DNA from: Pseudactinotalea terrae | GTDB taxonomy: Bacteria > Actinomycetota > Actinomycetes > Actinomycetales > Beutenbergiaceae | Assembly (NCBI RefSeq): GCF_009733845.1 | Contig: NZ_WNXZ01000003.1 | Span: 496,001 to 560,000 of the forward strand | Reading direction: 5' to 3' | Length of the DNA stretch: 64,000 nucleotides | Position numbers and translations under genes: made by a program | Notes under the pieces: generated by a model | Database searches by the model: none | The model's input: only the letters and a program-made list of their open reading frames with translations | Told to the model about the DNA's origin: nothing | Shown: piece by piece, positions 1 to 64,000 of the stretch | Numbering within the stretch: position 1 is the first letter of the stretch | Layout of the letters: the number at the start of each line of letters is the position of its first letter

Positions 1-200
1 AGTCGCCGAAGGCTTGCAAGCAGGTGCTGCGCGCGCTTCGCAAGAGGCTCGTCGCGGACGAGCTCGCGAACAGCCCGTGGAACGAGATACAGGCAGAGTT
101 GTGGACGTTGTCAGATGCCTGGTCGGAGCGAGCGCGACGCTACGCGGCCCAGGAGCGAGGCTCGGCTGCTGGACCACGATCATCGCTAGGCTCGCGATGA
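1..200 (+). CDS. C-terminal end of an unknown protein (truncated by the window edge)
   Basis: An open frame (codons starting at base 3) enters from the left edge and stops with TGA at 198-200, giving about 65 residues. It is basic and helical-looking, with a core LANSPWNEIQAELWTLSDAW followed by an Arg-rich stretch. I do not recognise the family. It is probably a real gene because a clearly related sequence, broken by a frameshift, lies at about 9994-10290 beyond the restriction block: SPWNE, then LW-x-LSD-x-W, then R-x-R are shared in the same order. The start and N-terminal domains are outside the window. It ends about 120 bases before hsdM on the same strand. Confidence 0.55.
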   Translation, partial: SPKACKQVLRALRKRLVADELANSPWNEIQAELWTLSDAWSERARRYAAQERGSAAGPRSSLGSR

Positions 201-321
201 GTGCACGACAGGCGCTGTTCCACGTGAAAGGTCGAGCTGTCGGACCGCCCTCATAACCTAGGCACCACCGGCAGCCGCCGGATGATCAGGCGCGCCTATA
301 GCCCGCGGAGCAGGAGACAAC

Positions 322-2319
322 GTGAGTCAGCTGAGCAACTTCGTCTGGTCGATCGCTGACTTGCTCCGGGGTCCGTTCAAGCCTCACCAGTACGGCACGG
401 TCATCCTGCCGTTCACGATCCTGCGCCGCCTGGAAGCGGTGATGGCGCCGCACCGCGATGCGCTGGCTGCCGCCGTCGCCAAGTCCGAGGATCCGACCAT
501 GCGCCGCGCCCATGTGCGCCGCGCCACCGGTCTGCCCTTCTACACCACCTCCTCCTACACGCTCGCGACCGCACTGGAGGACCCGGACAACCTCGCCGCG
601 AACCTCGTCGACTACGTCAACGGGTTCTCCGATGAAGTCGACGTGTTCAAGCACTTCGACTTCGAGGCCCGCATCCACCAGCTTGATGCCGTTGATCGCC
701 TCATCCCGGTCACGCAGGGATTCGCCGCCGCACCGCTATCGACCGACGATGTCGACAACGCCGGCATGGGCGACCTGTTCGAGCACCTGATCTTCAAGGA
801 CTTTGAGGCCTCCAACGCCGAGGCCGGCGACTTCTACACCCCGCGCGATGCCATCCGCCTGCTCGTGGACCTGGTCTTCGCCGAGGACACCGCAGCGCTC
901 GCCACCCCGGGAATCACCCGTTCCGTCTACGACCCGGCCGCCGGCACCGGCGGCATGCTCTCGGTCGCCGAGGAGCACTTGCACGAGCTGAATCCGAAGG
1001 CGAATCTGGCGCTGTTCGCGCAGGAGATCAACCCGTCCTCCTACGCGATCGCGAAGTCCGACATGCTGATCAAGGGCCAGGACATCGCCAACGTCCGCCT
1101 CGGTGACACCCTCGCCGAGGACCTGTTCGCCGGTGACACCTTCGACTTCGTCCTGTCCAACCCGCCGTACGGCGTGGACTGGAAGGCCTCAGAGAAGGCG
1201 GTCCGTGCCGAGCACGCGCGCGGCACGAACGGGCGCTTCGGCCCTGGGCTGCCGAGTGTGGGCGACGGCTCGATGCTCTTCCTCCTGCACGTGATCGCCA
1301 AGCTCCGCCCGGTCGACGCCCGCGGCAACGGCGGCCGCGGCGGCATCGTCCTCAACGGCTCACCGCTGTTCAACGGCGGGGCGGGCTCGGGTCCGAGCAA
1401 CATCCGCGGGTACCTGCTGGAGAACGATCTCGTCGACGCGATCGTCGCGCTCCCGAACGACATGTTCTACAACACCGGCATCGCTACCTACCTGTGGATC
1501 CTCGACAACTCCAAGCAGCCCGAGCGTCGCGGCAAGGTCCAGCTCGTCGACGCCACCAAGCTCGGCACCAAGATGCGTAAGTCGCTCGGCTCCAAGCGTG
1601 TCGAGATCTCCGCCTCTGATCGCGATCTCATCGTGCGTACCTATGACCATTTCGACGGCGGAGCCTCCGTTGGTGAGTCTGGTTCCGACGGCGGTGGGTC
1701 ACCTCGTTCCAAGGTCTTCGACAACCTCGACTTCGCCTACTGGTCGGTGACGATCGAACGGCCGCTGCAGCTCAACTTCCAGGTCACGCCCGAACGGCTG
1801 GAGTCGGTGACGGAGTCGAAGCCGCTCGCCAAGGTCGACGGGCTCGTCGACGCGCTTAGCTCGTTCGGCGACAAGCTGTACCTGAACCGCGAGGAGTTCC
1901 TGCGTGACGTCGGCAGGCACCTCGGCGCTGCCGGCATCGGGCTGTCGACGCCGCAGCGCAAAGCGCTGTGGCAAGCACTGGGGGAGCGCGACGAGAACGC
2001 CGACGTCTGCACGACGAAGGGTCAGCCTGAGCCCGACACCGGACTCCGTGACACCGAGGTTGTTCCCTTCGGCTGGGGCGGCCACTCGATGTCGCACGAT
2101 GCCGAGCGCGACACCATCCAGGCCTACGCCGACGCCGAGGTCCTGCCCCACGTCCCCGACGCCTGGATCGACTGGCACAAGACGAAGGTCGGCTACGAGA
2201 TCCCCTTCACCCGCCACTTCTACGAGTACGTGCCGCCGCGGTCGCTGGAGGAGATCGACGCGGATCTTGAAGCCTCGGTTGCTCGCATTCTGACTTTGCT
2301 ACGGGAGGTGGAGGCGTGA
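322..2319 (+). CDS. hsdM: Type I restriction-modification DNA methyltransferase subunit
   Basis: HsdM transfers a methyl group from S-adenosylmethionine to adenine in the bipartite site chosen by HsdS, in an HsdM2-HsdS complex. The 665-residue protein has the N-terminal helical HsdM domain (from about residue 5), the SAM-binding motif DPAAGTGGM at 204-212 and the catalytic amino-methyltransferase motif NPPY at 280-283, so it looks active. The C-terminal part (from about 450) is longer than in many HsdM proteins. The start is GTG at 322, chosen because AGGAGA lies at 312-317 and the conserved N-terminus begins there. The stop overlaps the hsdS start by 4 bases (GTGA), so the two should be translationally coupled. 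First gene of a four-gene operon. Confidence 0.95.
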   Translation: MSQLSNFVWSIADLLRGPFKPHQYGTVILPFTILRRLEAVMAPHRDALAAAVAKSEDPTMRRAHVRRATGLPFYTTSSYTLATALEDPDNLAANLVDYVNGFSDEVDVFKHFDFEARIHQLDAVDRLIPVTQGFAAAPLSTDDVDNAGMGDLFEHLIFKDFEASNAEAGDFYTPRDAIRLLVDLVFAEDTAALATPGITRSVYDPAAGTGGMLSVAEEHLHELNPKANLALFAQEINPSSYAIAKSDMLIKGQDIANVRLGDTLAEDLFAGDTFDFVLSNPPYGVDWKASEKAVRAEHARGTNGRFGPGLPSVGDGSMLFLLHVIAKLRPVDARGNGGRGGIVLNGSPLFNGGAGSGPSNIRGYLLENDLVDAIVALPNDMFYNTGIATYLWILDNSKQPERRGKVQLVDATKLGTKMRKSLGSKRVEISASDRDLIVRTYDHFDGGASVGESGSDGGGSPRSKVFDNLDFAYWSVTIERPLQLNFQVTPERLESVTESKPLAKVDGLVDALSSFGDKLYLNREEFLRDVGRHLGAAGIGLSTPQRKALWQALGERDENADVCTTKGQPEPDTGLRDTEVVPFGWGGHSMSHDAERDTIQAYADAEVLPHVPDAWIDWHKTKVGYEIPFTRHFYEYVPPRSLEEIDADLEASVARILTLLREVEA

Positions 2320-3611
2320 CTACGACGCTTCCATCTGCGTATGGCGACTACCCATCTACCTGGAACGTTTTGCCGTTGCTTGCCGTTGCGCGCGAGTCTG
2401 AGGTGGCGAACACAGACTTGCGGGAGGTCAACCTCCTGTCCCTCAGCTTCGGCCGCATCGTGCAGAAGGACATCAATAGCAGTAGTGGGCTGCTCCCTGA
2501 GTCGTTTGGCACTTACCAGATCGTGGAGCCAGGCATGACGGTCTGCCGGTTCACGGATCTCCAGAACGACCAGCGGAGCCTACGCACCGCACTGGTCGAG
2601 CAGCGCGGCATTATCACTTCCGCGTACGTCGCAGTTGACCCATTCGGCCTCGACTCGCACTACTTCGCCTACCTGATGCGGTCATACGACCTCAACAAGG
2701 TCTTCTACGCGATGGGCGGTGGTGTTCGGCAGGGGATTCGATATGACGATGTGCGGCGGCTTCCCGTGCCGGTACCGCCGATGGACGAGCAGCGGCGGAT
2801 CGCGGACTTCCTGGACGCTGAGACCGCTCAGATCGACGCCCTCATCGCCGAGCTAGAACACTTCATCAGGCAACTCGGTGAGCGCCGAAGCGCGGTAATC
2901 GAGCGTGCCGTCTTCGGGGGCATCAATAACGCCGCTACGGCTGCGCACGCGGAGCCCTGGATACTCCCTACCGTCGCGACATGGACCGTGACGCAGCTCG
3001 GCTTCGTCGCGGACACGCTCGCTGGATACGCCTTTGCAAGTGACGGGTTCACAGTGAACACGAACGACACCCGGTTGCTTCGTGGGATCAACATCAAGCC
3101 CGGGCGGACCGACTGGTCCGAGACCGTGTATTGGGACGAAGCCAACTCGCCCGTGCCCTCGGCCTATGCGCTCGCCCCCGGTGACATCGTGCTTGGCATG
3201 GATCGTCCTTTCGTCGGCGGCGGTGTCCGTGTTACGGCACTGACCGAACAGGACATCCCCGCCCTGTTACTCCAGCGAGTGATGCGCATCCGACTGGCGA
3301 ACCGTGGTTCAGTTGGGTACCTGAGGTATCTGCTGGAGACACGGTCCTTCTATGCGTACCTATCACCCATGTTCACGGGCGTCAGCGTGCCTCACATGAG
3401 TGAGTGGCAGGTGCGAAAGTTCAAGATGCCCTACCCGCCGGAGGACGAGCAGCGCCAGATCACGGATTTCTTGGATGAGAGCACCGCGAGTATTGACAGC
3501 CTGATCTCCGAAGCGAAACACAACATCGCCCTCTCGAGGGAGCGGCGTGCGGCGCTCATCACGGCAGCGGTCACCGGCCAGATCGACCTGACGAACGGGA
3601 GGGCGGCCTGA
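2316..3611 (+). CDS. hsdS: Type I restriction-modification specificity subunit
   Basis: HsdS recognises the two half-sites of the target through two target-recognition domains (TRDs) separated by helical spacers. The 431-residue sequence shows this duplicated plan. Each TRD (about 15-150 and 220-370) is followed by the conserved spacer signature: MDEQRRIADFLDAETAQID near 155 and EDEQRQITDFLDESTASID near 375. Both TRDs look intact, so recognition should be of the ordinary bipartite type; the target cannot be read from sequence. The GTG start at 2316 overlaps the hsdM stop. The gene is AT-richer than hsdM and hsdR, as is common for hsdS genes that exchange TRDs by recombination. Confidence 0.93.
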   Translation: MTTTLPSAYGDYPSTWNVLPLLAVARESEVANTDLREVNLLSLSFGRIVQKDINSSSGLLPESFGTYQIVEPGMTVCRFTDLQNDQRSLRTALVEQRGIITSAYVAVDPFGLDSHYFAYLMRSYDLNKVFYAMGGGVRQGIRYDDVRRLPVPVPPMDEQRRIADFLDAETAQIDALIAELEHFIRQLGERRSAVIERAVFGGINNAATAAHAEPWILPTVATWTVTQLGFVADTLAGYAFASDGFTVNTNDTRLLRGINIKPGRTDWSETVYWDEANSPVPSAYALAPGDIVLGMDRPFVGGGVRVTALTEQDIPALLLQRVMRIRLANRGSVGYLRYLLETRSFYAYLSPMFTGVSVPHMSEWQVRKFKMPYPPEDEQRQITDFLDESTASIDSLISEAKHNIALSRERRAALITAAVTGQIDLTNGRAA

Positions 3612-4681
3612 TGAGCCGGGAGAGAGCGCCGGAGGTTGCTCGCCGGGCTGATGCTGACGTCGCTGGCACCGTGACGACATTGTTCGAGCGGGTCTCGGCG
3701 CTGGTTGAGGAGGCGCGGCTGTCAGCGAGCCGGCAGGTGAACGCGACGCTTGTGCTACGGAACTGGCACCTTGGTCGGCTTGTCTCCGAGTCCGTCCTCG
3801 GGGACGAGCGCGGCGAGTACGGCCGGAGCGTGCTCGCGAGCTTGTCGCAGCGCTTGAAGGCCACGTACGGACCGGGCTTCGACGAGACGAACCTCCGGCG
3901 GATGGTCCAGTTCGCGCGGGAGTTCAGTGACGATCAGATTCGCGTATCGCCGATACGCGAATTGGGCTGGACCCAGATCCTCGCCCTGCTGCCGCTCAAG
4001 TCGACGGACGCCCGTGCCTTCTACGCCCAGCAGGCGGTGGAGCGCCACCTCAGCGTGAAGGAGCTGCGCGGGATCATCGAGCGGAAGGCGTACGAGCGGC
4101 GGGAGATCGCGAACTCGCAGGTCGTTCCGGGGTCGGCGGTGCCGCTCGACTCGTTCCGCGACCCGTACCTGCTCGACTTCCTGCAGCTCGGTGGCGCCTA
4201 CCAGGAACGTGACCTGGAGGCAGCGATCATCCGGGAGCTCGAGCCGTTCCTGCTCGAGGTCGGCGACGGGTGGACCTTCGTCGCCCGGCAGAAGCGCATG
4301 GTGATCGACGGCGAGGACTTCTCCCTCGACCTACTGTTCTACTCCCGCCCGCTGCGGCGACTGGTGGCCGTGGAGCTGAAGATCGGGAAGTTCAAGCCCG
4401 GCTACAAGGGCCAGCTGGAGCTCTACCTGCGCTGGCTGGACCGCTACGAGCGCCGCGAGGGCGAGGAGACCCCAATCGGTCTGATCCTGTGCACCGAGGC
4501 CAGCCGGGAACAGATCGAGCTGCTGCAGATGCACAAGGACGGCATCGCCGTCGCCGAGTACTGGACCACGCTGCCGCCCAAGGCACTGCTTGAGGAGCGG
4601 CTGCACACGATCTGGCGCGACGCGCAGGAGCGCGTCGCCCGGCGCGCCATCCAGGCGGGGGAGGAGACCAGCGGTGAGTGA
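3611..4681 (+). CDS. DUF1016 / YhcG-type PDDEXK nuclease inside the restriction operon
   Basis: A 356-residue protein with the N-terminal DUF1016 helical domain (about 20-170: RNWHLGRLV, YG followed by NLRRMVQF, LGWTQ) and a C-terminal PDDEXK fold. The likely catalytic residues are D240 (FSLDLLFY), E255 and K257 (ELK) and Q268 (GQLELYL). YhcG-like proteins often lie beside type I restriction genes and are thought to be nucleases, but their exact job is not settled. The ATG at 3611 shares one base with the hsdS stop, and the gene's end overlaps the hsdR start by 8 bases, so it is part of the same transcript. It may be an accessory nuclease of the system or a rider protein. Confidence 0.88.
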   Translation: MSRERAPEVARRADADVAGTVTTLFERVSALVEEARLSASRQVNATLVLRNWHLGRLVSESVLGDERGEYGRSVLASLSQRLKATYGPGFDETNLRRMVQFAREFSDDQIRVSPIRELGWTQILALLPLKSTDARAFYAQQAVERHLSVKELRGIIERKAYERREIANSQVVPGSAVPLDSFRDPYLLDFLQLGGAYQERDLEAAIIRELEPFLLEVGDGWTFVARQKRMVIDGEDFSLDLLFYSRPLRRLVAVELKIGKFKPGYKGQLELYLRWLDRYERREGEETPIGLILCTEASREQIELLQMHKDGIAVAEYWTTLPPKALLEERLHTIWRDAQERVARRAIQAGEETSGE

Positions 4682-7600
4682 GGCCGTCGCCGAGCAGGCA
4701 CTCGAGGTGGAGATCGCGGAGTACCTCGCCGCGCACGGGTGGCTCTACTCGCCGACCGGAGCCGGGTACGACGCCAGTCTCGCCTTGTTTCCGGAGGACG
4801 TGTTCGGCTGGCTGGAGGAGACGCAGCCGGAGGAGCTGGCGAAGGTCGTGTCGGTCGGCTCGCCGTCGGAGGCGAAGCAGCGGCGCCAGTTACTGGAGGC
4901 GTTGGCGAAGCGGCTCGAAGCCCCGTTGAAGCACGCTGGTGGCACGCTGAACGTGCTGCGTCGCCCGTTCTCGCATGTGAACGCGCACTTCTCGATGTGT
5001 CAGTTCAAGCCGGCGACGTCGCTCAACCCGAAGACCACCGCCGACTACGCGGCCGTTCGGCTGCGAGTGATGCGGCAGGTGTACTTCTCGCCGGTCAAGG
5101 GTGACAACCGTTCGATCGACCTGGTGTTCTTCGTCAACGGCATCCCGGTGGGCACGGCGGAGTTGAAGACGTTCTTCAAGCAGCATGTGCGGAGCGCGAT
5201 CGATCAGTACAAGACCGATCGCGACCCGAAGGGGCAACCGCTGCTGGGGCACGGGAACCGCGCGCTGGTGCACTTCGCCGTCGACGACGACGAGGTCTGG
5301 ATGACCACGCGCCTCGCCGGTGGCAAGACCTACTTCCTGCCCTTCAACCGCGGCAGTCTCGATGGCGGCAAGGGCAACCCGCCCAACCGGGCAGGGGTGG
5401 CGTCGTCGTACCTGTGGGAGCGGGTGCTACTGCGTGACGCGTGGTTGAACATCCTGGGTGCGCTGATGTTCGTGCGGCACGAGGAGCGCGTCGACCCGAT
5501 CAGCGGGAAGAAGGCGACGAGCTCGACGATCCTGTTCCCGCGATTCCACCAGTGGGAGGCGGTCACCGGGCTGGTCGAAGCCGCCCGCGCTGAAGGGCCC
5601 GGGTCGCGGTACCTGGTGCAGCACTCGGCCGGGTCGGGCAAGACGAACTCGATCGCGTGGACCGCCCACCGGCTCGCTCGCCTGCACGACGAGAGCAACC
5701 AGAAGGTGTTCGACACCGTCCTGGTGATCACCGACCGCACGGTGCTCGACGACCAGTTGCAGGCGGCGGTGCGGCAGATCGATGACCGCAAGGACCTGGT
5801 CGTCACCATCGACGACACCGAGGTCCGCCGTGCCGGCGGCTCGAAGTCGAAGGCGCTGGCGAAGGCGCTGACCGACAAGCGGCTGGTCGTGGTGGTGACG
5901 ATCCAGACGTTCCCGTTCGTACTGAAGGAGTTGGCCGAGAACGCGTCGCTACGTGAACACCGGTTCGCGGTCATCGTCGACGAGGCGCACACCTCGCAGA
6001 CGGGGGCGACGGCGTCGGAGGTCCGCAAGGTGCTGGCTGGTGGCGCTACGGAAGTTGCGGAAGGGGCCGAGGTGGACGCCGAGGACCTGCTGAACTCCGC
6101 CGTCGAGCAGCAGATCGCGACGATCATGACCGAGCGGGCAACGCCGTCGAACCTGTCCTACTTCGCGTTCACCGCCACACCCAAGGCCAAGACGCTCGAG
6201 CTGTTCGGCCGGCCCAACCCGGACGATCCCGAGCAGATCCCGCGGGCGTTCCACCTGTACTCGATGAAGCAGGCGATCGAGGAGGGGTTCATCCTCGACG
6301 TGCTGCGCGGCTACCAGACGTACTCGACCGCGTACGAGATCGAGCGTGCCGCTGAGCGTGGGGTGGATGCCTCCGACGGGCTCGGCGAGGACGGCGACCT
6401 GGTGGACGAGAAGGCGGCGTCGCGGGCGATCATGGAGTACGTCAAGCTGCACCCCAGCAACATCGGGCAGAAGGTGCGGATCGTCGTCGAGCACTTCCGG
6501 GCCAATGTGGCGCATCTGCTCGATGGGCACGCCAAGGCCATGGTGGTGACGTCCTCGCGCAAGGCGGCGGCGAGGTACAAGGTCGAGATCGATGCGTACC
6601 TGCGCAACATGAAGTACGACGACATGCAGACGCTGGTCGCGTTCTCGGGGTCGCTGGACGATGAGGAGTACGGGCTCGAGGGTGCGTCCGAGGCGAGCAT
6701 GAACCCGGGGCTGGGGTCGCTGGACCTGGCGGCGGAGTTCATGGCGCCGCAGTACCGGGTGATGATCGTGGCGGACAAGTTCCAGACCGGGTTCGACCAG
6801 CCGCTGCTGTGCGCGATGTACGTGGACAAGCGGCTCGACGGGATCGCCGCGGTGCAGACGTTGTCGCGACTGAACCGGACGTATCGGGCGCCGTCGGGTG
6901 AGGTGAAGGAGAAGACGTTCGTCCTGGACTTCGTCAACGACCCGCTCGAGATCCAGAACTCGTTCGAGAAGTACTTCGCCGAGGCGCGGATCGAGACGAC
7001 GACGGACCCGAACATCGTCCACGAGATCGCGGCGAAGCTCGCCGAGGCCGACATCTACGACGCCGAGGACGTGGATACGTTTTCGCACGCATGGTTTACC
7101 CGGGCGGGGCATGGGGCGCTGTCGGCGGCGATCCAGGGGCCGAAGCAGACGTTCGCGGACCTGTACGCGTCGGCGAAGAGGCGGCGCGACGTGGCCGAGG
7201 TGGAACGGCTGGAGCTGTTCCGCAAGGACGCGGGCACGTTCGTGCGGCTCTACGACTTCATGTCGCAGGTGGTCGACTATGGCAACACCGAGTTGGAGAA
7301 GCTGTCGGTGTTCCTGCGGCAACTGGTGCGGGTGATCGCGGTCGATCGGCTGACGAGCGAGGTCGATCTCAGCGACGTGGTGCTGAAGCGGGTGCGGCAG
7401 GTCGATCGCGGCGAGATGGATCTGGGGCTGACAGGGGCCGGTGTGCTGGCGCCGGTGAGCGGGGCAGGGTCCGGGGCGGCGTCACGGGATCCGAAGCTGG
7501 TGGCGCTGGACGAGATCATCCAGCACATCAACACGCTGTTCGCGGGCGATTTCGAACCGGGGACGGTGGAGGGTTTCGTGCGATCGGCTGCGGCTGAGGT

Positions 7601-7826
7601 CTCGACCGACCCGCAGGTGGTCGCGGAGATCGAGGCGAACGAGATCGACCAGTTCCGCAAGAGCCCGACAGTGCCGAACAAGGTGATCGACGCGGTTCTC
7701 GATGTTCCTGGGCTGATGGAGAAGATGACGGGGGAGGCGATCGGCAACCCCGACATCATCGCTGGGATTGCTGAGCTGGCGTATCTGCTGCACAAGCTTC
7801 AGAGCAGCGAATCGGCTGAAGGATGA
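4674..7826 (+). CDS. hsdR: Type I restriction endonuclease subunit R (motor and nuclease)
   Basis: HsdR joins the HsdM/HsdS complex, translocates DNA using ATP and cuts unmethylated DNA far from the site. The 1050-residue protein has an N-terminal PDDEXK nuclease (D149, E163 and K165 in DLVFF and AELKT), an SF2 helicase core with Walker A AGSGKT at 319-324 and DEAH at 436-439, the SAT-like FTATP motif after it, the QTLSRLNR motif in RecA domain 2 and a helical C-terminus. I chose GTG 4674 because GGGGGAGGAGA precedes it at 4657-4667 and the family N-terminus (EIAEYLAAHGW) follows. An in-frame upstream start at 4590 would add 28 low-complexity residues read over the previous gene. Last gene of the hsd operon; all motifs are intact. 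Confidence 0.95.
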   Translation: MSEAVAEQALEVEIAEYLAAHGWLYSPTGAGYDASLALFPEDVFGWLEETQPEELAKVVSVGSPSEAKQRRQLLEALAKRLEAPLKHAGGTLNVLRRPFSHVNAHFSMCQFKPATSLNPKTTADYAAVRLRVMRQVYFSPVKGDNRSIDLVFFVNGIPVGTAELKTFFKQHVRSAIDQYKTDRDPKGQPLLGHGNRALVHFAVDDDEVWMTTRLAGGKTYFLPFNRGSLDGGKGNPPNRAGVASSYLWERVLLRDAWLNILGALMFVRHEERVDPISGKKATSSTILFPRFHQWEAVTGLVEAARAEGPGSRYLVQHSAGSGKTNSIAWTAHRLARLHDESNQKVFDTVLVITDRTVLDDQLQAAVRQIDDRKDLVVTIDDTEVRRAGGSKSKALAKALTDKRLVVVVTIQTFPFVLKELAENASLREHRFAVIVDEAHTSQTGATASEVRKVLAGGATEVAEGAEVDAEDLLNSAVEQQIATIMTERATPSNLSYFAFTATPKAKTLELFGRPNPDDPEQIPRAFHLYSMKQAIEEGFILDVLRGYQTYSTAYEIERAAERGVDASDGLGEDGDLVDEKAASRAIMEYVKLHPSNIGQKVRIVVEHFRANVAHLLDGHAKAMVVTSSRKAAARYKVEIDAYLRNMKYDDMQTLVAFSGSLDDEEYGLEGASEASMNPGLGSLDLAAEFMAPQYRVMIVADKFQTGFDQPLLCAMYVDKRLDGIAAVQTLSRLNRTYRAPSGEVKEKTFVLDFVNDPLEIQNSFEKYFAEARIETTTDPNIVHEIAAKLAEADIYDAEDVDTFSHAWFTRAGHGALSAAIQGPKQTFADLYASAKRRRDVAEVERLELFRKDAGTFVRLYDFMSQVVDYGNTELEKLSVFLRQLVRVIAVDRLTSEVDLSDVVLKRVRQVDRGEMDLGLTGAGVLAPVSGAGSGAASRDPKLVALDEIIQHINTLFAGDFEPGTVEGFVRSAAAEVSTDPQVVAEIEANEIDQFRKSPTVPNKVIDAVLDVPGLMEKMTGEAIGNPDIIAGIAELAYLLHKLQSSESAEG

Positions 7827-7844
7827 CAGTGATGAAGGAGAACG

Positions 7845-9944
7845 ATGAAGGCTGTTGACTCCCACCTGCTGACCCTGCTGAAGGCGAGCAGTCAGTTCAT
7901 CGTGCCGATCTACCAGCGCCTGTACTCCTGGAACGAGGTCGAGTGCGCACAACTCTGGGCGGACATCTTGCGAGCGGGGTCGACGGCCGAGCTAGGTTCG
8001 CACTTCACCGGATCGATCGTGTACGTAGCCAAGGAACAGGCCACGAATACTTCGGCGGAGCCTGATCTGATCATCGATGGGCAACAGCGAGTGACGACCG
8101 TGACGCTGATCCTGGCAGCGCTGGCAGCCCGACTGGAGGCAATGCCCGAGGACGCGCGCGAGCCTTGGGACGGCTTCTCTCCCAGGAAGATCCGCAACCG
8201 ATACCTGCTCAACGACGACGAAGACGGCGAGCGACAGTTCAAGCTGATCCTGTCTCAGAGTGACAAGGACGCCTTGATCGCGATACTGCAGGGTGCCGAG
8301 CCGCGCGCCGACGCGGCCACCCGCGTCACCGACAACTATGAGTACTTCCGCCGGAAGCTCGAAGACCCGAGCCTGGATCTCAGTCAGGTGTGTCGCGGGC
8401 TCGACAAGCTCGTCGTCGTCGACGTCAAGCTCGAACGAGGAGTCGACAACCCGCAACTCGTCTTCGAAGCCATGAACTCGACAGGCAAGAAGTTGTCTCA
8501 GGCCGACCTGATCCGGAACTACGTGCTGATGGACTTGCCTCCCAAGCAGCAGGAGCGGCTCTACTCGGCCTTCTGGCGACCGATGGAGCTGGAGTTCGAG
8601 CATGCGGACGAGAGCCAGTTCGACCAGTTCGTCCGGCACTACGTGACCCTGAAGACCGGCGAGATCCCGCGCTTGGGCGACATCTACGACGCGTTTAAGG
8701 ACTACGCCGCGCGCTCCACCGCCGAGGGTGACACGATCGAGGCGCTCGTCATCGAGTTGCGAAACTACGCAGGCCGCTACTGCGCGATGGCGCTGGGCAA
8801 GGAACGGGATCCGCTGTTGCAGGGGGCCTTCGCTGATCTCGACCAGATCAAGGCCGACGTCGTCTATCCGTTCCTTCTGGAGGCGTACACCGACCGAGAG
8901 CTCGGAACGCTCAGCCGCGACGAGTTGCTGCAGATCGTCGAGATGGTGACCACGTACGTGTTCCGGCGTGCTGTGTGTCGGATCCCGACCAACTCGTTGA
9001 ACAAGACCTTTGCCGGCTTCAGTTCGGCTGTACGCAAGGACCGCTACGTCGAAAGCGTGGCGGCGCACTTCCTTAGTATGGGCAGCTATCGACGGTTCCC
9101 GAGCGATGCAGAGTTCGCTACTGCGCTCACCACGAGTGACCTCTACAACTTCCGCCGGCGCTCGTATTTCCTCCGGAGACTGGAGAACCACGGGCGCAAG
9201 GAGCACGTCACCATCGAGAACTACACGATCGAGCACATCCTGCCTCAGAACGAGAACCTGTCAGTGGGCTGGCGCGAAGCGCTTGGTCCGGACTGGCAGG
9301 AAGTTCAGGCGAAGTACCTTCACACCCTCGGCAACCTGACACTGACCGGCTACAACTCCGAGTACTCGGATCGCATCTTCGCTGAGAAGCGCGACATCGA
9401 GGGTGGATTCAAGGACAGTCCGCTACGACTGAACCGAGGACTAGGCCAACTCGAGACGTGGGACGCCGAGCAGATCGAGCGGCGCGCAGCACGCCTGGCG
9501 CAGGATGCGCTGGCCATCTGGGTCCGACCGGAGCTGCCATCCGAGGTGGTCGCCGAGCTCGCAGCGAAGCGAACCGAGTCGGACTTCGCTATCGAGGACC
9601 ATCCTCACCTGCTGCCTCCGGCCCGGAGGTCGCTCTTCGAGGACTTCAGCCGCGAGGTCCTGGCGTTTGACCCGGCCATCACCCGGCAGTACCTGAAGCA
9701 CTACATCGCCTTCAAGGCTGAGACCAACTTCGTCGACGTCGTGCCCCAGAAGGCGCGTTTGCGGCTGAGTCTCAACATCCCGATCGAGAGTCTGAATGAC
9801 GAGCGGGAGCTGGCATGGGACGTGAGCCGTAAGGGTCACTGGGGCAATGGGCCCACAGAGGTGGGGCTCGACGAGGCCTCCGATCTCGGCTACATTCTTG
9901 GGTTGGCTCGGCAAGCGTTTGAGTGGCAGATGGCGGAAGAGTAG
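7845..9944 (+). CDS. DUF262 / DUF1524 (GmrSD-like) protein with C-terminal DUF5655
   Basis: A 699-residue protein of the GmrS-GmrD superfamily. The N-terminal DUF262 (ParB/Srx-like nucleotidase) domain shows VPIYQRLYSW near 23-32 and the hallmark DGQQR at 78-82. The DUF1524 HNH-like nuclease region carries TIEHILPQ near 462-469 followed by LHTLGNLTLTGYNSEYSD. The last ~110 residues resemble DUF5655. Known relatives include type IV restriction enzymes that attack modified phage DNA, so an anti-phage role is likely but its modification target is unknown. It starts 18 bases after hsdR with GAAGGAGAACG ahead of ATG 7845, so it may be read from the hsd transcript, which would let one locus restrict both unmodified and modified DNA. 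Confidence 0.88.
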   Translation: MKAVDSHLLTLLKASSQFIVPIYQRLYSWNEVECAQLWADILRAGSTAELGSHFTGSIVYVAKEQATNTSAEPDLIIDGQQRVTTVTLILAALAARLEAMPEDAREPWDGFSPRKIRNRYLLNDDEDGERQFKLILSQSDKDALIAILQGAEPRADAATRVTDNYEYFRRKLEDPSLDLSQVCRGLDKLVVVDVKLERGVDNPQLVFEAMNSTGKKLSQADLIRNYVLMDLPPKQQERLYSAFWRPMELEFEHADESQFDQFVRHYVTLKTGEIPRLGDIYDAFKDYAARSTAEGDTIEALVIELRNYAGRYCAMALGKERDPLLQGAFADLDQIKADVVYPFLLEAYTDRELGTLSRDELLQIVEMVTTYVFRRAVCRIPTNSLNKTFAGFSSAVRKDRYVESVAAHFLSMGSYRRFPSDAEFATALTTSDLYNFRRRSYFLRRLENHGRKEHVTIENYTIEHILPQNENLSVGWREALGPDWQEVQAKYLHTLGNLTLTGYNSEYSDRIFAEKRDIEGGFKDSPLRLNRGLGQLETWDAEQIERRAARLAQDALAIWVRPELPSEVVAELAAKRTESDFAIEDHPHLLPPARRSLFEDFSREVLAFDPAITRQYLKHYIAFKAETNFVDVVPQKARLRLSLNIPIESLNDERELAWDVSRKGHWGNGPTEVGLDEASDLGYILGLARQAFEWQMAEE

Positions 9945-9993
9945 ACGTCAGCCGGCCCCAGGCTGACCACGAGCTCAACTCTCGGCCCCAGCC

Positions 9994-10290
9994 TTGCAGA
10001 TCCTTAGCGGTGCTCATCCCCCGCTGCGCTCTGAGTTCACGGAAGCGTTGAAAGCAAGGGAGGGCGGGGAGCCTTCATGGGAGGCGGCGATCTGGCGCCT
10101 CTGCCATCACCCGGGAAGCGTGTCAGAGGGCGTTCCTCCCGCTTCGTTCACCGGATGGCCGTGGACCGAGCTCAGCACTAGTCCGTGGAATGAGGGTCTC
10201 AGGCGGACTCTGGAAGTTGAGCGATGAGTGGCGGCGACGCAGTCGCGACGCCTTCCGATACGAGGCGCATCCAGTCCAACCCGTAGCCGC
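9994..10290 (+). pseudogene. Frameshifted remnant related to the unknown protein at the left edge
   Basis: One frame reads GWPWTELSTSPWNEGLRRTL and then runs into unrelated residues and a stop at 10225-10227. The next frame takes over at the same point with WKLSDEWRRRSRDAFRYE. Joined, this matches the truncated protein at the left edge (ELANSPWNE, then LWTLSDAWSERARRYA). A CTCTGG to CTGG loss of two bases near 10210 would explain the break. The upstream part of the frame (from about 9994) may be more of the same gene. The right end is fixed by the oppositely oriented PLD gene, whose stop is at 10307. No other gene is seen between 9945 and 10306. Confidence 0.5.
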
Positions 10291-10306
10291 TGACGTCGAG
10301 CACTCT

Positions 10307-11692
10307 CTACGGCTTCAGCCGTGGATCCGCGCCGTCGGTATCAAGGATGTCCAGGTAACGCTGGAAGGCCTTCTCGACCTCGCTGGGGATCTGGACAAGC
10401 GTCCCCTCCTCCATGCGGTAGGTCCGATCCGGATCGCCCTTGAACGACAACCAGTTGAAACTAGTGGTGATCCATTGGTCATCGAAGATCAGGATCTTGG
10501 CGTGGGTGTTCTCTAGACGGACCACTCGAAGTTTGTCGTATCGAGCAGCCAGATTCGTGAGCTTCCGGAGTGCAAAGTCGTCTGAGCCGCTGTCATCCGG
10601 ACCATAGCCATGTCCAATATGCACATCAACGCCTGCCCTCAGGCGCCGTTCAATCGCTGCGACGAAGTCGGTGTTCACTACGCCGCCCTTTACCCACGGG
10701 GCAATGATCAGTAGTCGCCGCTTGGCGCCGTTGAGGGCCTGCGAGAGTAGTTGAGGATGTTCATGCACGCCCACGCTTCTCACAGCGATGTCTTCGACAC
10801 GTTGCGGTGCAGGCGAAGCCTCCGCTGGGCCGGCATCTGATGGCCGGTCTCCGGCAGCACGGATGATGTCGACCTCCTCGCCCGAGAGGCGCTGATCTTC
10901 GAGCTCAGGGGAGAGGGTCGGTCGCGGCTCGGGTTGAGCTACCGCTACACCTAACTTCACCACGGCATCGGCAGCGGCCAGCTCCAGCCCATGGGCGGGC
11001 TGCAGGTCACCCTCGACGCACAGGCCAAGTTCGACTTCGCCGGAATCGGGGTCGCCATAGACCAGCAGCTGCGCGGGCATGTACAGGTGCAGGCTCTGAG
11101 ATGCGATCTTCCGAACACGAAGCACTTCGACCTGGCGGGTGCGGTCGTCACGGGAGTCGACCAGTTCATTGAAGCGCTCGACAGTCAGGTCGCTTAGGTG
11201 GACCCGCGAGGTCTTCTTGGCAGGGAGTAACTCCATGCCTGCTTCCCGGGCGTCCCGTTTCTTGATCAGGCTGGAGCGCGCGTAGTCCTGGGTGTTCCAG
11301 ACCAGTCGATCGAACGGCACGTTGAGCTGGGTCAGCACTGGCTGAACGGCAGCCAGGTTGCGCGCGGCCTCAAGTCCGAGCGCGCTCAGGCTCAACTGTC
11401 CATTCCACGCGCGTGTCACGTTGTTGCCGCTGATTTGGTCAGCGACGGCCGCAACGACTTGCTCACGCTGTAGGCCGAGAAGCCTCGCGATCTCTTCGAT
11501 TTGCTTGACGCCGGCGTGGACGAATCTGAGGATGAACTCGTCGAGGAGCGGCAGTGGCTTTCGCTCCTGGGCAAGCACATCGACGCGGAGCATCGTCACC
11601 GGCACAGCCGCGTCCACGACGCTGATGAGTTGGAGTCCGGGGCGGTGGTCGCCGAAGCGGCGACGAATCATGTCTGCAGAGGTCAGGCTCAT
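10307..11692 (-). CDS. mkoB: PLD-family nuclease of a Mokosh type I-like system
   Basis: A 461-residue protein whose C-terminal ~150 residues (about 305-445) form a phospholipase-D-like nuclease domain. The HxKxxxxD motif is H397, K399, D404 (HAKILIFD), followed by SFNWLSF. One clear HKD motif is seen, so an active enzyme would need a dimer, as in Nuc-type PLD nucleases. Residues ~45-115 resemble a winged-helix segment. Its ATG overlaps the stop of the kinase-helicase gene (ATGA, 11689-11692), so the two are co-translated. A COG1112-type helicase with a Ser/Thr kinase domain plus a separate PLD nuclease is the published architecture of Mokosh type I; I assign the name on that basis, not from a search. 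Confidence 0.78.
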   Translation of the reverse strand: MSLTSADMIRRRFGDHRPGLQLISVVDAAVPVTMLRVDVLAQERKPLPLLDEFILRFVHAGVKQIEEIARLLGLQREQVVAAVADQISGNNVTRAWNGQLSLSALGLEAARNLAAVQPVLTQLNVPFDRLVWNTQDYARSSLIKKRDAREAGMELLPAKKTSRVHLSDLTVERFNELVDSRDDRTRQVEVLRVRKIASQSLHLYMPAQLLVYGDPDSGEVELGLCVEGDLQPAHGLELAAADAVVKLGVAVAQPEPRPTLSPELEDQRLSGEEVDIIRAAGDRPSDAGPAEASPAPQRVEDIAVRSVGVHEHPQLLSQALNGAKRRLLIIAPWVKGGVVNTDFVAAIERRLRAGVDVHIGHGYGPDDSGSDDFALRKLTNLAARYDKLRVVRLENTHAKILIFDDQWITTSFNWLSFKGDPDRTYRMEEGTLVQIPSEVEKAFQRYLDILDTDGADPRLKP

Positions 11693-14600
11693 CGGGCGGC
11701 CGTCCTCAGCTCGCAGTCATCCGGATGAGATTCGACGTAACTCAACACCTTCTTGAGTGCCCCCGTTGTCCCCTTGATGAAGGCAGCGTCGCCGACGATT
11801 GTGAGGCCGAAGCGAGCGCGAGACAGTGCGACGTTGATGCGACGCCAGTAGTCGGGCCCGATGAAGCCAAGTTGCGCCTTGGCGTTGCTCCTCGTCACGG
11901 AGAAGATGGCGACGTCTGACTCTCGACCTTGGACAGCATCAACGCTCATGACCGTGACAGTCAAGTGGCGCAGCCGATCGCGCATTGGTGCGAGTTGCTG
12001 CTGCAAGTCCGCCACCTGAGCGACGTACGGAGCGATGACAAGCACATCAAGCTGAGTGTTGCCTTCCGGGAGTCGAATGACCTTCTTGTCGATGGCACCG
12101 TTGAGCACCTTGAGCCGCTCACCAATGATGCGGGCTTCGGCACGGTTGGCATAACTCGTGCCCTTGCCATGCGGCGCGGCCTCACGGCGGGCGTCGCCGT
12201 GGGCGGATGTATCGAGCCACAGGACCGGCTTGCCGTAGCCGAGGGTGTACCCTTCCAACCCACCTTCGTTCGGGGATCGCAGCTTCCCGTCGTAGAAGCA
12301 CGTCGAGATCATGTCCCCGATCGGCCGGATCATTCGGTACTGCTGATTGAGCATGACTTGAGAGTGCTCCGGCAGGCGATCGGTCAGCCTTTGAAATAGC
12401 GTCTGTTTAACATCGTCCGGCAGGAGCTGGTGATCGTTCAGCAATTCCTTGTTGCGGAGGAGGTCCTCGTCAATCGGAGGCAGTTGATTCGTGTCTCCGA
12501 CTATAATCCAGCGCTTGGCGCGGGAGACAGGGACGAGCGCTTCCGTGAGCGTGGCGCGTGACGCCTCGTCCACGATGCATAGGTCAATTTCGAGGTGGCG
12601 AACAGCGGGATGACGGAGGAATCCGACGCAAGTGCCGGCGACGACGCTCGTCTGATCGAGAAACGCCGTGGCGAGTCCGGAGTCCGATGCGATGCGCTGT
12701 AACCACTCGCCCTGCAGCTTCAGCCTGGTGAGAAGACCTTGAGCGTCGTCGCTCTCTCCGATTAACACGTCGACTGCGTTGCCGGCATCCTTGGCGCTCA
12801 TCGCGGCCGACAGGGTGAGGTCCCCTGCGAGTTCGGTCTGAGCTTCCTGGAGGAGTTCGTCGCGAAGATCGACAAGTGCGTCGACCCGCTCCTGGACGGA
12901 AGTTGAGGACTTCGGCTCGGAGAGCGACGTCGCAAGGTCGGAGGTCGGTTCCTCGTCGTCCTCTAGGTCCGCGCGTTGCAGGTACTCAAGTTGTGTGATC
13001 GTCGCCTCCAGCTGCTGAAGAGCCAAGGCTCCTCGGAGGTGGGCCGGCGCAAGCCCTGCTTCCATTGCGCGGATGCCAAGGTGGCTTTCGGCGTTTTTGC
13101 GGACCGTCCGTGCCCAGCGCTTCATTTGCGCTTCGAGGAGCAGATGTCGGACTGATTCATCAACGCGCTTTGGGTCTGCGCTCGCCAGACGGACCATGTT
13201 GACGAGGCCACCCGCCTCCAGCCGCTGCAGCGCGTTGTCGACGGCGACGTTGGTCTGGGACGCGATGAGTATCCTGGCTGTGGCGTTGCATGCCAACGTC
13301 TGTTCGACCAACTCCGCGATGAAGCTCGTCTTTCCAGTTCCTGGTGGTCCTTGGACGACGAAGACGTCGGGCGCCCCCAGCGCTGTCTCGATCGCGTGCT
13401 GCTTTCGTTCGTCGAGCTCGCGGTTCCAGTCCGCAATCGCAACCGGCTTCGGCTCACGGTTACGGCTAGGTTCGAGCAGGAGCTCACGGAGGTCAGGGCG
13501 AGCCGACTTGTCGCGCTGGACATCGTCTACGGCTTGACGTTGGCGGTTGAGGGCTGCTTCATCAGGGCCAAGGTGCGGGTCGAGCACCGCGCGGTCGGGC
13601 AGGCCCTCCCACCGGCGGGCACTGAGGATCACTACCTGATCGACATCGTGGTCGATGACCTCGCCCCAGCCGAACTTGCGGTCGGTTAGCCGGTCCCTGA
13701 CACGCCACTCCGTCCCCACCAGGTCGTGGTCCGCGGGCGACTCAAGCGTGAAGGTCGCTTCGCGACCCCGCGCCTGCCACCTGCGATAGGGGATTGGCTT
13801 CTTCTCACCTCGGGCGAGCTCCTCCCGTGCGTTCAGGACTCGTCGCCAGGTGTCGAACAGCTCGTCCCCATCGCGATCTCGAGCCTGGTCGGAGTCAGGT
13901 TGATCCTTAGGTTCGTAGTAGGCGTCGATTGCGTCGAGGAGGGTCGCGATCCCACGCCGAGCCAGTGCTTGGTTCGGCGGCTGGTTGAAGGTCCACTCGA
14001 AAGCTCTTGGTAGGGCAAGCGAACGCCGCCGATGGTTCTCCAAGCGATCAAAGTCAAGTTCCGCGGCCTTGATGATGGCGGCGCCACTCTCGTCATGCTT
14101 CAAGGTGAAGCTCCAAGACTCGCCATCGAGTCGAATGCTGTCGCGCTGCAACGCTCCGGACGCCCTGTCAGTGAAGAACGACGCGTAGACCTCGCCAGAT
14201 AGGTCGGCCTGAGCCTTGCCAATGGCTTCTTGTCGAGAGTCGTCGCTTCCACCAAGAGATCGGGTGGCCGCCTTCGTCAGGCGGAGCCAGATGGGATTGC
14301 GCTCGACCTGCTGCTGAGCCTGGCGCCGCACCTGGACCGACTTCAATGCGCCCAGCAGGTCGCTGGCGTTCTTCGGGCGGTCGTCGGGCTGGGTCGCGAT
14401 GCATGATTCCAAGACGCGACGCACGTCTGGTGGGACTGGAATCGATTCCAGGGCGCGCTCGACGCCAGGATGGTCTCTGAGTTGCTCGGAGCTCATGCAC
14501 TGAATGAGGAGTACACCCATGGAGTACACGTCACGGACGTAGCGGATATCTGCATTCAGCTCAGGCGGCGCGTATGGTTTTGAGTGCCAGGCGGCGACGG

Positions 14601-15099
14601 TAGCGGAAGTCGTTTGCTCGTCCCCCCGAATCTTTGCGATGCCGAAGTCGGCCAGAAATGGAACACCTTGGTTGTTGACGAGCACGTTCTGAGGCTTGAT
14701 ATCGCGGTGCTCGATTTGCTTCAGGTGCGTGTAGGCGAGTGCATCGATCAGCGGGATGGCGATTTCTGAAGCGAGTCTGTCCCAAGAGCCCCAAGGTCCG
14801 GACGCCTTCAAGACGTCGTCGAGGTTCTGCTCTACCCAATCTAAGACGAGGTAGTACGTGTCAGTCTCGTCGATTCCAGCCGCTCGGCACCTGACGATGT
14901 TGGGATGTGACAAGCTCTGTAGCGTCCGCGTCTCATTGTTGAAGACCCTCCGGGTGACGTCATCAGATTGACCTGAGAGCAACTTGACTGCGACGAACGA
15001 CTCGTCCCTATCGTCGATGCCCTTGCGAACGACGGAGAAAGTTCCGCTACGGCGCTCCATCTTGAGGAGCAAGAAGTGCTCGCCGATGACGTCTGGCAC
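11689..15099 (-). CDS. mkoA: Ser/Thr protein kinase - SF1 helicase fusion (Mokosh type I-like)
   Basis: An 1136-residue fusion. Residues ~8-260 are a Hanks-type kinase with VAVK (K39), HRDIKPQN (131-138), DFG (151-153) and APPE (177-180), so the catalytic set is complete. Residues ~560-1115 are an Upf1/COG1112-like SF1 helicase with Walker A GPPGTGKT (584-591), Walker B VDEAS (843-847), GDTNQLPP (868-875), QYRM (920-923), DAVQGRE (1054-1060) and NVALSRAR (1089-1096). A linker of ~300 residues of unknown role joins them. The GTG start at 15099 is set by AAGGAGT about 8 bases upstream. First gene of the two-gene unit with the PLD nuclease. By analogy it senses or remodels phage nucleic acid; the role of kinase activity is not known from sequence. 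Confidence 0.85.
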   Translation of the reverse strand: MPDVIGEHFLLLKMERRSGTFSVVRKGIDDRDESFVAVKLLSGQSDDVTRRVFNNETRTLQSLSHPNIVRCRAAGIDETDTYYLVLDWVEQNLDDVLKASGPWGSWDRLASEIAIPLIDALAYTHLKQIEHRDIKPQNVLVNNQGVPFLADFGIAKIRGDEQTTSATVAAWHSKPYAPPELNADIRYVRDVYSMGVLLIQCMSSEQLRDHPGVERALESIPVPPDVRRVLESCIATQPDDRPKNASDLLGALKSVQVRRQAQQQVERNPIWLRLTKAATRSLGGSDDSRQEAIGKAQADLSGEVYASFFTDRASGALQRDSIRLDGESWSFTLKHDESGAAIIKAAELDFDRLENHRRRSLALPRAFEWTFNQPPNQALARRGIATLLDAIDAYYEPKDQPDSDQARDRDGDELFDTWRRVLNAREELARGEKKPIPYRRWQARGREATFTLESPADHDLVGTEWRVRDRLTDRKFGWGEVIDHDVDQVVILSARRWEGLPDRAVLDPHLGPDEAALNRQRQAVDDVQRDKSARPDLRELLLEPSRNREPKPVAIADWNRELDERKQHAIETALGAPDVFVVQGPPGTGKTSFIAELVEQTLACNATARILIASQTNVAVDNALQRLEAGGLVNMVRLASADPKRVDESVRHLLLEAQMKRWARTVRKNAESHLGIRAMEAGLAPAHLRGALALQQLEATITQLEYLQRADLEDDEEPTSDLATSLSEPKSSTSVQERVDALVDLRDELLQEAQTELAGDLTLSAAMSAKDAGNAVDVLIGESDDAQGLLTRLKLQGEWLQRIASDSGLATAFLDQTSVVAGTCVGFLRHPAVRHLEIDLCIVDEASRATLTEALVPVSRAKRWIIVGDTNQLPPIDEDLLRNKELLNDHQLLPDDVKQTLFQRLTDRLPEHSQVMLNQQYRMIRPIGDMISTCFYDGKLRSPNEGGLEGYTLGYGKPVLWLDTSAHGDARREAAPHGKGTSYANRAEARIIGERLKVLNGAIDKKVIRLPEGNTQLDVLVIAPYVAQVADLQQQLAPMRDRLRHLTVTVMSVDAVQGRESDVAIFSVTRSNAKAQLGFIGPDYWRRINVALSRARFGLTIVGDAAFIKGTTGALKKVLSYVESHPDDCELRTAAR

Positions 15100-15452
15100 G
15101 TCCCGTACTCCTTCGAATGATCGTCACTGGTCCCAAGGTCCATCGAAGCACAAGGTTCCGACGTCACGCGCCCCTTCCGAGAGGTGGTGGGGCTGGCGGA
15201 GCGCCGGTAGCGGCGTGATGCCTGGGTGAGAAGGTCGGAGCGCTGACTACTCTCATCGTGGTTTGCTTGTCGGCTCGCTACGGAGTGCGGTCGGGCTGGG
15301 TCCCGATGTCGGCTTGCTGACGGTGGTGGTGGCATCGGTGCAGGGGCCGATGGGCCTGCAGAACTTGTGTCAAGTGCCAGCAGGAACTGCGCGGAGGTGG
15401 ACAGCTCGGTAGCCGCCACAGGCGTGCTGAACAGGCCCACGACTCCGGCGTC
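15100..15452. other. Intergenic spacer between the CBASS and Mokosh-like operons
   Basis: A 353-base stretch with no supported gene. Open frames through it have no recognisable protein. It carries the ribosome-binding site AAGGAGT for the kinase-helicase gene near 15106-15112 (- strand). I see no convincing -35/-10 pair or terminator hairpin. A promoter for the kinase-helicase operon is expected here, since the upstream CBASS operon ends at 15453. Confidence 0.4.
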
Positions 15453-16790
15453 TCACTTCGGGATTATGGTCACCTCTTGGCGTGATGTTGCCAGGGCCAC
15501 CCCGTTCTTGACGGCCCATACCTGAACCCAGTGCGGACCGGCGAAGTCGGCGGTCTCTGTGATCTGCGCTCCGCGTTGTTCAATCGCGCCACGCTCCATG
15601 TGTCGCCGCTGGGCCTCGGCTCCGAAGTTGCGGACTTTCCAGTAGTACGTCACGCCTTCGACGTTGCAGTCCTCGACCTCGAACTTCAGGCGGCGTCCGA
15701 TGGGGACCAGGTCTCCGGTCGATGGTAGTCGCCGGAACCGGATCATCTTGCGGGAAGCGAATCTTCCGATCATCTTGACGTGATAGCGCGGCTCGAGTCG
15801 CTCTACGATGCCGAGATCCGTGAGGGTCTGCTCACCCGGCGCCAAGCCTGTGCGCATTCCAGACTCGCCCCGGGCGTCGGCCGCCTGCAGCGCTGCTGGC
15901 TTCGCCGCTGTGCCGAAGTCCGTTCCGAATAGCGAACGCCACTTCTCGCCGCTCTCGGCGTAAGGTGCCGCGTAGGCTGTCTGCGCCTTGCTGGCCCAGG
16001 TGCGAAGCCTGCTCTTGAATGCCTCGAAGTCGGTCTGTGACCACCGGTTGGCCAGATTCTCGCCGTACCCGCTCCGGTCGTCTACGAACGGTGGGCTCGC
16101 CAGTGGGGTGAGATACGTGTCGAGCGCAGACAGGAGCGTGTTGAGCGTCGAGGCCACGCTGTTGTAGGTCGGGTCGCCGTATGGGCTGACCTGGCTGGCG
16201 AGCAGTGTTGTGAGAACGACTGAGGGGATCTCGGCGCTGCTGTGCTCTCGCAGGTACTTGACGAGGCGGACGGCCTTGACGAGGTGATAGTTGGCGGCTC
16301 TGTTCTGACCCTCGAACCACTCGGTCAGGGCGGTCGGGTCCTGCAGGATCCATCGGTTCTCTGTCCGGTGGGTGATGTACTTGCCACCTACTCGTTCCAC
16401 GAACGGGACTAGGTCGACGTGGAAGGCGTCGCTGTATTGGACGCGCAGGCAGCGCTTCTTCATCGTGCTCTTGCCTGCGTAGCGGGCCGACGCTTCGAAC
16501 GCTCGCTGGAGCGAGGGAATGTAGTCCTCCGGCTCCCAACCGTCGACTTCGTTCATGGGGACGAGCACATCCGCGTCGTAGTCCTTGCCCGTGACCGGTC
16601 GGATGATCGTCCGGCGGGCGTAGGAGCCCTGCGGAATGACGTCGTCGTTGACATGCTCACCGACGGTGGGAGATTCGTTGATGAAGTCGTTGAGGGTGGA
16701 TACACGGCTTAGCAGGTTGTCCCAGCGGGTCTGGTTGATGTTGACGTGGTCGTTCAGGAATGTCTTGAACTCTTCGTTGCAAGCGCTCAC
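15453..16790 (-). CDS. CBASS CD-NTase (cyclic oligonucleotide synthase) with C-terminal sensor domain
   Basis: This 445-residue enzyme should make a cyclic di- or trinucleotide alarm signal on phage infection. The nucleotidyltransferase core has GS at 55-56 in PQGSYARRTI, the metal-binding D72 and D74 in YDADVLVP and a third acidic residue D126 in HVDLVPF. After the helical domain, residues ~340-440 match the adenylyl/guanylyl SMODS C-terminal sensor (AGS-C) type, with TYYWKVRNFG and GPHWVQVWAV. The GTG start at 16790 overlaps the stop of the effector gene (GTGA), so the two are coupled. No Cap2/Cap3 or Cap6/Cap7 genes are present, which makes this a minimal two-gene CBASS. The product nucleotide cannot be told from sequence. 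Confidence 0.88.
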   Translation of the reverse strand: MSACNEEFKTFLNDHVNINQTRWDNLLSRVSTLNDFINESPTVGEHVNDDVIPQGSYARRTIIRPVTGKDYDADVLVPMNEVDGWEPEDYIPSLQRAFEASARYAGKSTMKKRCLRVQYSDAFHVDLVPFVERVGGKYITHRTENRWILQDPTALTEWFEGQNRAANYHLVKAVRLVKYLREHSSAEIPSVVLTTLLASQVSPYGDPTYNSVASTLNTLLSALDTYLTPLASPPFVDDRSGYGENLANRWSQTDFEAFKSRLRTWASKAQTAYAAPYAESGEKWRSLFGTDFGTAAKPAALQAADARGESGMRTGLAPGEQTLTDLGIVERLEPRYHVKMIGRFASRKMIRFRRLPSTGDLVPIGRRLKFEVEDCNVEGVTYYWKVRNFGAEAQRRHMERGAIEQRGAQITETADFAGPHWVQVWAVKNGVALATSRQEVTIIPK

Positions 16791-17938
16791 GCCGGGATCT
16801 CCAATGCTCGCTGGTATCGGGTGTCCTCACCGAGCTCGTACATGACCATCGCCGGGTCGGCGTAGGGTCGGTGGAATCTCCCGATTGCGACAGCAGCGGG
16901 GGCCGGGACTGCCGCGACGACATGCAGTCGATTGACTCCCGGGAAGTCGTTCTCGAGCTGCGCGAGCAGCCGGCGCCACGCGCGCCCGAACGAGTCGAGT
17001 GCCCGTCGGGATCCCAATAGGTCAGGGCCCGGCGCAACACTGCTTGGATGGAGTCTCACGGTGGGCAGGTCGGTCAGCTCTGCTGGTAGTCGGTCTGTCT
17101 TGACCGAGGCTGTCACGTCCATGGCGACCACGATGCTCTCCGACTCTGGACCCACGTCGGGAAGGTCGTGAACGAAAACGGGTACACCGGTCGTCTCTTC
17201 GCCCCAGCACCACGCGCGCTCGGTGTGGTCCCGTGAACGCCGGAACACGTCAACGGTCGTCTTGTCGCCGAGCTTGTGACCCAAGTACGCCAACAGGGGG
17301 ATCGGCGCGAGAGCGAACACCGACAGGTGGTCGACGTGGCCGGCGGACACGGTGGCTTCGATGCCCTCGATCGCTGCGTCGATCTGCTTCATCCCTCGCT
17401 GCCACACCCACTCGTCCGACACCGGGTCGGTCAAGTTGATGGTCACGTTGTAGTTGAGGTTGCCGAGCGTGTAGGGGCTCCGCCGGCTCTCGACCAACGC
17501 GAACGCGATCTCCCGGGGCGTCGCCGCGACGGCCTGCTGTTTCACCATGCTGCGGGTCGCGATGACGAGCGTCCTGCTCTCGGTGCGGAAGTCGGTGAGC
17601 GCGGCGACCATCGTCTCGTGCTGCTCCTTGATCCCCCTAAGCACCTCGACGGTGTACACCTCCTGACCTGAGGCTGAATCAATCTTCCGATGGCACCCGT
17701 GGCACAGGAGCATGAGGTTCTCCTCCTTGTCGCGTGCGGTGAGGGAAACATCAGCGTCGCCCCGCGGCGACCTTCCGCCCTCGGTGGCGCCGGCTTGGTG
17801 CGCGATCTCGCCGATCGTCACAGTCACATCGCGAATGGCGCTCACGAGCTGCGCCTCGCCACACATCGAGCAACGGCCCGCCGCCTTCGCCCATACGCTG
17901 ACGACGACGGACCGCGGCGGGTCCTTTCGCCTGCTCAT
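16787..17938 (-). CDS. cap5: CBASS effector: HNH endonuclease fused to a SAVED domain
   Basis: A 383-residue protein. Residues ~10-110 are an HNH/McrA-type nuclease with C23 and C26 (CSMC), H47 (EIAHQ), then N74 in ENLMLLC and C79, H80, C82 and H83 around a CHGCH motif. Residues ~170-375 are a SAVED domain, which in the family binds the CD-NTase product and drives oligomerisation of the nuclease, leading to degradation of cellular DNA and abortive infection. The ATG at 17938 was chosen because a -10-like TAGTGT lies 7 bases before it and the conserved HNH N-terminus follows. A longer frame upstream has no such support. First gene of the operon, ahead of the synthase. Confidence 0.88.
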   Translation of the reverse strand: MSRRKDPPRSVVVSVWAKAAGRCSMCGEAQLVSAIRDVTVTIGEIAHQAGATEGGRSPRGDADVSLTARDKEENLMLLCHGCHRKIDSASGQEVYTVEVLRGIKEQHETMVAALTDFRTESRTLVIATRSMVKQQAVAATPREIAFALVESRRSPYTLGNLNYNVTINLTDPVSDEWVWQRGMKQIDAAIEGIEATVSAGHVDHLSVFALAPIPLLAYLGHKLGDKTTVDVFRRSRDHTERAWCWGEETTGVPVFVHDLPDVGPESESIVVAMDVTASVKTDRLPAELTDLPTVRLHPSSVAPGPDLLGSRRALDSFGRAWRRLLAQLENDFPGVNRLHVVAAVPAPAAVAIGRFHRPYADPAMVMYELGEDTRYQRALEIPA

Positions 17939-17945
17939 GTCGGAG

Positions 17946-17973
17946 ACACTAGAGGCGACCTCCGACAGCCCAA
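17946..17973 (-). promoter_or_regulatory. Predicted leaderless promoter of the CBASS operon
   Basis: On the - strand, TTGGGC (17973-17968) and TAGTGT (17951-17946) are separated by 16 bases. The -10 box ends 7 bases before the cap5 ATG at 17938. No Shine-Dalgarno sequence is seen. This spacing is typical of leaderless actinobacterial transcripts, which begin at the start codon. Confidence 0.5.
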
Positions 17974-18336
17974 CCTGGCGAACGGCAAGGCTGCAGCGAA
18001 TGCGCGTCGTTGGCGGGCTGCCGCGAGTTGGGTGGTGGAGCGAAGGCCCGACTTGAGACCTGTGGGAGCACACGTTGACCGCTCGTGGAAGGTAGTCGAA
18101 CGAGCAACGATGTGGCTCCCCCTGGACACGGCCCAGATCGTCTGAGGCCTGTTCGGCAGCCTCACCAAATGAACTAGGTTCGTGCCGTCCGGCTCATATG
18201 GATCCGACGCGGATGACGGCCGTGATCGGCAAGCATATCGCGAGGCACTTGCACGATCGATCGCGAGCATGGAGCACTGTCACACCGATGTCACATGTGG
18301 ACTCCAGACCAGATCCTTGCTGGTCAGATCGCTGAT

Positions 18337-18359
18337 GGTTCAACTCCCGCCACCTCCAC
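18337..18359 (+). other. tmRNA (ssrA) 3'-end fragment, probable attachment site at the island's right end
   Basis: The 23 bases match the conserved 3' end of tmRNA genes: T-loop TTCAACT, then CCCGC (3' side of the T stem), then CACCTCC (3' side of the acceptor stem) and the discriminator A. The bases to the left do not form the 5' side of the T stem (GATGG against CCCGC) and no tag-peptide reading frame is found upstream, so this is a fragment and not a whole gene. Elements that integrate into ssrA leave this kind of remnant at one end and the intact gene at the other. The intact ssrA and the integrase would lie left of the window. Confidence 0.6.
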
Positions 18360-18420
18360 GTCATGACAAAGCCACCGCGCGTCAGCGCGAGTGGCTTTTG
18401 TCATGTGTGGAGGTGTCGGG
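18346..18420. terminator. Long imperfect hairpin after the ssrA-like fragment
   Basis: Two 30-base arms (18346-18375 and 18391-18420) are nearly perfect reverse complements. The inner part is CATGACAAAGCCAC against GTGGCTTTTGTCATG, with one extra T. The outer part covers the ssrA-like acceptor sequence itself. The loop is 15 bases, CGCGCGTCAGCGCGA. The inner hairpin followed by TTTTG resembles a rho-independent terminator, as would be expected just after ssrA. Confidence 0.6.
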
Positions 18421-18469
18421 TCTCGGGAGGAGAGACACCCACCGAGGGACGAGGTGGTCGTGAGGACTG

Positions 18470-18485
18470 CTCCCGCCACCTCCAC
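18470..18485 (+). repeat. Second partial copy of the ssrA 3'-end sequence
   Basis: CTCCCGCCACCTCCAC here is identical to 18344-18359, 126 bases away in the same orientation. Like the first copy it is followed by a hairpin with the same 15-base loop. It lacks the GGTTCAA part. It may be the scar of an older integration at the same site. Confidence 0.65.
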
Positions 18486-18490
18486 ACGTT

Positions 18491-18523
18491 GAAGGCCGCC
18501 GCGCGTCAGCGCGAGCGGCCTTC
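18491..18523. terminator. Second hairpin with the same loop
   Basis: GAAGGCCGC (18491-18499) pairs with GCGGCCTTC (18515-18523) around the 15-base loop CGCGCGTCAGCGCGA, which is identical to the loop of the hairpin at 18346-18420. The stems differ by compensating changes (GCCAC/GTGGC there, GCCGC/GCGGC here), so the hairpin structure has been kept. It resembles a terminator. Confidence 0.55.
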
Positions 18524-18550
18524 GGCGTTGTCGGGTGTCGGAAGTGGGCG

Positions 18551-18695
18551 GGGGAGCGCGAGCTGGGCGCCCCAGGCCCGCGCGTGGCCGAGCTCGTCAG
18601 GCAGCAGCGGGCCCTCGTAGCCCTCGACCTAGAAGCTCTCCGGGCGAGGACGAGCGTGGCCTCGTGGCGCTCCAGGAGCTTGGCGGCCCACGGTG
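18551..18695 (-). pseudogene. Flavodoxin C-terminal remnant
   Basis: Read on the - strand, one frame gives WAAKLLERHEATLVLA. A one-base shift then gives RPESF, an in-frame TAG, and VEGYEGPLLPDELGHARAWG followed by AQLALP. This matches the C-terminus of the intact flavodoxin encoded at 20267-20812 (HFIVEDAEGPL, then RARAWGAELAG). One frameshift and one nonsense codon make it non-functional, and no N-terminal flavodoxin part (the FMN-binding loop) is found upstream. It sits directly beside the ssrA-like repeats and was probably damaged by insertion or deletion there. Confidence 0.6.
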
Positions 18696-18839
18696 ATGGC
18701 CAGCGGCGCGGCGTTCACGTCCATCCCCCGGACCTCGCCGCTGTTCTCAGGCCCCAGGCCGGCGGCTCCCGCCCCTGCGTCAGCGACCCTTCTCCCTCGT
18801 GCGTGGCGCAGGAGGCTGGGTGGTGCCGGACGGCGTACC

Positions 18840-18853
18840 GGGACCAAGGGCCC
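18840..18853. promoter_or_regulatory. DosR/DevR-like box upstream of the GyrI-like/USP operon
   Basis: GGGAC-CAAG-GGCCC lies 67 bases before the start at 18920. The DosR box core in mycobacteria is GGGAC-N4-GTCCC, often with a GGCCC variant. The site is imperfect in one base, and no dosR gene is in the window, so the regulator is inferred. Confidence 0.35.
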
Positions 18854-18919
18854 TGTCGCCGGTCTGGGTGCGGGAGTTCGATGGCAACGACAGCGATGTA
18901 CACCATGAAGGAGGCTGTC

Positions 18920-19399
18920 ATGTCTGAGATCCACCTCACCGAGGTCCTCGAGCAGCCGGTGGCGGCGGTTCGCCGCCGCGTGCGGATGGAGGAGCTGCAG
19001 GACACGATGGGCGCCGCGTTCGAGCAGGTGCTCGCGGCGCTCGAGGAGTCGGGTACCCGAACGGCAGGAGCGCCCTACGCGCGCTATCGAGGCGTGAGCG
19101 CAGACCTGGTCGACGTCGAGATCGGGTTTCCGGTGGAGTCGCCCTTCGCGGGGGCAGGCGATGTCGTGGGCGAGGTGCTGCCCGCGGCACGAGTCGTGGA
19201 GGCGGTGCACGCCGGGGGATATGACGCCCTCCGCTCCACGTACGAGGAGATCGAGCGCTGGATGCGGGAGAAGGGTGTGACGCCGTCGGAGGAGATGTGG
19301 GAGTTCTACGAGTCGGGGCTGCAGTCCGACCCTGACCCTGCGAACTGGCGAACCCGCATCGTGTGGCCGGTCACCGGCCTCGCCATCAGCCGGGATTGA
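18920..19399 (+). CDS. GyrI-like / AraC effector-binding-fold protein
   Basis: A 159-residue single-domain protein with the GyrI-like small-molecule-binding fold (SHS2 repeats). It starts IHLTEVLEQPVAAVRRRV, has the central DVEIGFPVE strand and ends in a WRTRIVWPV strand with a conserved aromatic/Glu-rich region (STYEEIERW). These proteins bind or in some cases hydrolyse hydrophobic small molecules; no DNA-binding domain is attached. I place the start at ATG 18920, preceded by AAGGAGG; the open frame extends further upstream without support. It is followed after 11 bases by the universal stress protein gene, probably in one operon under the DosR-like box. Confidence 0.75.
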   Translation: MSEIHLTEVLEQPVAAVRRRVRMEELQDTMGAAFEQVLAALEESGTRTAGAPYARYRGVSADLVDVEIGFPVESPFAGAGDVVGEVLPAARVVEAVHAGGYDALRSTYEEIERWMREKGVTPSEEMWEFYESGLQSDPDPANWRTRIVWPVTGLAISRD

Positions 19400-19410
19400 G
19401 CAGGTCCGAG

Positions 19411-20301
19411 ATGTCTGACGACGTTGCCACCGACGGCTGGGTCCTGGTCGGCGTCGACGGATCGGAGCACGACCCGTGCATCGTGGACTGGGCAGCAGCA
19501 GAGGCCGAGCGACGGGGCGTCGGCCTGTGGGTGCTCTTCACGGTCCCGCCCTTCACGGGCGCCGCGATCTACGACCTCACTCCCACCGCAGACCTGCTCG
19601 AGTCCGCGCGGCCGATCGCGCGGGCCGCGGCGGATCGCGCGCGCGACGAGCGCCCGGACCTGCTGGTCGTCTCGCAGGTCCTCCTCGAGGATCCCGCCTC
19701 CGCACTCGTCCGGCTGTCCGCGCGCGCCGGGGTTCTCGTCGTCGGGGCGCGCGGGCTCGGCCGGGTCGCCGGAACGCTCCTGGGCTCGGTCTCACAACGG
19801 GTCGTCGCGGGTGCGCGGTGCCCGGTCGTCGTCGTTCGTGGGCCAGCCGCGGACCCGAACGGACCGGTCGTCGTCGGCGTCGACCCCGACCACGTCGAAC
19901 CTGACGTGCTGTGTTTCGCCTTCTCGGAAGCCGACCGACGCGGCGCCAGGCTGTGCCTGGCCTCTGCGAGCCTACGACCCGGCCACGGGTCAGCGCTCGT
20001 CAGCGCAGCCGTCACGTCGCGCGGCAGCTCCGCAGAGGCGGCTGCCATGACGATGCGGAAGGTCGCCGAGACGTGGTCTGAGCACTACCCGGCCCTGCCA
20101 GTCGATGTCCGGATCGTGCGCCGCCACCCCGTGGAGGCGCTGACCATGTCGGCCGCGACCGCGTGTCTGGTCGTGGTGGGTCATCGCGAGCGTGGCCAGC
20201 TCGCCGAGCGGCTGCTGGGATCTGTCACTCGCGGCATCCTGCACGAAGCGCCGGTCGTGGCCATCGTCAGGGTTGCTCGCCGCCCGCGATCGGAGCCCTG
20301 A
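19411..20301 (+). CDS. Tandem-domain universal stress protein
   Basis: A 296-residue protein made of two UspA domains (about 8-145 and 152-292). Both have the ATP-binding signature G-x2-G-x9-G-S: GARGLGRVAGTLLGSVS in the first and GHRERGQLAERLLGSVT in the second. Two-domain USPs that bind ATP are common in actinobacterial hypoxia and dormancy regulons and help cells survive slow growth. The start is ATG 19411. Its 3' end overlaps the convergent flavodoxin gene by 35 bases (20267-20301), so transcription of one can interfere with the other. Confidence 0.9.
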   Translation: MSDDVATDGWVLVGVDGSEHDPCIVDWAAAEAERRGVGLWVLFTVPPFTGAAIYDLTPTADLLESARPIARAAADRARDERPDLLVVSQVLLEDPASALVRLSARAGVLVVGARGLGRVAGTLLGSVSQRVVAGARCPVVVVRGPAADPNGPVVVGVDPDHVEPDVLCFAFSEADRRGARLCLASASLRPGHGSALVSAAVTSRGSSAEAAAMTMRKVAETWSEHYPALPVDVRIVRRHPVEALTMSAATACLVVVGHRERGQLAERLLGSVTRGILHEAPVVAIVRVARRPRSEP

Positions 20302-20812
20302 GCTCGGCGGCCACCGCACCGGCGAGCTCGGCACCCCACGCCCGGGCACGTTCACGCTCGCCCTCACGCAACGGTCCCTCCGCGTCCTCCACGATGAAGT
20401 GGTCGGGGTGGCCGATGATGGTGAAGCCGTGCTGGCGGAGGCCGTGTGCCACGCCGCGGGCCGCACTGCCGGCGAGCGCTGAGGGCAGCTTGGTGTCGAA
20501 GGCGGCAGCCCGCCGACCGGCACCCACCGCCGGCAGTCCCACCAGCCACTCCCGAACGCCGTCGGCGATGTCACCGTGAGTACCGACCTCCTGCGGGTGC
20601 GCCAGTCCTCGCGACCACGGACGGCTCATGCCGAGGACCTGGGTGGGTGCACCGACGATCAACAGGTCGGCCGCGTTGACCACCTCTGCTGTGGCCTCGT
20701 CCACCGAGACCACCGTCGTCGTGGCTCCGGCATCCTTGGCACCTGCTGCGATCTCCGACGCGACGTCACGCGTCTGCCCGAAGTGCGTCTCGTACACCAC
20801 GACGACGTCCAT
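20267..20812 (-). CDS. Flavodoxin-like FMN protein
   Basis: A 181-residue flavodoxin-fold protein: N-terminal strand VVVVYETHFGQTRDVASEIA with the FMN phosphate loop (T/S-rich ETHFGQT), then LLIVGAPTQVLGMSRPWSR and the C-terminal HFIVEDAEGPL segment. Such proteins carry electrons at low potential or act as NAD(P)H:quinone-type partners. The ATG at 20812 is preceded by AAGGAGA; a longer frame upstream is unsupported. Tandem DosR-like half-sites lie about 62-84 bases upstream. A broken copy of its C-terminus lies at 18551-18695. It is convergent with, and overlaps, the USP gene. Confidence 0.85.
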   Translation of the reverse strand: MDVVVVYETHFGQTRDVASEIAAGAKDAGATTTVVSVDEATAEVVNAADLLIVGAPTQVLGMSRPWSRGLAHPQEVGTHGDIADGVREWLVGLPAVGAGRRAAAFDTKLPSALAGSAARGVAHGLRQHGFTIIGHPDHFIVEDAEGPLREGERERARAWGAELAGAVAAELRAPIAGGEQP

Positions 20813-20873
20813 GATCGATCTCCTTCGCTGACGGGCGCCTGTTCTTCTACTTCCATCGTGCCGCGTGGCGGAC

Positions 20874-20896
20874 GTCCCGAAAGGGACGAACGTCCC
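20874..20896. promoter_or_regulatory. Tandem DosR/DevR-like half-sites upstream of flavodoxin
   Basis: GTCCC-GAAA-GGGAC (20874-20887) and GGGAC-GAAC-GTCCC (20883-20896) share a GGGAC. The second is a perfect GGGAC-N4-GTCCC palindrome, the core of the mycobacterial DosR box. It lies 71 bases upstream of the flavodoxin ATG. The regulator is not in the window. Confidence 0.45.
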
Positions 20897-20933
20897 CACG
20901 ACCGAGGTCCCTGCCTGCGAGAAGGAACCCGGC

Positions 20934-21911
20934 TCACAGCACGATGACGGTGGCGACGGTCAGGTAGATCGCCACCGTGAGGACGTCCTGGATCACGGTG
21001 GCCAGCGGTCCCGACCCGAACGCCGGGTCCTTGTGGAGCCGTTGGATCAGCCAGGGGAGCGCGAGGGCTACCAGGCTGGCGATGGACGACGCCGCCAGCA
21101 GCGCGAAGGCGACGGCGGTCGCGACCAGCCAATCCCCCCAGAGCGCACCGACCATGGGAAACACGAGCGCCCCGAGGATGAGGCCGAGGAGGACGCCGGT
21201 GATCACCTCACGCCTGGCCACCTGGCGCAGGCTGATCCCCAGGGAGAGCCCGCGGATCACCAGCGTCTCGGTCTGGGTGCCCACGGCGTCGGCCATGTAG
21301 ACCACGCCGGGCACAAAGTAGGCGATCAGGACCTGCTGGGCGAGCTGCTCCTCGAAGCTGCCGACCACGCCGGCCGCGACGAGCGCACCGAGGAGCCCGA
21401 GAAGAAGCCACGGCAGCCGATGCCTCAGCCGTCGGACGACCGGCTCGACGGTGGTGGTCTGCGCGGCCGACGCGGAGCGGGTGAATCCGCCGAGCCGCAC
21501 CATGTCCTCGTCGTGCTCCTCGAGCAGGATGCCCAGCAGCGTGGGGGCCGGCACGAGCCCGACGAACCGACCGCCGGCGTCGATCACGGCGAGCGTGGGC
21601 TCGGCATGCTGGACGGCGAGCCACGCCGCACGCTCCTGGTCCGTTGCGGGGCCCACCACTGGCGGCTCGGTGTCCATGATGTCGGCGACGAGCGTCTCTG
21701 GGGACGCGGCGAACATCCGCTCGAGGGAGACCAGGCCGAGGAGCTCGTCCGCCTCCACGACGGCGACCACCCCGGCGCTGTCGTACAGGTGTCCGCTCAT
21801 GCGGGTCAGCGTCGCTCCGATCGTGTCGTGCCGCGCCGCGAGGGGGACGTTGCGCGAGGCGTGGTGCGCGGCCGTGCCGAGCTCGGCACCGACGGTCGCG
21901 GGATCGGCCAT
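20934..21911 (-). CDS. MgtE-type magnesium transporter, short form
   Basis: A 325-residue membrane protein. The first ~170 residues hold a CBS-domain pair (GVVAVVEADELLGLVSLERM and PTLAVIDAGGRFVGLVP). The last ~150 form the MgtE channel domain with about five membrane segments and the family signature GTQTETLVIRGLSLG. MgtE channels import Mg2+ and close when Mg2+ binds their cytosolic domains. The usual N-terminal superhelical domain is missing, so this is shorter than the ~450 residues common in the family. ATG 21911 and ATG 21914 are both possible; AAAGG is better spaced for 21911. It follows the zinc dehydrogenase gene on the same strand. Confidence 0.85.
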   Translation of the reverse strand: MADPATVGAELGTAAHHASRNVPLAARHDTIGATLTRMSGHLYDSAGVVAVVEADELLGLVSLERMFAASPETLVADIMDTEPPVVGPATDQERAAWLAVQHAEPTLAVIDAGGRFVGLVPAPTLLGILLEEHDEDMVRLGGFTRSASAAQTTTVEPVVRRLRHRLPWLLLGLLGALVAAGVVGSFEEQLAQQVLIAYFVPGVVYMADAVGTQTETLVIRGLSLGISLRQVARREVITGVLLGLILGALVFPMVGALWGDWLVATAVAFALLAASSIASLVALALPWLIQRLHKDPAFGSGPLATVIQDVLTVAIYLTVATVIVL

Positions 21912-21931
21912 CATCAACCTTTCGGGACGGT

Positions 21932-21983
21932 GCGCTCGGCACCCCGCGGTGACCACGCCGTGGAGACGGGTGGTGCCGAGCGC
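21932..21983. repeat. Inverted repeat between the dehydrogenase and mgtE
   Basis: GCGCTCGGCACC (21932-21943) and GGTGCCGAGCGC (21972-21983) are perfect 12-base reverse complements around 28 bases. On the - strand the hairpin lies after the dehydrogenase stop and about 20 bases before the mgtE start. It could attenuate read-through or shape mgtE expression. There is no U-tract and it does not match the Mg2+-sensing M-box as far as I can judge. Confidence 0.45.
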
Positions 21984-21994
21984 GGCCTCGGTGC

Positions 21995-23053
21995 TCAGCG
22001 CGAGATGACGACCTTGAGGGCCTTCGTCTCCGCTGCACGCTCGAAGGTGTCATAGGCCTCGAGCATCTGCTCGAACCGGAACTGGTGCGTCATGAACTTC
22101 TCGGCGGGGATCTTGTCCTGGGCCACCAGCTTCAGCAGCATCGGAGTGGTCGAGGTGCTCACCAGACCGGTCGTCAGGGTGATGTCCTTGATCCACAGAT
22201 CCTGCATGGCGAGCTCGACCGGTCGGCCGTGCACACCGACGTTGGCGACGTGACCGCCGGGCCGGATGATCTCGGTGCAGCCCTGGAGGGTCGTGGGGAT
22301 ACCGACCGCTTCGATCGCGACGTCGACGCCGAGACCGCCCTCGGTCAGTGCGCGCACCTCCTCCTGCCACCCCTCTTTTCCGCTGTTGACCCCGTCGGTA
22401 GCGCCGAACGCCATGGCCTGCTCGATGCGGCTGTCATCGAGGTCGACGGCGATGACGCGTGAGGCGCCGTAGAGCCCGAGGGTCATCATCACGGCCAGAC
22501 CGATCGGACCCGATCCGACGACCGCGACGACGTCACCCGGCTTCGTGCCGCCGTTGCGGACCCCGATCTCGAACCCGGTGGGCAGGATGTCCGACAGCAT
22601 CACGGCGGCATCGGGGCTGACGCCGTCGGGGAGCTTGTGAACCGAGGTGTCGGCGAACGGGACCCGGACGTACTCCGCCTGTGTGCCGTCGATGAGATGG
22701 CCGAGTATCCATCCGATGCCGCTGACTCCTTCGTCGGCCAGGCAGTGGGCGTAGAGACCCTGCTGGCAGTACGAGCAGTTCCCGCAGGCGGTGATGCAGG
22801 AGAGGATCACCCGATCGCCGACGTCGACCTTGGTCACGGCTGAGCCGACCTCGGTGACCGTGCCCACGCCCTCGTGCCCGAGGATGCGGCCCTCCGTGAC
22901 TGCGGGAACGTCTCCCTTGAGGATGTGGAGATCCGTGCCGCAGATGGTTGTCGTGTCCATGCGGACGATGACGTCCGTCGGATGCTTGATCGTCGGATCG
23001 GGGACCTCGTCCCACGTCTTGCGTCCGGGACCGTGATACACCAGTGCTCTCAT
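21995..23053 (-). CDS. Zinc-dependent alcohol dehydrogenase, class III-like
   Basis: A 352-residue medium-chain dehydrogenase. The catalytic zinc site is in TTTICGTDLHIL (C38) and GHEGVGTV (H and E near 61-62). The structural-zinc cysteines are in the CITACGNCSYCQQGLYAHC segment. The Rossmann motif is GSGPIGLAVM near 174. It should oxidise or reduce alcohols/aldehydes with NAD(H). The ATG at 23053 follows AAGAAGG. It is the first gene of a likely two-gene unit with mgtE. It is divergent from nadE, with a 334-base spacer that holds a DosR-like box. Confidence 0.9.
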   Translation of the reverse strand: MRALVYHGPGRKTWDEVPDPTIKHPTDVIVRMDTTTICGTDLHILKGDVPAVTEGRILGHEGVGTVTEVGSAVTKVDVGDRVILSCITACGNCSYCQQGLYAHCLADEGVSGIGWILGHLIDGTQAEYVRVPFADTSVHKLPDGVSPDAAVMLSDILPTGFEIGVRNGGTKPGDVVAVVGSGPIGLAVMMTLGLYGASRVIAVDLDDSRIEQAMAFGATDGVNSGKEGWQEEVRALTEGGLGVDVAIEAVGIPTTLQGCTEIIRPGGHVANVGVHGRPVELAMQDLWIKDITLTTGLVSTSTTPMLLKLVAQDKIPAEKFMTHQFRFEQMLEAYDTFERAAETKALKVVISR

Positions 23054-23268
23054 CGTGCGACCTTCTTTCGGTGACGCCGGCCCAGGCCGGACCGGCGTGG
23101 ACAGTGCTTGTGCCGAGCTGTCGGGAGGCCGCGGGAGCGAGTCGACGCGCGCGACGAAGGGCCTCGATCGAGAAGCGTGAGGCGCCGTCGCACACGAGCA
23201 CCCGACCGAGTGGAATCATGTCCGACCTGACATATCTCGAGCGTCACCCATCGCGGCCGCGTTCGACA

Positions 23269-23282
23269 GGGACCAAGGTCAC
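23269..23282. promoter_or_regulatory. DosR/DevR-like box between the dehydrogenase and nadE
   Basis: GGGAC-CAAG-GTCAC differs from the GGGAC-N4-GTCCC core by one base. It is 106 bases upstream of nadE and 216 bases upstream of the dehydrogenase. Apart from this site and the nadE promoter, I see nothing in the spacer 23054-23387. Confidence 0.3.
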
Positions 23283-23375
23283 TCGTTCGGGTCGGGTTCC
23301 AGCAGGGGAGCCGGCACACCTGACCGGACCGGGTGCCACGTGCTCGTCCGCGCCGCGAGCGTCCGTGACCCGCAT

Positions 23376-23381
23376 TAGCGT
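23376..23381 (+). promoter_or_regulatory. -10 box of a predicted leaderless nadE transcript
   Basis: TAGCGT is followed by 6 bases (GTGGGC) and then the ATG at 23388. No Shine-Dalgarno sequence is present. The same TANNNT-N6-ATG layout precedes the ferredoxin gene at 47967. Confidence 0.45.
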
Positions 23382-23387
23382 GTGGGC

Positions 23388-24212
23388 ATGGACAACGTTC
23401 AGCAGAGGATCGTCGCCGAGATGGGCGTGCGACCGGACATCGATCCGGCAGCGGAGGCCGAGCGGCGGGTGGCCTTCCTGAGCGACTACCTCGCGGCCAC
23501 CGGTGCGCGCGGGTACGTGCTCGGCATCTCGGGCGGGCTCGACTCCACGCTCGCCGGGCGGCTCGCCCAGCTCGCCGTCGAGCGCCGGCGCAACGAGGGC
23601 GCCGACGCCGTCTTCGTGGCAGCGCGGCTGCCGTACAAGGTGCAGCTCGACGAGGACGACGCGCAGGCAGCACTCGACTTCATCGCCGCCGACGAGGTCG
23701 TCACCTACAACGTGGCGCCCGCCGTCGATGCGTTCGTGTCCTCCTACCTGACCGCGACCGGCCAACCGCTCTCGGACTTCACGAAGGGCAACACCAAGGC
23801 GCGGCTGCGCATGGTCGCCCAGTACGCCCTCGCCGGTGATCGCGGGCTGCTCGTGATCGGCACCGACCACGGCTCGGAGTCGGTCACGGGGTTCTTCACC
23901 AAGTTCGGCGACGGCGCCGCCGACGTGCTGCCCCTGTTCGGGTTGAACAAGGGCCAGAACCGGGAGCTGCTGCGGGGGATCGGAGGGCCCGAGCGGCTCT
24001 GGGCGAAGGAACCCACGGCGGACCTTCTCGACGGCGTTCCCGGCAGGCCCGACGAGGTCGAGCTGGGCATGCGCTACGAGCACATCGACGCATACGTCGA
24101 AGGTCGTGAGGTGCCGGAGCCGGTCGCCGAGAAGATCGAGGCAGCCTGGCGACGCACGCGCCACAAGCGCACCACGCCGGTCACCCCGCAGGACACCTGG
24201 TGGAAGGAGTGA
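23388..24212 (+). CDS. nadE: Ammonia-dependent NAD+ synthetase
   Basis: Makes NAD+ from deamido-NAD+ (nicotinate adenine dinucleotide), ammonia and ATP in the cytosol. The 274-residue length and the whole sequence fit the short, ammonia-using NadE type (as in E. coli) with no glutaminase domain. The PP-loop GISGGLDST is at 46-54, followed by TDFTKGN-like [15 protein letters not shown] and the [19 protein letters not shown] segment. I chose ATG 23388 because it aligns with the family N-terminus; a GTG two codons upstream is possible. Actinobacteria usually rely on a large glutamine-dependent NadE, so this may be a second, condition-specific enzyme. It overlaps the next gene, which acts on related amide or nicotinamide-like substrates. 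Confidence 0.93.
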
Positions 24213-24781
24213 GCGCCGGCGTCGCGCTGCTCCTCGTCGACCTGCAGAACGCCTACTTCGAGGCTCCGGAGCTCGCCCGCGAGCAGGACACGCTGATCGA
24301 GCGGGCGAACGAGCTCGTGCGGGCAGCGCGGGATGCTGGCTGTCCCGTGGTGCTCGTGCGGACCGTGCACGCGCGCGACAAGTCGACGTGGACGGTCAAC
24401 ATGCTCGAGGACGACGAGGGTTTCGCGTTCCCGGGCAGCGCGCAGGCCGCCTACGTCGATGGGCTCGACACCGGCGGTGCCATCGATGTGACCAAGACCC
24501 GGGACGACTCGTTCCACGGCACGCGGCTGCACGACGTCCTCGACGAGCTGGACGTGAGTCACCTGCTGATCGGAGGGGTGTCCACGCACAGCTGCGTCGC
24601 AGAGACCGCGATGGCAGCCTTCGCGCACGACTTCCACGCGGCGATCGCGGGGGACGTGATCGCCTCCGAGAACACACAGCTCTCGGCCGCGATGCTCGAG
24701 TTCCTCACCGACGAGCTGCGTCAACCGGTGCTGGACCAGGCCGCGTGCATCGCCCTGCTCCGCACGGGTGCCTCCGCCTAG
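24200..24781 (+). CDS. Isochorismatase-family cysteine hydrolase
   Basis: A 193-residue alpha/beta hydrolase of the isochorismatase superfamily, with the catalytic triad D14 ([11 protein letters not shown]), K99 ([10 protein letters not shown]) and C132 ([12 protein letters not shown], with the usual cis-peptide region before it). Relatives include nicotinamidase, N-carbamoylsarcosine amidase and ureidoacrylate hydrolases. Overlap with nadE suggests an amidase, perhaps a nicotinamidase-like step in NAD recycling, but the metal-binding residues typical of nicotinamidase are not evident, so the substrate is open. The start is GTG 24200 (AGGA upstream) or GTG 24209; both overlap the end of nadE. 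Confidence 0.8.
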
Positions 24782-24792
24782 CGAGTCGCTGC

Positions 24793-25536
24793 TCAGCTTG
24801 CGGGGGCCGGCTCCTGCCGATGATCCGTTGTGTCGTCGACAGCAGGACGGTGACGGGGAAGCTGCCGGTCACGGACCAGGTGCTCGGCGAGATCGCGGAG
24901 CTTGATGTTGCGGTCCTGCGAGTAGCGCTTGAGGACCGCGAAGGCCTGCTCCTCGCTCAGCCCATGACGCTCCATGAGAATTCCCTGCGCCTGCCCGATC
25001 CGCTTGCGGCCGTCCAGGGCGAGGTTGAGCCCTTCGACGGTGAGCGACGAGCTCAGGGCGAGTGCTGCGTGCCGGGTGATGAGGTGGGCGAGGCCGATCT
25101 CGTCGCTGCTGAACACCCGCGGCTGGGCCCAGAACAGGTTCAGTGCGCCGACCCTGCGGTCCCCGGACTTGTTCCCCAGCTCGGTGCCGAGTGCGCTCTG
25201 GATGCCGAGGTCGACGGCGCGAGGTGCCCACCGCGGCCAGCGCATGTCGTTGGTGAGGTCCTGCGCTGCCATGGTCTCGCCCTGCCATGCGCTGTCGTGG
25301 CACGGGCCCTCGCCCAGCTCGTACTGCAGCCGATCCAGCTCCTCGACAACCGGGTCGGTCGGAGCGACCGTCTGCAGCTTCCCGCGACCGCGGATCAGTG
25401 TGATGCCGGCATAGTCGGCCCCGAGCTGCTGACATGTGTAGGAGACGATCTCAGCGGCCGTCTGGGCAGACCCAGGAGCTTCATGGAGGCGCTCGACCAG
25501 GACGGCGAGCTCACGGGCCAACCTGCTGTCATCCAT
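24793..25536 (-). CDS. GAF-ANTAR RNA-binding response regulator
   Basis: A 247-residue protein with an N-terminal GAF sensor domain (about 20-165) and a C-terminal ANTAR domain (about 170-235: GRKRIGQAQGILMERHGLSE). ANTAR domains bind paired-hexaloop RNA structures and act as antiterminators; GAF domains bind small ligands or sense redox. The ATG at 25536 is preceded by GAGGG. It is divergent from a second GAF-ANTAR gene 144 bases away. The ~20 residues after the ANTAR domain are unstructured. Confidence 0.88.
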   Translation of the reverse strand: MDDSRLARELAVLVERLHEAPGSAQTAAEIVSYTCQQLGADYAGITLIRGRGKLQTVAPTDPVVEELDRLQYELGEGPCHDSAWQGETMAAQDLTNDMRWPRWAPRAVDLGIQSALGTELGNKSGDRRVGALNLFWAQPRVFSSDEIGLAHLITRHAALALSSSLTVEGLNLALDGRKRIGQAQGILMERHGLSEEQAFAVLKRYSQDRNIKLRDLAEHLVRDRQLPRHRPAVDDTTDHRQEPAPAS

Positions 25537-25679
25537 CGTTCGATCCCTCGTGATGCTTTCCACAATCAGCTGACCCCTGTGCGCTCAGCGTAGGCCCGTG
25601 CCACGGCTGTCGATGCCACCTCGGGCCCGCGGACTCGGCTGCGGTAGTGTGACGTCGATCCACTGGAGTCGGGCGGGCT

Positions 25680-26378
25680 ATGTACGACCATCGTTCTTTC
25701 GTCCTGACGGCGCTGCAGTTCACCGAGAAGCTCGTCAGCGACTACGACGTCAACACCGTGCTCGAGGATCTCGCCGTGCGGCTCGCCGAGCTGCTCTCGC
25801 TGGCGGGGAGCGGCGTCAGCGTCGCGGTCGAGGGACGGCTCCGGGCGGTAACCACGATCCCTCCGCACCTGGCCGACCTGGAGCATCACCAGGAGCAGAC
25901 CCAGTCCGGTCCCTGTGCTGACGCCTTCCGTACCGGGCATCCGGTGACCGTCGTCGACCTGCAGGAGGACGAGAGGTGGCCGGAGTACCGGGAGGTGGCG
26001 CTGCGGCTCGGGATGCGGGCCGTGGTCGGTCTGCCGATGAAGCTCGGCGACCGGATCGTGGGTGCCCTCAACCTCTACAACGCCGAGGTGCGGCCGTGGG
26101 AGGAAGACGATCTCATCGCCGCTCAGCTCCTGGCCAACCTGGCCACCAGCTTCCTCATCCAGTCCGAGTCCATGAACCAGCAGTCGGTGCTGAACGCCCA
26201 GCTGCAGCGCGCACTCGAGAGCCGTGTGCTGGTCGAGCAGGCCAAGGGCGTGCTGGCGGAGGCTCACGGCACCGACGTGACCGCCGCGTTCGAGCGCATC
26301 CGCCGCCATGCCCGGCAGCACAACGTCAAGGTCGTCGAGGTGGCGCAGGGCATCGTGCATCTGGGCCTTCGCCTCTGA
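25680..26378 (+). CDS. GAF-ANTAR RNA-binding response regulator
   Basis: A 232-residue paralogue of the divergent gene at 24793-25536: GAF domain at about 10-160 (SGPCADAFRTGHPVTVVDL, WPEYREVALRLGMRAVVGLP) and ANTAR domain at about 170-230 (LESRVLVEQAKGVLAEAHG). The start ATG 25680 has a GGAG about 12 bases upstream. The pair may share or compete for RNA targets; no paired-hexaloop target was recognised in the window. Its 3' end is 36 bases from the convergent STAS gene. Confidence 0.88.
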   Translation: MYDHRSFVLTALQFTEKLVSDYDVNTVLEDLAVRLAELLSLAGSGVSVAVEGRLRAVTTIPPHLADLEHHQEQTQSGPCADAFRTGHPVTVVDLQEDERWPEYREVALRLGMRAVVGLPMKLGDRIVGALNLYNAEVRPWEEDDLIAAQLLANLATSFLIQSESMNQQSVLNAQLQRALESRVLVEQAKGVLAEAHGTDVTAAFERIRRHARQHNVKVVEVAQGIVHLGLRL

Positions 26379-26413
26379 GGCGAGGACCGGCCGGCGTTCG
26401 GTCATCACGGGGC

Positions 26414-26875
26414 TCAGGCGGGATCCGCGGCTGACGCCTGCATCGGCTCAGCGCGGCATGCCGAGCACTGGCAGCTGTCGTGCCAGCGCTGGAGCACGCG
26501 GCTGTCGAGCTGGTCGAGGGATTCGCTCGGCTCTGTGAGGCGGGTGACGAGCTGGACGACGTCGTCGAGCTCGGCGACGAGCACCAGGAACCTGACGAGT
26601 GGGGGCGGATCGACCAGGGTGACCGAGGCGTCGCTGCCGTGCGCCAGCCTCGCGATGATCGCCATCACCGACGAGTCCATGTACGTCACGTCTCGGGTGT
26701 GAACCTCGACGGGCATCTCGAGCTTGTCGAGCTCTGCCACCGCAGCACGCAGCTCCGTGTTCATGCCGAGATCGATCTCGCCGGTCAGTACCAGTCGAGC
26801 ACCGGCGCCGGCCGCGAGCACGGTGACGGTGCCGCTGCGGTGCTTCGCCGGCTCGGCCGCGTGTAAATCATCCAC
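26414..26875 (-). CDS. STAS-domain anti-sigma-factor antagonist-like protein
   Basis: A 153-residue protein whose residues ~15-110 form a STAS domain: LVLTGEIDLGMNTELRAAV, then VTYMDSSVMAIIARLA, with the conserved DSS where SpoIIAA-type proteins are phosphorylated by an anti-sigma kinase. Unlike a minimal antagonist (~110 residues), it has a ~40-residue tail with a CQCSAC cysteine cluster, which could sense redox or bind metal. The ATG at 26875 follows GGGGAG. It may control the SigB/F-type sigma factor at 27819-28631; no anti-sigma kinase is seen in the window. Confidence 0.82.
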   Translation of the reverse strand: MDDLHAAEPAKHRSGTVTVLAAGAGARLVLTGEIDLGMNTELRAAVAELDKLEMPVEVHTRDVTYMDSSVMAIIARLAHGSDASVTLVDPPPLVRFLVLVAELDDVVQLVTRLTEPSESLDQLDSRVLQRWHDSCQCSACRAEPMQASAADPA

Positions 26876-27024
26876 CTGACGACTCCCCGTCGTTCAAAGG
26901 GACGTCGCCGGGTTCACGGGCAACGAGGTCCGCCGGGGGCAGGAGCGGTCGATGAGTGCGTCGTCAAGGGTACCGGCGGCCGCGCGGGTTCACAAGCGTG
27001 CCGCGGGCTGAGCAGCGGTCTGAC

Positions 27025-27071
27025 GGCGCGAAGGTGCAGGTGAGCGTCTCGCTCACCTGCACCTTCGCGCC
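27025..27071. terminator. Perfect 22-bp hairpin between STAS and csbD genes
   Basis: Arms 27025-27046 and 27050-27071 are perfect reverse complements (GGCGCGAAGGTGCAGGTGAG and its mate) around a TCT loop. It lies 19 bases after the csbD stop (- strand). It probably terminates csbD transcription. There is no T-run. Confidence 0.65.
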
Positions 27072-27089
27072 GACTGTGGGAGGCGACCG

Positions 27090-27287
27090 TCAGCGGTTAC
27101 GGAGGTCGTCCGCGGCGTCGCGAGCGCCGTCCTTGACATCCTCCGCCGCCTGCTTGACCTTGGCGCCCGCTTCCTCGGTCGCGCCCTCGGCCTGCAGGTC
27201 ACGGTTGTCGGTGGCGTCACCGACGTTCTTCTTGACCTTGCCACTGGTCTCCTGAGCGGCGTTCTTCAGCTTGTCGTCCATACCCAT
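27090..27287 (-). CDS. csbD: CsbD-family general stress protein
   Basis: A 65-residue, highly charged Lys/Glu/Asp-rich protein with the CsbD core DDKLKNAAQETSGKVKKNVG. CsbD-like proteins are induced by the general stress sigma factor in Bacillus and relatives; their molecular role is unknown. The ATG at 27287 is preceded by AAGGAG with 6-base spacing; a second ATG two codons on is less likely. Neighbouring STAS, sigma-factor and DUF4235 genes support a general-stress setting. Confidence 0.85.
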   Translation of the reverse strand: MGMDDKLKNAAQETSGKVKKNVGDATDNRDLQAEGATEEAGAKVKQAAEDVKDGARDAADDLRNR

Positions 27288-27486
27288 GAGGTGCTCCTTC
27301 GCGCAACGGGTCCCGCTCGTCACGGAACCGCTTGTTCCTCCCGGTGCCCCGAATGGGCTCTTTCATGCAGGTCGGTGCCGATCCGCCCCGATGATGTGTC
27401 AAGAGCGCCCTGCCTGGGCACCGGGTGTGACTGAATGACATGGAGCCCGTCGTCACGTCCGCAGCTGAACCCGAAGAGGAGAACCG

Positions 27487-27789
27487 ATGCCCCGTCATCA
27501 CGAGAAGCGCACCAACAAGGCTGCGAAGGTCCTCTACCAGCCTGTGGGGGTGGTGAGCAGCGTTGTCGCCGGCCTGATCGCGGGCCAGGTCTTCCAACAG
27601 GTGTGGAAGCGGGTGCTGCCCGGCGATCACGACGATCCGCCGAACGCCCTCGAGTCTGAGTACACCTGGAAAGAGGTGATGGTCGGTGCGCTCATCCAGG
27701 GCGCCATCTTCGCCGTTGTCAGGGCCGCGGTGAGCCGCGGCGGAGCACGTGCCTTCGAGCGGTGGACGGGGGAGTGGCCCGGGAATTGA
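27487..27789 (+). CDS. DUF4235 membrane protein
   Basis: A 100-residue protein with two predicted membrane segments (LYQPVGVVSSVVAGLIAGQV near 16-36 and MVGALIQGAIFAVVRAAV near 65-83) and a basic N-terminus. It matches the actinobacterial DUF4235 family of unknown function. ATG 27487 follows AGAGGAGAACCG. It is often found near stress genes. It stands alone, convergent with the sigma factor gene. Confidence 0.8.
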   Translation: MPRHHEKRTNKAAKVLYQPVGVVSSVVAGLIAGQVFQQVWKRVLPGDHDDPPNALESEYTWKEVMVGALIQGAIFAVVRAAVSRGGARAFERWTGEWPGN

Positions 27790-27818
27790 TCTGGCCGTAG
27801 GGAGCCGTCCGGCGAAGC

Positions 27819-28631
27819 CTAGGCTGCGTGGTCCTGCTCCAGCTGCGAGCGCAGCTCAGCGAGGATCTTGGTGAGCCACCGGCTCACCTGCATCTGAGCG
27901 ACACCCAGCTGCGCGCCGATCTCGCGCTGGGTCAAACCCTCGAAGAACCTGAGGTACAGCACCCGGCGCTCCCGCTGATCAAGGTTCTGCAGCAGCGGCA
28001 GCAGCATCACGCGGATATCGACGGTTGCATACGGCTCGCCGTCGTGCGGCAGGCAGTCTCCCAAGGTCAGATCACCCCGGGAGGGATCGACCAGCTGGTC
28101 GAGCGCGGTGGGCTGGAAGCAGCCCGAGGCCGACAACGCCTCGTCGTGCTCCTCGCGCGTGATATCGAGCCGAGCACAGATCTCGTCGGGTGTGGGGTCG
28201 CGGCCGAGGTCGAGCGCCAGGCTCTCCGTCGCTCTGCTGATCCGCGACTGGAGCTCCTGGATGCGCCGGGGTGGGCGCACCATCCAGCTGACATCGCGGA
28301 AGTACCGCAGCACCTCGCCACGCATCGTCGGCACGGCGTAGCTCAGCAGGTCGTGGTGCCGGGAGGGGTCGAAGCGGCGCACAGCCTTGAGCAGACCCTC
28401 GCAGGCGGCCTGCTCGAGGTCCTCGACCGCGACGCCACGGCCGCGATAGCGGCTGGCGACCGCGCGGGCGACGCGGACGTTGAGCTCGATGAGCTTGGCC
28501 TGGGCGGCTCGACGCTCGGCCGGATCGCTCGTGCTGTACGCGCACCAGGCGAGCTGGTCGGTCCGACTGGCGCGTTCGTGGCGGCTGAGCGTGTGCTCGG
28601 CCCTGGCAAGCGGTGACTGTGTCGTGACCAT
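27819..28631 (-). CDS. SigB/SigF-type RNA polymerase sigma factor
   Basis: A 270-residue sigma-70 family protein of the general-stress/sporulation group: region 2 (DLEQAACEGLLKAVRRFDPS, SYAVPTMRGEVLRYFRD), region 3 (RPPRRIQELQSRI, PTPDEICARL) and region 4 with a helix-turn-helix (GLTQREIGAQLGVAQMQVSRWL). The ATG at 28631 is chosen because the family N-terminus begins there; a long in-frame extension upstream covers the divergent dehydrogenase and is not credible. Members of this group are held by anti-sigma kinases and freed by STAS antagonists, such as the one at 26414. Confidence 0.9.
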   Translation of the reverse strand: MVTTQSPLARAEHTLSRHERASRTDQLAWCAYSTSDPAERRAAQAKLIELNVRVARAVASRYRGRGVAVEDLEQAACEGLLKAVRRFDPSRHHDLLSYAVPTMRGEVLRYFRDVSWMVRPPRRIQELQSRISRATESLALDLGRDPTPDEICARLDITREEHDEALSASGCFQPTALDQLVDPSRGDLTLGDCLPHDGEPYATVDIRVMLLPLLQNLDQRERRVLYLRFFEGLTQREIGAQLGVAQMQVSRWLTKILAELRSQLEQDHAA

Positions 28632-28808
28632 CGATGCACTCTCGTCGCGAGTGTGCCCGCCTTGGTCTCCAGCGAACGTGATGCCAGGCCATCTTACCGC
28701 GTGTGGGTCGTCGAGCGGTTGCTGGTCGAGCGAATGCCCGGCGGTGCCGTGGGGTACCGGCGCAGCAGTCGGCGTCCCGCCGGCCCCGATCGCAGCGAAG
28801 GAGACACC

Positions 28809-29996
28809 ATGAGAGCCGTGACCTGGCAAGGGCGTCGCGACATGCAGGTCGTCGATGCGCCGGACCCGCGCATCGAGGAACCGACCGATGCTCTGGTACG
28901 CATCACCTCGACAGCACTGTGCGGTTCCGACCTGCACCTGTACGACCCCTTCACCCCCTTCATGACCCCAGGCGATGTCGTCGGGCACGAGCCGATGGGC
29001 ATCGTCGAGGAGGTCGGTCGTGAGGTCCACGACCTCCGTGTCGGCGATCGGGTCGTCGTCCCGTTCAACGTCAGCTGCGGCACCTGCTGGATGTGCAGGC
29101 GCGGCCTCCAGAGCCAGTGCGAGACGACCCAGAATCGTGAGCACGGCACCGGGGCCAGCCTGTTCGGCTACTCCAAGCTCTATGGGCAGGTACCGGGTGG
29201 GCAGGCAGAGGCGATGCGGGTTCCCTTCGCCGACACGCTGCCGATCGTCGTGCCCGACGACGGGCCGGATGACCGGTTCCTGTTTCTCTCCGACGTGCTT
29301 CCGACCGCCTGGCAGGCCGTGGAGTACGCGGGCGTCACCCCTGGAGCCTCCGTGCTCGTGCTGGGCGCGGGACCCATCGGCGACATGGCCGCACGGGTGG
29401 CGCTGCACCGTGGGTGCGAGGTCGTGGTGGTCGACCGGATTCCCGAGCGCCTGGCCCGAGCGGCGGGGCGGGGCGCGACCACGATCGACGTCGACGAGCT
29501 CGGCGCCGACAACCTGCCCGAGAAGATTCGCGAGCTGAGCGGCGGTCGCGGCGCGGACGCGGTCATCGACGCCGTCGGCATGGAGGCGCACGGATCTCCC
29601 GTCGCCGAGGTGATGCAGAAAGCACTCGCGGTGCTTCCCAAGCAGGCCCAGGCAGCGGTGATGACCAAGGCGGGCGTCGACCGGCTCGAGGTCCTGCACC
29701 AGGCGATCGAGTGCGTCCGGCGGGGCGGGACCGTCTCGGTGGTGGGCGTGTACGGCGGCGCCGCCGATCCGATGCCGATGATGCAGCTCTTCGACAAGCA
29801 GGTGCAGCTGCGGATGGGGCAGGCGAATGTGCGGCGCTGGAGCGAGGAGATCCTCGACGTGCTTCAGCAGGACGACGACGTGCTCGGCGTGGAGACCTTC
29901 GCTACGCACCACCTGTCGCTCGAGGAGGCCCCGGCGGCCTATGCGACGTTCCAGGAGAAGAGCGATGGCATGGTGAAAGCTGTCTTCGCCCCGTGA
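28809..29996 (+). CDS. Zinc-dependent dehydrogenase (glutathione-independent formaldehyde dehydrogenase-like)
   Basis: A 395-residue medium-chain dehydrogenase: catalytic zinc region STALCGSDLHLYD, GHEPMGIV; structural zinc cysteines in CGTCWMCRRGLQSQC; Rossmann motif LGAGPIGDMAARVA. The extra ~40 residues, the YSKLYGQVPGGQAE segment and the DAVGMEAHG motif resemble the long type that includes glutathione-independent formaldehyde dehydrogenases. It begins at ATG 28809 with GAAGGAGACACC ahead. It ends 9 bases from the convergent oxidoreductase gene. Confidence 0.88.
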   Translation: MRAVTWQGRRDMQVVDAPDPRIEEPTDALVRITSTALCGSDLHLYDPFTPFMTPGDVVGHEPMGIVEEVGREVHDLRVGDRVVVPFNVSCGTCWMCRRGLQSQCETTQNREHGTGASLFGYSKLYGQVPGGQAEAMRVPFADTLPIVVPDDGPDDRFLFLSDVLPTAWQAVEYAGVTPGASVLVLGAGPIGDMAARVALHRGCEVVVVDRIPERLARAAGRGATTIDVDELGADNLPEKIRELSGGRGADAVIDAVGMEAHGSPVAEVMQKALAVLPKQAQAAVMTKAGVDRLEVLHQAIECVRRGGTVSVVGVYGGAADPMPMMQLFDKQVQLRMGQANVRRWSEEILDVLQQDDDVLGVETFATHHLSLEEAPAAYATFQEKSDGMVKAVFAP

Positions 29997-30005
29997 CGAC
30001 GCGGG

Positions 30006-31418
30006 TCACCGGGGAGCCAGAGCGCACGTGGCAGGACCCTCGAGGACAGCGCCGTCGACGTCGAAGCGCGATCCGTGCAACGGGCAGTCCCAGGAGCGTT
30101 CGGCGTCGTTCCACCTGAGCGGCCCGCCGAGATGGGTGCAGACGCGGGACAGCTCGCCGGTCGACTCGTCCGACGGCGGCCGTACGACGGGTCTCAACCA
30201 GCCGCTTGCGAGCTCGAGACCCACCCGTGCGTTGGCGCGGACGACCTGACTCGCTCCGGCGAGCTCCTGCCTGCCCCACGGGCGGTAGACATCGCCCCAC
30301 TCGACCCGACTGCCCGTCACCTCCCCGCACAGGGCGAGAGCGGCCGCCACGCCGTTGGTCATGCCCCACTTCGCGTACCCGCCGGCCACCAGCAGATGAT
30401 CGGCCCCGGGGAGCAACGGCCCCGCGAAGGGCAGCTGATGTGCGGTCGTGTGGTCCTGCGCCGACCAGGCGTGCGTCTCCTCGGCGTCGGGCCACCAGCG
30501 GCGAGTCCAGGTCCGAAGGCGGTCGAGGTGACTCAGCTCCGACCGGGTACGGCCGGTGGGGTGTCCCTCACCCCCCACCAGCAGCAGATGCTGACCATCG
30601 TGCGTCGCGTCGCGCAGCGAGCGGGCAGGCTGATCGGCCGAGAGGTACATCGCCTGCCACGGCTGCAGCGCCGTCTGGAACGCCAGCGCGTACGAGCGTC
30701 TCGCCTCCATCCGGGCGAAGTACCCACCCCGGTCCAGCACGGGCATCCCGGTGGCGATCACCACCCTGTGAGCCAGCAGCTCACCCGCCTCGGTCTCCAG
30801 CCGCGCCGGTCCCGCGTCGCGGACCTGCAGCACCCGGACCCCCTCGTGGACGGTGGCCCCGCTCTCGATCGCGTCCTGGATCAGGGCGTGGACGAGCTGC
30901 ACCGGATCGGTCTGCCACTGGTCGTCCAACCACACGCCGCCGCGCGTCGGGAAGGGCAGCTCGAGGTCCTCCACCCAGCGTGCGGCCAGCCCGGCCCGTC
31001 GAGCATGGCCGAGCTCGTCACGGGCGGCCTGCTCACCGCGTGCGCGGGCCGCGAACGTGACGGCGGCGCGCCGGTCGATGGGAACCTCGTGCGAGAGGCA
31101 GAACTCCTCGAGCCAGGCTTGCGCCTGGATGTTGGCCTCGACGTACTGACGGACGACGGCTGGCGGGTGCTTGCGGGCGATCGTCGAGAGCCTGGTGCCC
31201 TGCAGGAGACTCACCTTCGCCGTGCTGGCGCCCGTCGTCGCAGCAGCGACGGACCGTGCCTCGAGCACGGCGACCGCCAGCCCAGCCCGGGCGAGCAGCG
31301 CAGCCGCAGCCGCCCCGGTCAGGCCCGCGCCCACCACAGCGACGTCGACGGCGCGGGGGAGGTCGTGCTCGGGAAGCGCTGGGGTCGCACCTGCGTGCCA
31401 CAGCGGCTGGGTGGTCAC
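30006..31418 (-). CDS. FAD-dependent oxidoreductase with C-terminal Rieske domain
   Basis: A 470-residue protein. The N-terminal DAO-type FAD domain shows VAVVGAGLTGAAAAALLARAG near 25-45 and the GGYAKWGMTNG motif near 350. The C-terminal ~90 residues are a Rieske [2Fe-2S] domain with CTH and CPLH ligands, all four present. Such fusions pass electrons from an amine- or acid-oxidising flavin to an iron-sulfur centre. I chose GTG 31418 because it overlaps the stop of a small upstream ORF (GTGA) that has an excellent ribosome-binding site; another in-frame GTG at 31499 is poorly spaced from that site. Confidence 0.85.
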   Translation of the reverse strand: MTTQPLWHAGATPALPEHDLPRAVDVAVVGAGLTGAAAAALLARAGLAVAVLEARSVAAATTGASTAKVSLLQGTRLSTIARKHPPAVVRQYVEANIQAQAWLEEFCLSHEVPIDRRAAVTFAARARGEQAARDELGHARRAGLAARWVEDLELPFPTRGGVWLDDQWQTDPVQLVHALIQDAIESGATVHEGVRVLQVRDAGPARLETEAGELLAHRVVIATGMPVLDRGGYFARMEARRSYALAFQTALQPWQAMYLSADQPARSLRDATHDGQHLLLVGGEGHPTGRTRSELSHLDRLRTWTRRWWPDAEETHAWSAQDHTTAHQLPFAGPLLPGADHLLVAGGYAKWGMTNGVAAALALCGEVTGSRVEWGDVYRPWGRQELAGASQVVRANARVGLELASGWLRPVVRPPSDESTGELSRVCTHLGGPLRWNDAERSWDCPLHGSRFDVDGAVLEGPATCALAPR

Positions 31419-31507
31419 AGCCCGGCACCGCGGGCCGAGCGCACTGGTGCGACCGTCCCGCTCGGCATGACCCGATCCCCTCGACCGATGCTGGTGCACT
31501 GGATCAT
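31415..31507 (-). CDS. Small upstream ORF coupled to the Rieske oxidoreductase
   Basis: A 30-residue ORF (MIQCTSIGRGDRVMPSGTVA and ten more residues) starts at ATG 31507 with AAGGAG 6 bases upstream, the best ribosome-binding site in the neighbourhood. It stops with TGA at 31417-31415, overlapping the GTG of the oxidoreductase. It may be a leader peptide whose translation feeds ribosomes into the next gene, or a microprotein. The alternative is that no protein is needed and the oxidoreductase starts differently. Confidence 0.4.
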   Translation of the reverse strand: MIQCTSIGRGDRVMPSGTVAPVRSARGAGL

Positions 31508-31638
31508 GAACGACTCCTTCAGGTCGTGGCCGCCGCTGGACTGCTGGGCGGAGGAACGTGCTGGCCTGTCAGGTACCCCGATCGGGCCAGGCTCATGCGT
31601 GAGGTGCCGGGGCGCCGCCGTGCTGCCACACTGACGCC

Positions 31639-32775
31639 GTGCGAACCATGGGTGTCGAGGAGGAGCTGCTGCTCGTCGAGAGCGGCACCGGCCGGGCGCT
31701 CTCGCTCGCGAGCCAGGTGCTGCAGCAAGCCGCGGCGGATGCGTCCCCTGACGACGCTGCGGACGTCCCCTTCACCGGGGCGCTCGAGAAAGAGCTGCAG
31801 CGGCAGCAGATCGAGACGGGTACGGCGCCGCACGCCGATCTCGCCGCCCTCGGGGAGGATGTGCGGGCGTGGCGCCGCACGGCGATCGATGCAGCACGGC
31901 ACAGCGGCGCGCAGATCGCCGCGCTGGGGACCTCCCCGATCCCTGTCGAGCCACGGCCGACGGACAACGACCGGTTCCGGGAGATGGCGGAGCGGTTCGG
32001 GATCACCACCGCGGAGAACCTGACCTGCGGCTGCCACGTGCACGTCTCGATCGAGTCCAGGGAAGAGGCGGTCGCCGTCATCGACCGGATCCGGCCCTGG
32101 CTGCCGATCCTGATCGCGGTGAGCGCGAACTCGCCGTTCTGGCAGGGCAACGACACGTCCTACGCCTCCTACCGCACGCAAGCGCAGTCCCGGTGGCCGA
32201 CGACGGGGCCGAGCGAGATCTTCGGCTCGGCCGAGGCCTACGACGACCTGGTCGCGAGCATGATGGCCACGAACACCGTGCTCGACAGCGCCATGCTCTA
32301 CTTCGACGCTCGCGTCTCGCAGAGCTACCCGACCGTCGAGCTGCGCGTCGCCGACGTGTGCCTGGATCCCGACGACACCGTGCTCGTCGCCGGGCTCGCG
32401 CGGGCCATGGTGATGACCGCTGCCGCCGAGTGGGCCGCTGGGAAGGTGGCGCCGCCGGTGCCCGTGGCGATGCTCCGGCTGGCGAACTGGCAGGCATCCC
32501 GCGCCGGCCTCGGCGAAAACCTGCTGGACCCGCTCACGGGCCGGCCACGACCGGCCGACGAGGTGGTGCATCAACTGCTGGATCACGTGCGGCCGGCGCT
32601 GCGCGAGTGCGGCGACGAGGTCGCCGTGACCGAGGCGCTCGAGCGGGTCCTGGCGGTCGGCAACGGGGCCGATCGGCAGCGCGACACCTGGGAGCGGACC
32701 GGCAGCCTGGCCGACGTCGTCGCCGATGCTGTCAGGGTGACCGCCGGCCAGGAGGCCGGAGGCGTCCGCCGCTGA
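31639..32775 (+). CDS. Carboxylate-amine ligase, YbdK/glutamate-cysteine ligase type 2 family
   Basis: A 378-residue protein matching the YbdK family: N-terminal GVEEELLLVE with metal/ATP-binding glutamates, CGCHVHVSI, NSPFWQGNDT and SYPTVELRVADVC. These enzymes join an amine to a carboxylate using ATP; some make gamma-glutamylcysteine weakly. In actinobacteria the true substrate is unknown. The start is GTG 31639 or ATG 31648. A CACACT box 6 bases before 31639 would fit a leaderless transcript. No ribosome-binding site is seen. Confidence 0.88.
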   Translation: MRTMGVEEELLLVESGTGRALSLASQVLQQAAADASPDDAADVPFTGALEKELQRQQIETGTAPHADLAALGEDVRAWRRTAIDAARHSGAQIAALGTSPIPVEPRPTDNDRFREMAERFGITTAENLTCGCHVHVSIESREEAVAVIDRIRPWLPILIAVSANSPFWQGNDTSYASYRTQAQSRWPTTGPSEIFGSAEAYDDLVASMMATNTVLDSAMLYFDARVSQSYPTVELRVADVCLDPDDTVLVAGLARAMVMTAAAEWAAGKVAPPVPVAMLRLANWQASRAGLGENLLDPLTGRPRPADEVVHQLLDHVRPALRECGDEVAVTEALERVLAVGNGADRQRDTWERTGSLADVVADAVRVTAGQEAGGVRR

Positions 32776-32899
32776 GCTACCCCTGGATGCTTTTGTGATC
32801 TGCTCTCCGGTCGCCGCTGGCGCGACCGCCGGTTGCCATCGTGCCGTCCTCCTTCGATGCCGTGGCTGGCTCACCGCCACGCTCGTGTCAGTGCGCTCT

Positions 32900-33079
32900 T
32901 CACGTGGATCGGCCGTCGTCCTCACCCTCGGCCTGCGAGGGGTGCCCCTGCTGGGGTGGGTCGGGGTGCGTCGCGGGGTGCTCCGGGTCCGCACCCTCGG
33001 CCTGGCTGGGATGCTCAGGTTGTGACGGGGCCCTTGCCTCGGATCCTTCGGCATCGGCTCCCGTGTGGTCGTGCGTCAC
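32900..33079 (-). CDS. Small acidic, repeat-containing disordered protein
   Basis: A 59-residue ORF starting at GTG 33079 with GAGGAGG and ideal 6-base spacing upstream. The protein is rich in Pro, His, Glu, Asp and Gln and contains HPSQAEG twice, so it is probably disordered. It lies upstream of the DUF7218 gene's end on the same strand and fills most of the 353-base gap 32776-33128, in which I see nothing else. Support is the ribosome-binding site and the repeat; no family is recognised. Confidence 0.45.
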   Translation of the reverse strand: MTHDHTGADAEGSEARAPSQPEHPSQAEGADPEHPATHPDPPQQGHPSQAEGEDDGRST

Positions 33080-33128
33080 AGCTGTCCTCCTCGCTCGTAC
33101 GGTCCAGCAGGTGGGTCTGGCATGGCGA

Positions 33129-33398
33129 CTAGTGGTTGCGAAGCATGTCGATGAGCTCGTCCTTCTTCTTGTCCGAGTAGCCGGACAGCCCGAGCTCCTT
33201 GGCTCGGTCGCGCAGCTCGCTCACGGTGCGGTCCTCGTAGTCCTCCGCCTTTCCGCCGCGCCGGCCGACCTTGCCCTTGCCCTCGGCGGCAGCGGCGTTC
33301 GAGATCCGCGCCGCCTTCTCCTTCGATGCGCCGTCATCCCGGAGCTCCTCGTACATGTCCGGGTTCTTGATCGACGACGGCGTGTCCTTGCGTGGCAT
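33129..33398 (-). CDS. DUF7218 / Rho-N-like small protein
   Basis: An 89-residue basic protein. It begins with a conserved MPRKDTPSSIKNPDMYEELR segment, has a Gly/Lys-rich middle and ends with a Rho-termination-factor N-terminal (SAP-like) motif VSELRDRAKELGLSGYSDKKKDELIDML. The family is often annotated as plasmid-stabilisation-like; the C-terminal motif suggests nucleic-acid binding. The start ATG 33398 follows AAGGAG. Confidence 0.8.
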   Translation of the reverse strand: MPRKDTPSSIKNPDMYEELRDDGASKEKAARISNAAAAEGKGKVGRRGGKAEDYEDRTVSELRDRAKELGLSGYSDKKKDELIDMLRNH

Positions 33399-33455
33399 GT
33401 CAACTCCTTCTGATCGATGGGTACGTCCGCCAGCACGCTGGCCGGTGCGCGGTCA

Positions 33456-34307
33456 TCACGTGCCGGCATCGTGGGGGTAGCTGCCCCAGCTCCCCGGCGG
33501 ATGCTCGGGGAGCGTGAGGTCCGCGACCACCCCGAAGTGATCGCTGGCCCAGACACCGTCGACCGGCTGGTCGAGGACCCGGTCGCAGTGCTTGACCTCG
33601 AGCAACGGCCCGTGACTTCCCGCGCGAACAAGCACGTAGTCGATGCGGCGCGAGATGGCGGTGGCCACCTCGCCGGCCCGCACCAGCGGGTTCTCGGTCG
33701 TGAACGTCAGCCCGGGCTCCTCTCCGCGAACCGTCTCCCACGCGTCCTGGTAGCAGACGCTGAAGCCGTCCAGCGAGCGCCGCCCTCGCCAGAACCGCAT
33801 GCTGCTCGAGTCGGGGGTCGCGTCGAAGTCGCCCAGAACGATCGCGGGCCGGTTCCCGGCCGCCTGCTCCACGGCCGCCGCAGCGCGCTGAGCCTGCTGC
33901 TCCCGTTCGACCTCCAGCGGGAAGGGCCAGCTCGGCTTGTGGTGCGCGACGACCACCGGTCCGATCGGTGACTCGACCTCGACGACGAGCGTCGCGCACC
34001 ACGGAAGATCTCGCCCGTTCTCGGGCGTGCGCTGGTCGATCTCCGTGAGCACCCGGTGGGGCGCTCGCGTGGCGAGCACCCCACCGACGCCGTCGTCGCT
34101 GGACTCGGTGAAGGGGGTGGTGACGTAGCCGTCCCCGAGGAGCTCCTCGAGCTGCGCGCCGGTGGGAACCTCCTGCAACGCGACGACATCGGCCTGCAGC
34201 GCCAGCAGCTGATCGCTGATCACACGGCTGCGTCGGTCCCAGTCCGGGTTGGCCGGGCCGAGCACGTTCAGCGTGACGCACCGCAGAGTCGGGGTGGTGG
34301 CAGTCAT
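33456..34307 (-). CDS. Endonuclease/exonuclease/phosphatase family protein
   Basis: A 283-residue metal-dependent phosphodiesterase of the EEP superfamily: VTLNVLG near 10, catalytic Glu in VVALQEVPTG, H in VVVAHHKPSW, the LGDFDATPDSSSM motif, RRIDYVLVRA and the terminal SDHFGVVADL His. All family catalytic positions are present. Possible substrates are DNA ends, inositol phosphates or phospholipids; no signal peptide is seen, so it is probably cytosolic. The ATG at 34307 lies 10 bases after the SDR gene stop, so it is in the same operon. Confidence 0.85.
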   Translation of the reverse strand: MTATTPTLRCVTLNVLGPANPDWDRRSRVISDQLLALQADVVALQEVPTGAQLEELLGDGYVTTPFTESSDDGVGGVLATRAPHRVLTEIDQRTPENGRDLPWCATLVVEVESPIGPVVVAHHKPSWPFPLEVEREQQAQRAAAAVEQAAGNRPAIVLGDFDATPDSSSMRFWRGRRSLDGFSVCYQDAWETVRGEEPGLTFTTENPLVRAGEVATAISRRIDYVLVRAGSHGPLLEVKHCDRVLDQPVDGVWASDHFGVVADLTLPEHPPGSWGSYPHDAGT

Positions 34308-34317
34308 GGCCCAGGCC

Positions 34318-35187
34318 TCAGAACACCGCGCGGCCGCCGGTGACGCCCAGCACTGTGCCACTGACGTAGCTCGCCTCGTCCGAGGCGAGGAACACGAACG
34401 CGGCGGCGACCTCGATCGGCTGCCCCGGGCGGCCGAGCGGGGTGTCGGCACCGAATCCTTCGACCTTCTCCTCACCGAAGGTCGAGGGGATCAGCGGTGT
34501 CCAGATCGGTCCGGGTGCCACGGCGTTCACGCGGATGCCCTTGGGCCCCAGGTCGGAGGCGAGGTTGACCATGAGGTTGTTGAGAGCGGCCTTCGTCGAG
34601 GCGTAGTCGAGCAACGGCTCGCTGGGCTCGAACGCCTGGATCGAGGTGGTGATCGCGATGCTCGCGCCCGGCTCCAGGTGCTTGACGGCGGCCTTGATGA
34701 GCCAGAAGGTCGCGAAGACGTTCGTGGCGTACACGCGCTCGAGCTGTTCGGTGCTGAACGCCTCGATCCCGCCACTGGTGCCCATCTGGAACGCTGCGTT
34801 CGACACCACGGTGTCGAGGCCGCCCAGCGCGGCGACCGCGTCCTCCACGAGCGTGACGTTGGCCTCCTCGGTGCGCTGATCCGTCGGTAGCAGCACGCAC
34901 CGCCGCCCGGCGGCGGTGACCGCGCGCTCGACCTCAGCGGCATCCTGCTCCTCCTCGGGGAGGAACGCGATCGCCACGTCGGCGCCCTCCTTCGCGAAGG
35001 CGATCGCTGTCGCGCGGCCGATGCCGGAGTCGCCGCCGCTGATGAGGGCCCGCTTGCCCTCCAGTCGGCCGCGCGCGGTCCAGCCGGACTCGCCGTGATC
35101 GGGCACCGGATCCATGGCATCGGTGCGGCCCGGCCAGTCCTGGGTCTGTGCCGGAACGTTCGTGGGGCGGGGGGAGTCGGTCGTCAT
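34318..35187 (-). CDS. Short-chain dehydrogenase/reductase (YghA/GSP39-like)
   Basis: A 289-residue classical SDR with an N-terminal extension (PVPDHGESGWTARGRLEGK) typical of the YghA-like subgroup. Cofactor motif ISGGDSGIGRATAIAFA, NAA at the NNAG position (VVSNAAFQ), catalytic Ser in ITTSIQAF and YASTK. It should reduce an aldehyde or ketone with NAD(P)H. The ATG at 35187 follows AAGGA and overlaps the previous gene's stop (ATGA). Confidence 0.9.
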   Translation of the reverse strand: MTTDSPRPTNVPAQTQDWPGRTDAMDPVPDHGESGWTARGRLEGKRALISGGDSGIGRATAIAFAKEGADVAIAFLPEEEQDAAEVERAVTAAGRRCVLLPTDQRTEEANVTLVEDAVAALGGLDTVVSNAAFQMGTSGGIEAFSTEQLERVYATNVFATFWLIKAAVKHLEPGASIAITTSIQAFEPSEPLLDYASTKAALNNLMVNLASDLGPKGIRVNAVAPGPIWTPLIPSTFGEEKVEGFGADTPLGRPGQPIEVAAAFVFLASDEASYVSGTVLGVTGGRAVF

Positions 35188-36311
35188 GACAGTCCTTCCG
35201 TCGGGATCAGGGGGGTGGGATGGTCGGGATGGTCGGGAATGTCCGGAGGGGTGGCGGCTGCTCGCAGGCGTAGCTCCTGCGCGTGCTCGATGGCGCCGTC
35301 GACGGCGGCCCCAGCGGTCACGCATGCGCGCGCACCGAGGAGGACGTCGGAAGCGAGCCGCGGTTCGGTCTCGACCAGATGTTCGGCCGCCTCCAGCGTG
35401 GTCATCTGTCCGATCACGCAGACGTCCCAGGCCGTCGCGGTCGCCGCGTCGAAGCCCCGTGTGCGCAACGCGTCACCGGTGACGAATCGACCCGCTGCGG
35501 CGAGCGCGTCGGCTGCCACGAGCCATCCGAGCGCAACCGCGCGTGACGACCGATGCGCGACCAGGTGGTCCAGCACGGCGAGACGCCACAGTGCCGGGCC
35601 GGGCAGCGCGTCGAGATGCGCACCGGTCCGGTCCGGCAGGCCGAGGCCGCGGAGCACCACCCCCACGGCCTCGCGCTCGTCGTCCAGGTCGCCGTCCGAG
35701 CCGGCGACTGCGACCGTGCGAGCGAGCAGGTGTCGCGCCGGACCGGCCATGGCGGGCAGCAGGATGGCGTGGGCGTCGCGCTCGCGCAGGCGTTGCACCG
35801 CGGTGAGGACCACCTCGTCCTCGAAGTGCTCGCGGAAGCCACTGGCGATCCGGCCGGGCGACGTCGACGCATTCGCCACCATCGCGAGCACGCTGCGCAC
35901 GATCCCGCAGCCGTTGACGCGCACCGGCGGCTCGCCCACCTCCGCGAGCTCCTCGAGCCCACGCCGCGCTGGACCGCTGAGGATCCAGCGGGCGGCCGCG
36001 AGCATCGGGTGCCCCTCCCATCCGTCGTCGACACCCTCGAGGCCGCGCCGGTTCAGCTCGGCGAGGCAGACGAGGGCGAGCGCGGCGTCGTCACCGGCTC
36101 GCCACCAGGGCACGTCCTGCCCGGTGGACCACAGCTCGGCGATGTGGCTGCTCATCAAGACGTCGGCACCGCGGGTGGGTGGCCCCGTGAGCAGCGTGAG
36201 CAGGGCCCGAGAGATGGGTCCACGTGGTCGCGGCAGCGGCGTCGGGCGAGGGCGCCGGGGCCGTACCGCACGGCCGCCCGGGGGGTCGCCGGGCCGATTC
36301 ATCGAGCGCAT
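35184..36311 (-). CDS. Heme-oxygenase-like-fold protein related to iron-containing redox enzymes, ligands altered
   Basis: A 375-residue helical protein. From memory of the family, several segments match the actinobacterial iron-containing redox enzyme proteins (heme-oxygenase-like diiron fold): LPRPRGPISRALL near 26-38, LALVCLAELNRRGLEGVDDGW near 78-98, LRERDAHAILLPAMAGPARHLL, and EPRLASDVLLGARACV near the C-terminus. The family's ELHYRG metal-ligand motif reads ELNRRG here (His to Asn87), and the later DEYG ligand segment is not conserved. It is therefore probably a non-catalytic relative. The ATG at 36311 is preceded by AAGGA. Its stop overlaps the SDR start. Family assignment is moderately sure. 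Confidence 0.55.
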   Translation of the reverse strand: MRSMNRPGDPPGGRAVRPRRPRPTPLPRPRGPISRALLTLLTGPPTRGADVLMSSHIAELWSTGQDVPWWRAGDDAALALVCLAELNRRGLEGVDDGWEGHPMLAAARWILSGPARRGLEELAEVGEPPVRVNGCGIVRSVLAMVANASTSPGRIASGFREHFEDEVVLTAVQRLRERDAHAILLPAMAGPARHLLARTVAVAGSDGDLDDEREAVGVVLRGLGLPDRTGAHLDALPGPALWRLAVLDHLVAHRSSRAVALGWLVAADALAAAGRFVTGDALRTRGFDAATATAWDVCVIGQMTTLEAAEHLVETEPRLASDVLLGARACVTAGAAVDGAIEHAQELRLRAAATPPDIPDHPDHPTPLIPTEGLS

Positions 36312-36563
36312 AGTCCGTCCTTCGAGGACCTGCGTCCTCCTTGACGTCCACGCCAGCGGTCTCGAGCGCTTCCGTGAGCAAGTCTGCACCACGATGGGGA
36401 ACTCGTCCACCTGGTCGGTGGATCGTCTTGCCTCTGGCACCGCCCGCAGACGACTCCAGCGGGCCCGGCCACGCGATCTGTGCCACACTGCTGACGGGTC
36501 CAACCGGCGGCCCGGCGCACATACTGAAGCGCCGACGCCGTTCGCGACACCGAGGAGGTCCCC

Positions 36564-37058
36564 GTGAGGCCCTCGCGGGACGAGCATCCCGTCGCTCTGG
36601 CCCTGCTGCGGCGTGGATCCCTCCGCCTGCGCGCCCTGGTGCTCATGATCGTGGTGCTGGCCACGGCGAGCTGCGCGACCGCCACCAGCAGCTCCTCGGC
36701 CCAGGAGTCGATCACCTCCGGACTGGAGGAGGCGCGCTCGGCCGTGGCCACGGCGGCTCTGGTCGTCACGTTGCTCGAGGACGACCGCATGACCGCGCCG
36801 GTCGCCGATACCGGTCTGCTCGACCAGATCGGCGTGCTCGAGGACAGCTCCGCCGCCCTCATGACCCTGGTGCCGCCCGCCGAGATGGCCACCCCACTCC
36901 AGCAGGGGATGACCGCCGTCGGGACCGCGACGGACGCCGTCGTGGCCGCGAGGCTCTGGGTGAACGGCGAGAGCGGCGCGAGCGCTGCGGAGCTGCTCGA
37001 GGCGCTGGAGGGCGCCGAGAGCGAGATCGACGACGTCCTCGCGGAGGTCGGCGCATGA
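36564..37058 (+). CDS. Putative lipoprotein
   Basis: A 164-residue protein with a basic N-terminus, a hydrophobic stretch (LVLMIVVLATASC) and a lipobox ending in Cys 37, so it should be lipid-anchored outside the membrane. The rest is Ala/Glu-rich and helical with no recognised domain. The GTG start at 36564 follows GAGGAGG. Its stop overlaps the ATG of the NRAMP-like gene (ATGA), the first link in a four-gene operon (36564-39065), so it may assist that transporter, for example as an external binding or regulatory subunit. Confidence 0.7.
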   Translation: MRPSRDEHPVALALLRRGSLRLRALVLMIVVLATASCATATSSSSAQESITSGLEEARSAVATAALVVTLLEDDRMTAPVADTGLLDQIGVLEDSSAALMTLVPPAEMATPLQQGMTAVGTATDAVVAARLWVNGESGASAAELLEALEGAESEIDDVLAEVGA

Positions 37059-38290
37059 AACGCCTGCTCGGCGTCGCCCTCGGCATCCTCACCGCGATCG
37101 GCGGGTTCGTCGACATCGGCGACCTCGTCACCAACGCCGTCGTCGGCTCCCGGTTCGGGCTGTCGCTGGTGTGGGTGGTGGTGGTCGGCGTCGTCGGGAT
37201 CTGCCTGTTCGCCGAGATGTCCGGCCGTGTGGCTGCTGTCAGCGGCCGCGCCACCTTCGAGATCATCCGGGAGCGGCTCGGCCCGCGCATGGCCGGTGCC
37301 AACCTGGTCGCGTCGTTCGCGATCAACCTGCTGACGCTCACCGCAGAGGTCGGCGGTATCGCGCTGGCGCTGCACCTGGCATCCAGCGTCGAGCCGCGGC
37401 TGTGGATCGTGGTCGCGGCAGCTGCCGTGTGGCTGGTGCTGTGGCGCGTGAAGTTCTCGATCATGGAGAACGTCGCGGGGCTCCTGGGTCTGCTGCTGGT
37501 CGGCTTCGGCGTCGCGCTGTTCCTGCTCGGCCCCGACTGGGGCGACCTGCTCGCGCAGGCGGCCAGCATCGGGCAGCCTCCGGGCGGGCAGTCGATGGGC
37601 AGCTACTGGTTCTACGCCGTCGCCCTCTTCGGGGCGGCGATGACGCCGTACGAGGTGTTCTTCTTCTCCTCGGGCGCGGTCGAGGAGAAGTGGACGGCGA
37701 AGGACCTGTCCCAGAATCGGCTCAACGTGCTCACCGGGTTCCCGCTGGGAGGACTGCTCTCGGTCGCGATCGCCGCGTGCGCAGCCGTGGTGCTGATGCC
37801 GCAGAGCATCGAGGTCTCCTCGTTGTCGCAGATCGTGCTACCGGTCGCGCAGGCAGGTGGCACGCTCCTGCTCGCGGTGGTCATCCTCGGCATCGTGGCC
37901 GCGACGTTCGGTGCGGCGCTGGAGACCGCGCTCTCGAGCGGCTACACGGTCGCGCAGTACCTCGGGTGGTCCTGGGGGAAGTTCCGCCGGCCCGCGAAGG
38001 CTGCACGTTTCCACCTCACGATGATCGTGGCTCTCCTGATCGCGGTGGGGATCCTCATGACCAGCGTCGACCCGATCGCCGTCACCGAGATGTCGGTCGT
38101 GTTCTCCGCGGTGGCGCTCCCGCTGACGTACGTCCCGATCCTCGTGGTGGCCAACGACCCCGAGTACATGGGGGAGCACGTCAGCGGCAAGGTGGCGAAC
38201 GCCCTCGGCAGCGTCTACCTGGTCATCGTCCTGGTGGCCGCGCTAGCAGCCATACCCCTGATGATCGCGACGGGAGCGGGATCGGCATGA
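37055..38290 (+). CDS. NRAMP-family membrane transporter with non-canonical metal-binding motifs
   Basis: A 411-residue protein with about 11 membrane segments and the overall NRAMP layout. The TM1 motif DPGN is DIGD (D20-D23). The TM6 motif MPH is TPY (197-199, in MTPYEVFFFSS), so the methionine and histidine that favour Mn2+/Fe2+ are missing. NRAMP relatives lacking the TM6 methionine include Mg2+ transporters (NRMT) and Al3+ transporters, so the substrate is probably not Mn2+/Fe2+. It overlaps the lipoprotein before it and the PRC-barrel gene after it by 4 bases each. Confidence 0.85.
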   Translation: MKRLLGVALGILTAIGGFVDIGDLVTNAVVGSRFGLSLVWVVVVGVVGICLFAEMSGRVAAVSGRATFEIIRERLGPRMAGANLVASFAINLLTLTAEVGGIALALHLASSVEPRLWIVVAAAAVWLVLWRVKFSIMENVAGLLGLLLVGFGVALFLLGPDWGDLLAQAASIGQPPGGQSMGSYWFYAVALFGAAMTPYEVFFFSSGAVEEKWTAKDLSQNRLNVLTGFPLGGLLSVAIAACAAVVLMPQSIEVSSLSQIVLPVAQAGGTLLLAVVILGIVAATFGAALETALSSGYTVAQYLGWSWGKFRRPAKAARFHLTMIVALLIAVGILMTSVDPIAVTEMSVVFSAVALPLTYVPILVVANDPEYMGEHVSGKVANALGSVYLVIVLVAALAAIPLMIATGAGSA

Positions 38291-38676
38291 GCGACATCGA
38301 ACGAGCTGCGCGGCGGGTGATCGACGCCCGCCTGCATCTGCTCGACCGGCAGGTGCTCGACGTCGTCGGGGAGCCGGTCACCGCGATAGACGACCTCGAG
38401 ATCGTCGGAGCCGACGGCGAGGAGGTCGTCCCCGGGCGCACGGCACGTGTGGCAGCTGTGCTCGCAGGCCCGGCGATCGTCACGCGCCTGCTGGGCGGGC
38501 ATCCGCCGCCCTCGCGCTGGGAACGCATCGAGTGGAGCCACGTCGAACGCGTCGGGACCACGGTGGACCTGAGCGTCGACCGCGACGCGCTCGACCTCGA
38601 CTGGTCGGAGCGCTGGGTCCGCGACCGGGTGATCGCCCGTATCCCCGGCGGCCTTCACGACCCGGAGAGCGACTGA
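38287..38676 (+). CDS. PRC-barrel domain protein
   Basis: A 129-residue protein with a PRC-barrel-type N-terminal half (HLLDRQVLDVVGEPVTAIDDLEI, then a conserved Gly/Arg region) and a C-terminal tail with WERIEWSHVERVGTTVDL. PRC barrels often bind RNA, lipid or partner proteins, and in actinobacteria occur beside MgtE/NRAMP-type transporters. ATG 38287 overlaps the transporter stop. A second, equally long PRC-barrel protein follows directly (TGATG). Confidence 0.65.
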   Translation: MSDIERAARRVIDARLHLLDRQVLDVVGEPVTAIDDLEIVGADGEEVVPGRTARVAAVLAGPAIVTRLLGGHPPPSRWERIEWSHVERVGTTVDLSVDRDALDLDWSERWVRDRVIARIPGGLHDPESD

Positions 38677-39065
38677 TGATCATCGGAGACCTTCTCGCCT
38701 CCCGCGTCCTGGACCACGACGGCGGCGGCCTCGGCCACGTCGTCGATGTCCGGCTCGCCCTCGAGCTGCGAGACGATGACGCCGACCCCGAGACCGGTGA
38801 CGACGTACCGCTGTCCCAGGGCGCGCTCCGGAGCGACCTGGTCGGGCAGGCCGAGGTCGTTGGGCTGCTGGTCAGTCCCCACAACGGCGGTTCCTTCCTC
38901 GGCTACGAGCGCACCGGGGTGCGATCGCCCTGGATGATCGCGTCGCTGATGCGGCGGATGCATCGTGGGACGTTCCTCGTGGCCTGGGAGCAGGTCGAGC
39001 AGATCGAGGAGGGCACGATCACCCTCGCGCAAGGGTTCGACAGGCTTGATCCGAGCCTGCACTGA
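38676..39065 (+). CDS. PRC-barrel domain protein
   Basis: A 129-residue protein whose N-terminus (IIGDLLASRVLDHDGGGLGHVVDVRL) is a PRC-barrel signature, followed by GLLVSPHNGGSFLGYERTGV and a C-terminal segment WEQVEQIEEGTITL. It shares one base with the stop of the preceding PRC-barrel gene and ends the four-gene operon. The two small barrels may form a heteromer that controls the transporter, by analogy with PRC-CBS-MgtE_N proteins; this is inference. Confidence 0.65.
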   Translation: MIIGDLLASRVLDHDGGGLGHVVDVRLALELRDDDADPETGDDVPLSQGALRSDLVGQAEVVGLLVSPHNGGSFLGYERTGVRSPWMIASLMRRMHRGTFLVAWEQVEQIEEGTITLAQGFDRLDPSLH

Positions 39066-39145
39066 GTGGACCGCCGTCGAGCACACCGATGGCGGAACCA
39101 GATCCTTCACGACCCGCGTGAAGGCAACCGAGAGAAGGAGGCATC

Positions 39146-39694
39146 ATGGCTGATCTGACAGGGAAGAAGGTCGCCTTCCTGGCGACGAACGGCTTCGAGG
39201 ACAGCGAGCTGACCAGCCCCTGGGGCGCGGTCACCGACGCGGGAGCGCAGGCGACGCTCGTCTCGCCCGAGTCCGGCACGATCACGGGCAAGAAGGGGCA
39301 CGAGGCCACCGTGGAGGTCAGCTCGGCGGAGGCGACCGCAGCGGATTTCGACGGCCTGGTGCTGCCGGGCGGTGTCGCCAACGGCGACCACCTCCGCATG
39401 GACGCTGCGTCGGTGGCGTTCGTGAAGGACTTCTTCGCCCAGCACAAGCCGGTCGGCGTGATCTGTCACGGCGGCTGGATCCTCACCGATGCCGATGTGC
39501 TGAAGGGTCGCACGATCACCTCCTACCCGAGCCTGCGCACCGACCTCACCAACGCCGGGGCGAGCTGGGTCGACGAGGAGGTCGTGGTGGACGCGGGCCT
39601 CGTCAGCAGCCGCACCCCGGACGATCTGCCGGCGTTCAACGCCAAGGTCGTCGAGGAGCTGGCTGAGGGCAAGCACGCCGAGCAGACGGCCTGA
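39146..39694 (+). CDS. DJ-1/PfpI family protein
   Basis: A 182-residue class I glutamine-amidotransferase-like protein of the PfpI/YhbO type. Nucleophile C107 in ICHGGW with H108, and the conserved E18 in GFEDSE. Family members act as deglycases, glyoxalases or stress chaperones. The ATG at 39146 follows GAGAAGGAGG. It stands alone between the PRC operon and the convergent topoisomerase gene. Confidence 0.9.
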   Translation: MADLTGKKVAFLATNGFEDSELTSPWGAVTDAGAQATLVSPESGTITGKKGHEATVEVSSAEATAADFDGLVLPGGVANGDHLRMDAASVAFVKDFFAQHKPVGVICHGGWILTDADVLKGRTITSYPSLRTDLTNAGASWVDEEVVVDAGLVSSRTPDDLPAFNAKVVEELAEGKHAEQTA

Positions 39695-39716
39695 TCCGGC
39701 CTTCGCTGCCGCTCGG

Positions 39717-40745
39717 TCAGGACGAAGCAGCGCTCGGGTCGAGGACCTCGAGCACGGCCGCCTCCACCCGGGGTGGGGCGGGCGTGCTCGAGGGCACCTC
39801 ACCGGGGAGGCCACCGAGCGAGGCGCCCTCCTCGTACGCCTCGATGATGCGGGGGTCGATATAGGCGGACCGGCTCACCGCCGGGGTGTTGCCGAGCCGC
39901 TCAGCGACCTCGGACACCGCCTCGCGCACGCCCCGCTCCCGCTCGGAAGCCGTCTCGGCCTCATCGTGCCGCGCCAGCGTGACGGCGGCCAGGACCGTGC
40001 CGTGCCACGTGCGGAAGTCCTTGGCTGTCGCGTCCTGCCCGAGGCGCTCCTTGACGTAGGCCCCGATGTCGGTGCTGGTCAGGTCGCGCCACGGACCCCG
40101 GCGTGCCGATCCCTCGCGGTAGGCGAGGAGCTCCGGCCCGCCGTCGCGCCGCCGGCGCAGCACGCGGAGCGCATCGACCACCTCGGTGTCATCGATCTCG
40201 ACGTGCCGAGGTTGACCGGACTTGGCCACGTAGTCGAACACGGCGACGCCGGCGGCGGTGATGCGAAGGTGCTCCTTGCGCAGGGTGGCGAGCCCGAAGC
40301 TGCCGTTGTCGGCGGTGTAGGCCTCGCTCCCGATCCGGAACAGTCCCTGGTCGAGGAGGAGGAACGCCACGGCGAGAGCGCGCTCCCGGGGCATGCCCGG
40401 GCGGCGCAGGTCGCGGCGTGCGCTGCGCCGGGCGGCCGGGAGCGACGCGGCGAGCTCGCGTACACGTTCGTGCTTGGCCGCGTCCTGCTCGGCCCGCCAC
40501 ACGGGGTGGTAGAGGTACTGGCGTCGCCCGGCGGCGTCCGTGCCCACGGCCTGGATGTGACCTTTCTCGTCCGGGCAGATCCACACGTCCGTCCATGCCG
40601 GGGGAATCACCAGATCACGGCATCGGGCCAGGCGGGCGGCGCTCGTGATGCGGCTGCCATCGGTGTCGAGGTAGATCCAGCCCCGTCCGCACCGGCGCCG
40701 GCCCCAGCCCGGTGCCTCGAGGTCGACCTCGTGGAGCGCACTCAT
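39717..40745 (-). CDS. Type IB DNA topoisomerase
   Basis: A 342-residue bacterial topoisomerase IB that relaxes supercoils by nicking and rejoining one strand. Visible features are the N-terminal GRGWIYLDTDG and LVIPPAWTDVWICPDEKGHIQAVGTDAAGR, then the catalytic domain with RIGSEAYTADNGSFGLATLRKEH (active-site Arg and Lys), the FRTWHGTV His and the C-terminal nucleophile Tyr in SRSAYIDPRII. The start may be ATG 40745, 40751 or 40790; 40745 has GGCGGG suitably spaced. These enzymes are common in actinobacterial stress regions. Confidence 0.88.
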   Translation of the reverse strand: MSALHEVDLEAPGWGRRRCGRGWIYLDTDGSRITSAARLARCRDLVIPPAWTDVWICPDEKGHIQAVGTDAAGRRQYLYHPVWRAEQDAAKHERVRELAASLPAARRSARRDLRRPGMPRERALAVAFLLLDQGLFRIGSEAYTADNGSFGLATLRKEHLRITAAGVAVFDYVAKSGQPRHVEIDDTEVVDALRVLRRRRDGGPELLAYREGSARRGPWRDLTSTDIGAYVKERLGQDATAKDFRTWHGTVLAAVTLARHDEAETASERERGVREAVSEVAERLGNTPAVSRSAYIDPRIIEAYEEGASLGGLPGEVPSSTPAPPRVEAAVLEVLDPSAASS

Positions 40746-40879
40746 CCGCATCCCGCCGTTCGTGACTGCGCTGCGACGACCTGACGACATTCGCGAGACC
40801 GCGCCGCAGAGCTGCATCTTGTCATGCGGGACCAGCTCCGAGTGATTCTCAGGGCCGGCTGCCTGGCTCCGGCGCGCCG

Positions 40880-42112
40880 TCAGGCCGGCCGCAGCTGTCG
40901 CCGGCGTCGGGTGAGGTGGGCGACCTCGGCCGTGTTGCCCGCGAGGTCGATCGCCCGCTGGTAGGCGACCGCCGCGTCGGAGCTGCGGTGAAGGCGTCGG
41001 AGCAGCTCTGCCCGGCTGGCGTGAAACGGGTGGTACCCGGCCAGCGCCGGCTCGAGGTCCTCGAGCTCCGCCAGCGCCACCTCGGGGCCGTCGAGCTCAG
41101 CCACTGCGATGGCGCGGTTGAGGGCGACGACCGGCGAAGGGTCGAGCCGGACCAGCTGGTCGTACAGCGCCAGGACCTGTGACCAGTCGGTGTCGCGGAA
41201 GTCGCGCGCCGAGGTGTGCACCGCGTTGATCGCCGCGAGCAGCTGGTAGCGCCCGGGTGCCACGCCGGAGGCGAGACGTTCCCGCACCAGACTGTGACCC
41301 TCGGTGATCAGCGCGGGGTGCCAGGCGCCGCGATCCTGCTCCTGGAGGGGCACCAGCTCGCCGCTCGCCGAGATCCGCCCCGGGGCCCGGGCCTCGGTCA
41401 GCAGCATCAGCGCGAGGAGGCCGGCCACCTCGCCGTCGTCCGGCAGCAGGACGCGCACGAGTCGGGTCAGCCGGATCGCCTCGGCCGTCAGGGCGGGACG
41501 CATCGGGTCGCTCTCCCGGCCGGTCGCGAGGTAGCCCTCGTTGAAGACGAGGAACAGCACCGCCAGCACACCGGAGACCCGCGCTGGCAGATCGTGCGCC
41601 GCAGGTACCCGGTAGGGGATGCCCGCGGCCCGGATCTTCGCCTTCGCACGCGTGATCCGCTGACCCAGGGTGCTCTCCGTCACCAGGAACGCCCGCGCGA
41701 TCTCGCCGGCGCTCAGGCCGCCGACCATGCGCAGGGTCAGCGCGACCCTCGCCTCCATCGCCAGCGCGGGGTGGGCGCACGTGAAGATCAGACGCAACCG
41801 GTCGTCGTCGATCGCTCCGAGCGGCTCGTGAGGGTCGGCGTCGATCACCAGCCCGGCCTCCCGGTGCTTGTTCTCGCGCTTGCTCTCGCGCCGGAGGCGG
41901 TCGATCGCCCGTCGCCCTGCCGTCATGGTGAGCCAGGCGCCGGGGTTGGGCGGCACGCCGTCGACCGGCCATCTCTCGACGGCGATGGCGAACGCCTCCG
42001 CCGAGGACTCCTCGGCGATGTCGAGGTCGCCGAAGCGCCTGGCCAGCGAGGCGACCACCCGTGCCCACTCCTCGCGGTGGGCCCGGCCGATCGCCGAGAG
42101 CGCGTCGTTCAA
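40880..42112 (-). CDS. ECF42-type sigma factor with C-terminal TPR-like extension
   Basis: A 410-residue extracytoplasmic-function sigma factor. Region 2 (WARVVASLARRFGDLDIAEE, PNPGAWLTMTAGRRAIDRLR) and region 4 (GGLSAGEIARAFLVTESTLG) are followed by a ~200-residue helical extension (VALNRAIAVAELDGPEVALA) as in ECF42 proteins, where the extension is needed for activity in place of an anti-sigma factor. The best start is TTG 42112, which overlaps the DGPF gene's stop (TTGA); no ATG or GTG in frame fits the family N-terminus. It is coupled to the DGPF gene, the known partner of this group. Confidence 0.85.
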   Translation of the reverse strand: MNDALSAIGRAHREEWARVVASLARRFGDLDIAEESSAEAFAIAVERWPVDGVPPNPGAWLTMTAGRRAIDRLRRESKRENKHREAGLVIDADPHEPLGAIDDDRLRLIFTCAHPALAMEARVALTLRMVGGLSAGEIARAFLVTESTLGQRITRAKAKIRAAGIPYRVPAAHDLPARVSGVLAVLFLVFNEGYLATGRESDPMRPALTAEAIRLTRLVRVLLPDDGEVAGLLALMLLTEARAPGRISASGELVPLQEQDRGAWHPALITEGHSLVRERLASGVAPGRYQLLAAINAVHTSARDFRDTDWSQVLALYDQLVRLDPSPVVALNRAIAVAELDGPEVALAELEDLEPALAGYHPFHASRAELLRRLHRSSDAAVAYQRAIDLAGNTAEVAHLTRRRRQLRPA

Positions 42113-42432
42113 CGGAACGCCCGCACCTCGACCTTGCGGTTGCATGCCTTGGAGGCATCGCCTGCGAGCGCGAGCGCCACGTCGAGGTCGGGAGCCTCGA
42201 TGATCCAGAAACCTGCGAGGTACTCCTTGGACTCCAGGAACGGGCCGTCGGTGACCAGCGCCTGGTCGCGGCGGTTGTCGACCACCGTGGCGGCATCGGG
42301 CGCCGTGAGGCCGCCCGCGAAGACCCAGTAGCCCTCGGTCTGGATGCGTTCGTTGAAGACGTCGATCGCGGCGGCCTCCTCGGCGGTCGCCAGCTCGATC
42401 TCGTCGTGGATCACGGAGAACAGGTACTGCAT
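42109..42432 (-). CDS. DGPF-motif (YCII-like) protein
   Basis: A 107-residue YCII-related protein with the DGPF motif at 62-65 (VTDGPFLESKEYLAGFWII) that defines the family encoded beside ECF42 sigma factors. Function is unknown; the fold resembles small ferredoxin-like enzymes. ATG 42432 starts it. It is first in the operon and translationally coupled to the sigma factor. In studied ECF42 systems the DGPF genes are targets of the sigma factor, so autoregulation is likely. Confidence 0.88.
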   Translation of the reverse strand: MQYLFSVIHDEIELATAEEAAAIDVFNERIQTEGYWVFAGGLTAPDAATVVDNRRDQALVTDGPFLESKEYLAGFWIIEAPDLDVALALAGDASKACNRKVEVRAFR

Positions 42433-42534
42433 CGTGGATCAGCTCCTCGGGCGATGGCGCCAGGTGGGTCGACGGTACGGCAGGTCCCCAGACTCGCGGT
42501 GAGATCGGGTCCGCCACCATGTCGACGAACGGGG

Positions 42535-42564
42535 GTTCCCAGATCCGACAGCGGATCCGGGAAC
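42535..42564. promoter_or_regulatory. Palindrome between the ECF42-DGPF operon and the disulfide reductase
   Basis: GTTCCCAGATCCG (42535-42547) and CGGATCCGGGAAC (42552-42564) are reverse complements with one mismatch around a 4-base spacer. It is 61 bases upstream of the reductase start and 103 bases upstream of the DGPF gene, so it could be an operator for either divergent gene. Confidence 0.45.
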
Positions 42565-42624
42565 AATGGTGGGCGGAGCGGATGTTCCCACTGGAGCAAG
42601 CCGACGCCGACCGGAAGTGCTGAC

Positions 42625-44046
42625 GTGTCTGACGACTATGACGTGATCGTGATCGGTGGTGGGCCTGTCGGCGAGAACGTCGCGGACCGTGCCGTGCAGG
42701 GCGGGCTCACCGCGATCATCGTGGAGAGCGAGCTGGTGGGTGGCGAGTGCTCCTACTGGGCGTGCATGCCCTCGAAGGCGCTGCTGCGCCCGGGCCAGGC
42801 GCTGCGCGCCGCCCAGCGCGTGGCCGGCGCCTCACAGGCCGTGACCGGCACGCTCGACGTGCAGGCGGTGCTCGAGCGCCGCGACTCCTTCACGAGCGGC
42901 TGGTCCGACTCCGGCCATGTGGACTGGCTCGAGTCCGCCGGGATCGACCTCGCCCGCGGGCACGGCAGGATCACCGGGGTCCGCGAGGTCACCGTGACCG
43001 CCGAGGGCGGCTCGACCCGGGTGCTGACCGCCAGACATGCCGTCGCGGTCAGCACCGGCACCGACGCGGCGATCCCACCGATCGATGGCCTGCACGAGGC
43101 CTCGCCGTGGACGAGCCGCGAGGCCACCAGCGCCCAGGAGATCCCCGCGTCGCTCGCGATCATCGGTGGCGGTGTGGTGGGTGTCGAGATGGCGACGGCG
43201 TACGCGGGCTTCGGCTCGCACGTGACCCTGATCTCCAGGGGCGGGCTGCTCAGCAGCATGGAGCCGTTCGCTGCCGAGCGGGTCGCCACGGCCCTGCGCG
43301 AGGCGGGCGTCGACGTCCGGACGAACACCGGCACCAGCCGGGTCCGCCGCGACGGCGCCGGCGTGACCCTCACGCTGGCCGACGACGCCGAGGTCCGTGC
43401 GGACGAGGTGCTCGTCGCCACCGGCCGGGCGCCACGTAGCGGCGACATCGGGCTGGAGGCGGTCGGCCTCACGCCGGGGGAGTACCTCGAGACCGACGGC
43501 ACGCTGCGGGTCCGGGGCAGCGACTGGCTCTACGCCGTCGGGGACGTCAACGGCAGGGCGCTGCTGACGCACCAGGGCAAGTACCAGGCGCGGGCCGCTG
43601 GCGACGTGATCGCCGCTCGCGCCCGCGGCGGCGCGGTCGACGAGAGTCGTTGGGGCCGCCACGTCGCCACAGCAGACGAGGCCGCCGTGCCGCAGGTGGT
43701 GTTCACCGAGCCGGAGGTGGCCTCGGTCGGCCTCACGGCGAAGGCGGCCGAGGAAGCCGGCTACCGCACACGGGTCATCGACCAGGATCTCGGAGCCATC
43801 GCCGGTGCGAGCCTGCGGGAGGACGGCTACGCGGGCCAGGCGCGCATGGTGGTCGACACCGACCGTGAGGTGCTGCTCGGGGCGACGTTCGTCGGGCCCG
43901 ACGTGGCCGACCTGCTGCAGGCCGCGACCATCGCCGTGGTCGGTGAGGTGCCGCTCGCCCGGCTCTGGCACGCCGTGCCGGCCTACCCCACGGTCAGCGA
44001 GATCTGGCTGCGACTGCTCGAGGCCTACGGTCGCGACTCCGCGTGA
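42625..44046 (+). CDS. FAD-dependent pyridine-nucleotide disulfide reductase (Lpd/MerA-like)
   Basis: A 473-residue flavoprotein. FAD motif [14 protein letters not shown] (7-20), redox-active pair C42 and C47 in [16 protein letters not shown](P)H motif [19 protein letters not shown], second FAD motif LYAVGDVNG and the C-terminal [11 protein letters not shown] base pair (His-Glu). It has no lipoyl-complex partners nearby, so it is probably a thiol, quinone or mercuric-type reductase rather than a dehydrogenase component. GTG 42625 is set by GGAAG and the N-terminal MSDDYDV; the open frame upstream is unsupported. Confidence 0.88.
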
Positions 44047-44131
44047 GCGGCAGGAGTGTCGGAGCGATGCCTTACGCTCGGACCCCGTTCGAGCAAGCCC
44101 GACCCGCCCCCGACCGATCGGAGAGCGCCCG

Positions 44132-44953
44132 GTGATCGAGTTCCGTTCCGTGACGAAGCAGTTCCCTGACGGGACCGTGGCCGTCGAGGACTTCTCCCTG
44201 GTGCTGCCCTCGCACCGCACGACGGTGTTCGTCGGATCCTCCGGATGTGGCAAGACGACGCTGCTGCGCATGGTCAACCGGATGGTCGAGCCGACCAGCG
44301 GCGATGTCGAGATCGACGGCGAGAGCGTGCTCGACAAGGATCCGGTCGAGCTGCGGCGCGGCATCGGGTACGTCATGCAGAACTCCGGGCTGATGCCACA
44401 TTTCACCGTCGTCCACAACATCGCCACGGTGCTGCGGCTGATCGGCCGATCGAAGCGGGAGGCGCACGAGCGCGCCCGGTCGCTGCTCGAGGTCGTGGGC
44501 CTCGAGCCGGACCTCGCCGATCGTTATCCGAGCCAGCTCTCCGGTGGTCAGCAGCAGCGCGTCGGCGTCGCCCGCGGGCTCGCGGCGGATCCCAACATCC
44601 TGCTCATGGACGAGCCGTTCGGCGCCGTCGACCCGATCGTGCGCTCCGAGCTGCAGCAGGAGCTGATCCGGCTGCAGACCGAGCTGGACAAGACGGTCGT
44701 CTTCGTCACGCACGACATCGACGAGGCGTTCCTGCTCGGGGACCAGGTGGTCATCCTCGACAAGGCTGCCCGGATCGTCCAGGTCGGGAGCCCCAGCGAG
44801 ATCATCGAGAACCCGGCCGACGACTTCGTGGCAGCCTTCATCGGCGTCGACCGGGGGCGGCGCGCGCTGCGCATCAAGGAGACCGCGCGAGGCCGGGTGC
44901 TGGTGGATTCCGAGGGGCGCACGCAGGGTTCCCTCGTCGAGGACGGCGTCTGA
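44132..44953 (+). CDS. Osmoprotectant (glycine betaine/choline-type) ABC importer, ATPase
   Basis: A 273-residue OpuCA/ProV-like ATPase: Walker A GSSGCGKTT near 36-44, signature LSGGQQQRVGVARGL, Walker B ILLMDEPFGAVD and the switch His in FVTHDIDEA. The C-terminal ~40 residues do not contain a full CBS pair, unlike many OpuCA proteins. GTG 44132 follows GGAG. It starts a four-gene operon (ATPase, two permeases, binding protein) at 44132-47292. Confidence 0.92.
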   Translation: MIEFRSVTKQFPDGTVAVEDFSLVLPSHRTTVFVGSSGCGKTTLLRMVNRMVEPTSGDVEIDGESVLDKDPVELRRGIGYVMQNSGLMPHFTVVHNIATVLRLIGRSKREAHERARSLLEVVGLEPDLADRYPSQLSGGQQQRVGVARGLAADPNILLMDEPFGAVDPIVRSELQQELIRLQTELDKTVVFVTHDIDEAFLLGDQVVILDKAARIVQVGSPSEIIENPADDFVAAFIGVDRGRRALRIKETARGRVLVDSEGRTQGSLVEDGV

Positions 44954-44954
44954 G

Positions 44955-45638
44955 GTGACCTGGGTCCTGGACAACCTCGGCCTCATCCTGGAGCTGGCCG
45001 GCGTGCATCTGCGCCAGAGCGTGATCGCGATCGTGCTCGGCGCGGTGCTGTCGTTGCCGCTGGGGTGGGTGGCCTGGCGGTACCGGCTGGTACGCGGACC
45101 GGTGATCCTGCTGACCGGCCTGCTGTACACGATCCCCTCGCTCGCGCTGCTGGTCCTCATGCCGGCGGTGCTCGGCTACTCCGCGATCAGCGAGACCAAC
45201 CTGGTGGTCGCGCTGACGATCTACGCGGTCGCGATCCTCGTCCGCTCGGTCGCCGACGGGCTCGACTCGGTCGATCCCGCTGTCAGGCAGTCGGCGACGG
45301 CGATGGGCTACGGCGGGACCCGGCGGTTCTGGACCGTTGACCTCCCGCTGGCCGGCCCGGTGATCCTCGCGGGGCTGCGCGTCGCTGCGGTCAGCACGAT
45401 CTCGCTGGCCACCGTCGGCATCCTCATCGGGGTCGCGAACCTCGGCTACCTCTTCGAGAACGGATTGCAGCGGCGGATCGTGGCCGAGGTGCTCGCCGGG
45501 GTGCTCGCCGTCGTGATCATCGCGCTGCTGGTCGACCTGCTGCTGATGCTGCTCGGCCGGGCGCTGATGCCGTGGATCCGCGCAGGCGCGGCAACGACCA
45601 GCCGGCGCGCACGCCTGCAGATCAGGGCCGCCGCATGA
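44955..45638 (+). CDS. Osmoprotectant ABC importer, permease 1
   Basis: A 227-residue inner-membrane permease with about six membrane segments. It carries the ABC-2 EAA-like loop (AVRQSATAMGYGGTRRFWTVDLPLAGPVILAGLR) that docks on the ATPase. It matches OpuCB/ProW-type subunits: LLYTIPSLALLVLMP is a family hallmark. GTG 44955 lies 1 base after the ATPase stop. The second permease overlaps its 3' end. Confidence 0.9.
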   Translation: MTWVLDNLGLILELAGVHLRQSVIAIVLGAVLSLPLGWVAWRYRLVRGPVILLTGLLYTIPSLALLVLMPAVLGYSAISETNLVVALTIYAVAILVRSVADGLDSVDPAVRQSATAMGYGGTRRFWTVDLPLAGPVILAGLRVAAVSTISLATVGILIGVANLGYLFENGLQRRIVAEVLAGVLAVVIIALLVDLLLMLLGRALMPWIRAGAATTSRRARLQIRAAA

Positions 45639-46348
45639 ACCTGTTCGCCGATGCCATCGCCTGGCTGCTCTCACCGGAGCGGCTGGACGGGGCCTACGCA
45701 CTCCCGACCCTGCTGGGCCAGCACCTGCTGTACACGCTGATCGCCGTGCTGATCTCGGCCGCGGTCGCGGTCCCCGCAGGCTGGTTGATCGGGCACACCG
45801 GCCGGGGCCGCGAGGTCGCGGTCGCCATCTCGGGAGCAGCGCGCGCGGTGCCCTCGTTCGGATTGATGGTGCTGCTCGTGCTGCTGCTCGGGGTGCTCCG
45901 TATCCCCGAGGCGGCAGTCCTGACGTTCGTGCTGCTCGCGATCCCGTCGCTGCTGGCCGGCGCCTACACCGGGGTCGAGGCGGTCGACCGCCGGGTCGTC
46001 GACGCGGCCCGGGCCATGGGCATGACGGAGTGGCAGATCTTCCGCAAGGTCGAGATGCCGTTGGGCCTGCCGCTGCTCGTCGGTGGCCTCCGTTCGGCGA
46101 CCCTGCAGGTGATCGCCACCGTGACGATCGCCGCCTACGTGAACCTGGGGGGCCTCGGGTGGCCCATCATCCAGGGCATCCCGCTGCGTCGGTTCGACCA
46201 GGTGCTGGGAGGCGCGATCCTCGTTGCCTTGCTCGCCCTCGCCGTCGATCTTCTGCTCGCGCTCGCCCAGCGCGCCGCCGTCCCCACCGGGGTGCGGTCA
46301 CATCCCGCTGCGTCGCGCGATGCTCGCGCGGCCACCGCTTCTGCCTGA
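45635..46348 (+). CDS. Osmoprotectant ABC importer, permease 2
   Basis: A 237-residue OpuCD-type permease with about six membrane segments and the EAA loop VVDAARAMGMTEWQIFRKVEMPLGLP. The signature AARAVPSFGLMVLLVLLLG resembles permease 1, with which it should form a heterodimer. ATG 45635 overlaps the stop of permease 1 (ATGA). The C-terminal tail after TM6 is short and polar. Confidence 0.9.
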   Translation: MNLFADAIAWLLSPERLDGAYALPTLLGQHLLYTLIAVLISAAVAVPAGWLIGHTGRGREVAVAISGAARAVPSFGLMVLLVLLLGVLRIPEAAVLTFVLLAIPSLLAGAYTGVEAVDRRVVDAARAMGMTEWQIFRKVEMPLGLPLLVGGLRSATLQVIATVTIAAYVNLGGLGWPIIQGIPLRRFDQVLGGAILVALLALAVDLLLALAQRAAVPTGVRSHPAASRDARAATASA

Positions 46349-46368
46349 ACCCCACCGAGAGGAACACC

Positions 46369-47292
46369 ATGTCCATCACCCGCATCTCACGTCGAGCGGC
46401 GACCGCCGGGATCGCGCTCGCGGCCACCCTGGCGCTCGTCGGGTGCTCCGACGACAACCCGCTCGAGAACCCGACCGACGAGTCCACGGGTGGCGGCGAC
46501 GCCTCGGGCGAGGCGATCGTGATCGGCTCGCAGGCGTACTACTCGAACGAGATCATCGCCGAGATCTACGCGCAGGCGTTGGAGGACGCCGGCCACACCG
46601 TCGAGCGGCAGTTCAGCATCGGGCAGCGAGACGCCTACATGCCGGAGGTGATCTCGGGTGCGATCGACCTGTTCCCGGAGTACTCGGGCAACCTGCTGGA
46701 GTTCCTCGACCCGGAGACCACCGCGACCAGCCCCGAGGACGTGTACGCCGCCCTCCAGGAGGCGCTGCCTGCCGAGCTCGCTGCGCTCGACTTCGCCGAG
46801 GCCGCCGACCAGGACACCTACACGGTGCTGACCTCGTTCGCCGACGAGTACGGGCTCGTCGCCATCGGCGACCTCGCCGGGGTCGAGGGCGAGATCGTCA
46901 TCGGTGCCGCTCCCGAGTTCGAGCAGCGCCCGTACGGCCCGGCTGCGGCTGCGGAGGTCTACGGCGTCGAGCTGACGTTCTCCGCGACCGGGCCGACCAC
47001 GCTGGAGTCGCTGCAGGCCGGAGAGATCCAGGTCGCTGACATCTACTCGGCGGACCCGGCGTTCGAGACCGGGGAGATCGTCGCGCTCGAGGATCCCGAG
47101 AACCTCATCCTGTCCTCGAACGTCGTCCCGATCGCCAGCAGCGAGATCGCTGAGGATATCGCCGAGGTGATCAACCCCATCAGCGCCGCCCTCACCACCG
47201 AGGCCCTCGTCTCGCTCAACGCCCAGAGCACGGTCGACCAGATGTCCACCGAGGACATCGCAAGCGGGTGGCTGGAGGAGAACGGGCTCTGA
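46369..47292 (+). CDS. Osmoprotectant ABC importer, substrate-binding lipoprotein
   Basis: A 307-residue OpuAC-fold binding protein. It has a signal peptide with lipobox LALVGC (Cys 26), an Asp/Glu/Gly-rich linker, and then the ligand-binding lobes from VIGSQAYYSNEIIAEIYAQAL. The segments YMPEVISGAIDLFPEYSG and VADIYSADPA are typical of OpuCC-like proteins that bind betaine, choline or carnitine. ATG 46369 follows GAGAGGA. It completes the importer. Confidence 0.9.
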   Translation: MSITRISRRAATAGIALAATLALVGCSDDNPLENPTDESTGGGDASGEAIVIGSQAYYSNEIIAEIYAQALEDAGHTVERQFSIGQRDAYMPEVISGAIDLFPEYSGNLLEFLDPETTATSPEDVYAALQEALPAELAALDFAEAADQDTYTVLTSFADEYGLVAIGDLAGVEGEIVIGAAPEFEQRPYGPAAAAEVYGVELTFSATGPTTLESLQAGEIQVADIYSADPAFETGEIVALEDPENLILSSNVVPIASSEIAEDIAEVINPISAALTTEALVSLNAQSTVDQMSTEDIASGWLEENGL

Positions 47293-47305
47293 GCCGAACC
47301 GCCCC

Positions 47306-47920
47306 TCAGGCGGGCGGCGCCACCCTCGGCATCAGCGGGAGGGTCTCCTTGCGGCGGTGCACCGAGAGGTAGCGCAGCCCGTGGCTGCCGGCGAGCACGG
47401 CTCGGCGCGCCCGCCGCGGGAGGTAGACCACGGCGCCGGCGCGAAGGAGCACGTCCTCGCCCTCGGTGCGCAGAGTCCCGGTGCCGTCCACGACGTGCAG
47501 CAGCACGTCCAGGTCGGCACCGACATGCTCCTCGATCGCGCCCCCCGGTGGGAGGGCGATGATATTGGCATCGAGCTCGCGCTCGCTGGGGGTGAGCCGC
47601 CAGGTAGCGCCGACGACGTCGGGCTCACCCGATCTGCCCGCCTCGCGTGAGTCCACGACGACCCGGGGCAACGGGGTCGAGGCGAGGCGCGAGATCGTGA
47701 TCCGCCAGTCCCGCGGCTCGCCTCGCAGGTACTCCCAGGCGAAGCTCCCGTGCAGGTCTGCATCCATCTGCTCGCGCAGGTGGACCGGATCGTGATCGTT
47801 GACGAGCGTGAACGACTGCCCGACGGCGAGCGTCGAGAACGTCGCGTAGACCTGCGCGTGCCGTTGTGGCTGGGAGACCTCGCGCAGGTCGAGCTCGGTG
47901 ATGATGGTGCGGCCGGTCAT
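47306..47920 (-). CDS. DUF2249 - cupin fusion protein
   Basis: A 204-residue protein. Residues ~5-80 are a DUF2249 domain (ITELDLREV, LAVGQSFTLVNDHDPVHLREQM, FAWEYLRGEPRDWRITISR). Residues ~105-195 are a cupin barrel (IALPPGGAIEEHVGADLDVLLHVVDGTG, LPRRARRAVLAG). DUF2249 proteins are often found with nitric-oxide, iron-sulfur or heme genes. ATG 47920 follows GGAG. It is divergent from the ferredoxin gene, with which it shares the palindrome at 47934-47958. Confidence 0.85.
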   Translation of the reverse strand: MTGRTIITELDLREVSQPQRHAQVYATFSTLAVGQSFTLVNDHDPVHLREQMDADLHGSFAWEYLRGEPRDWRITISRLASTPLPRVVVDSREAGRSGEPDVVGATWRLTPSERELDANIIALPPGGAIEEHVGADLDVLLHVVDGTGTLRTEGEDVLLRAGAVVYLPRRARRAVLAGSHGLRYLSVHRRKETLPLMPRVAPPA

Positions 47921-47933
47921 GTCACGCTCCGGG

Positions 47934-47958
47934 TTTATACAAGTGTGCCTTGTGTAAA
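47934..47958. promoter_or_regulatory. Shared operator-like palindrome of the DUF2249 and ferredoxin promoters
   Basis: TTTATACAAG (47934-47943) and CTTGTGTAAA (47949-47958) are reverse complements with one mismatch around a 5-base spacer. The right arm overlaps the TAAAGT -10 box (47955-47960) that precedes the ferredoxin ATG by 6 bases, so a bound repressor would block that leaderless promoter. The AT-rich core stands out in this GC-rich region. The cysteine-containing regulator encoded at 48314 is the natural candidate to bind it. Confidence 0.6.
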
Positions 47959-47966
47959 GTAGCAGC

Positions 47967-48317
47967 ATGACGTACGTGATCGGTGAGCCCTGCGTGGACG
48001 TGAAGGACCGCGCGTGCGTCGACGAGTGCCCCGTCGACTGCATCTACGAAGGTGAGCGCACCCTCTACATCCACCCTGACGAGTGCGTGGACTGCGGTGC
48101 CTGCGAACCGGTCTGCCCGGTCGAGGCCATCTACTACGAGGACGACCTCCCCGACGCGCTGCAGCCCTACCTGCAGGACAACGACGACTTCTTCAGCACC
48201 GTGCTGCCGGGTCGCGACGCCCCGCTCGGCTCGCCCGGGGGAGCCGTCAAGCTGGGTGCCCTCGACGTCGACACCCCGTTGGTCGCCGGCCTCCCGCGAC
48301 GAGCGACGTCCCCGTGA
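47967..48317 (+). CDS. fdxA: 7Fe ferredoxin
   Basis: A 116-residue ferredoxin of the FdxA type. C9, C17, C21 and C25 (with the C-x7-C spacing) hold the [3Fe-4S]/[4Fe-4S] pair with C40, C43, C46 and C50 (CVDCGACEPVC), all present. It carries single electrons in the cytosol. ATG 47967 has no ribosome-binding site; TAAAGT lies 6 bases upstream, so the message is probably leaderless. Its TGA overlaps the GTG of the next gene. Confidence 0.95.
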   Translation: MTYVIGEPCVDVKDRACVDECPVDCIYEGERTLYIHPDECVDCGACEPVCPVEAIYYEDDLPDALQPYLQDNDDFFSTVLPGRDAPLGSPGGAVKLGALDVDTPLVAGLPRRATSP

Positions 48318-48943
48318 GCGCCACGGAACCGAACCGGCGGCAGCGGGTTCTCGACGCCATCCGGGAGCACGCGGACCCGGTCACCCTCGCCGCGCTCGCC
48401 GCTCAGCTCGGCGTCCATGCCAACACGGTCCGGTTCCACGTCGACCGCCTGCTCGAGTCGGGGCAGATCGAACAGGTCGACGTCGGGCGCAGCGGACCCG
48501 GTCGGCCCGCCGCCCACGTCCGGGCCACGCAGCGCATGGACCCCCACGGTCCGCGCCGGTACCGGATGCTCGCGCAGATCCTTGTCGGAGCGCTCGCCGG
48601 CACCCCGGACCGCCGTGACCGAGCGGCCGATGCCGGGCGGGCGTGGGGGCGCGGCCTTGCCGAGGCAGACCAGGGGAGCGGGTCGCCCAGCGACCGGCTC
48701 ATGCACCTCCTGGACGAGGCGGGGTTCTCGCCGCAGCGGCGTGGTCCCGAGCAGATCGCGCTGCGGCACTGCCCGTTCCTGGAGCTCGCGCAGGACCGCA
48801 CCGACATCGTCTGTCCCATCCACCTGGGCCTGATGCAGGGTGCCCTGGCGGAGTGGGGATCCGACGTCGATGCAGTACGACTTGAGGCCTTCGTCGAGCC
48901 CGATCTGTGCTTGGCTCATCTAGGAGCGACGAGAGGAAGCTGA
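48314..48943 (+). CDS. Winged-helix regulator with three conserved cysteines (probable Fe-S sensor)
   Basis: A 209-residue protein with an N-terminal winged helix-turn-helix (TLAALAAQLGVHANTVRFHVDRLLESG, residues ~22-50) of the ArsR/DeoR-like SufR type. The C-terminal domain has C153 (LRHCPFLELA), C167 (DIVCPIHLGLMQGALAEW) and C199, the layout seen in SufR-like regulators that bind an iron-sulfur cluster. It probably senses NO, oxygen or Fe-S status and controls the DUF2249/fdxA promoters. GTG 48314 overlaps the ferredoxin stop. Confidence 0.8.
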   Translation: MSATEPNRRQRVLDAIREHADPVTLAALAAQLGVHANTVRFHVDRLLESGQIEQVDVGRSGPGRPAAHVRATQRMDPHGPRRYRMLAQILVGALAGTPDRRDRAADAGRAWGRGLAEADQGSGSPSDRLMHLLDEAGFSPQRRGPEQIALRHCPFLELAQDRTDIVCPIHLGLMQGALAEWGSDVDAVRLEAFVEPDLCLAHLGATRGS

Positions 48944-49284
48944 TGGACGCGCTGACCCTGACCGAGCTCGCCGAGGAGCTGATCGCGAAGGCCCGAGCCA
49001 GCTCGGCGCAGCGCAGCGGCCACACCATCCACGGCGGCCGCGACCACCACCTGCGCCAGACGGTCGTCGGCATCGCGGCCGGCGGTGAGCTCGCCGAGCA
49101 CGAGAGCCCTGGCGAGGCCACCCTGCAGGTCATCTCGGGGCGGGTGACGATCACGGCGGGCGAGGACACCTGGGAGGGTGGCCCCGGTGCCTACGTCGTG
49201 ATCCCGCCGATGCGGCACCGGTTGGACGCGCTCGAGGACTCGGCGATCATGCTCACCGTGGCCGTGCGGACCCGCGGCGACTGA
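48943..49284 (+). CDS. Small cupin protein
   Basis: A 113-residue single-domain cupin: LRQTVVGIAAGGELAEHESPGEATLQVISGR, then GPGAYVVIPPMRHRLDALED. Only some of the usual metal-binding histidines are present (HESPGEATLQ, MRHRL), so metal binding is possible but not certain. ATG 48943 shares one base with the regulator's stop. It closes the fdxA operon and may complement the cupin half of the divergent DUF2249 protein. Confidence 0.85.
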   Translation: MDALTLTELAEELIAKARASSAQRSGHTIHGGRDHHLRQTVVGIAAGGELAEHESPGEATLQVISGRVTITAGEDTWEGGPGAYVVIPPMRHRLDALEDSAIMLTVAVRTRGD

Positions 49285-49374
49285 CACGCCGCGCCGAGGC
49301 TGCCGCCCGCGTGCTCGTCGAGCGGATGTGGGGGCTGGCGAGCGCTACCGGACCGAGCTCGCGCAGGTGCTGAG

Positions 49375-49593
49375 TCAGACCTCGTCGTCGCTGCGCTCGC
49401 GGTCACCGACGTGGTCGCGGACATCCGCATCCGTGCTGGTCAGCCGCTCGACCTCCTCGCCGGCCGTGCAGGTCCGGAGCGAGATCTCGAGCGCACCGGT
49501 GGAGCGCTGCAGGACCGCCCAGGTCCCGCCGCTGCACTCCCAGCGCAGCAACGCGGCCAGCGCCGACGACGGCGCACCGCCCTGCTCAGGCAT
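49375..49593 (-). CDS. Conserved hypothetical small protein
   Basis: A 72-residue protein (LLRWECSGGTWAVLQRSTGA, EISLRTCTAGEEVERLTSTD) of a type I recall as a short actinobacterial hypothetical family; no function is known. ATG 49593 has GGGAGGGG upstream with good spacing. It lies alone between the cupin gene and gdhA. Confidence 0.55.
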   Translation of the reverse strand: MPEQGGAPSSALAALLRWECSGGTWAVLQRSTGALEISLRTCTAGEEVERLTSTDADVRDHVGDRERSDDEV

Positions 49594-49631
49594 CGCACCC
49601 CTCCCTCGGTCGGGTCAGGCCGATTGTGCCC

Positions 49632-51026
<1,395 letters not shown>

Positions 51027-51046
51027 TCAGGTCTACGTGGTGGGGC

Positions 51047-51811
51047 TCAGCGGAAGCGCTGCACGGCGAGCGGTGCCGCCTGTGCAAGCTCCTTGAGGCT
51101 GTCGTTCTCCGGGTCGTGGAGGATCTCGCTCAGCGGACCGGAGGCGACGATGGTGCCGTCGGCCATCGCGTGGACGGTCGGGCACAGGCGCTCGACGAGC
51201 TCGAGGTCGTGCGAGGCCAGCAGCACACCGACGCCGAGCGAGGCGATCAGCTCGCCCAGGTGCCGGGCCATCGCGCCACGGCTGTGCGGGTCGAGCGCCG
51301 TCAGTGGCTCGTCGAGCAGCAGGATCTCGGGGCGGGTCGCGAGCGCAGCCGCGAGGGCTACCCGCTGACGTTCCCCACCCGAGAGGGTGAGCATCGGGCG
51401 GTGGCCCGCATCGCCGTCGAGCCCCACAGCGGCGAGCACCTCCTCGACGGGAGTCGCGTGGCTGCGACCACCCCGCCGGGCGATCTTCATCGCGTCACGG
51501 ATGCGACGCTCGCCCGTGATGCGAGGGTCCGACACGGTCATCGAGTACTGCGAGACCGCGCGGACGCTGGCCTTGAACTCGGCCTTGCTCTTCATGCGCA
51601 GGCGGGCCACGGGGCGACCGTCGAAGGTCACGGTGCCGCGCGGCGGCTTCAGCTCGCCGGCCAGCGCGGCGATCAGGGTGGTCTTGCCGACACCCGAGGG
51701 GCCGATCAGGCCCACCGGCGGTGCGCCCGAGGAGACCTCGATGCTGAGTGCGTCGAAGATGTAACCGTCACCGTAGGTGAGGTACAGGTCGGTCGCCTTG
51801 AGGATCGGCAC
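51047..51811 (-). CDS. Orphan ABC transporter ATPase
   Basis: A 254-residue ATPase with Walker A GPSGVGKTT near 37-45, Q-loop SVRAVSQYSMTVSD, signature LSGGERQRVALAAAL, Walker B ILLLDEPLTALD and switch HDLEL. It resembles oligopeptide/nickel-type ATPases (residues SDPRIT, RRPM). No permease or binding protein is next to it, so its partners are elsewhere. GTG 51811 follows AGGAG. It is divergent from the secreted protein at 52081. Confidence 0.82.
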   Translation of the reverse strand: MPILKATDLYLTYGDGYIFDALSIEVSSGAPPVGLIGPSGVGKTTLIAALAGELKPPRGTVTFDGRPVARLRMKSKAEFKASVRAVSQYSMTVSDPRITGERRIRDAMKIARRGGRSHATPVEEVLAAVGLDGDAGHRPMLTLSGGERQRVALAAALATRPEILLLDEPLTALDPHSRGAMARHLGELIASLGVGVLLASHDLELVERLCPTVHAMADGTIVASGPLSEILHDPENDSLKELAQAAPLAVQRFR

Positions 51812-52080
51812 ATTCGCTCCTAGGCACGGCGGGGATCGCCCCCGTGCTCTGCTGGTCAGTTTCGCTGGTCTGGGCGCGGCCGCGCAGGGGCGAACCCGGA
51901 CCTGCTCACGGTACCTGCCGTTGCGGCGTGAGCGCGCGTGGCGTCCTTTCTGTGGACGTACCCCAACGGTTCCGGTGTATCCGAACGGTGACCATGCGAC
52001 TCCTTCCTGTCAGGACGGCCCGGTTCTAGCGTCGTCCTACCAGCTGCCCGACCGGGTGGCCCACGTGCAAGGGGAAGCTC

Positions 52081-52635
52081 ATGAAGCGCACCATCGCATG
52101 GGTTCTCGGCCTGCTGCTGAGCGCCGTGCTGATCGCACCCGCCAGCGCGGCGCCGGCCCAGGCGGCCGCCCCGTACTGCGGCATCTACTGGGGGTCGCTC
52201 GCCAAGACCGACCCCGGCTACGGCTACCAGGCCTCGCTGCTCGCCGCCCGCGCCGGGCAGCACGCCTGCTACGACCGTCTCGTCCTCGACGTCCGCGGCG
52301 AGATCGACGGCTACGACGTGCGGTACGTCCCGATGGTCTACGCCGACGGCTCCGGGTTCGCCGTCCCGGTGGCCGGCGGCGCGGACCTGCAGATCGTGGT
52401 CCGGGTCCCGATCGTCGACGACGCCGGGCACGTCACCTTCCGGCCCCCGAGCACCAGCCGGATCGTGAACGTCAGCGGCTTCCGCACGTTCGACCAGGTC
52501 GCGCTCGCCGGCTCCTTCGAGGGCCAGACGACGATCGCCCTCGGGGTGCGCGCGCGGTTGCCGTTCCGGGTGTTCGTGCTCGACGGCCCCGGCGACCAGA
52601 CCCGCCTCGTCATCGACGTGGCGCACCGCTGGTAG
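52081..52635 (+). CDS. Secreted AMIN-like domain protein
   Basis: A 184-residue protein with a clear signal peptide (KRTIAWVLGLLLSAVLIAPA, cut near APAQA-AAP) and a beta-rich domain: CYDRLVLDVRGEIDGYDVRYVP, VNVSGFRTFDQVALAGSFEGQTTIALGVRARLPFRVFVLDG, RLVIDVAHRW. This matches the actinobacterial AMIN-like domain, related to cell-wall-binding AMIN domains. Cys33 and Cys63 may form a disulfide. ATG 52081 follows AAGGGGAAG. The long hairpin at 52663 terminates it. Confidence 0.82.
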   Translation: MKRTIAWVLGLLLSAVLIAPASAAPAQAAAPYCGIYWGSLAKTDPGYGYQASLLAARAGQHACYDRLVLDVRGEIDGYDVRYVPMVYADGSGFAVPVAGGADLQIVVRVPIVDDAGHVTFRPPSTSRIVNVSGFRTFDQVALAGSFEGQTTIALGVRARLPFRVFVLDGPGDQTRLVIDVAHRW

Positions 52636-52662
52636 CAGCTCTCGAGCGGCCACCACCCGCCC

Positions 52663-52726
52663 AGTTCGTTCCAGAACGTCGAGGTCGTCGGGAGCACCCG
52701 ACGACCTCGACGTTCTGGAACGAACT
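52663..52726. terminator. Perfect 30-bp hairpin
   Basis: Arms 52663-52692 and 52697-52726 are perfect 30-base reverse complements (beginning AGTTCGTTCCAGAACGTCGA) around an AGCA loop. It lies 28 bases after the stop of the secreted protein gene and 118 bases before the amidase-like gene. It is a very strong terminator-type structure but has no T-run; the perfect, long arms also recall mobile palindromic repeats. Confidence 0.7.
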
Positions 52727-52843
52727 CGGCGCGGGGCTGCCGCCGACGGCGGCGTGTGCGCGAGATCGATGCGGGGCGGTGACGGGCGCGTGACGCGGCC
52801 TCGGCATCGTGGGAGGAAACCCGCGAGGCGAGGAGAGGGAACG

Positions 52844-53704
52844 ATGGTGTCCTCCGAGGAGTCTGTGCTGGACGTGCTCATGCGGCATCCGGTCGCGGAG
52901 TGGGTCCGCCGCAGGCTCGAGGCGGACCCGGCGGCCGGGCCGGGGGATCGTGACGAGTACTTCGACAACTGCACCGACGACGGCATCGCGCGCTGGCGCG
53001 AGGACTTCTTCACGCGCGGGGCGCGGCGGCTGCCGTTCAAGGGCCGAGCCGAGCCCGTTCCGATCGAGGAGAAGACCCACGTCTGCATGCACAACACCGC
53101 GGCCCGGTTCGGCACCGCCCGCTACCAGCGGCGGCCATGGGAGCGGCGCCTCGACGCCGGTGAGCTGCCCGCCGAGCTGGCGGCTCGGTACGGCCTCGCC
53201 GAGCTGGGCCGGGATGCAACCGCGGCGCGGCTCGCGCTGCACGCACGGTTCTGGACGGTCGCCTACCACTGGGTGGTGCTGCGCAACGGCGACGTGCTGT
53301 ACAACAATGAGCCGACGCGCTACACCTTCCACGGCAACGGTGCCAACGCAGCGGCGATCGGGGTGTCCATGGAGGGCATGCTGCCGGCGCGGGAACGAGA
53401 CCGACGCGCTTCTCACGACGCGGCTGACGAGGCGTTCGTCGCGCGGGGTCAGCGGCTGCTGCGGCTGGCTGTGGCGACGACCCGCGCTGCCGGTGCGCCG
53501 CTGACGCACATCACCGCGCACCGGTGCTTCTCGCCCGACCGCCGGGGCGACCCGGGTGAGGCGGCCTGGCGGCAGGTGGTGGTGCCACTGCTCGACGAGC
53601 TCGGGCTCGAGGTCGACTACGGCTTCGCGGAGGCCGGCGGCCGCCCGATCCCGACCGACTGGGACGACAGCGCGACGCACGACTGGGCGGGTCGCGAGGC
53701 CTGA
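52844..53704 (+). CDS. N-acetylmuramoyl-L-alanine amidase-like protein
   Basis: A 286-residue protein of the amidase_2/PGRP-like fold: HVCMHNTAARFG (possible zinc His), AYHWVVLRNGDVLYNNEP, then THITAHRCFSPDRRGDPGEAAWRQVV (second His region). It should cut the amide bond between MurNAc and the peptide of cell wall. There is no signal peptide, so it would need lysis, a holin or another exporter. ATG 52844 follows GAGGAGAGGGAACG. A membrane protein gene follows after 5 bases. It is convergent with the eCIS operon. Confidence 0.7.
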   Translation: MVSSEESVLDVLMRHPVAEWVRRRLEADPAAGPGDRDEYFDNCTDDGIARWREDFFTRGARRLPFKGRAEPVPIEEKTHVCMHNTAARFGTARYQRRPWERRLDAGELPAELAARYGLAELGRDATAARLALHARFWTVAYHWVVLRNGDVLYNNEPTRYTFHGNGANAAAIGVSMEGMLPARERDRRASHDAADEAFVARGQRLLRLAVATTRAAGAPLTHITAHRCFSPDRRGDPGEAAWRQVVVPLLDELGLEVDYGFAEAGGRPIPTDWDDSATHDWAGREA

Positions 53705-53709
53705 CCGCG

Positions 53710-54441
53710 ATGAGCGTGCCCGAGTCCCCGCTGCGCTCGCCGCTGCTGCTCGCCGCACTGATCCTGCTCGCGGTGATGCTCGCTGCCGAGCTCGGTTCGG
53801 CGGCGGTGCTCGCGGGCGCGCCGGTGCCCGGTGTGGTCACCGAGGACCCCGGGGTGCTGGCGGCGCAGCCGCCGGGCCGGGGGATCGGCTACCTCGCGCT
53901 GCTCGACGTGCTGCTGGTGTTCGTGATCGTCCAGTACCTGCTCGCGCTCGTGCTGCCCGGCCGGGTGCAGGGACGGCTGCACGGCATCCTCACGCTGGTG
54001 CTGTCGTTGCTCGTGGCGCTCGCCGCGCTCGGGCTGGCGCTGATCGCGCTGGTCGAGCTGCTGGTCATGGTGTCGCTGTTCTTCTCCGCCCCGTTCGGCA
54101 CGATCGCGTACGTGGCGGTCTGGGGTGGCTTCGCGCGCGCCACCGCTGCCTCGCTGCTCGGGCTGGTCGTGCTGCTCGAGGTGGTGGGGCTGATCCTGCT
54201 GGCGCTCGCGCACCCCCAGCTGCTGGCACGCAAGGGCCTCGTGGTCGTGGCGGTGCTCTCGCTGCTGCTCAAGCTCGTGCTGCTGGTGCTGCACGGTGCG
54301 GTGCCACGGGTGGTGGTCGCGATCACCGACAACATCGGCGCGATCGTCGTCGCCGTGGTCGCGATGGTGGTGGCGATCGTGTTCCTGGTGCTCGCGGTGC
54401 CGTCGATCGTGCGGGTGCTGCGCGTCGACAGGCTGGCGTGA
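53710..54441 (+). CDS. Multi-pass membrane protein, unknown function
   Basis: A 243-residue protein with about six to seven hydrophobic segments (LLLAALILLAVMLAAELGSA, LVFVIVQYLLALVLPG, VLSLLVALAALGLALIALVEL, LGLVVLLEVVGLILLALAHP and more) and hardly any soluble domain. No family was recognised. ATG 53710 follows closely on the amidase-like gene (5 bases), so the two are probably co-expressed; a holin-like or regulatory role is possible but unproven. It is convergent with the eCIS membrane-protein gene, 3 bases away. Confidence 0.65.
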   Translation: MSVPESPLRSPLLLAALILLAVMLAAELGSAAVLAGAPVPGVVTEDPGVLAAQPPGRGIGYLALLDVLLVFVIVQYLLALVLPGRVQGRLHGILTLVLSLLVALAALGLALIALVELLVMVSLFFSAPFGTIAYVAVWGGFARATAASLLGLVVLLEVVGLILLALAHPQLLARKGLVVVAVLSLLLKLVLLVLHGAVPRVVVAITDNIGAIVVAVVAMVVAIVFLVLAVPSIVRVLRVDRLA

Positions 54442-54444
54442 GAA

Positions 54445-54924
54445 TCACCCGCTGGTCACGTCGGTCACCAGCCGGCACTCCGGGGCGCTGCGGAAGGTGA
54501 GCGTGGCGCCGTCGGCCTGGATCGCGATCGACAGCTCGTCACCCTCGGCGAGGGACTCGCTGACGTCGTGGATCTCGACGCCGGCGGCTCCGCAGTCCGT
54601 CAGGCGCACGGTCAGCTGCCGCAGCTCGGGCTGCAGGAACCGTTCGAGGAGCGGTATCGACCAGAACGGCTCGTCGGTCGATGCGGTGCGGATGGTGCAG
54701 CTGCCGAGCAGGCCACCGCTCTGCCCGACCGTGACCGGTTCGCCCGCGAGCGTGCAGCTGCCCGACACCTCCTCGATCCGCAGCGCCCGGCCTGCGACCG
54801 GTGGCTCCCGGTCCTGGTCGTCGATGCTTCCCGCCTCGGGTGCTCGACCGGTCTGGACGACCAGTCCGGCGGCCACCAGCAGGACCAGCAGCAGCGCCAG
54901 CACCACGCCGTGCTCGCGCTTCAT
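54445..54924 (-). CDS. Single-pass membrane protein at the end of the eCIS operon
   Basis: A 159-residue protein with a short cytosolic N-terminus (MKREHG), one membrane segment (VVLALLLVLLVAAGLVV) and an outward beta-rich domain with three cysteines (GSCTLAGEP, GSCTIRT, DCGAAG) plus ECRLVTD at the C-terminus. No family recognised. Its ATG overlaps the stop of the next gene upstream (ATGA). It is the last of three consecutive single-pass membrane proteins read through from the eCIS baseplate genes. Confidence 0.65.
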   Translation of the reverse strand: MKREHGVVLALLLVLLVAAGLVVQTGRAPEAGSIDDQDREPPVAGRALRIEEVSGSCTLAGEPVTVGQSGGLLGSCTIRTASTDEPFWSIPLLERFLQPELRQLTVRLTDCGAAGVEIHDVSESLAEGDELSIAIQADGATLTFRSAPECRLVTDVTSG

Positions 54925-55706
54925 CGCTCCCACAGCTCCACGGACAGCCCGACCGTCGTCGAGGTGACGTCGAGGATCCGCAGCACTGCGACCCGGTCGT
55001 CGTCGACGCCCAGGTCCAGGCACAGCACGCGGCCGTCGATCGGGATCAGGGCGCGCCCCGCGCTGCCGTCCTGGAGCGCGGCCAGGCACGCGGCGCCGTC
55101 CGCGCCGACCGGGCCGGTCGTGACGCCGTCGGGAAAGCCGATGGCCGCGATCAGGCCGAGCTCCCGGATCAGCGTGAGTTCCTCGTCGACGACCTCCACC
55201 GGTTCGGTGTCGGTGAGACGCACGGGGTCGACGAGTGAGCTCGTGCTCCAGCGCGACGACGTCAGGGTGTGCACACCGAAGCCGACACCCAGGCCGAGGA
55301 GAGCGGCTGCCGCGACGATCAGCCAGCGCCGCCACCGCGGTGGCCGCGGGGCCTCGGTCGGGGCGACGACGACGGCCACCGGCGGGCTCACGCCGAACAC
55401 CTCGACACCGCTCGCCTGCGAGGCGAGCCGCAGCTCGAACGGGTACTGACCGGCCGGAGCGCCGAGCGGCAGGTCGATCGTCACCAGGAACTCGTCGGTA
55501 CCGCCCGCCGGGATCGATCGGCCGGGCCGGTCCACCGAGATGGCGTCCGAGCTCGTCCACTCGGCGGGTGTCGGGGCCAGCGCGCTGACCCGGGCGACGA
55601 CGTCGAGCGCCGGCAGGTCGATCGTCCGGACCGCGAACTTCAGCCGGCTGGGCGTCCCCGGGGTGTGCGCGACCGTCGTCTGCTGCGGCTGCACGTCGAT
55701 GCTCAT
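54921..55706 (-). CDS. Membrane-anchored Ig-like domain protein in the eCIS operon
   Basis: A 261-residue protein. Residues ~15-115 look like a CARDB/Ig-like beta domain (IPAGGTDEFLVTIDLPLGAP, AGQYPFELRLASQ). A membrane segment follows (WRRWLIVAAAALLGLGVGFG), then a C-terminal domain with paired cysteines (AACLAALQ, RVLCLDL). Since the N-terminal domain has no signal peptide, it is probably cytosolic with the C-terminus outside. It overlaps both neighbours by 4 bases. Role unknown; an inside-facing Ig-like domain next to the baseplate genes could dock the injection particle. Confidence 0.62.
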   Translation of the reverse strand: MSIDVQPQQTTVAHTPGTPSRLKFAVRTIDLPALDVVARVSALAPTPAEWTSSDAISVDRPGRSIPAGGTDEFLVTIDLPLGAPAGQYPFELRLASQASGVEVFGVSPPVAVVVAPTEAPRPPRWRRWLIVAAAALLGLGVGFGVHTLTSSRWSTSSLVDPVRLTDTEPVEVVDEELTLIRELGLIAAIGFPDGVTTGPVGADGAACLAALQDGSAGRALIPIDGRVLCLDLGVDDDRVAVLRILDVTSTTVGLSVELWER

Positions 55707-56407
55707 GAGACCCTCACCACCGCGATCGTGGGGCGGCCGTCGTCGACGGCGGTGACGAAGACGGCGAACCGAGCGCCGTCCGTGCTCTGCAGGCACGCCA
55801 CCGGTGGGCCGGGCGGCGTGCCCGCGGGCGGCAGCTGCACCTGGGTGCCGACGGCCGGGCAGCCGGCCGGGCCGTCCAGGGCCTGCGCGCCCTCGGCGAT
55901 CGTCAGCGTCGCGGGCGTCCCCGCAGCTCCGGGCACCACGATGATGTCGCGACCCTCGAGCACCACGGTGTCGGGGGTGAAGATGAACGGGCAGAAGACC
56001 GAGATCCCGACGCCGTTCTCGAACGTCCTGGCAGGGTTGGGGAACACGCATCGCGCGCCGAGGTAGATGTAGCCGTTGGTGTCGAGGTCCCACTGGGCCT
56101 GCGCCACGAGGGTCACGGGACCGCCGACGATCGTCGTGACGTCGGCTGCCGGCAGCTCCGAGGCGGCCGGCTCCTCCTCGTCCCCGCCGCCGGTCAGGGC
56201 GACGGCCGCGATGACGCCGGCCGCGACGAGCACGACGACGATGATCGTGATCAGCAGCCATCGCGGTACCCCGGACCGGGCGGTGGGGGCCGCCGCGGCT
56301 GCTGGCTCCACGGGCGCAGCGACGACCTCCGGTGCGGCAGGGGGCGTCGGCGTTGGACCCGGGACGCGATCCGGCGCCGGGTCCGGTGGGGTGGGCGTCG
56401 TGGTCAT
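55703..56407 (-). CDS. Pro-rich, membrane-anchored protein in the eCIS operon
   Basis: A 234-residue protein with a Pro/Thr/Ala-rich N-terminus of ~45 residues, one membrane segment (WLLITIIVVVLVAAGVIAAVAL) and an outer domain with several cysteines (ARCVFPNP, SVFCPFIF, GPAGCPAVG, VACLQST). The layout (disordered inside, TM, Cys-rich outside) resembles actinobacterial Pro-rich membrane regulators. It overlaps its neighbours (ATGA each side). First of the three membrane proteins downstream of the tail-I gene. Confidence 0.62.
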   Translation of the reverse strand: MTTTPTPPDPAPDRVPGPTPTPPAAPEVVAAPVEPAAAAAPTARSGVPRWLLITIIVVVLVAAGVIAAVALTGGGDEEEPAASELPAADVTTIVGGPVTLVAQAQWDLDTNGYIYLGARCVFPNPARTFENGVGISVFCPFIFTPDTVVLEGRDIIVVPGAAGTPATLTIAEGAQALDGPAGCPAVGTQVQLPPAGTPPGPPVACLQSTDGARFAVFVTAVDDGRPTIAVVRVS

Positions 56408-56958
56408 GGCTGCACTCCTGGGTCCGGGCTTGGCGGCTCGTCGGGTGCCGCGGCGACGACGATCTCGGTCGTCACGCACGCAGGCGCCTGGGCGTGCACG
56501 ACGCGCTCGACGACGCCGAGGTGCGGCTGGGCGGCCGCAGGGACGGTCACGACCACGTGGTAGGGCCGCTCCGGCGGGGTGCGGATCTCGAACCCGCGGA
56601 TGCCGGTGGCGAGCTCGAGGAACCCTGTCAGTCCGGTGGCGGTGCCACGCCAGGAGGAGAGGTCGCAGGCGTAGGTCAGCGCGGCGCGCAGGTGCTCGGC
56701 GCCAGGGCCGTACGGTTCGCGGCCCTGCTGCTGCTCGCCCGTGAGCAGCCACTCGGCGTCGAGCCAGCTCGCCAGCGCCGGCAGGTACCGGGACGCGGCG
56801 ATCGAGGGCCGGAAGAACCGGTCGAGATCGGTGAGCACGGCGTCCGGGCGGCGCAGCAGCTCTGCCATCGACCCGATCACGGCGCGCAGCAGCGGGGACG
56901 AGACCGCCGCCCGCTCGAAGGTCTCCGGGAGCATCCGGGTGATGGCGGCCGCGTCCAT
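56404..56958 (-). CDS. eCIS/phage tail protein, tail-I-like baseplate component
   Basis: A 184-residue protein resembling the P2 gpI-like 'phage tail protein domain' family of contractile systems: LDRFFRPSIAASRYLPALASWLDAEW, then GTATGLTGFLELATGIRGFEI. In P2-like and PVC-like particles this protein sits in the baseplate wedge next to the gpJ-like protein. Its ATG shares bases with the stop of the baseplate-J fusion (TGATG), in agreement with the usual J-I gene order. Confidence 0.75.
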   Translation of the reverse strand: MDAAAITRMLPETFERAAVSSPLLRAVIGSMAELLRRPDAVLTDLDRFFRPSIAASRYLPALASWLDAEWLLTGEQQQGREPYGPGAEHLRAALTYACDLSSWRGTATGLTGFLELATGIRGFEIRTPPERPYHVVVTVPAAAQPHLGVVERVVHAQAPACVTTEIVVAAAPDEPPSPDPGVQP

Positions 56959-59456
56959 CACAGGACCTCCACCTCGTGCGAGCCCGAGCAGAACAGCCAC
57001 CCGTCGGGCAGCGTCACCTGCTCGGTGAACTCCTCCGCCGCAGCCGCCTCGTAGCGCTCGTCGGTGGCCGAGTGCCGGTAGACACCGCGGTCGGTCCCCA
57101 CCAGCACCAGGTCCTCCCGGGCGTCGAGGCAGCGCACGGGTTCGAGCAGGAACCCCTCCTCGTCCCGGATCGGCAGGCCGCTGTCGATGCCGGTGCGCAG
57201 CCACCGTTCGCCGTCGGAGCGCTGCTCGAGCGTCAGCACGCCCTGGCTGTAGGAGCCGGCCCGGACCACGCCGTCGACCGCGGCGATCCCCGTGCATCCT
57301 TCACCGGTCCAGCCCTCGCCCACCTGCTCGAACACCGGTTGCGCGGCGTCGCGCAGCATCCGGTAGGGGGCCACGTCGTTCGCCTGGTCCACGGCACCTG
57401 CCCAGAGCACGGTGCCGGTGCCTCGGTACTCGACCGTGAGGACCCGCACGTCGGCGCCCGGCCCCCAGCGCTGGAACGTCTGGGACGCGCCTGCCTGCGC
57501 GGACCCGTAGACCCCGCGCCCGGTCGAGGCCAGTGCCACCTCGGTGGTGCCGCCGCTGCGGCGGTAGGCGACCACGGCGAAGAACCCGAGCTCGGGCTGG
57601 TCGGGCTCGACGACGACCGAGACGGCGGGGACGTCGGGCGCCAGGCCGCTGCGGTAGAGGCCGCGCTCGGTGGCGAGCAGCAGGGTGGGCTGCACGCCGT
57701 CGTCGAGCCAGGCGAGGTCGTGCACACGGAACGGGAAGGTCTGCACCGCCTGCCAGGACTCACCGAGGTCCTGGGAGACGAGGATCGTCGAGGTGCGCTG
57801 GTCGCCGTCGGACCTGATGGTCACCATGGCGACCAGGCCGTGGCGGGCCGGGCCACCCCGGTCGACGTCGCGAGCCGGGTGGGTCCGCACGCACGTGACC
57901 GCGGTCTCGGCCTCGGTGAGCACGAGCGCCTCCCAGCTGTCGCCGTCGTCGCGGCTGCGGAAGACACCCGTGGTGGTGCCCACGAACCAGGTGCGGTCCT
58001 GGTAGCCGTCGCGGGCGATCGAGCGGACCCCGGTGGCGGGGACGTTGTCCACCACCAGCCGCACCCGGCTCACGTGGCTGACGGCCGGCTCGTCGAGCAC
58101 GATGTCGTAGATGTCGGAGGCGAACAGGTCGCGCCCGAACGGCCAGCCGTGCTCGCCCAGCGGGCTGATCGCGCGGTGGAGCCGCTGCACCACACGCTCG
58201 GCGACCGCGTGGGAGTTCTCCTCGGCCCGCACCACCAGCTTCACGCGCGCGGAGACGGTGCGGACGTTCGCCCAGCTCACGATGGTCTCGCTGCCCAGCG
58301 TCTGCCGCAGCCGCAGGTCGCTCTCCACCTCGCGGCGGACCGTCTCGTCCTGGTGGGCGTGCAGCAGCGCGGTGTCCACCCGGGGCTGCTCGATCGTCGG
58401 CACCAGCACGACCTCGACCTCCCCGGGGCGCGCATGCTGCCAGACGGCGGCGCGCGTGATCGCGTGCGCGCGGGCGATCGCCGGGTGGCGGCACGCAGCG
58501 CGCTCGTAGTCCCGCCGCGTCACGCAGCCCGAGGGTGCGTGGATCGCCGCCACGCCGCGCTCGCGGGCGTGCTCCAGCGACTCGGCGGAGGCGCCGCCGG
58601 TCGCAGCCTGCGGATTGGTGACGCTCAGCCCCGGGCGCGCGACGAGCAGCCGCGTGAGGGTGCCCGCCTCGACGTTGCCGGACGCGCCGCCCCCGGTCCA
58701 GTACGAGAGCCGCACCTGGTGGCCTGGGGCCGGGACCGCGGCCGGGTGGCCATCCGCCTCGGCCGGGAACTCGACCAGGCCGGCGGCCCGGTCGACGCCG
58801 ACCGTGCCGCCGGTCTGCGCCGTCGGACCGAACCGCCAGATCCGGAAGCCTCGACCGTCGATCCTCAGGTCGGCCTGGTCCGCGCTCTCGACGGCGACCA
58901 GCAGCTGGTGCGCGCGCGGCGTCGCGGGGTCGGCCGCCTGGAGAGGCACGTGCACCATCGGTGCGTGCCGGGCGACGAACCGCTGGCCGGGCCGCCCGTC
59001 GCCGGTGCCGATCAGCTCGTTCTCGACCCAGCGGGCGTGCACCGCGGGCGCGGTGACGACCAGCTCGCCCGCCGGGATCGTCACGGCGGCGACCGTGGTG
59101 AAGACCGGGGCGTCGCTGCCACCTCCGCCGCTGCCGACCTCGGTGCCGATCGGGATCTCCAGATCCGTCTCGAGCGGCGCCGCGAGCGTGAGCTCGATGC
59201 TCACCTGAGCTGCCACGGGTGGGTCGAGCTGCACCCCGAGGAGGTTGAGCAGCGCGAGGTGCACGTTGCGCGGCACGCGGTTGACCCGGTACGCCAGCGT
59301 GCTCGTCAGGTGCGCGAACACCTCGACCAGCACCATCCCGGGGTCGTTGGGGGAGGTGTCGCTCCAGCTCGGGGCGTGCCGCTGGATCACGGTGCGCGCC
59401 TCCTCGACGAGCTGACCGAAGTCGCGGTCGTCGAGCCTCTCGAAGGGCAGGATCAC
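56958..59456 (-). CDS. Baseplate-J-like wedge protein fused to a BNR-type beta-propeller
   Basis: An 832-residue protein. Residues ~1-480 match the putative baseplate assembly protein family (gpJ/Afp11-12-like): DRDFGQLVEEARTVIQRHAP, SPNDPGMVLVEVFAHLTSTL, TRRDYERAACRHPAIARAHA. Residues ~490-830 are a repeat domain with Asp-box (BNR) motifs SRDDGDSWEAL near 495 and SQDLGESWQAV near 560 and repeated blade-like units (GVFRS, GLYRSG, GVYGSA, GVYRHS). So the wedge carries a sialidase/sortilin-type propeller, which could contact a receptor, sugar or membrane partner. The GTG at 59456 overlaps the gp25 gene's stop. Confidence 0.85.
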   Translation of the reverse strand: MILPFERLDDRDFGQLVEEARTVIQRHAPSWSDTSPNDPGMVLVEVFAHLTSTLAYRVNRVPRNVHLALLNLLGVQLDPPVAAQVSIELTLAAPLETDLEIPIGTEVGSGGGGSDAPVFTTVAAVTIPAGELVVTAPAVHARWVENELIGTGDGRPGQRFVARHAPMVHVPLQAADPATPRAHQLLVAVESADQADLRIDGRGFRIWRFGPTAQTGGTVGVDRAAGLVEFPAEADGHPAAVPAPGHQVRLSYWTGGGASGNVEAGTLTRLLVARPGLSVTNPQAATGGASAESLEHARERGVAAIHAPSGCVTRRDYERAACRHPAIARAHAITRAAVWQHARPGEVEVVLVPTIEQPRVDTALLHAHQDETVRREVESDLRLRQTLGSETIVSWANVRTVSARVKLVVRAEENSHAVAERVVQRLHRAISPLGEHGWPFGRDLFASDIYDIVLDEPAVSHVSRVRLVVDNVPATGVRSIARDGYQDRTWFVGTTTGVFRSRDDGDSWEALVLTEAETAVTCVRTHPARDVDRGGPARHGLVAMVTIRSDGDQRTSTILVSQDLGESWQAVQTFPFRVHDLAWLDDGVQPTLLLATERGLYRSGLAPDVPAVSVVVEPDQPELGFFAVVAYRRSGGTTEVALASTGRGVYGSAQAGASQTFQRWGPGADVRVLTVEYRGTGTVLWAGAVDQANDVAPYRMLRDAAQPVFEQVGEGWTGEGCTGIAAVDGVVRAGSYSQGVLTLEQRSDGERWLRTGIDSGLPIRDEEGFLLEPVRCLDAREDLVLVGTDRGVYRHSATDERYEAAAAEEFTEQVTLPDGWLFCSGSHEVEVL

Positions 59457-59860
59457 GGCTGGTTCCCCCTCAATGGGACGTCGAGCCGCACCTGGTCCGT
59501 CTGTCCGGTCGGCCGGTGCCGGTAGACGACCTGGACCACCAGCACGCCGGCGTCGTCGGGGTCCGCGTCGGCATCGATGCTCAGCAGCTCGGCCTCCGGC
59601 ACCCACCGCGACAGCGCACGCCGTACGTGGTGCATCGCGAGACCGGCTGTGGTGTCGTCGTTGGGGGCGAACGCGAGCTCGCGCAGTCGGCACCCGTAGT
59701 CCGGGCGCATCACCCGTTCGCCCGGCGCCGTGAGCAGCACGAGCAGGATCGCCTGCCGGGTGACCTCGGCACCCTGCCGCATCGCAGCACGCCCGGCGCG
59801 GTCCAGGTGCAGCCCGAGCTGCTCGCTGTCGTCGAGCCCGAAGTGCCAGCCCACGGTCAT
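59453..59860 (-). CDS. gp25-like baseplate wedge protein
   Basis: A 135-residue GPW/gp25-family protein (Afp9-like): AILLVLLTAPGERVMRPDYGCRLRELAF with the conserved GER-x-M-x-P-x-(F/Y)G signature, and DQVRLDVPL at the C-terminus. It joins wedge and hub at the base of the tail. ATG 59860 begins it. It overlaps the baseplate-J gene (GTGA) and follows the small spike-tip candidate by 14 bases. Confidence 0.9.
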   Translation of the reverse strand: MTVGWHFGLDDSEQLGLHLDRAGRAAMRQGAEVTRQAILLVLLTAPGERVMRPDYGCRLRELAFAPNDDTTAGLAMHHVRRALSRWVPEAELLSIDADADPDDAGVLVVQVVYRHRPTGQTDQVRLDVPLRGNQP

Positions 59861-59874
59861 CGCAGCCACCCCTC

Positions 59875-60249
59875 TCACCTGCTGACCCGCAGCGAGTCCT
59901 GGCCTGCACGTGACATCGTCAGGCGGTAGTGGTGCGTCCCCGGCGGGGTGCCGTCGGTGAAGCCCTCGACGTTCTCCAGCACCGCGGGGTGGCCGTCGAC
60001 ACGCACGAAGGCCGAGTGGCCGCGCGGGACCTCGCCGTCGGGCAGCAGCGTCAGGGTCGTCACGCAGGGCGTGACCGCCACGCCGGAGAACGGGCAGCCG
60101 ACGATCTGACGGCCCACCGGGTCGTCGCCGACCAGCATGGGCACGTCGTCGAATCTCACCCACTGCTGCCGTGCCTTCGGTCGCGCGACACCGGGCGGGT
60201 GCGGGCACCCGATCCGCGCGTCGTTCGTGAGCCACCGCAGTCCGGTCAC
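59875..60249 (-). CDS. Small eCIS protein, spike-tip (PAAR-like) candidate
   Basis: A 124-residue protein located between the VgrG-like spike and gp25 genes, where PVC/Afp clusters encode the PAAR-like tip (Afp10). It has Cys/His residues that could bind metal (IGCPHPPG, GCPFSGVAVTPC) and a beta-rich sequence (VRFDDVPMLVGDDPVG). I cannot confirm the PAAR fold, so the call rests mostly on gene order. GTG 60249 overlaps the spike gene's stop (GTGA). Confidence 0.5.
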   Translation of the reverse strand: MTGLRWLTNDARIGCPHPPGVARPKARQQWVRFDDVPMLVGDDPVGRQIVGCPFSGVAVTPCVTTLTLLPDGEVPRGHSAFVRVDGHPAVLENVEGFTDGTPPGTHHYRLTMSRAGQDSLRVSR

Positions 60250-61748
60250 GACGGCACCTCCTCGAACTCGACGGCGGCCGCCCGGATCCGCAGCGTGCGT
60301 CCCGGCGCCTCGATGACCATGTCGCCGGCCGCGTGCAGCTCGAGCGAGTCGGTCGTGAGCCGCAGGCTGCTCCCGCCTCGGTTGCGCAGGTGAACGGTTC
60401 CCGCTGCGTCGTCGAGCCCGAGGAACTGGTGCCGCGAGCTGTGCCACACCTGACGGGTCACGTCGTCGCCCCCGGTGACGCCTACCACGGGACCATCGAG
60501 CCCCAGCACCCCGCCGAGCACCAGGCCGCGGCCCAGGTCACCGCCCGGCAGCAGCACCGCGACCGTGGCGCCGGTGCGCGGTATCGCCACCAGTCCGCGG
60601 TCGGCGTCGCCCCCGGGGACCAGGACGTCGAGCCAGGGACTGAGAGCGTCGTCGTGGGTAGGGAGGCGGACCTGCACCCGGCCCCGCCCCGCCGGGTCCG
60701 CAGCCCCGATGACGACGCCCCGGACGAGCGTGGCCGCGGGCGAGAGGGCGCTCACGCTCGCCGGCGGGGCCGTGCTCAGCCGGCTGATGAGGCCGGTGGC
60801 GCTCCAGCGATGGTCGACGAGGGTGAGGACGCCCAGCGCGATCGGGACGCCGCCGTGGTCGCGGAACTCGCACGTCACACCGGGCATCAGGTCGGGACGA
60901 TCGAGCGCTCGTGCCTCGACGGGCACGGCGAGCGCACGTCCCCGCAGCAGGGCGGCGCTCGCCGCCGCGGTGAGCCCCGCGAGGTCGAGGGCGTCGTGGT
61001 CGAGCAGGAGCTGATGCGTGCCGGCTGGTTCGGTCTCGGGCGTGCTGCCTTGCAGGTCCACCCAGGGAAGCTGCCCGGTGGCCGCGGAGACGTCCGCGGC
61101 CACCTCGGCGGCGCGCTCCAGGTCCCACCCGGAGGCGAGGACGTGCGTGGGCGCCGCCGATGCCGTGACGCCCCGGGTCAGCTCGATCAGCTCGGCACCC
61201 AGGCCCAGCTCGACGACCTCCTCCGACGGCGTCAACGACACCGCGCGTGCGGTCGCCTCGTCCACGCACAGATACGCACCGACCTGCTCGAGGACGGCCC
61301 GGAGGTGGTCGAGGTCGTCGGCGCCGCCCTGATACCCGTGCCGGCGCACCGGGCCGAGATCGACCTCCGAGGCCAGCGTCAGGCCGACGTCGGCGAGGAT
61401 CTCGGTGGCGTGGTCGTGCACGCTCTGGTCGAGGAACGACCGCTGGGAGTGCCGGGCGCGCAGCCGGACGAGCCGGTCCTGAGCGACTATCCGCGTCGCG
61501 ACCACACCGGAGGCGTCGTGGTGCTCGGTGATCGTCACGATCTCGGCGGAGACGCCCGTGGGGGCGCGGTCGTGAGCTGCCATCGAGATCTCGACCGCGG
61601 CACCGAGGCTCGCGTCCGGTGCGCACTCGCTCATCGGGCCGGCCAGCGTGATCTCGATCGTCGTCGGCAACGACAGCATGCGGCGCACGCGCACCTGGGC
61701 GAGCGCCTCGATCGGGGCGCCGTCCAGCAGCACGGAGCAGCCGGTCAC
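60246..61748 (-). CDS. VgrG-like spike protein (Afp8-like)
   Basis: A 500-residue spike protein. The N-terminal part (~1-330) resembles the gp27/phage late-control-D hub domain (LPTTIEITLAGPMSE, DQSVHDHATEILADVGLTL). A gp5-OB domain follows (LVRGVVIGAADPAGRGRVQVRLP, SPWLDVLVPGGDADRGLVAIPRTGATVAVLLPGGD), and then repeats (VHLRNRGGSSLRLTTDSLEL) that form the needle. It mounts on the baseplate and pierces the target. GTG 61748 overlaps the LysM gene's stop. Confidence 0.88.
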   Translation of the reverse strand: MTGCSVLLDGAPIEALAQVRVRRMLSLPTTIEITLAGPMSECAPDASLGAAVEISMAAHDRAPTGVSAEIVTITEHHDASGVVATRIVAQDRLVRLRARHSQRSFLDQSVHDHATEILADVGLTLASEVDLGPVRRHGYQGGADDLDHLRAVLEQVGAYLCVDEATARAVSLTPSEEVVELGLGAELIELTRGVTASAAPTHVLASGWDLERAAEVAADVSAATGQLPWVDLQGSTPETEPAGTHQLLLDHDALDLAGLTAAASAALLRGRALAVPVEARALDRPDLMPGVTCEFRDHGGVPIALGVLTLVDHRWSATGLISRLSTAPPASVSALSPAATLVRGVVIGAADPAGRGRVQVRLPTHDDALSPWLDVLVPGGDADRGLVAIPRTGATVAVLLPGGDLGRGLVLGGVLGLDGPVVGVTGGDDVTRQVWHSSRHQFLGLDDAAGTVHLRNRGGSSLRLTTDSLELHAAGDMVIEAPGRTLRIRAAAVEFEEVPS

Positions 61749-62458
61749 GGTGCACCGCCGGTGCTGAGGACGGTGCCGGCCGCGATCCGCAGCGGGTCCT
61801 CGATGCCGTTGATCTCGCACAGCCGCGGCCACGCAGCCGGGTCGCCCAGGAGCTCGGTCGCGATCAGGTCGACCCGCCCCCCGACGTCGTCTGCCTCGGT
61901 GCCGTCGCCGGTGACCGTGATCGCGGTGGGTCGGTCGAGGCCGGGGATGCCCTGGCTGCTGGGGGTGGTGGCGGGCGCGGTGGACTCAGCGGGGCGGACG
62001 CTGTCGTTGACACGGCGGGCGCGGAGCCGGATCCAGCTGCGCCCTGGCGCCCCGCTGGGTGCGATGTCGTCGAACCGTTCGGCGATGGCCTCGATGACGC
62101 ACAGCAGGCTCCACGCGCGGCCCCAGAGCAGCCAGACGTGCGGCACCTGACGCCGCGCCTTGATCTCGATCGAGTTCTCGCACAGCCGCCAGAGCGGCAG
62201 CGTGAGGGTACGCACGTCGGTCGGCGGTGCCTCGCTGACCACGAGGCCGACGTCGAAGAGGAGGTCGAGCTCGATCTCGGTGCGGCCGCCGCCCGTCGCG
62301 ACCATCGGGGTGTCGGAGAGCCCGGTGGAACCGACCGGAGCGCCGTCGAACGGCAGCTCCAGCAGCCCGGCGGTGCGGCGCAGCGTGATCGTCTCCGGGT
62401 TGAGGAGGCAGGAGACCTGCGCGCCGGTCTTGTCGTCGAGGAACACCGCTCGTTCCAT
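61745..62458 (-). CDS. eCIS LysM-containing baseplate protein (Afp7-like)
   Basis: A 237-residue protein that starts with MERAVFLDDKTGAQVSCLLNPETITLRR, typical of the Afp7/T4 gp53-like CIS protein, and ends in a LysM-like motif (DLIATELLGDPAAWPRLCEINGIEDPLRIAAGTVL). In eCIS it glues the tube to the baseplate. The ATG at 62458 shares a base with the Pro-rich gene's stop. It directly precedes the spike gene, the usual eCIS order. Confidence 0.85.
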   Translation of the reverse strand: MERAVFLDDKTGAQVSCLLNPETITLRRTAGLLELPFDGAPVGSTGLSDTPMVATGGGRTEIELDLLFDVGLVVSEAPPTDVRTLTLPLWRLCENSIEIKARRQVPHVWLLWGRAWSLLCVIEAIAERFDDIAPSGAPGRSWIRLRARRVNDSVRPAESTAPATTPSSQGIPGLDRPTAITVTGDGTEADDVGGRVDLIATELLGDPAAWPRLCEINGIEDPLRIAAGTVLSTGGAP

Positions 62459-63378
62459 CAGCCGACCTCCTGGATCCGCGCGAGATCCGCACGCCAGTCC
62501 GCGAGCCGTCGCTGCAGCCGCGCGGTGCCTGTGGGTGCTGCGGGCGGCAGCTCCGGCCAGTGCGAGGTGGCCGGAACGGCATGCTCGGACGGCCGGGGTT
62601 GTTCCGCGGCGGTCTGGAACCGAGCGGCTGCCGCGTGGCTGCGTGGTGAACCGGGCTCTCGTGGCGCGGCAGTCCCGCCCGAGCGGGAGGTGCTCATCGA
62701 CGCCCGAGGTGGCAGCACCGGGTAGGGAGCGAGCCGCACCGGCGGGGGCTGCGGAGGCGCGGGCTGCGGCGGGCGCAGGGTCGCCGCCCAGGTCGGGGTC
62801 GCGCCGTCGGGGGAGGTAGCGTCGGGTACGTTCGCCGCCAACTCGGCCGGACGCACGCGCGGCAGCGCGGTGCGCCGGCTGCGCTCCGCCGTCGGGACCT
62901 CCGGCGCAGCGGCTGGGCGCGCTGGTGCGGCACCGACCTTCGCCTCGGAGGCACCGCGGGCGGCCGGAACTGCAGCCGGCACGGTCGTCGCGTGCTCCTG
63001 GCTCCGCCACGCGAGGTGTGCGCGGCCCGGCGCGGTGCGCGCATCCGCCGGCGTCTCGTGGCGGCGCCGCGGCCGGTCCGACCGCTGCTCGGCAGGGGGC
63101 GTGCTGGCGAGGCTCGGCTGCCTCGTCGGCCGGGGTGCGGGCATGGCCGGTGCCGGCTCGGTCGCCGCCGCAGCCCCCGGCGGCCGCAGCAGCCCGGGCG
63201 CGTAGGCCGCGACCATCCGCAGCCAGTGCTCCGGGGCGTCGGCCAGGTGCGGTGGCCGCGGGACCTCGGCTGCCGCCGTTCCGGCCACGCGGTCGGCGAG
63301 GCGTTGCAGCGCCGTGGCGGCGGCCAGGACCGCGGCGGCCGCGCGGCGCCGGAGCGCCCTACGTCGTCGGCGCCGCAT
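62458..63378 (-). CDS. Pro/Ala/Arg-rich protein in the eCIS operon, unknown
   Basis: A 306-residue low-complexity protein: a very basic N-terminus (MRRRRRRALRRR), a short helical Ala-rich segment (VLAAATALQRLADRVAG), a long Pro/Arg/Ala-rich middle and a helical end (LQRRLADWRADLARIQEVG). No domain is recognised. It overlaps the tube gene upstream by 20 bases and the LysM gene by one. In this place other clusters encode small linking proteins; it could be a disordered scaffold or cargo-loading factor. Confidence 0.6.
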   Translation of the reverse strand: MRRRRRRALRRRAAAAVLAAATALQRLADRVAGTAAAEVPRPPHLADAPEHWLRMVAAYAPGLLRPPGAAAATEPAPAMPAPRPTRQPSLASTPPAEQRSDRPRRRHETPADARTAPGRAHLAWRSQEHATTVPAAVPAARGASEAKVGAAPARPAAAPEVPTAERSRRTALPRVRPAELAANVPDATSPDGATPTWAATLRPPQPAPPQPPPVRLAPYPVLPPRASMSTSRSGGTAAPREPGSPRSHAAAARFQTAAEQPRPSEHAVPATSHWPELPPAAPTGTARLQRRLADWRADLARIQEVG

Positions 63379-63835
63379 CGAGTGTCAACCCCTCGTGCAC
63401 GAGCGTCAGCCGGGCGATCGCCGCGGCGTTGGACAGCGCGTCCAGCGGCTGCAGCAGTGAGGCGCACGGCCAGGCGCTCGTCAAGTTCCACAGCAGCACC
63501 ACGTCGCTGCCCGTGCTGTCGAGCATCGCGATCGAGACCTCGCGGCGCACGACCTTCCCCGACGTCGCGCTGAGCATCCAGCGCCACATGTCCTGATCGG
63601 TCGTGAGCCCGTAGGAGAGGGTGACGCGGTTGTTGCGCACCCGTCCGGGGAGCTGTCGCACCACCTGGTGAGCACCGGCCTCGCGGTACTCGATCGGTTC
63701 CACCTCGACGCCGAGACCGTCGACGGCGGTGAAGCGCGCCGCGTTGGAGGTGCCGTCGAGCACCAGCTTGAACAGGTAGGCACGGGTCGGCTCGGTCCAG
63801 CTGCCCGGCGCCGCGGTGGCGGGGATCTCCGACAT
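63359..63835 (-). CDS. eCIS/phage-like tail tube protein (gp19 family)
   Basis: A 158-residue T4-gp19/Hcp-like tube protein: TRAYLFKLVLDGTSNAARFTAVDGLGVEVEPIEYREAGAH, then VTLSYGLTTDQDMWRW. Stacked hexamers form the inner tube through which cargo moves. ATG 63835 follows AAGGAG and lies 1 base from the sheath stop. The second tube gene usual in eCIS clusters is not in view and may be to the right. Confidence 0.9.
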   Translation of the reverse strand: MSEIPATAAPGSWTEPTRAYLFKLVLDGTSNAARFTAVDGLGVEVEPIEYREAGAHQVVRQLPGRVRNNRVTLSYGLTTDQDMWRWMLSATSGKVVRREVSIAMLDSTGSDVVLLWNLTSAWPCASLLQPLDALSNAAAIARLTLVHEGLTLDAAPTT

Positions 63836-63836
63836 C

Positions 63837-64000
63837 TCAGACTCCTTCCGTCGTCGACCCCGACGACATGTTCTGGCTGATCTTGATGATCACGAACTCG
63901 GCCGGTTTCACCGGCGCGATGCCGATCAGCGCCGTGAGGTAGCCGGCGTCGATCTCCTCGTCGGGGTTGGTCTCGCGGTCGCACTTGACGAAGAAGGCCT
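63837..64000 (-). CDS. Contractile sheath protein, C-terminal part (cut by the window edge)
   Basis: The last 53 codons are visible: FFVKCDRETNPDEEIDAGYL, then TALIGIAPVKPAEFVIIKI, the hallmark end of contractile tail sheath proteins (Afp2-4/gp18-like). Contraction of the sheath drives the tube out. The rest of the gene lies to the right of the window. It is just upstream of the tube gene in the same operon. Confidence 0.9.
   Translation of the reverse strand, partial: AFFVKCDRETNPDEEIDAGYLTALIGIAPVKPAEFVIIKISQNMSSGSTTEGV

What the first reader, a model, noticed from the sequence alone, without database searches (positions are those of the whole stretch)
54445..56407. Three overlapping single-pass membrane proteins appended to an eCIS operon
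Each overlaps the next by 4 bases and the first overlaps the tail-I gene, so they are produced with the baseplate. They have different soluble domains (Pro-rich, Ig-like, Cys-rich). In Streptomyces the membrane protein CisA links cytosolic contractile particles to the membrane; these three unrelated-looking proteins may be a different membrane-docking or triggering module.
Basis: partly seen in the sequence, partly recalled or inferred. Interest (0 to 1): 0.65.

Follow-up and report, generated by a model that had tools for sequence, protein, structure and literature searches.

The report
Conserved membrane module of contractile injectors
Next to the genes for a bacterial molecular syringe sits a set of membrane proteins that recurs beside the same kind of syringe in very different bacteria, with a constant inner part and swappable outer parts, which suggests that it ties the syringe to the cell membrane and tells it when to fire.

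Summary
Three single-pass membrane genes (A 55703-56407, B 54921-55706, C 54445-54924, minus strand) follow tail-I, each joined to the gene before by a 4-base ATGA overlap. B and C are not local oddities. Among 23 such loci (20 of them in Actinomycetota, Chloroflexota and Proteobacteria) B is found in 20, the six-helix protein in 20, C in 17; 8 of the 12 misses lie on cut contigs. In 16 other-class CIS loci the six-helix protein and C were not found. In 396 Actinomycetota genomes, strong hits to the six-helix protein and to B occur only in the three with this class. A seems specific to this genome. B is a cytoplasmic Ig domain, one helix and a swappable ectodomain (PASTA, lectin, kelch and others). 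Best reading: a membrane docking and envelope-sensing trigger, not homologous to CisA-like proteins. Main rival: B is cargo, because its Ig domain is distantly related to proteins matching the description of Streptomyces Sco4256-4258, reported as effectors. Docking and triggering are inferred, not shown.

The parts
54445..54924 (-). Protein C, 159 aa: N-terminal hydrophobic helix, then a domain with 4 Cys
   Evidence: Profile comparison with the C family built without it: hhalign probability 90.7 percent; missed by the jackknifed HMM at E 1e-3.
54921..55706 (-). Protein B, 261 aa: cytoplasmic Ig-like domain, one helix, ectodomain
   Evidence: Jackknifed HMM E 7.9e-16; AlphaFold2 model.
55356..55706 (-). 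Ig-like (NEW3/MSP/PapD-type) domain of B, residues 1-117
55257..55337 (-). Transmembrane helix of B, residues 124-150
   Evidence: four positive charges in the 15 residues before the hydrophobic core, one in the 15 after.
55703..56407 (-). Protein A, 234 aa: Pro-rich N-terminus, one helix, ectodomain with 4 Cys; no convincing relative found
53710..54441 (+). Six-helix membrane protein (polyTM), 243 aa, tail-to-tail with C
   Evidence: Jackknifed HMM E 1.3e-62; model pLDDT 89, pTM 0.84; CDF/YiiP-like fold, Z 16.6.
56404..56958 (-). Baseplate tail-I protein
   Evidence: Tail_P2_I E 0.0013, just under cut-off; homologues at the same place in other loci.
56958..59456 (-). Baseplate J (Cis11-like) protein with C-terminal BNR extension; marker of this CIS class
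   Evidence: Baseplate_J 3e-12; profile matches solved chain 9gtp_1K over the J part and BNR protein 3b7f over 513-594.
59453..59860 (-). gp25-like baseplate wedge
   Evidence: GPW_gp25 2.9e-18.
59875..60249 (-). Small protein at the position of the PAAR-type tip; no Pfam hit at E 0.1; conserved in the class
60246..61748 (-). VgrG-like hub
   Evidence: Phage_base_V 1.9e-14, Phage_GPD 2.8e-8.
61745..62458 (-). CIS_tube / LysM-type protein (the LysM label is by position and recall)
   Evidence: CIS_tube 5.4e-7.
62458..63378 (-). Pro/Ala-rich protein between tube and LysM-type genes; positional counterpart in the 17 other loci examined
   Evidence: negative coding score.
63359..63835 (-). Inner tube protein
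   Evidence: Phage_T4_gp19 2.6e-30.
63837..64000 (-). 3-prime part of the sheath gene, which continues beyond the window
52844..53704 (+). Amidase_2 protein without a predicted helix, 5 bases upstream of polyTM; membership in the module uncertain
   Evidence: Amidase_2 6.4e-6, no hydrophobic helix.

Best explanation
B, C and the six-helix protein (plus A in this lineage) are the membrane module of a CIS without a recognised tail fibre that works from inside the cell that makes it. The six-helix protein and C form or stabilise a site in the cytoplasmic membrane. B crosses the membrane once: its Ig domain on the inside binds the particle, most likely the baseplate and its J protein, whose added BNR part would be the natural partner; its swappable outer domain is held by the cell wall or another envelope ligand. 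Loss or gain of that ligand, for example on cell-wall damage, would be passed through B to the docked baseplate and start contraction. Shown here: linkage to one CIS class, domain make-up, topology signs, no homology to CisA-like proteins. Inferred: contact with the particle, the role of the BNR part, the triggering step.
For: Linkage: B in 20, polyTM in 20 and C in 17 of 23 J-BNR loci; polyTM and C in 0 of 17 stretches covering 16 other-class CIS loci. Among 396 Actinomycetota genomes only three have strong polyTM hits, the same three with full-length J-BNR; the other 26 J-positive genomes have none; Fisher p 9.7e-8. Two of the three were rows of the search alignment; G400 was not. Gene order varies (tail-to-tail, same strand, upstream), yet linkage persists. 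Topology: more positive charge before than after the helix in 15 of 20 B proteins (3 equal, 2 fewer); even number of Cys after the helix in 19 of 20 B (5 of these with none) and 15 of 16 C (1 with none). B ectodomain hits in Pfam are mostly binding modules: PASTA in 9 of 20, ricin-type lectin, kelch, META. In other classes a CisA-like protein follows tail-I at the same place; CisA is needed for firing and is predicted to touch Cis11 (PMC12237407, abstract, section 7 and passages).
Against: No contact between any of these proteins and a particle was tested. L058 is intact in the stretch held but has only B, and encodes an eCIS_core (DUF4157) protein instead. The C candidates of L057 and L065 are positional only. 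A has no homologue to support a role. Seven of 20 B proteins have one or two Cys before the helix, and in four of them none after it, which does not help the topology argument. One ectodomain (L065) also matches a family named CDtoxinA, overlapping its lectin match. B's Ig domain is related to the double-Ig proteins beside other CIS, whose apparent Streptomyces counterparts behave as cargo-linked effectors: tube lumen mostly empty and no stress-induced death in the triple mutant (PMC10066040, section 11).
Confidence: 0.5

Rival explanations
1. B proteins are effectors loaded in the tube and put into a membrane when the particle fires; the constant N-terminal Ig part is a loading domain and the variable C-terminal part the active part. 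C and polyTM would be chaperone, immunity or membrane site.
For: Profile similarity of B's Ig domain to the first Ig domain of double-Ig/helix/ectodomain proteins near other CIS (hhalign 96.9 percent, E 1.5e-10), one with a ricin-type lectin. Their architecture matches the description of Sco4256-4258: toxic in E. coli, triple mutant has about 85 percent empty lumens and no nisin-induced death (PMC10066040, section 11); Sco4256 detected in purified particles (PMC10020575, passages). Several B copies with like N-termini and different C-termini in one genome (L112) fit polymorphic cargo too. One B ectodomain (L065) matches CDtoxinA beside ricin-type lectin families.
Against: Otherwise the Pfam hits in B ectodomains are binding modules, PASTA above all (all 22 families at E 0.01 are listed there; some kelch-overlapping ones carry enzyme names). 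Toxicity in E. coli is not telling, since full-length CisA is toxic there too (PMC12237407, section 7). The polyTM and C partners were found only with this class.
Confidence: 0.27
2. The module makes a T6SS-like machine that fires outward on contact: B is a membrane-bound stand-in for the tail fibre and recognises a target cell or surface.
For: No tail-fibre gene was recognised in the operon; ectodomains are varied and include lectin, CBM-like (weak) and laminin-G-like folds. Membrane-bound CIS with contact-dependent killing exist in haloarchaea, with a six-helix putative anchor (PMC11566945, passages).
Against: Several hosts named in the record titles (Marinobacterium, Methylomonas, Devosia) are diderm (recall), so the ectodomain would sit in the periplasm, out of reach of another cell. 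Toxin-immunity pairs were not searched for.
Confidence: 0.17
3. The three genes are unrelated to the CIS and merely lie downstream of it.
For: A has no convincing relative elsewhere; B and C are short and divergent.
Against: Linkage across phyla in changing gene orders and absence of strong hits from 393 other genomes.
Confidence: 0.03

Closest known systems
CisA (Sco4242) of the Streptomyces cytoplasmic CIS
   Same: Bitopic, N-terminus inside and C-terminus outside, gene just downstream of the baseplate genes; no tail fibre found in the system.
   Different: The CisA-like protein of L107 has zinc-ribbon hits and a weak F5/8-type-C-like hit; five such proteins show no profile similarity to A, B, C or polyTM (at most 8.3 percent). 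The CisA sequence itself was not compared.
Sco4256-4258 type proteins of Streptomyces class IId CIS
   Same: N-terminal Ig/PapD-like part, one helix, variable C-terminal domain including ricin-type lectin, encoded beside a CIS; Ig domain related to that of B (on proteins matching their description).
   Different: Two Ig domains and a helix near residue 199-238 against one Ig domain and a helix near 100-169 in B; no C or polyTM partner found at the loci examined. The Sco sequences themselves were not compared.
Haloarchaeal T6SS-like CIS with Hbor_38620
   Same: A polytopic six-helix membrane protein linked to one clade of CIS clusters, proposed as anchor (PMC11566945, passages).
   Different: Hbor_38620 is described with a cytoplasmic domain of about 150 residues; polyTM is 243 aa, mostly helices. 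Sequence not held here, so homology is untested.
Thylakoid-anchored CIS of Anabaena
   Same: CIS held in a membrane inside the producing cell (PMC8894136, passages).
   Different: There a helix in the tail-fibre-like protein Cis13 and an extension of Cis12 do the anchoring; here separate proteins carry the helices and no fibre gene was recognised.
Cation diffusion facilitators (YiiP, ZnT)
   Same: Six-helix fold of polyTM: Z 16.6, 190 residues, 3.3 A to YiiP.
   Different: No CDF protein among sequence matches at E up to 10; no cytoplasmic domain; transport residues not compared.

Membership tests
Contractile injection system (eCIS-type) | Sheath, tube, hub, gp25, baseplate J and tail-I genes in one operon | tested here: met
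Contractile injection system (eCIS-type) | Cap protein (Pvc16_N/DUF4255) | tested here: inconclusive
   Pvc16_N found in homologues of two other J-BNR loci; the window genome's gene at that place hits only CarboxypepD_reg and has no BLAST match to the L038 or L039 cap-type genes at E 1e-3.
Contractile injection system (eCIS-type) | Cis15 AAA+ ATPase | tested here: inconclusive
   A full-length match to the Streptomyces-type ATPase of L108 was found only in G307 and G477; G000, G250 and G400 gave only partial AAA matches; none at the J-BNR loci. G400's second CIS also shows none, so divergent forms may be missed.
Contractile injection system (eCIS-type) | Tail fibre (Cis13) | tested here: inconclusive
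   No operon protein scanned resembled one by Pfam; no dedicated Cis13 search was run.
CisA | Sequence homology to CisA-like proteins (zinc-ribbon N-terminus, F5/8-C-like ectodomain) | tested here: not met
   hhalign of A, B, C and of the B, C and polyTM families against five CisA-like proteins: at most 8.3 percent. CisA itself was not at hand.
CisA | Bitopic protein directly downstream of tail-I | tested here: met
   by hydropathy.
CisA | Required for firing | not testable with these tools
   Needs a mutant.
Sco4256-4258 type | N-terminal Ig-like part related to B | tested here: met
   hhalign 96.9 percent, E 1.5e-10 over 86 columns, on proteins matching their published description.
Sco4256-4258 type | Two Ig domains before the helix | tested here: not met
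   B has one; helix at residue 100-169 against 199-238.
Sco4256-4258 type | Needed for filled tube lumen | not testable with these tools
   Needs cryo-ET of a mutant.
Haloarchaeal anchor Hbor_38620 | Sequence homology of the six-helix protein | not testable with these tools
   Record not held under the accession tried.
Cation diffusion facilitator | Six-helix CDF fold | tested here: met
   Z 16.6, 190 aligned, 3.3 A; first non-CDF row Z 6.4 (the tool warns that helical models reach Z 13-14 by common arrangement). Foldseek alone: no E below 0.001.
Cation diffusion facilitator | Metal-binding residues and transport | not tested
   No structural alignment at residue level was made.
Type VI secretion membrane complex (TssJLM) | TssJ, TssL, TssM homologues | tested here: inconclusive
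   Pfam scans of A, B, C and polyTM gave no such hit; no dedicated search was made.

The most novel reading that the evidence does not exclude
A widespread class of CIS, not described in the papers I could search, is held in the producer's own membrane by a dedicated module and gated from outside in: a one-helix receptor with an interchangeable ectodomain (PASTA, lectin, kelch and others) passes the state of the cell envelope straight to a docked contractile machine, with no kinase or second messenger between.
Probability: 0.33. Interest if true: 0.82.

Novelty: new variant of a known kind. Interest (0 to 1): 0.62.

Why it matters
How a contractile machine made in the cytoplasm finds its membrane and knows when to fire is open for CIS without a tail fibre. 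This module gives a compact and genetically separable answer to test: a constant inner domain, one helix and exchangeable outer domains, in hosts that include named isolates (Methylomonas koyamae, Cellulomonas humilata, Devosia sp., Ktedonobacter sp.). It also invites a second look at the reading of Sco4256-4258 relatives as toxins, since in this class the recognised ectodomains are mostly binding modules. If true, the CIS class can be recognised by the J-BNR protein and the six-helix protein.

Tried and rejected
B as a query in viral contigs and J-BNR in viral contigs gave no relatives; polyTM in plasmids gave none. B against 119 relatives of the host found only the own gene and one weak partial match, so single-sequence searches were too weak and profiles were used instead.

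A as a relative of B: only the helix aligns, so A was not placed in the B family. A against CisA-like proteins: 0.2 percent. Weak hits to A in 12 other genomes of 396 (E 1e-5 to 1e-3) cover the Pro/Ala-rich stretch and the helix and were not counted.

B-domain hits in 78 of 396 genomes at E 1e-3: three genomes have E below 1e-30; in the other 75 the best is 4e-10 and most were not looked at. Those near CIS loci (G307, G477, G228, G490) were followed up and led to the double-Ig family. C candidates of L057 and L065 were dropped from the C count (5 and 21 percent). One weak polyTM hit (G263, 19.5 bits, part of the profile) was not counted.

The other-class stretches are partly short (L072 4.2 kb, L108 10 kb, L068 11.7 kb; L041 ends just after tail-I), so absence there is weaker than the genome-wide search.

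One search was meant to include decoys for C: of seven rows, three were real C proteins (L038, L039, L053) and four were true decoys, all at or below 1.7 percent.

A class search around G400 added no new member (1 of 66, G400 itself). No CIS phylogeny was built, so how the class relates to dbeCIS subtypes is not settled.

Literature: searches over the held open-licence library; in the rows listed I saw no paper on this class or on a PASTA- or kelch-bearing membrane protein of a CIS. Lists were capped and subscription papers are mostly not held. PMC8213781, PMC12923769, PMC12210884 and PMC12998442 were seen as passages only.

Full report
What is there. On the minus strand the operon reads sheath (mostly beyond the window), tube, a Pro-rich protein, a CIS_tube/LysM-type protein, a VgrG-like hub, a small protein at the tip position, gp25, baseplate J, tail-I, then A, B and C. 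Upstream, beyond the window, are a cap-type gene and a SARP/BTAD regulator. The cap label rests on position: homologues in two other loci hit Pvc16_N, while the window genome's own protein hits only CarboxypepD_reg and has no BLAST match to the L038 or L039 genes. A, B and C are each joined to the gene before by an ATGA overlap. Facing C, 3 bases away, is a six-helix protein gene (polyTM) on the plus strand, and 5 bases upstream of that an Amidase_2 gene without a predicted helix.

The class. Beyond its J domain the J protein has about 350 residues with weak BNR signals. A profile from three relatives matches the solved J-like chain 9gtp_1K over the J part and a BNR-repeat protein over part of the extension; that the extension is a propeller is inference. 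In 396 Actinomycetota genomes, 29 have a J hit and three match over the full length (G000, G250, G400). One scan of the species genomes with a J-BNR profile gave 27 loci, 21 with a match over the full length or up to a contig end (L046-L066) and 6 with the J part only. L051 is the G250 contig. With the window and G400 (L038 plus L112) that makes 23 J-BNR loci: by record title or phylum search 10 Actinomycetota, 5 Chloroflexota, 5 Proteobacteria, and one each of Desulfococcus, Planctomycetota and Acidobacteriota.

The module. For each locus I rebuilt the B (Ig plus helix), C and polyTM profiles without that locus's own rows and searched its open frames (E 1e-3 at Z 10,000). B: 20 of 23; the misses L054, L060 and L063 are contigs that end inside the operon. 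PolyTM: 20 of 23; L048 and L054 are cut, L058 is a real miss in the stretch held. C: 16 of 23 by HMM; the window's own C was missed and is rescued by profile comparison without itself (90.7 percent), giving 17; of the six misses L048, L054 and L060 are cut, L057 and L065 have only positional candidates, L058 has none. L052 and L053 are close relatives, so not independent. In 17 stretches covering 16 other-class CIS loci polyTM and C were found in 0, and B gave weak hits (E 1e-4 to 1e-7) in 5; some of these stretches are short. Gene order changes between loci: polyTM is tail-to-tail with a supported C within about 10 bases in nine (window, L038, L049-L053, L059, L061), on the same strand in L056, L062, L063 and L064, upstream of the cap gene in L046 and L060; B lies upstream of the cap gene in L059, L061, L064 and L112. 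Linkage that survives such changes speaks for shared function.

Genome-wide specificity. In the same 396 Actinomycetota genomes, polyTM has E below 1e-70 in three genomes, the same three with J-BNR, and one weak partial hit elsewhere. None of the other 26 J-positive genomes has it. B has E below 1e-30 in the same three, and G400 has two further B copies upstream of its cap gene and one broken by a frame shift. The window and G250 were in the search alignments; G400 was not. Fisher exact p for 3 of 3 against 0 of 393 is 9.7e-8. A was found convincingly neither at the other loci nor in the other 395 genomes.

What B is. AlphaFold2 on an alignment of 20 gives a confident Ig-like sandwich (pLDDT 92-97 for residues 1-120), a helix at 124-150 and a poorly modelled ectodomain. 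The sandwich resembles NEW3, PapD-type and MSP domains (best Z about 11, many near-ties, so a common fold). Of 20 B proteins, 9 hit PASTA and single members hit kelch, META, a Cys-rich DUF7107/Dickkopf-like family, weakly CBM_6, and in L065 ricin-type lectin together with a family named CDtoxinA; two more G400 copies carry PASTA with a laminin-G-like domain or further PASTA domains. The window's own ectodomain hit nothing convincing. Positive charges favour an inside N-terminus in 15 of 20 B proteins (3 ties, 2 against). Cys numbers after the helix are even in 19 of 20 B (5 with none) and 15 of 16 C proteins (1 with none), as expected for disulphide-bonded parts outside the cytoplasm; against this, seven B proteins have one or two Cys before the helix, four of them with none after it.

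What polyTM is. The model is good (pLDDT 89, pTM 0.84). Foldseek finds nothing significant, but VIA-align 2 puts cation diffusion facilitators on top with Z 16.6 and the first other protein at Z 6.4; a sequence profile finds no convincing solved relative. A CDF-like fold is therefore likely; transport is not implied.

Relation to known systems. In other classes a bitopic CisA-like protein sits at the place of A-B-C (five loci, four of them right after a called tail-I), and CisA is needed for firing, is N-in/C-out and is predicted to contact Cis11 (PMC12237407: abstract, section 7 and passages read). Profile comparison shows no homology. B's Ig domain is instead related to double-Ig, one-helix proteins with variable ectodomains near other CIS (96.9 percent). 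These match the descriptions of Sco4256-4258, reported as effectors (PMC10066040 section 11; PMC10020575 passages). I compared neither the CisA nor the Sco4256-4258 sequences themselves. Haloarchaeal and thylakoid CIS are anchored by other means (PMC11566945, PMC8894136, passages).

How it may work. Position next to the baseplate, topology signs, swappable binding ectodomains, lack of a recognised fibre gene and the CisA parallel favour a docking and trigger module. PASTA domains, known from recall as muropeptide binders of kinases and PBPs, and diderm hosts (recall from the names), where the ectodomain lies in the periplasm, favour sensing the own envelope over binding another cell. Four loci (L047, L049, L052, L053) encode CHAT proteins by Pfam and L051 one by BLAST with them; L052 and L053 also encode caspase-type C14 proteins. 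That would fit a death programme but is not general. The main rival, B as cargo, rests on published phenotypes of apparent relatives and is not excluded.

Limits. Helix calls rest on hydropathy; a cleaved signal in C was not tested; contacts were not modelled; ATPase absence is inconclusive; the stretches held may miss distant partners; the library holds open-licence papers only.

Noticed in passing
window 62458-63378; between tube and LysM-type genes in L038 and 16 of L046-L066: A mostly Pro-rich open frame of 292-469 aa (the longest in the gap) at the same place in 17 of 17 other J-BNR loci where both flanking genes were called; 16 of 17 and the window share a WPxLP stretch, 10 of 17 an EQRG near the end. 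It could be a short ruler or luminal protein, as no tape measure was recognised.
   Followed up: partly
window 52844-53704 (+): Amidase_2 protein with no predicted helix, 5 bases upstream of the six-helix gene: a possible cell-wall-cutting cargo.
   Followed up: no
L047, L049, L051, L052, L053: CHAT-domain proteins (five of 100 neighbour proteins tallied) and caspase-type C14 proteins (three of 100, two identified in L052 and L053) lie near the CIS.
   Followed up: partly
L108, L109, L110, L111, L041, L045, L067: Bitopic proteins with two Ig-like domains, a helix near residue 199-238 and varied ectodomains near other CIS classes; matching the description of Sco4256-4258.
   Followed up: partly
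L058 (Rhizocola hellebori): J-BNR locus with B but without C or polyTM in the stretch held, and with an eCIS_core (DUF4157) protein downstream: perhaps a released form of the same class.
   Followed up: partly
L112 5085-7790 and L038 7563-8588: G400 has three B copies, two intact with near-identical N-termini and different ectodomains, one broken by a frame shift, possibly an assembly error.
   Followed up: partly
L004, about 1934-2233 (65933-66232 in window numbering): A 99-aa plus-strand open frame with a hydrophobic stretch lies in the gap between the cap-type gene and the SARP regulator; weak coding score.
   Followed up: no
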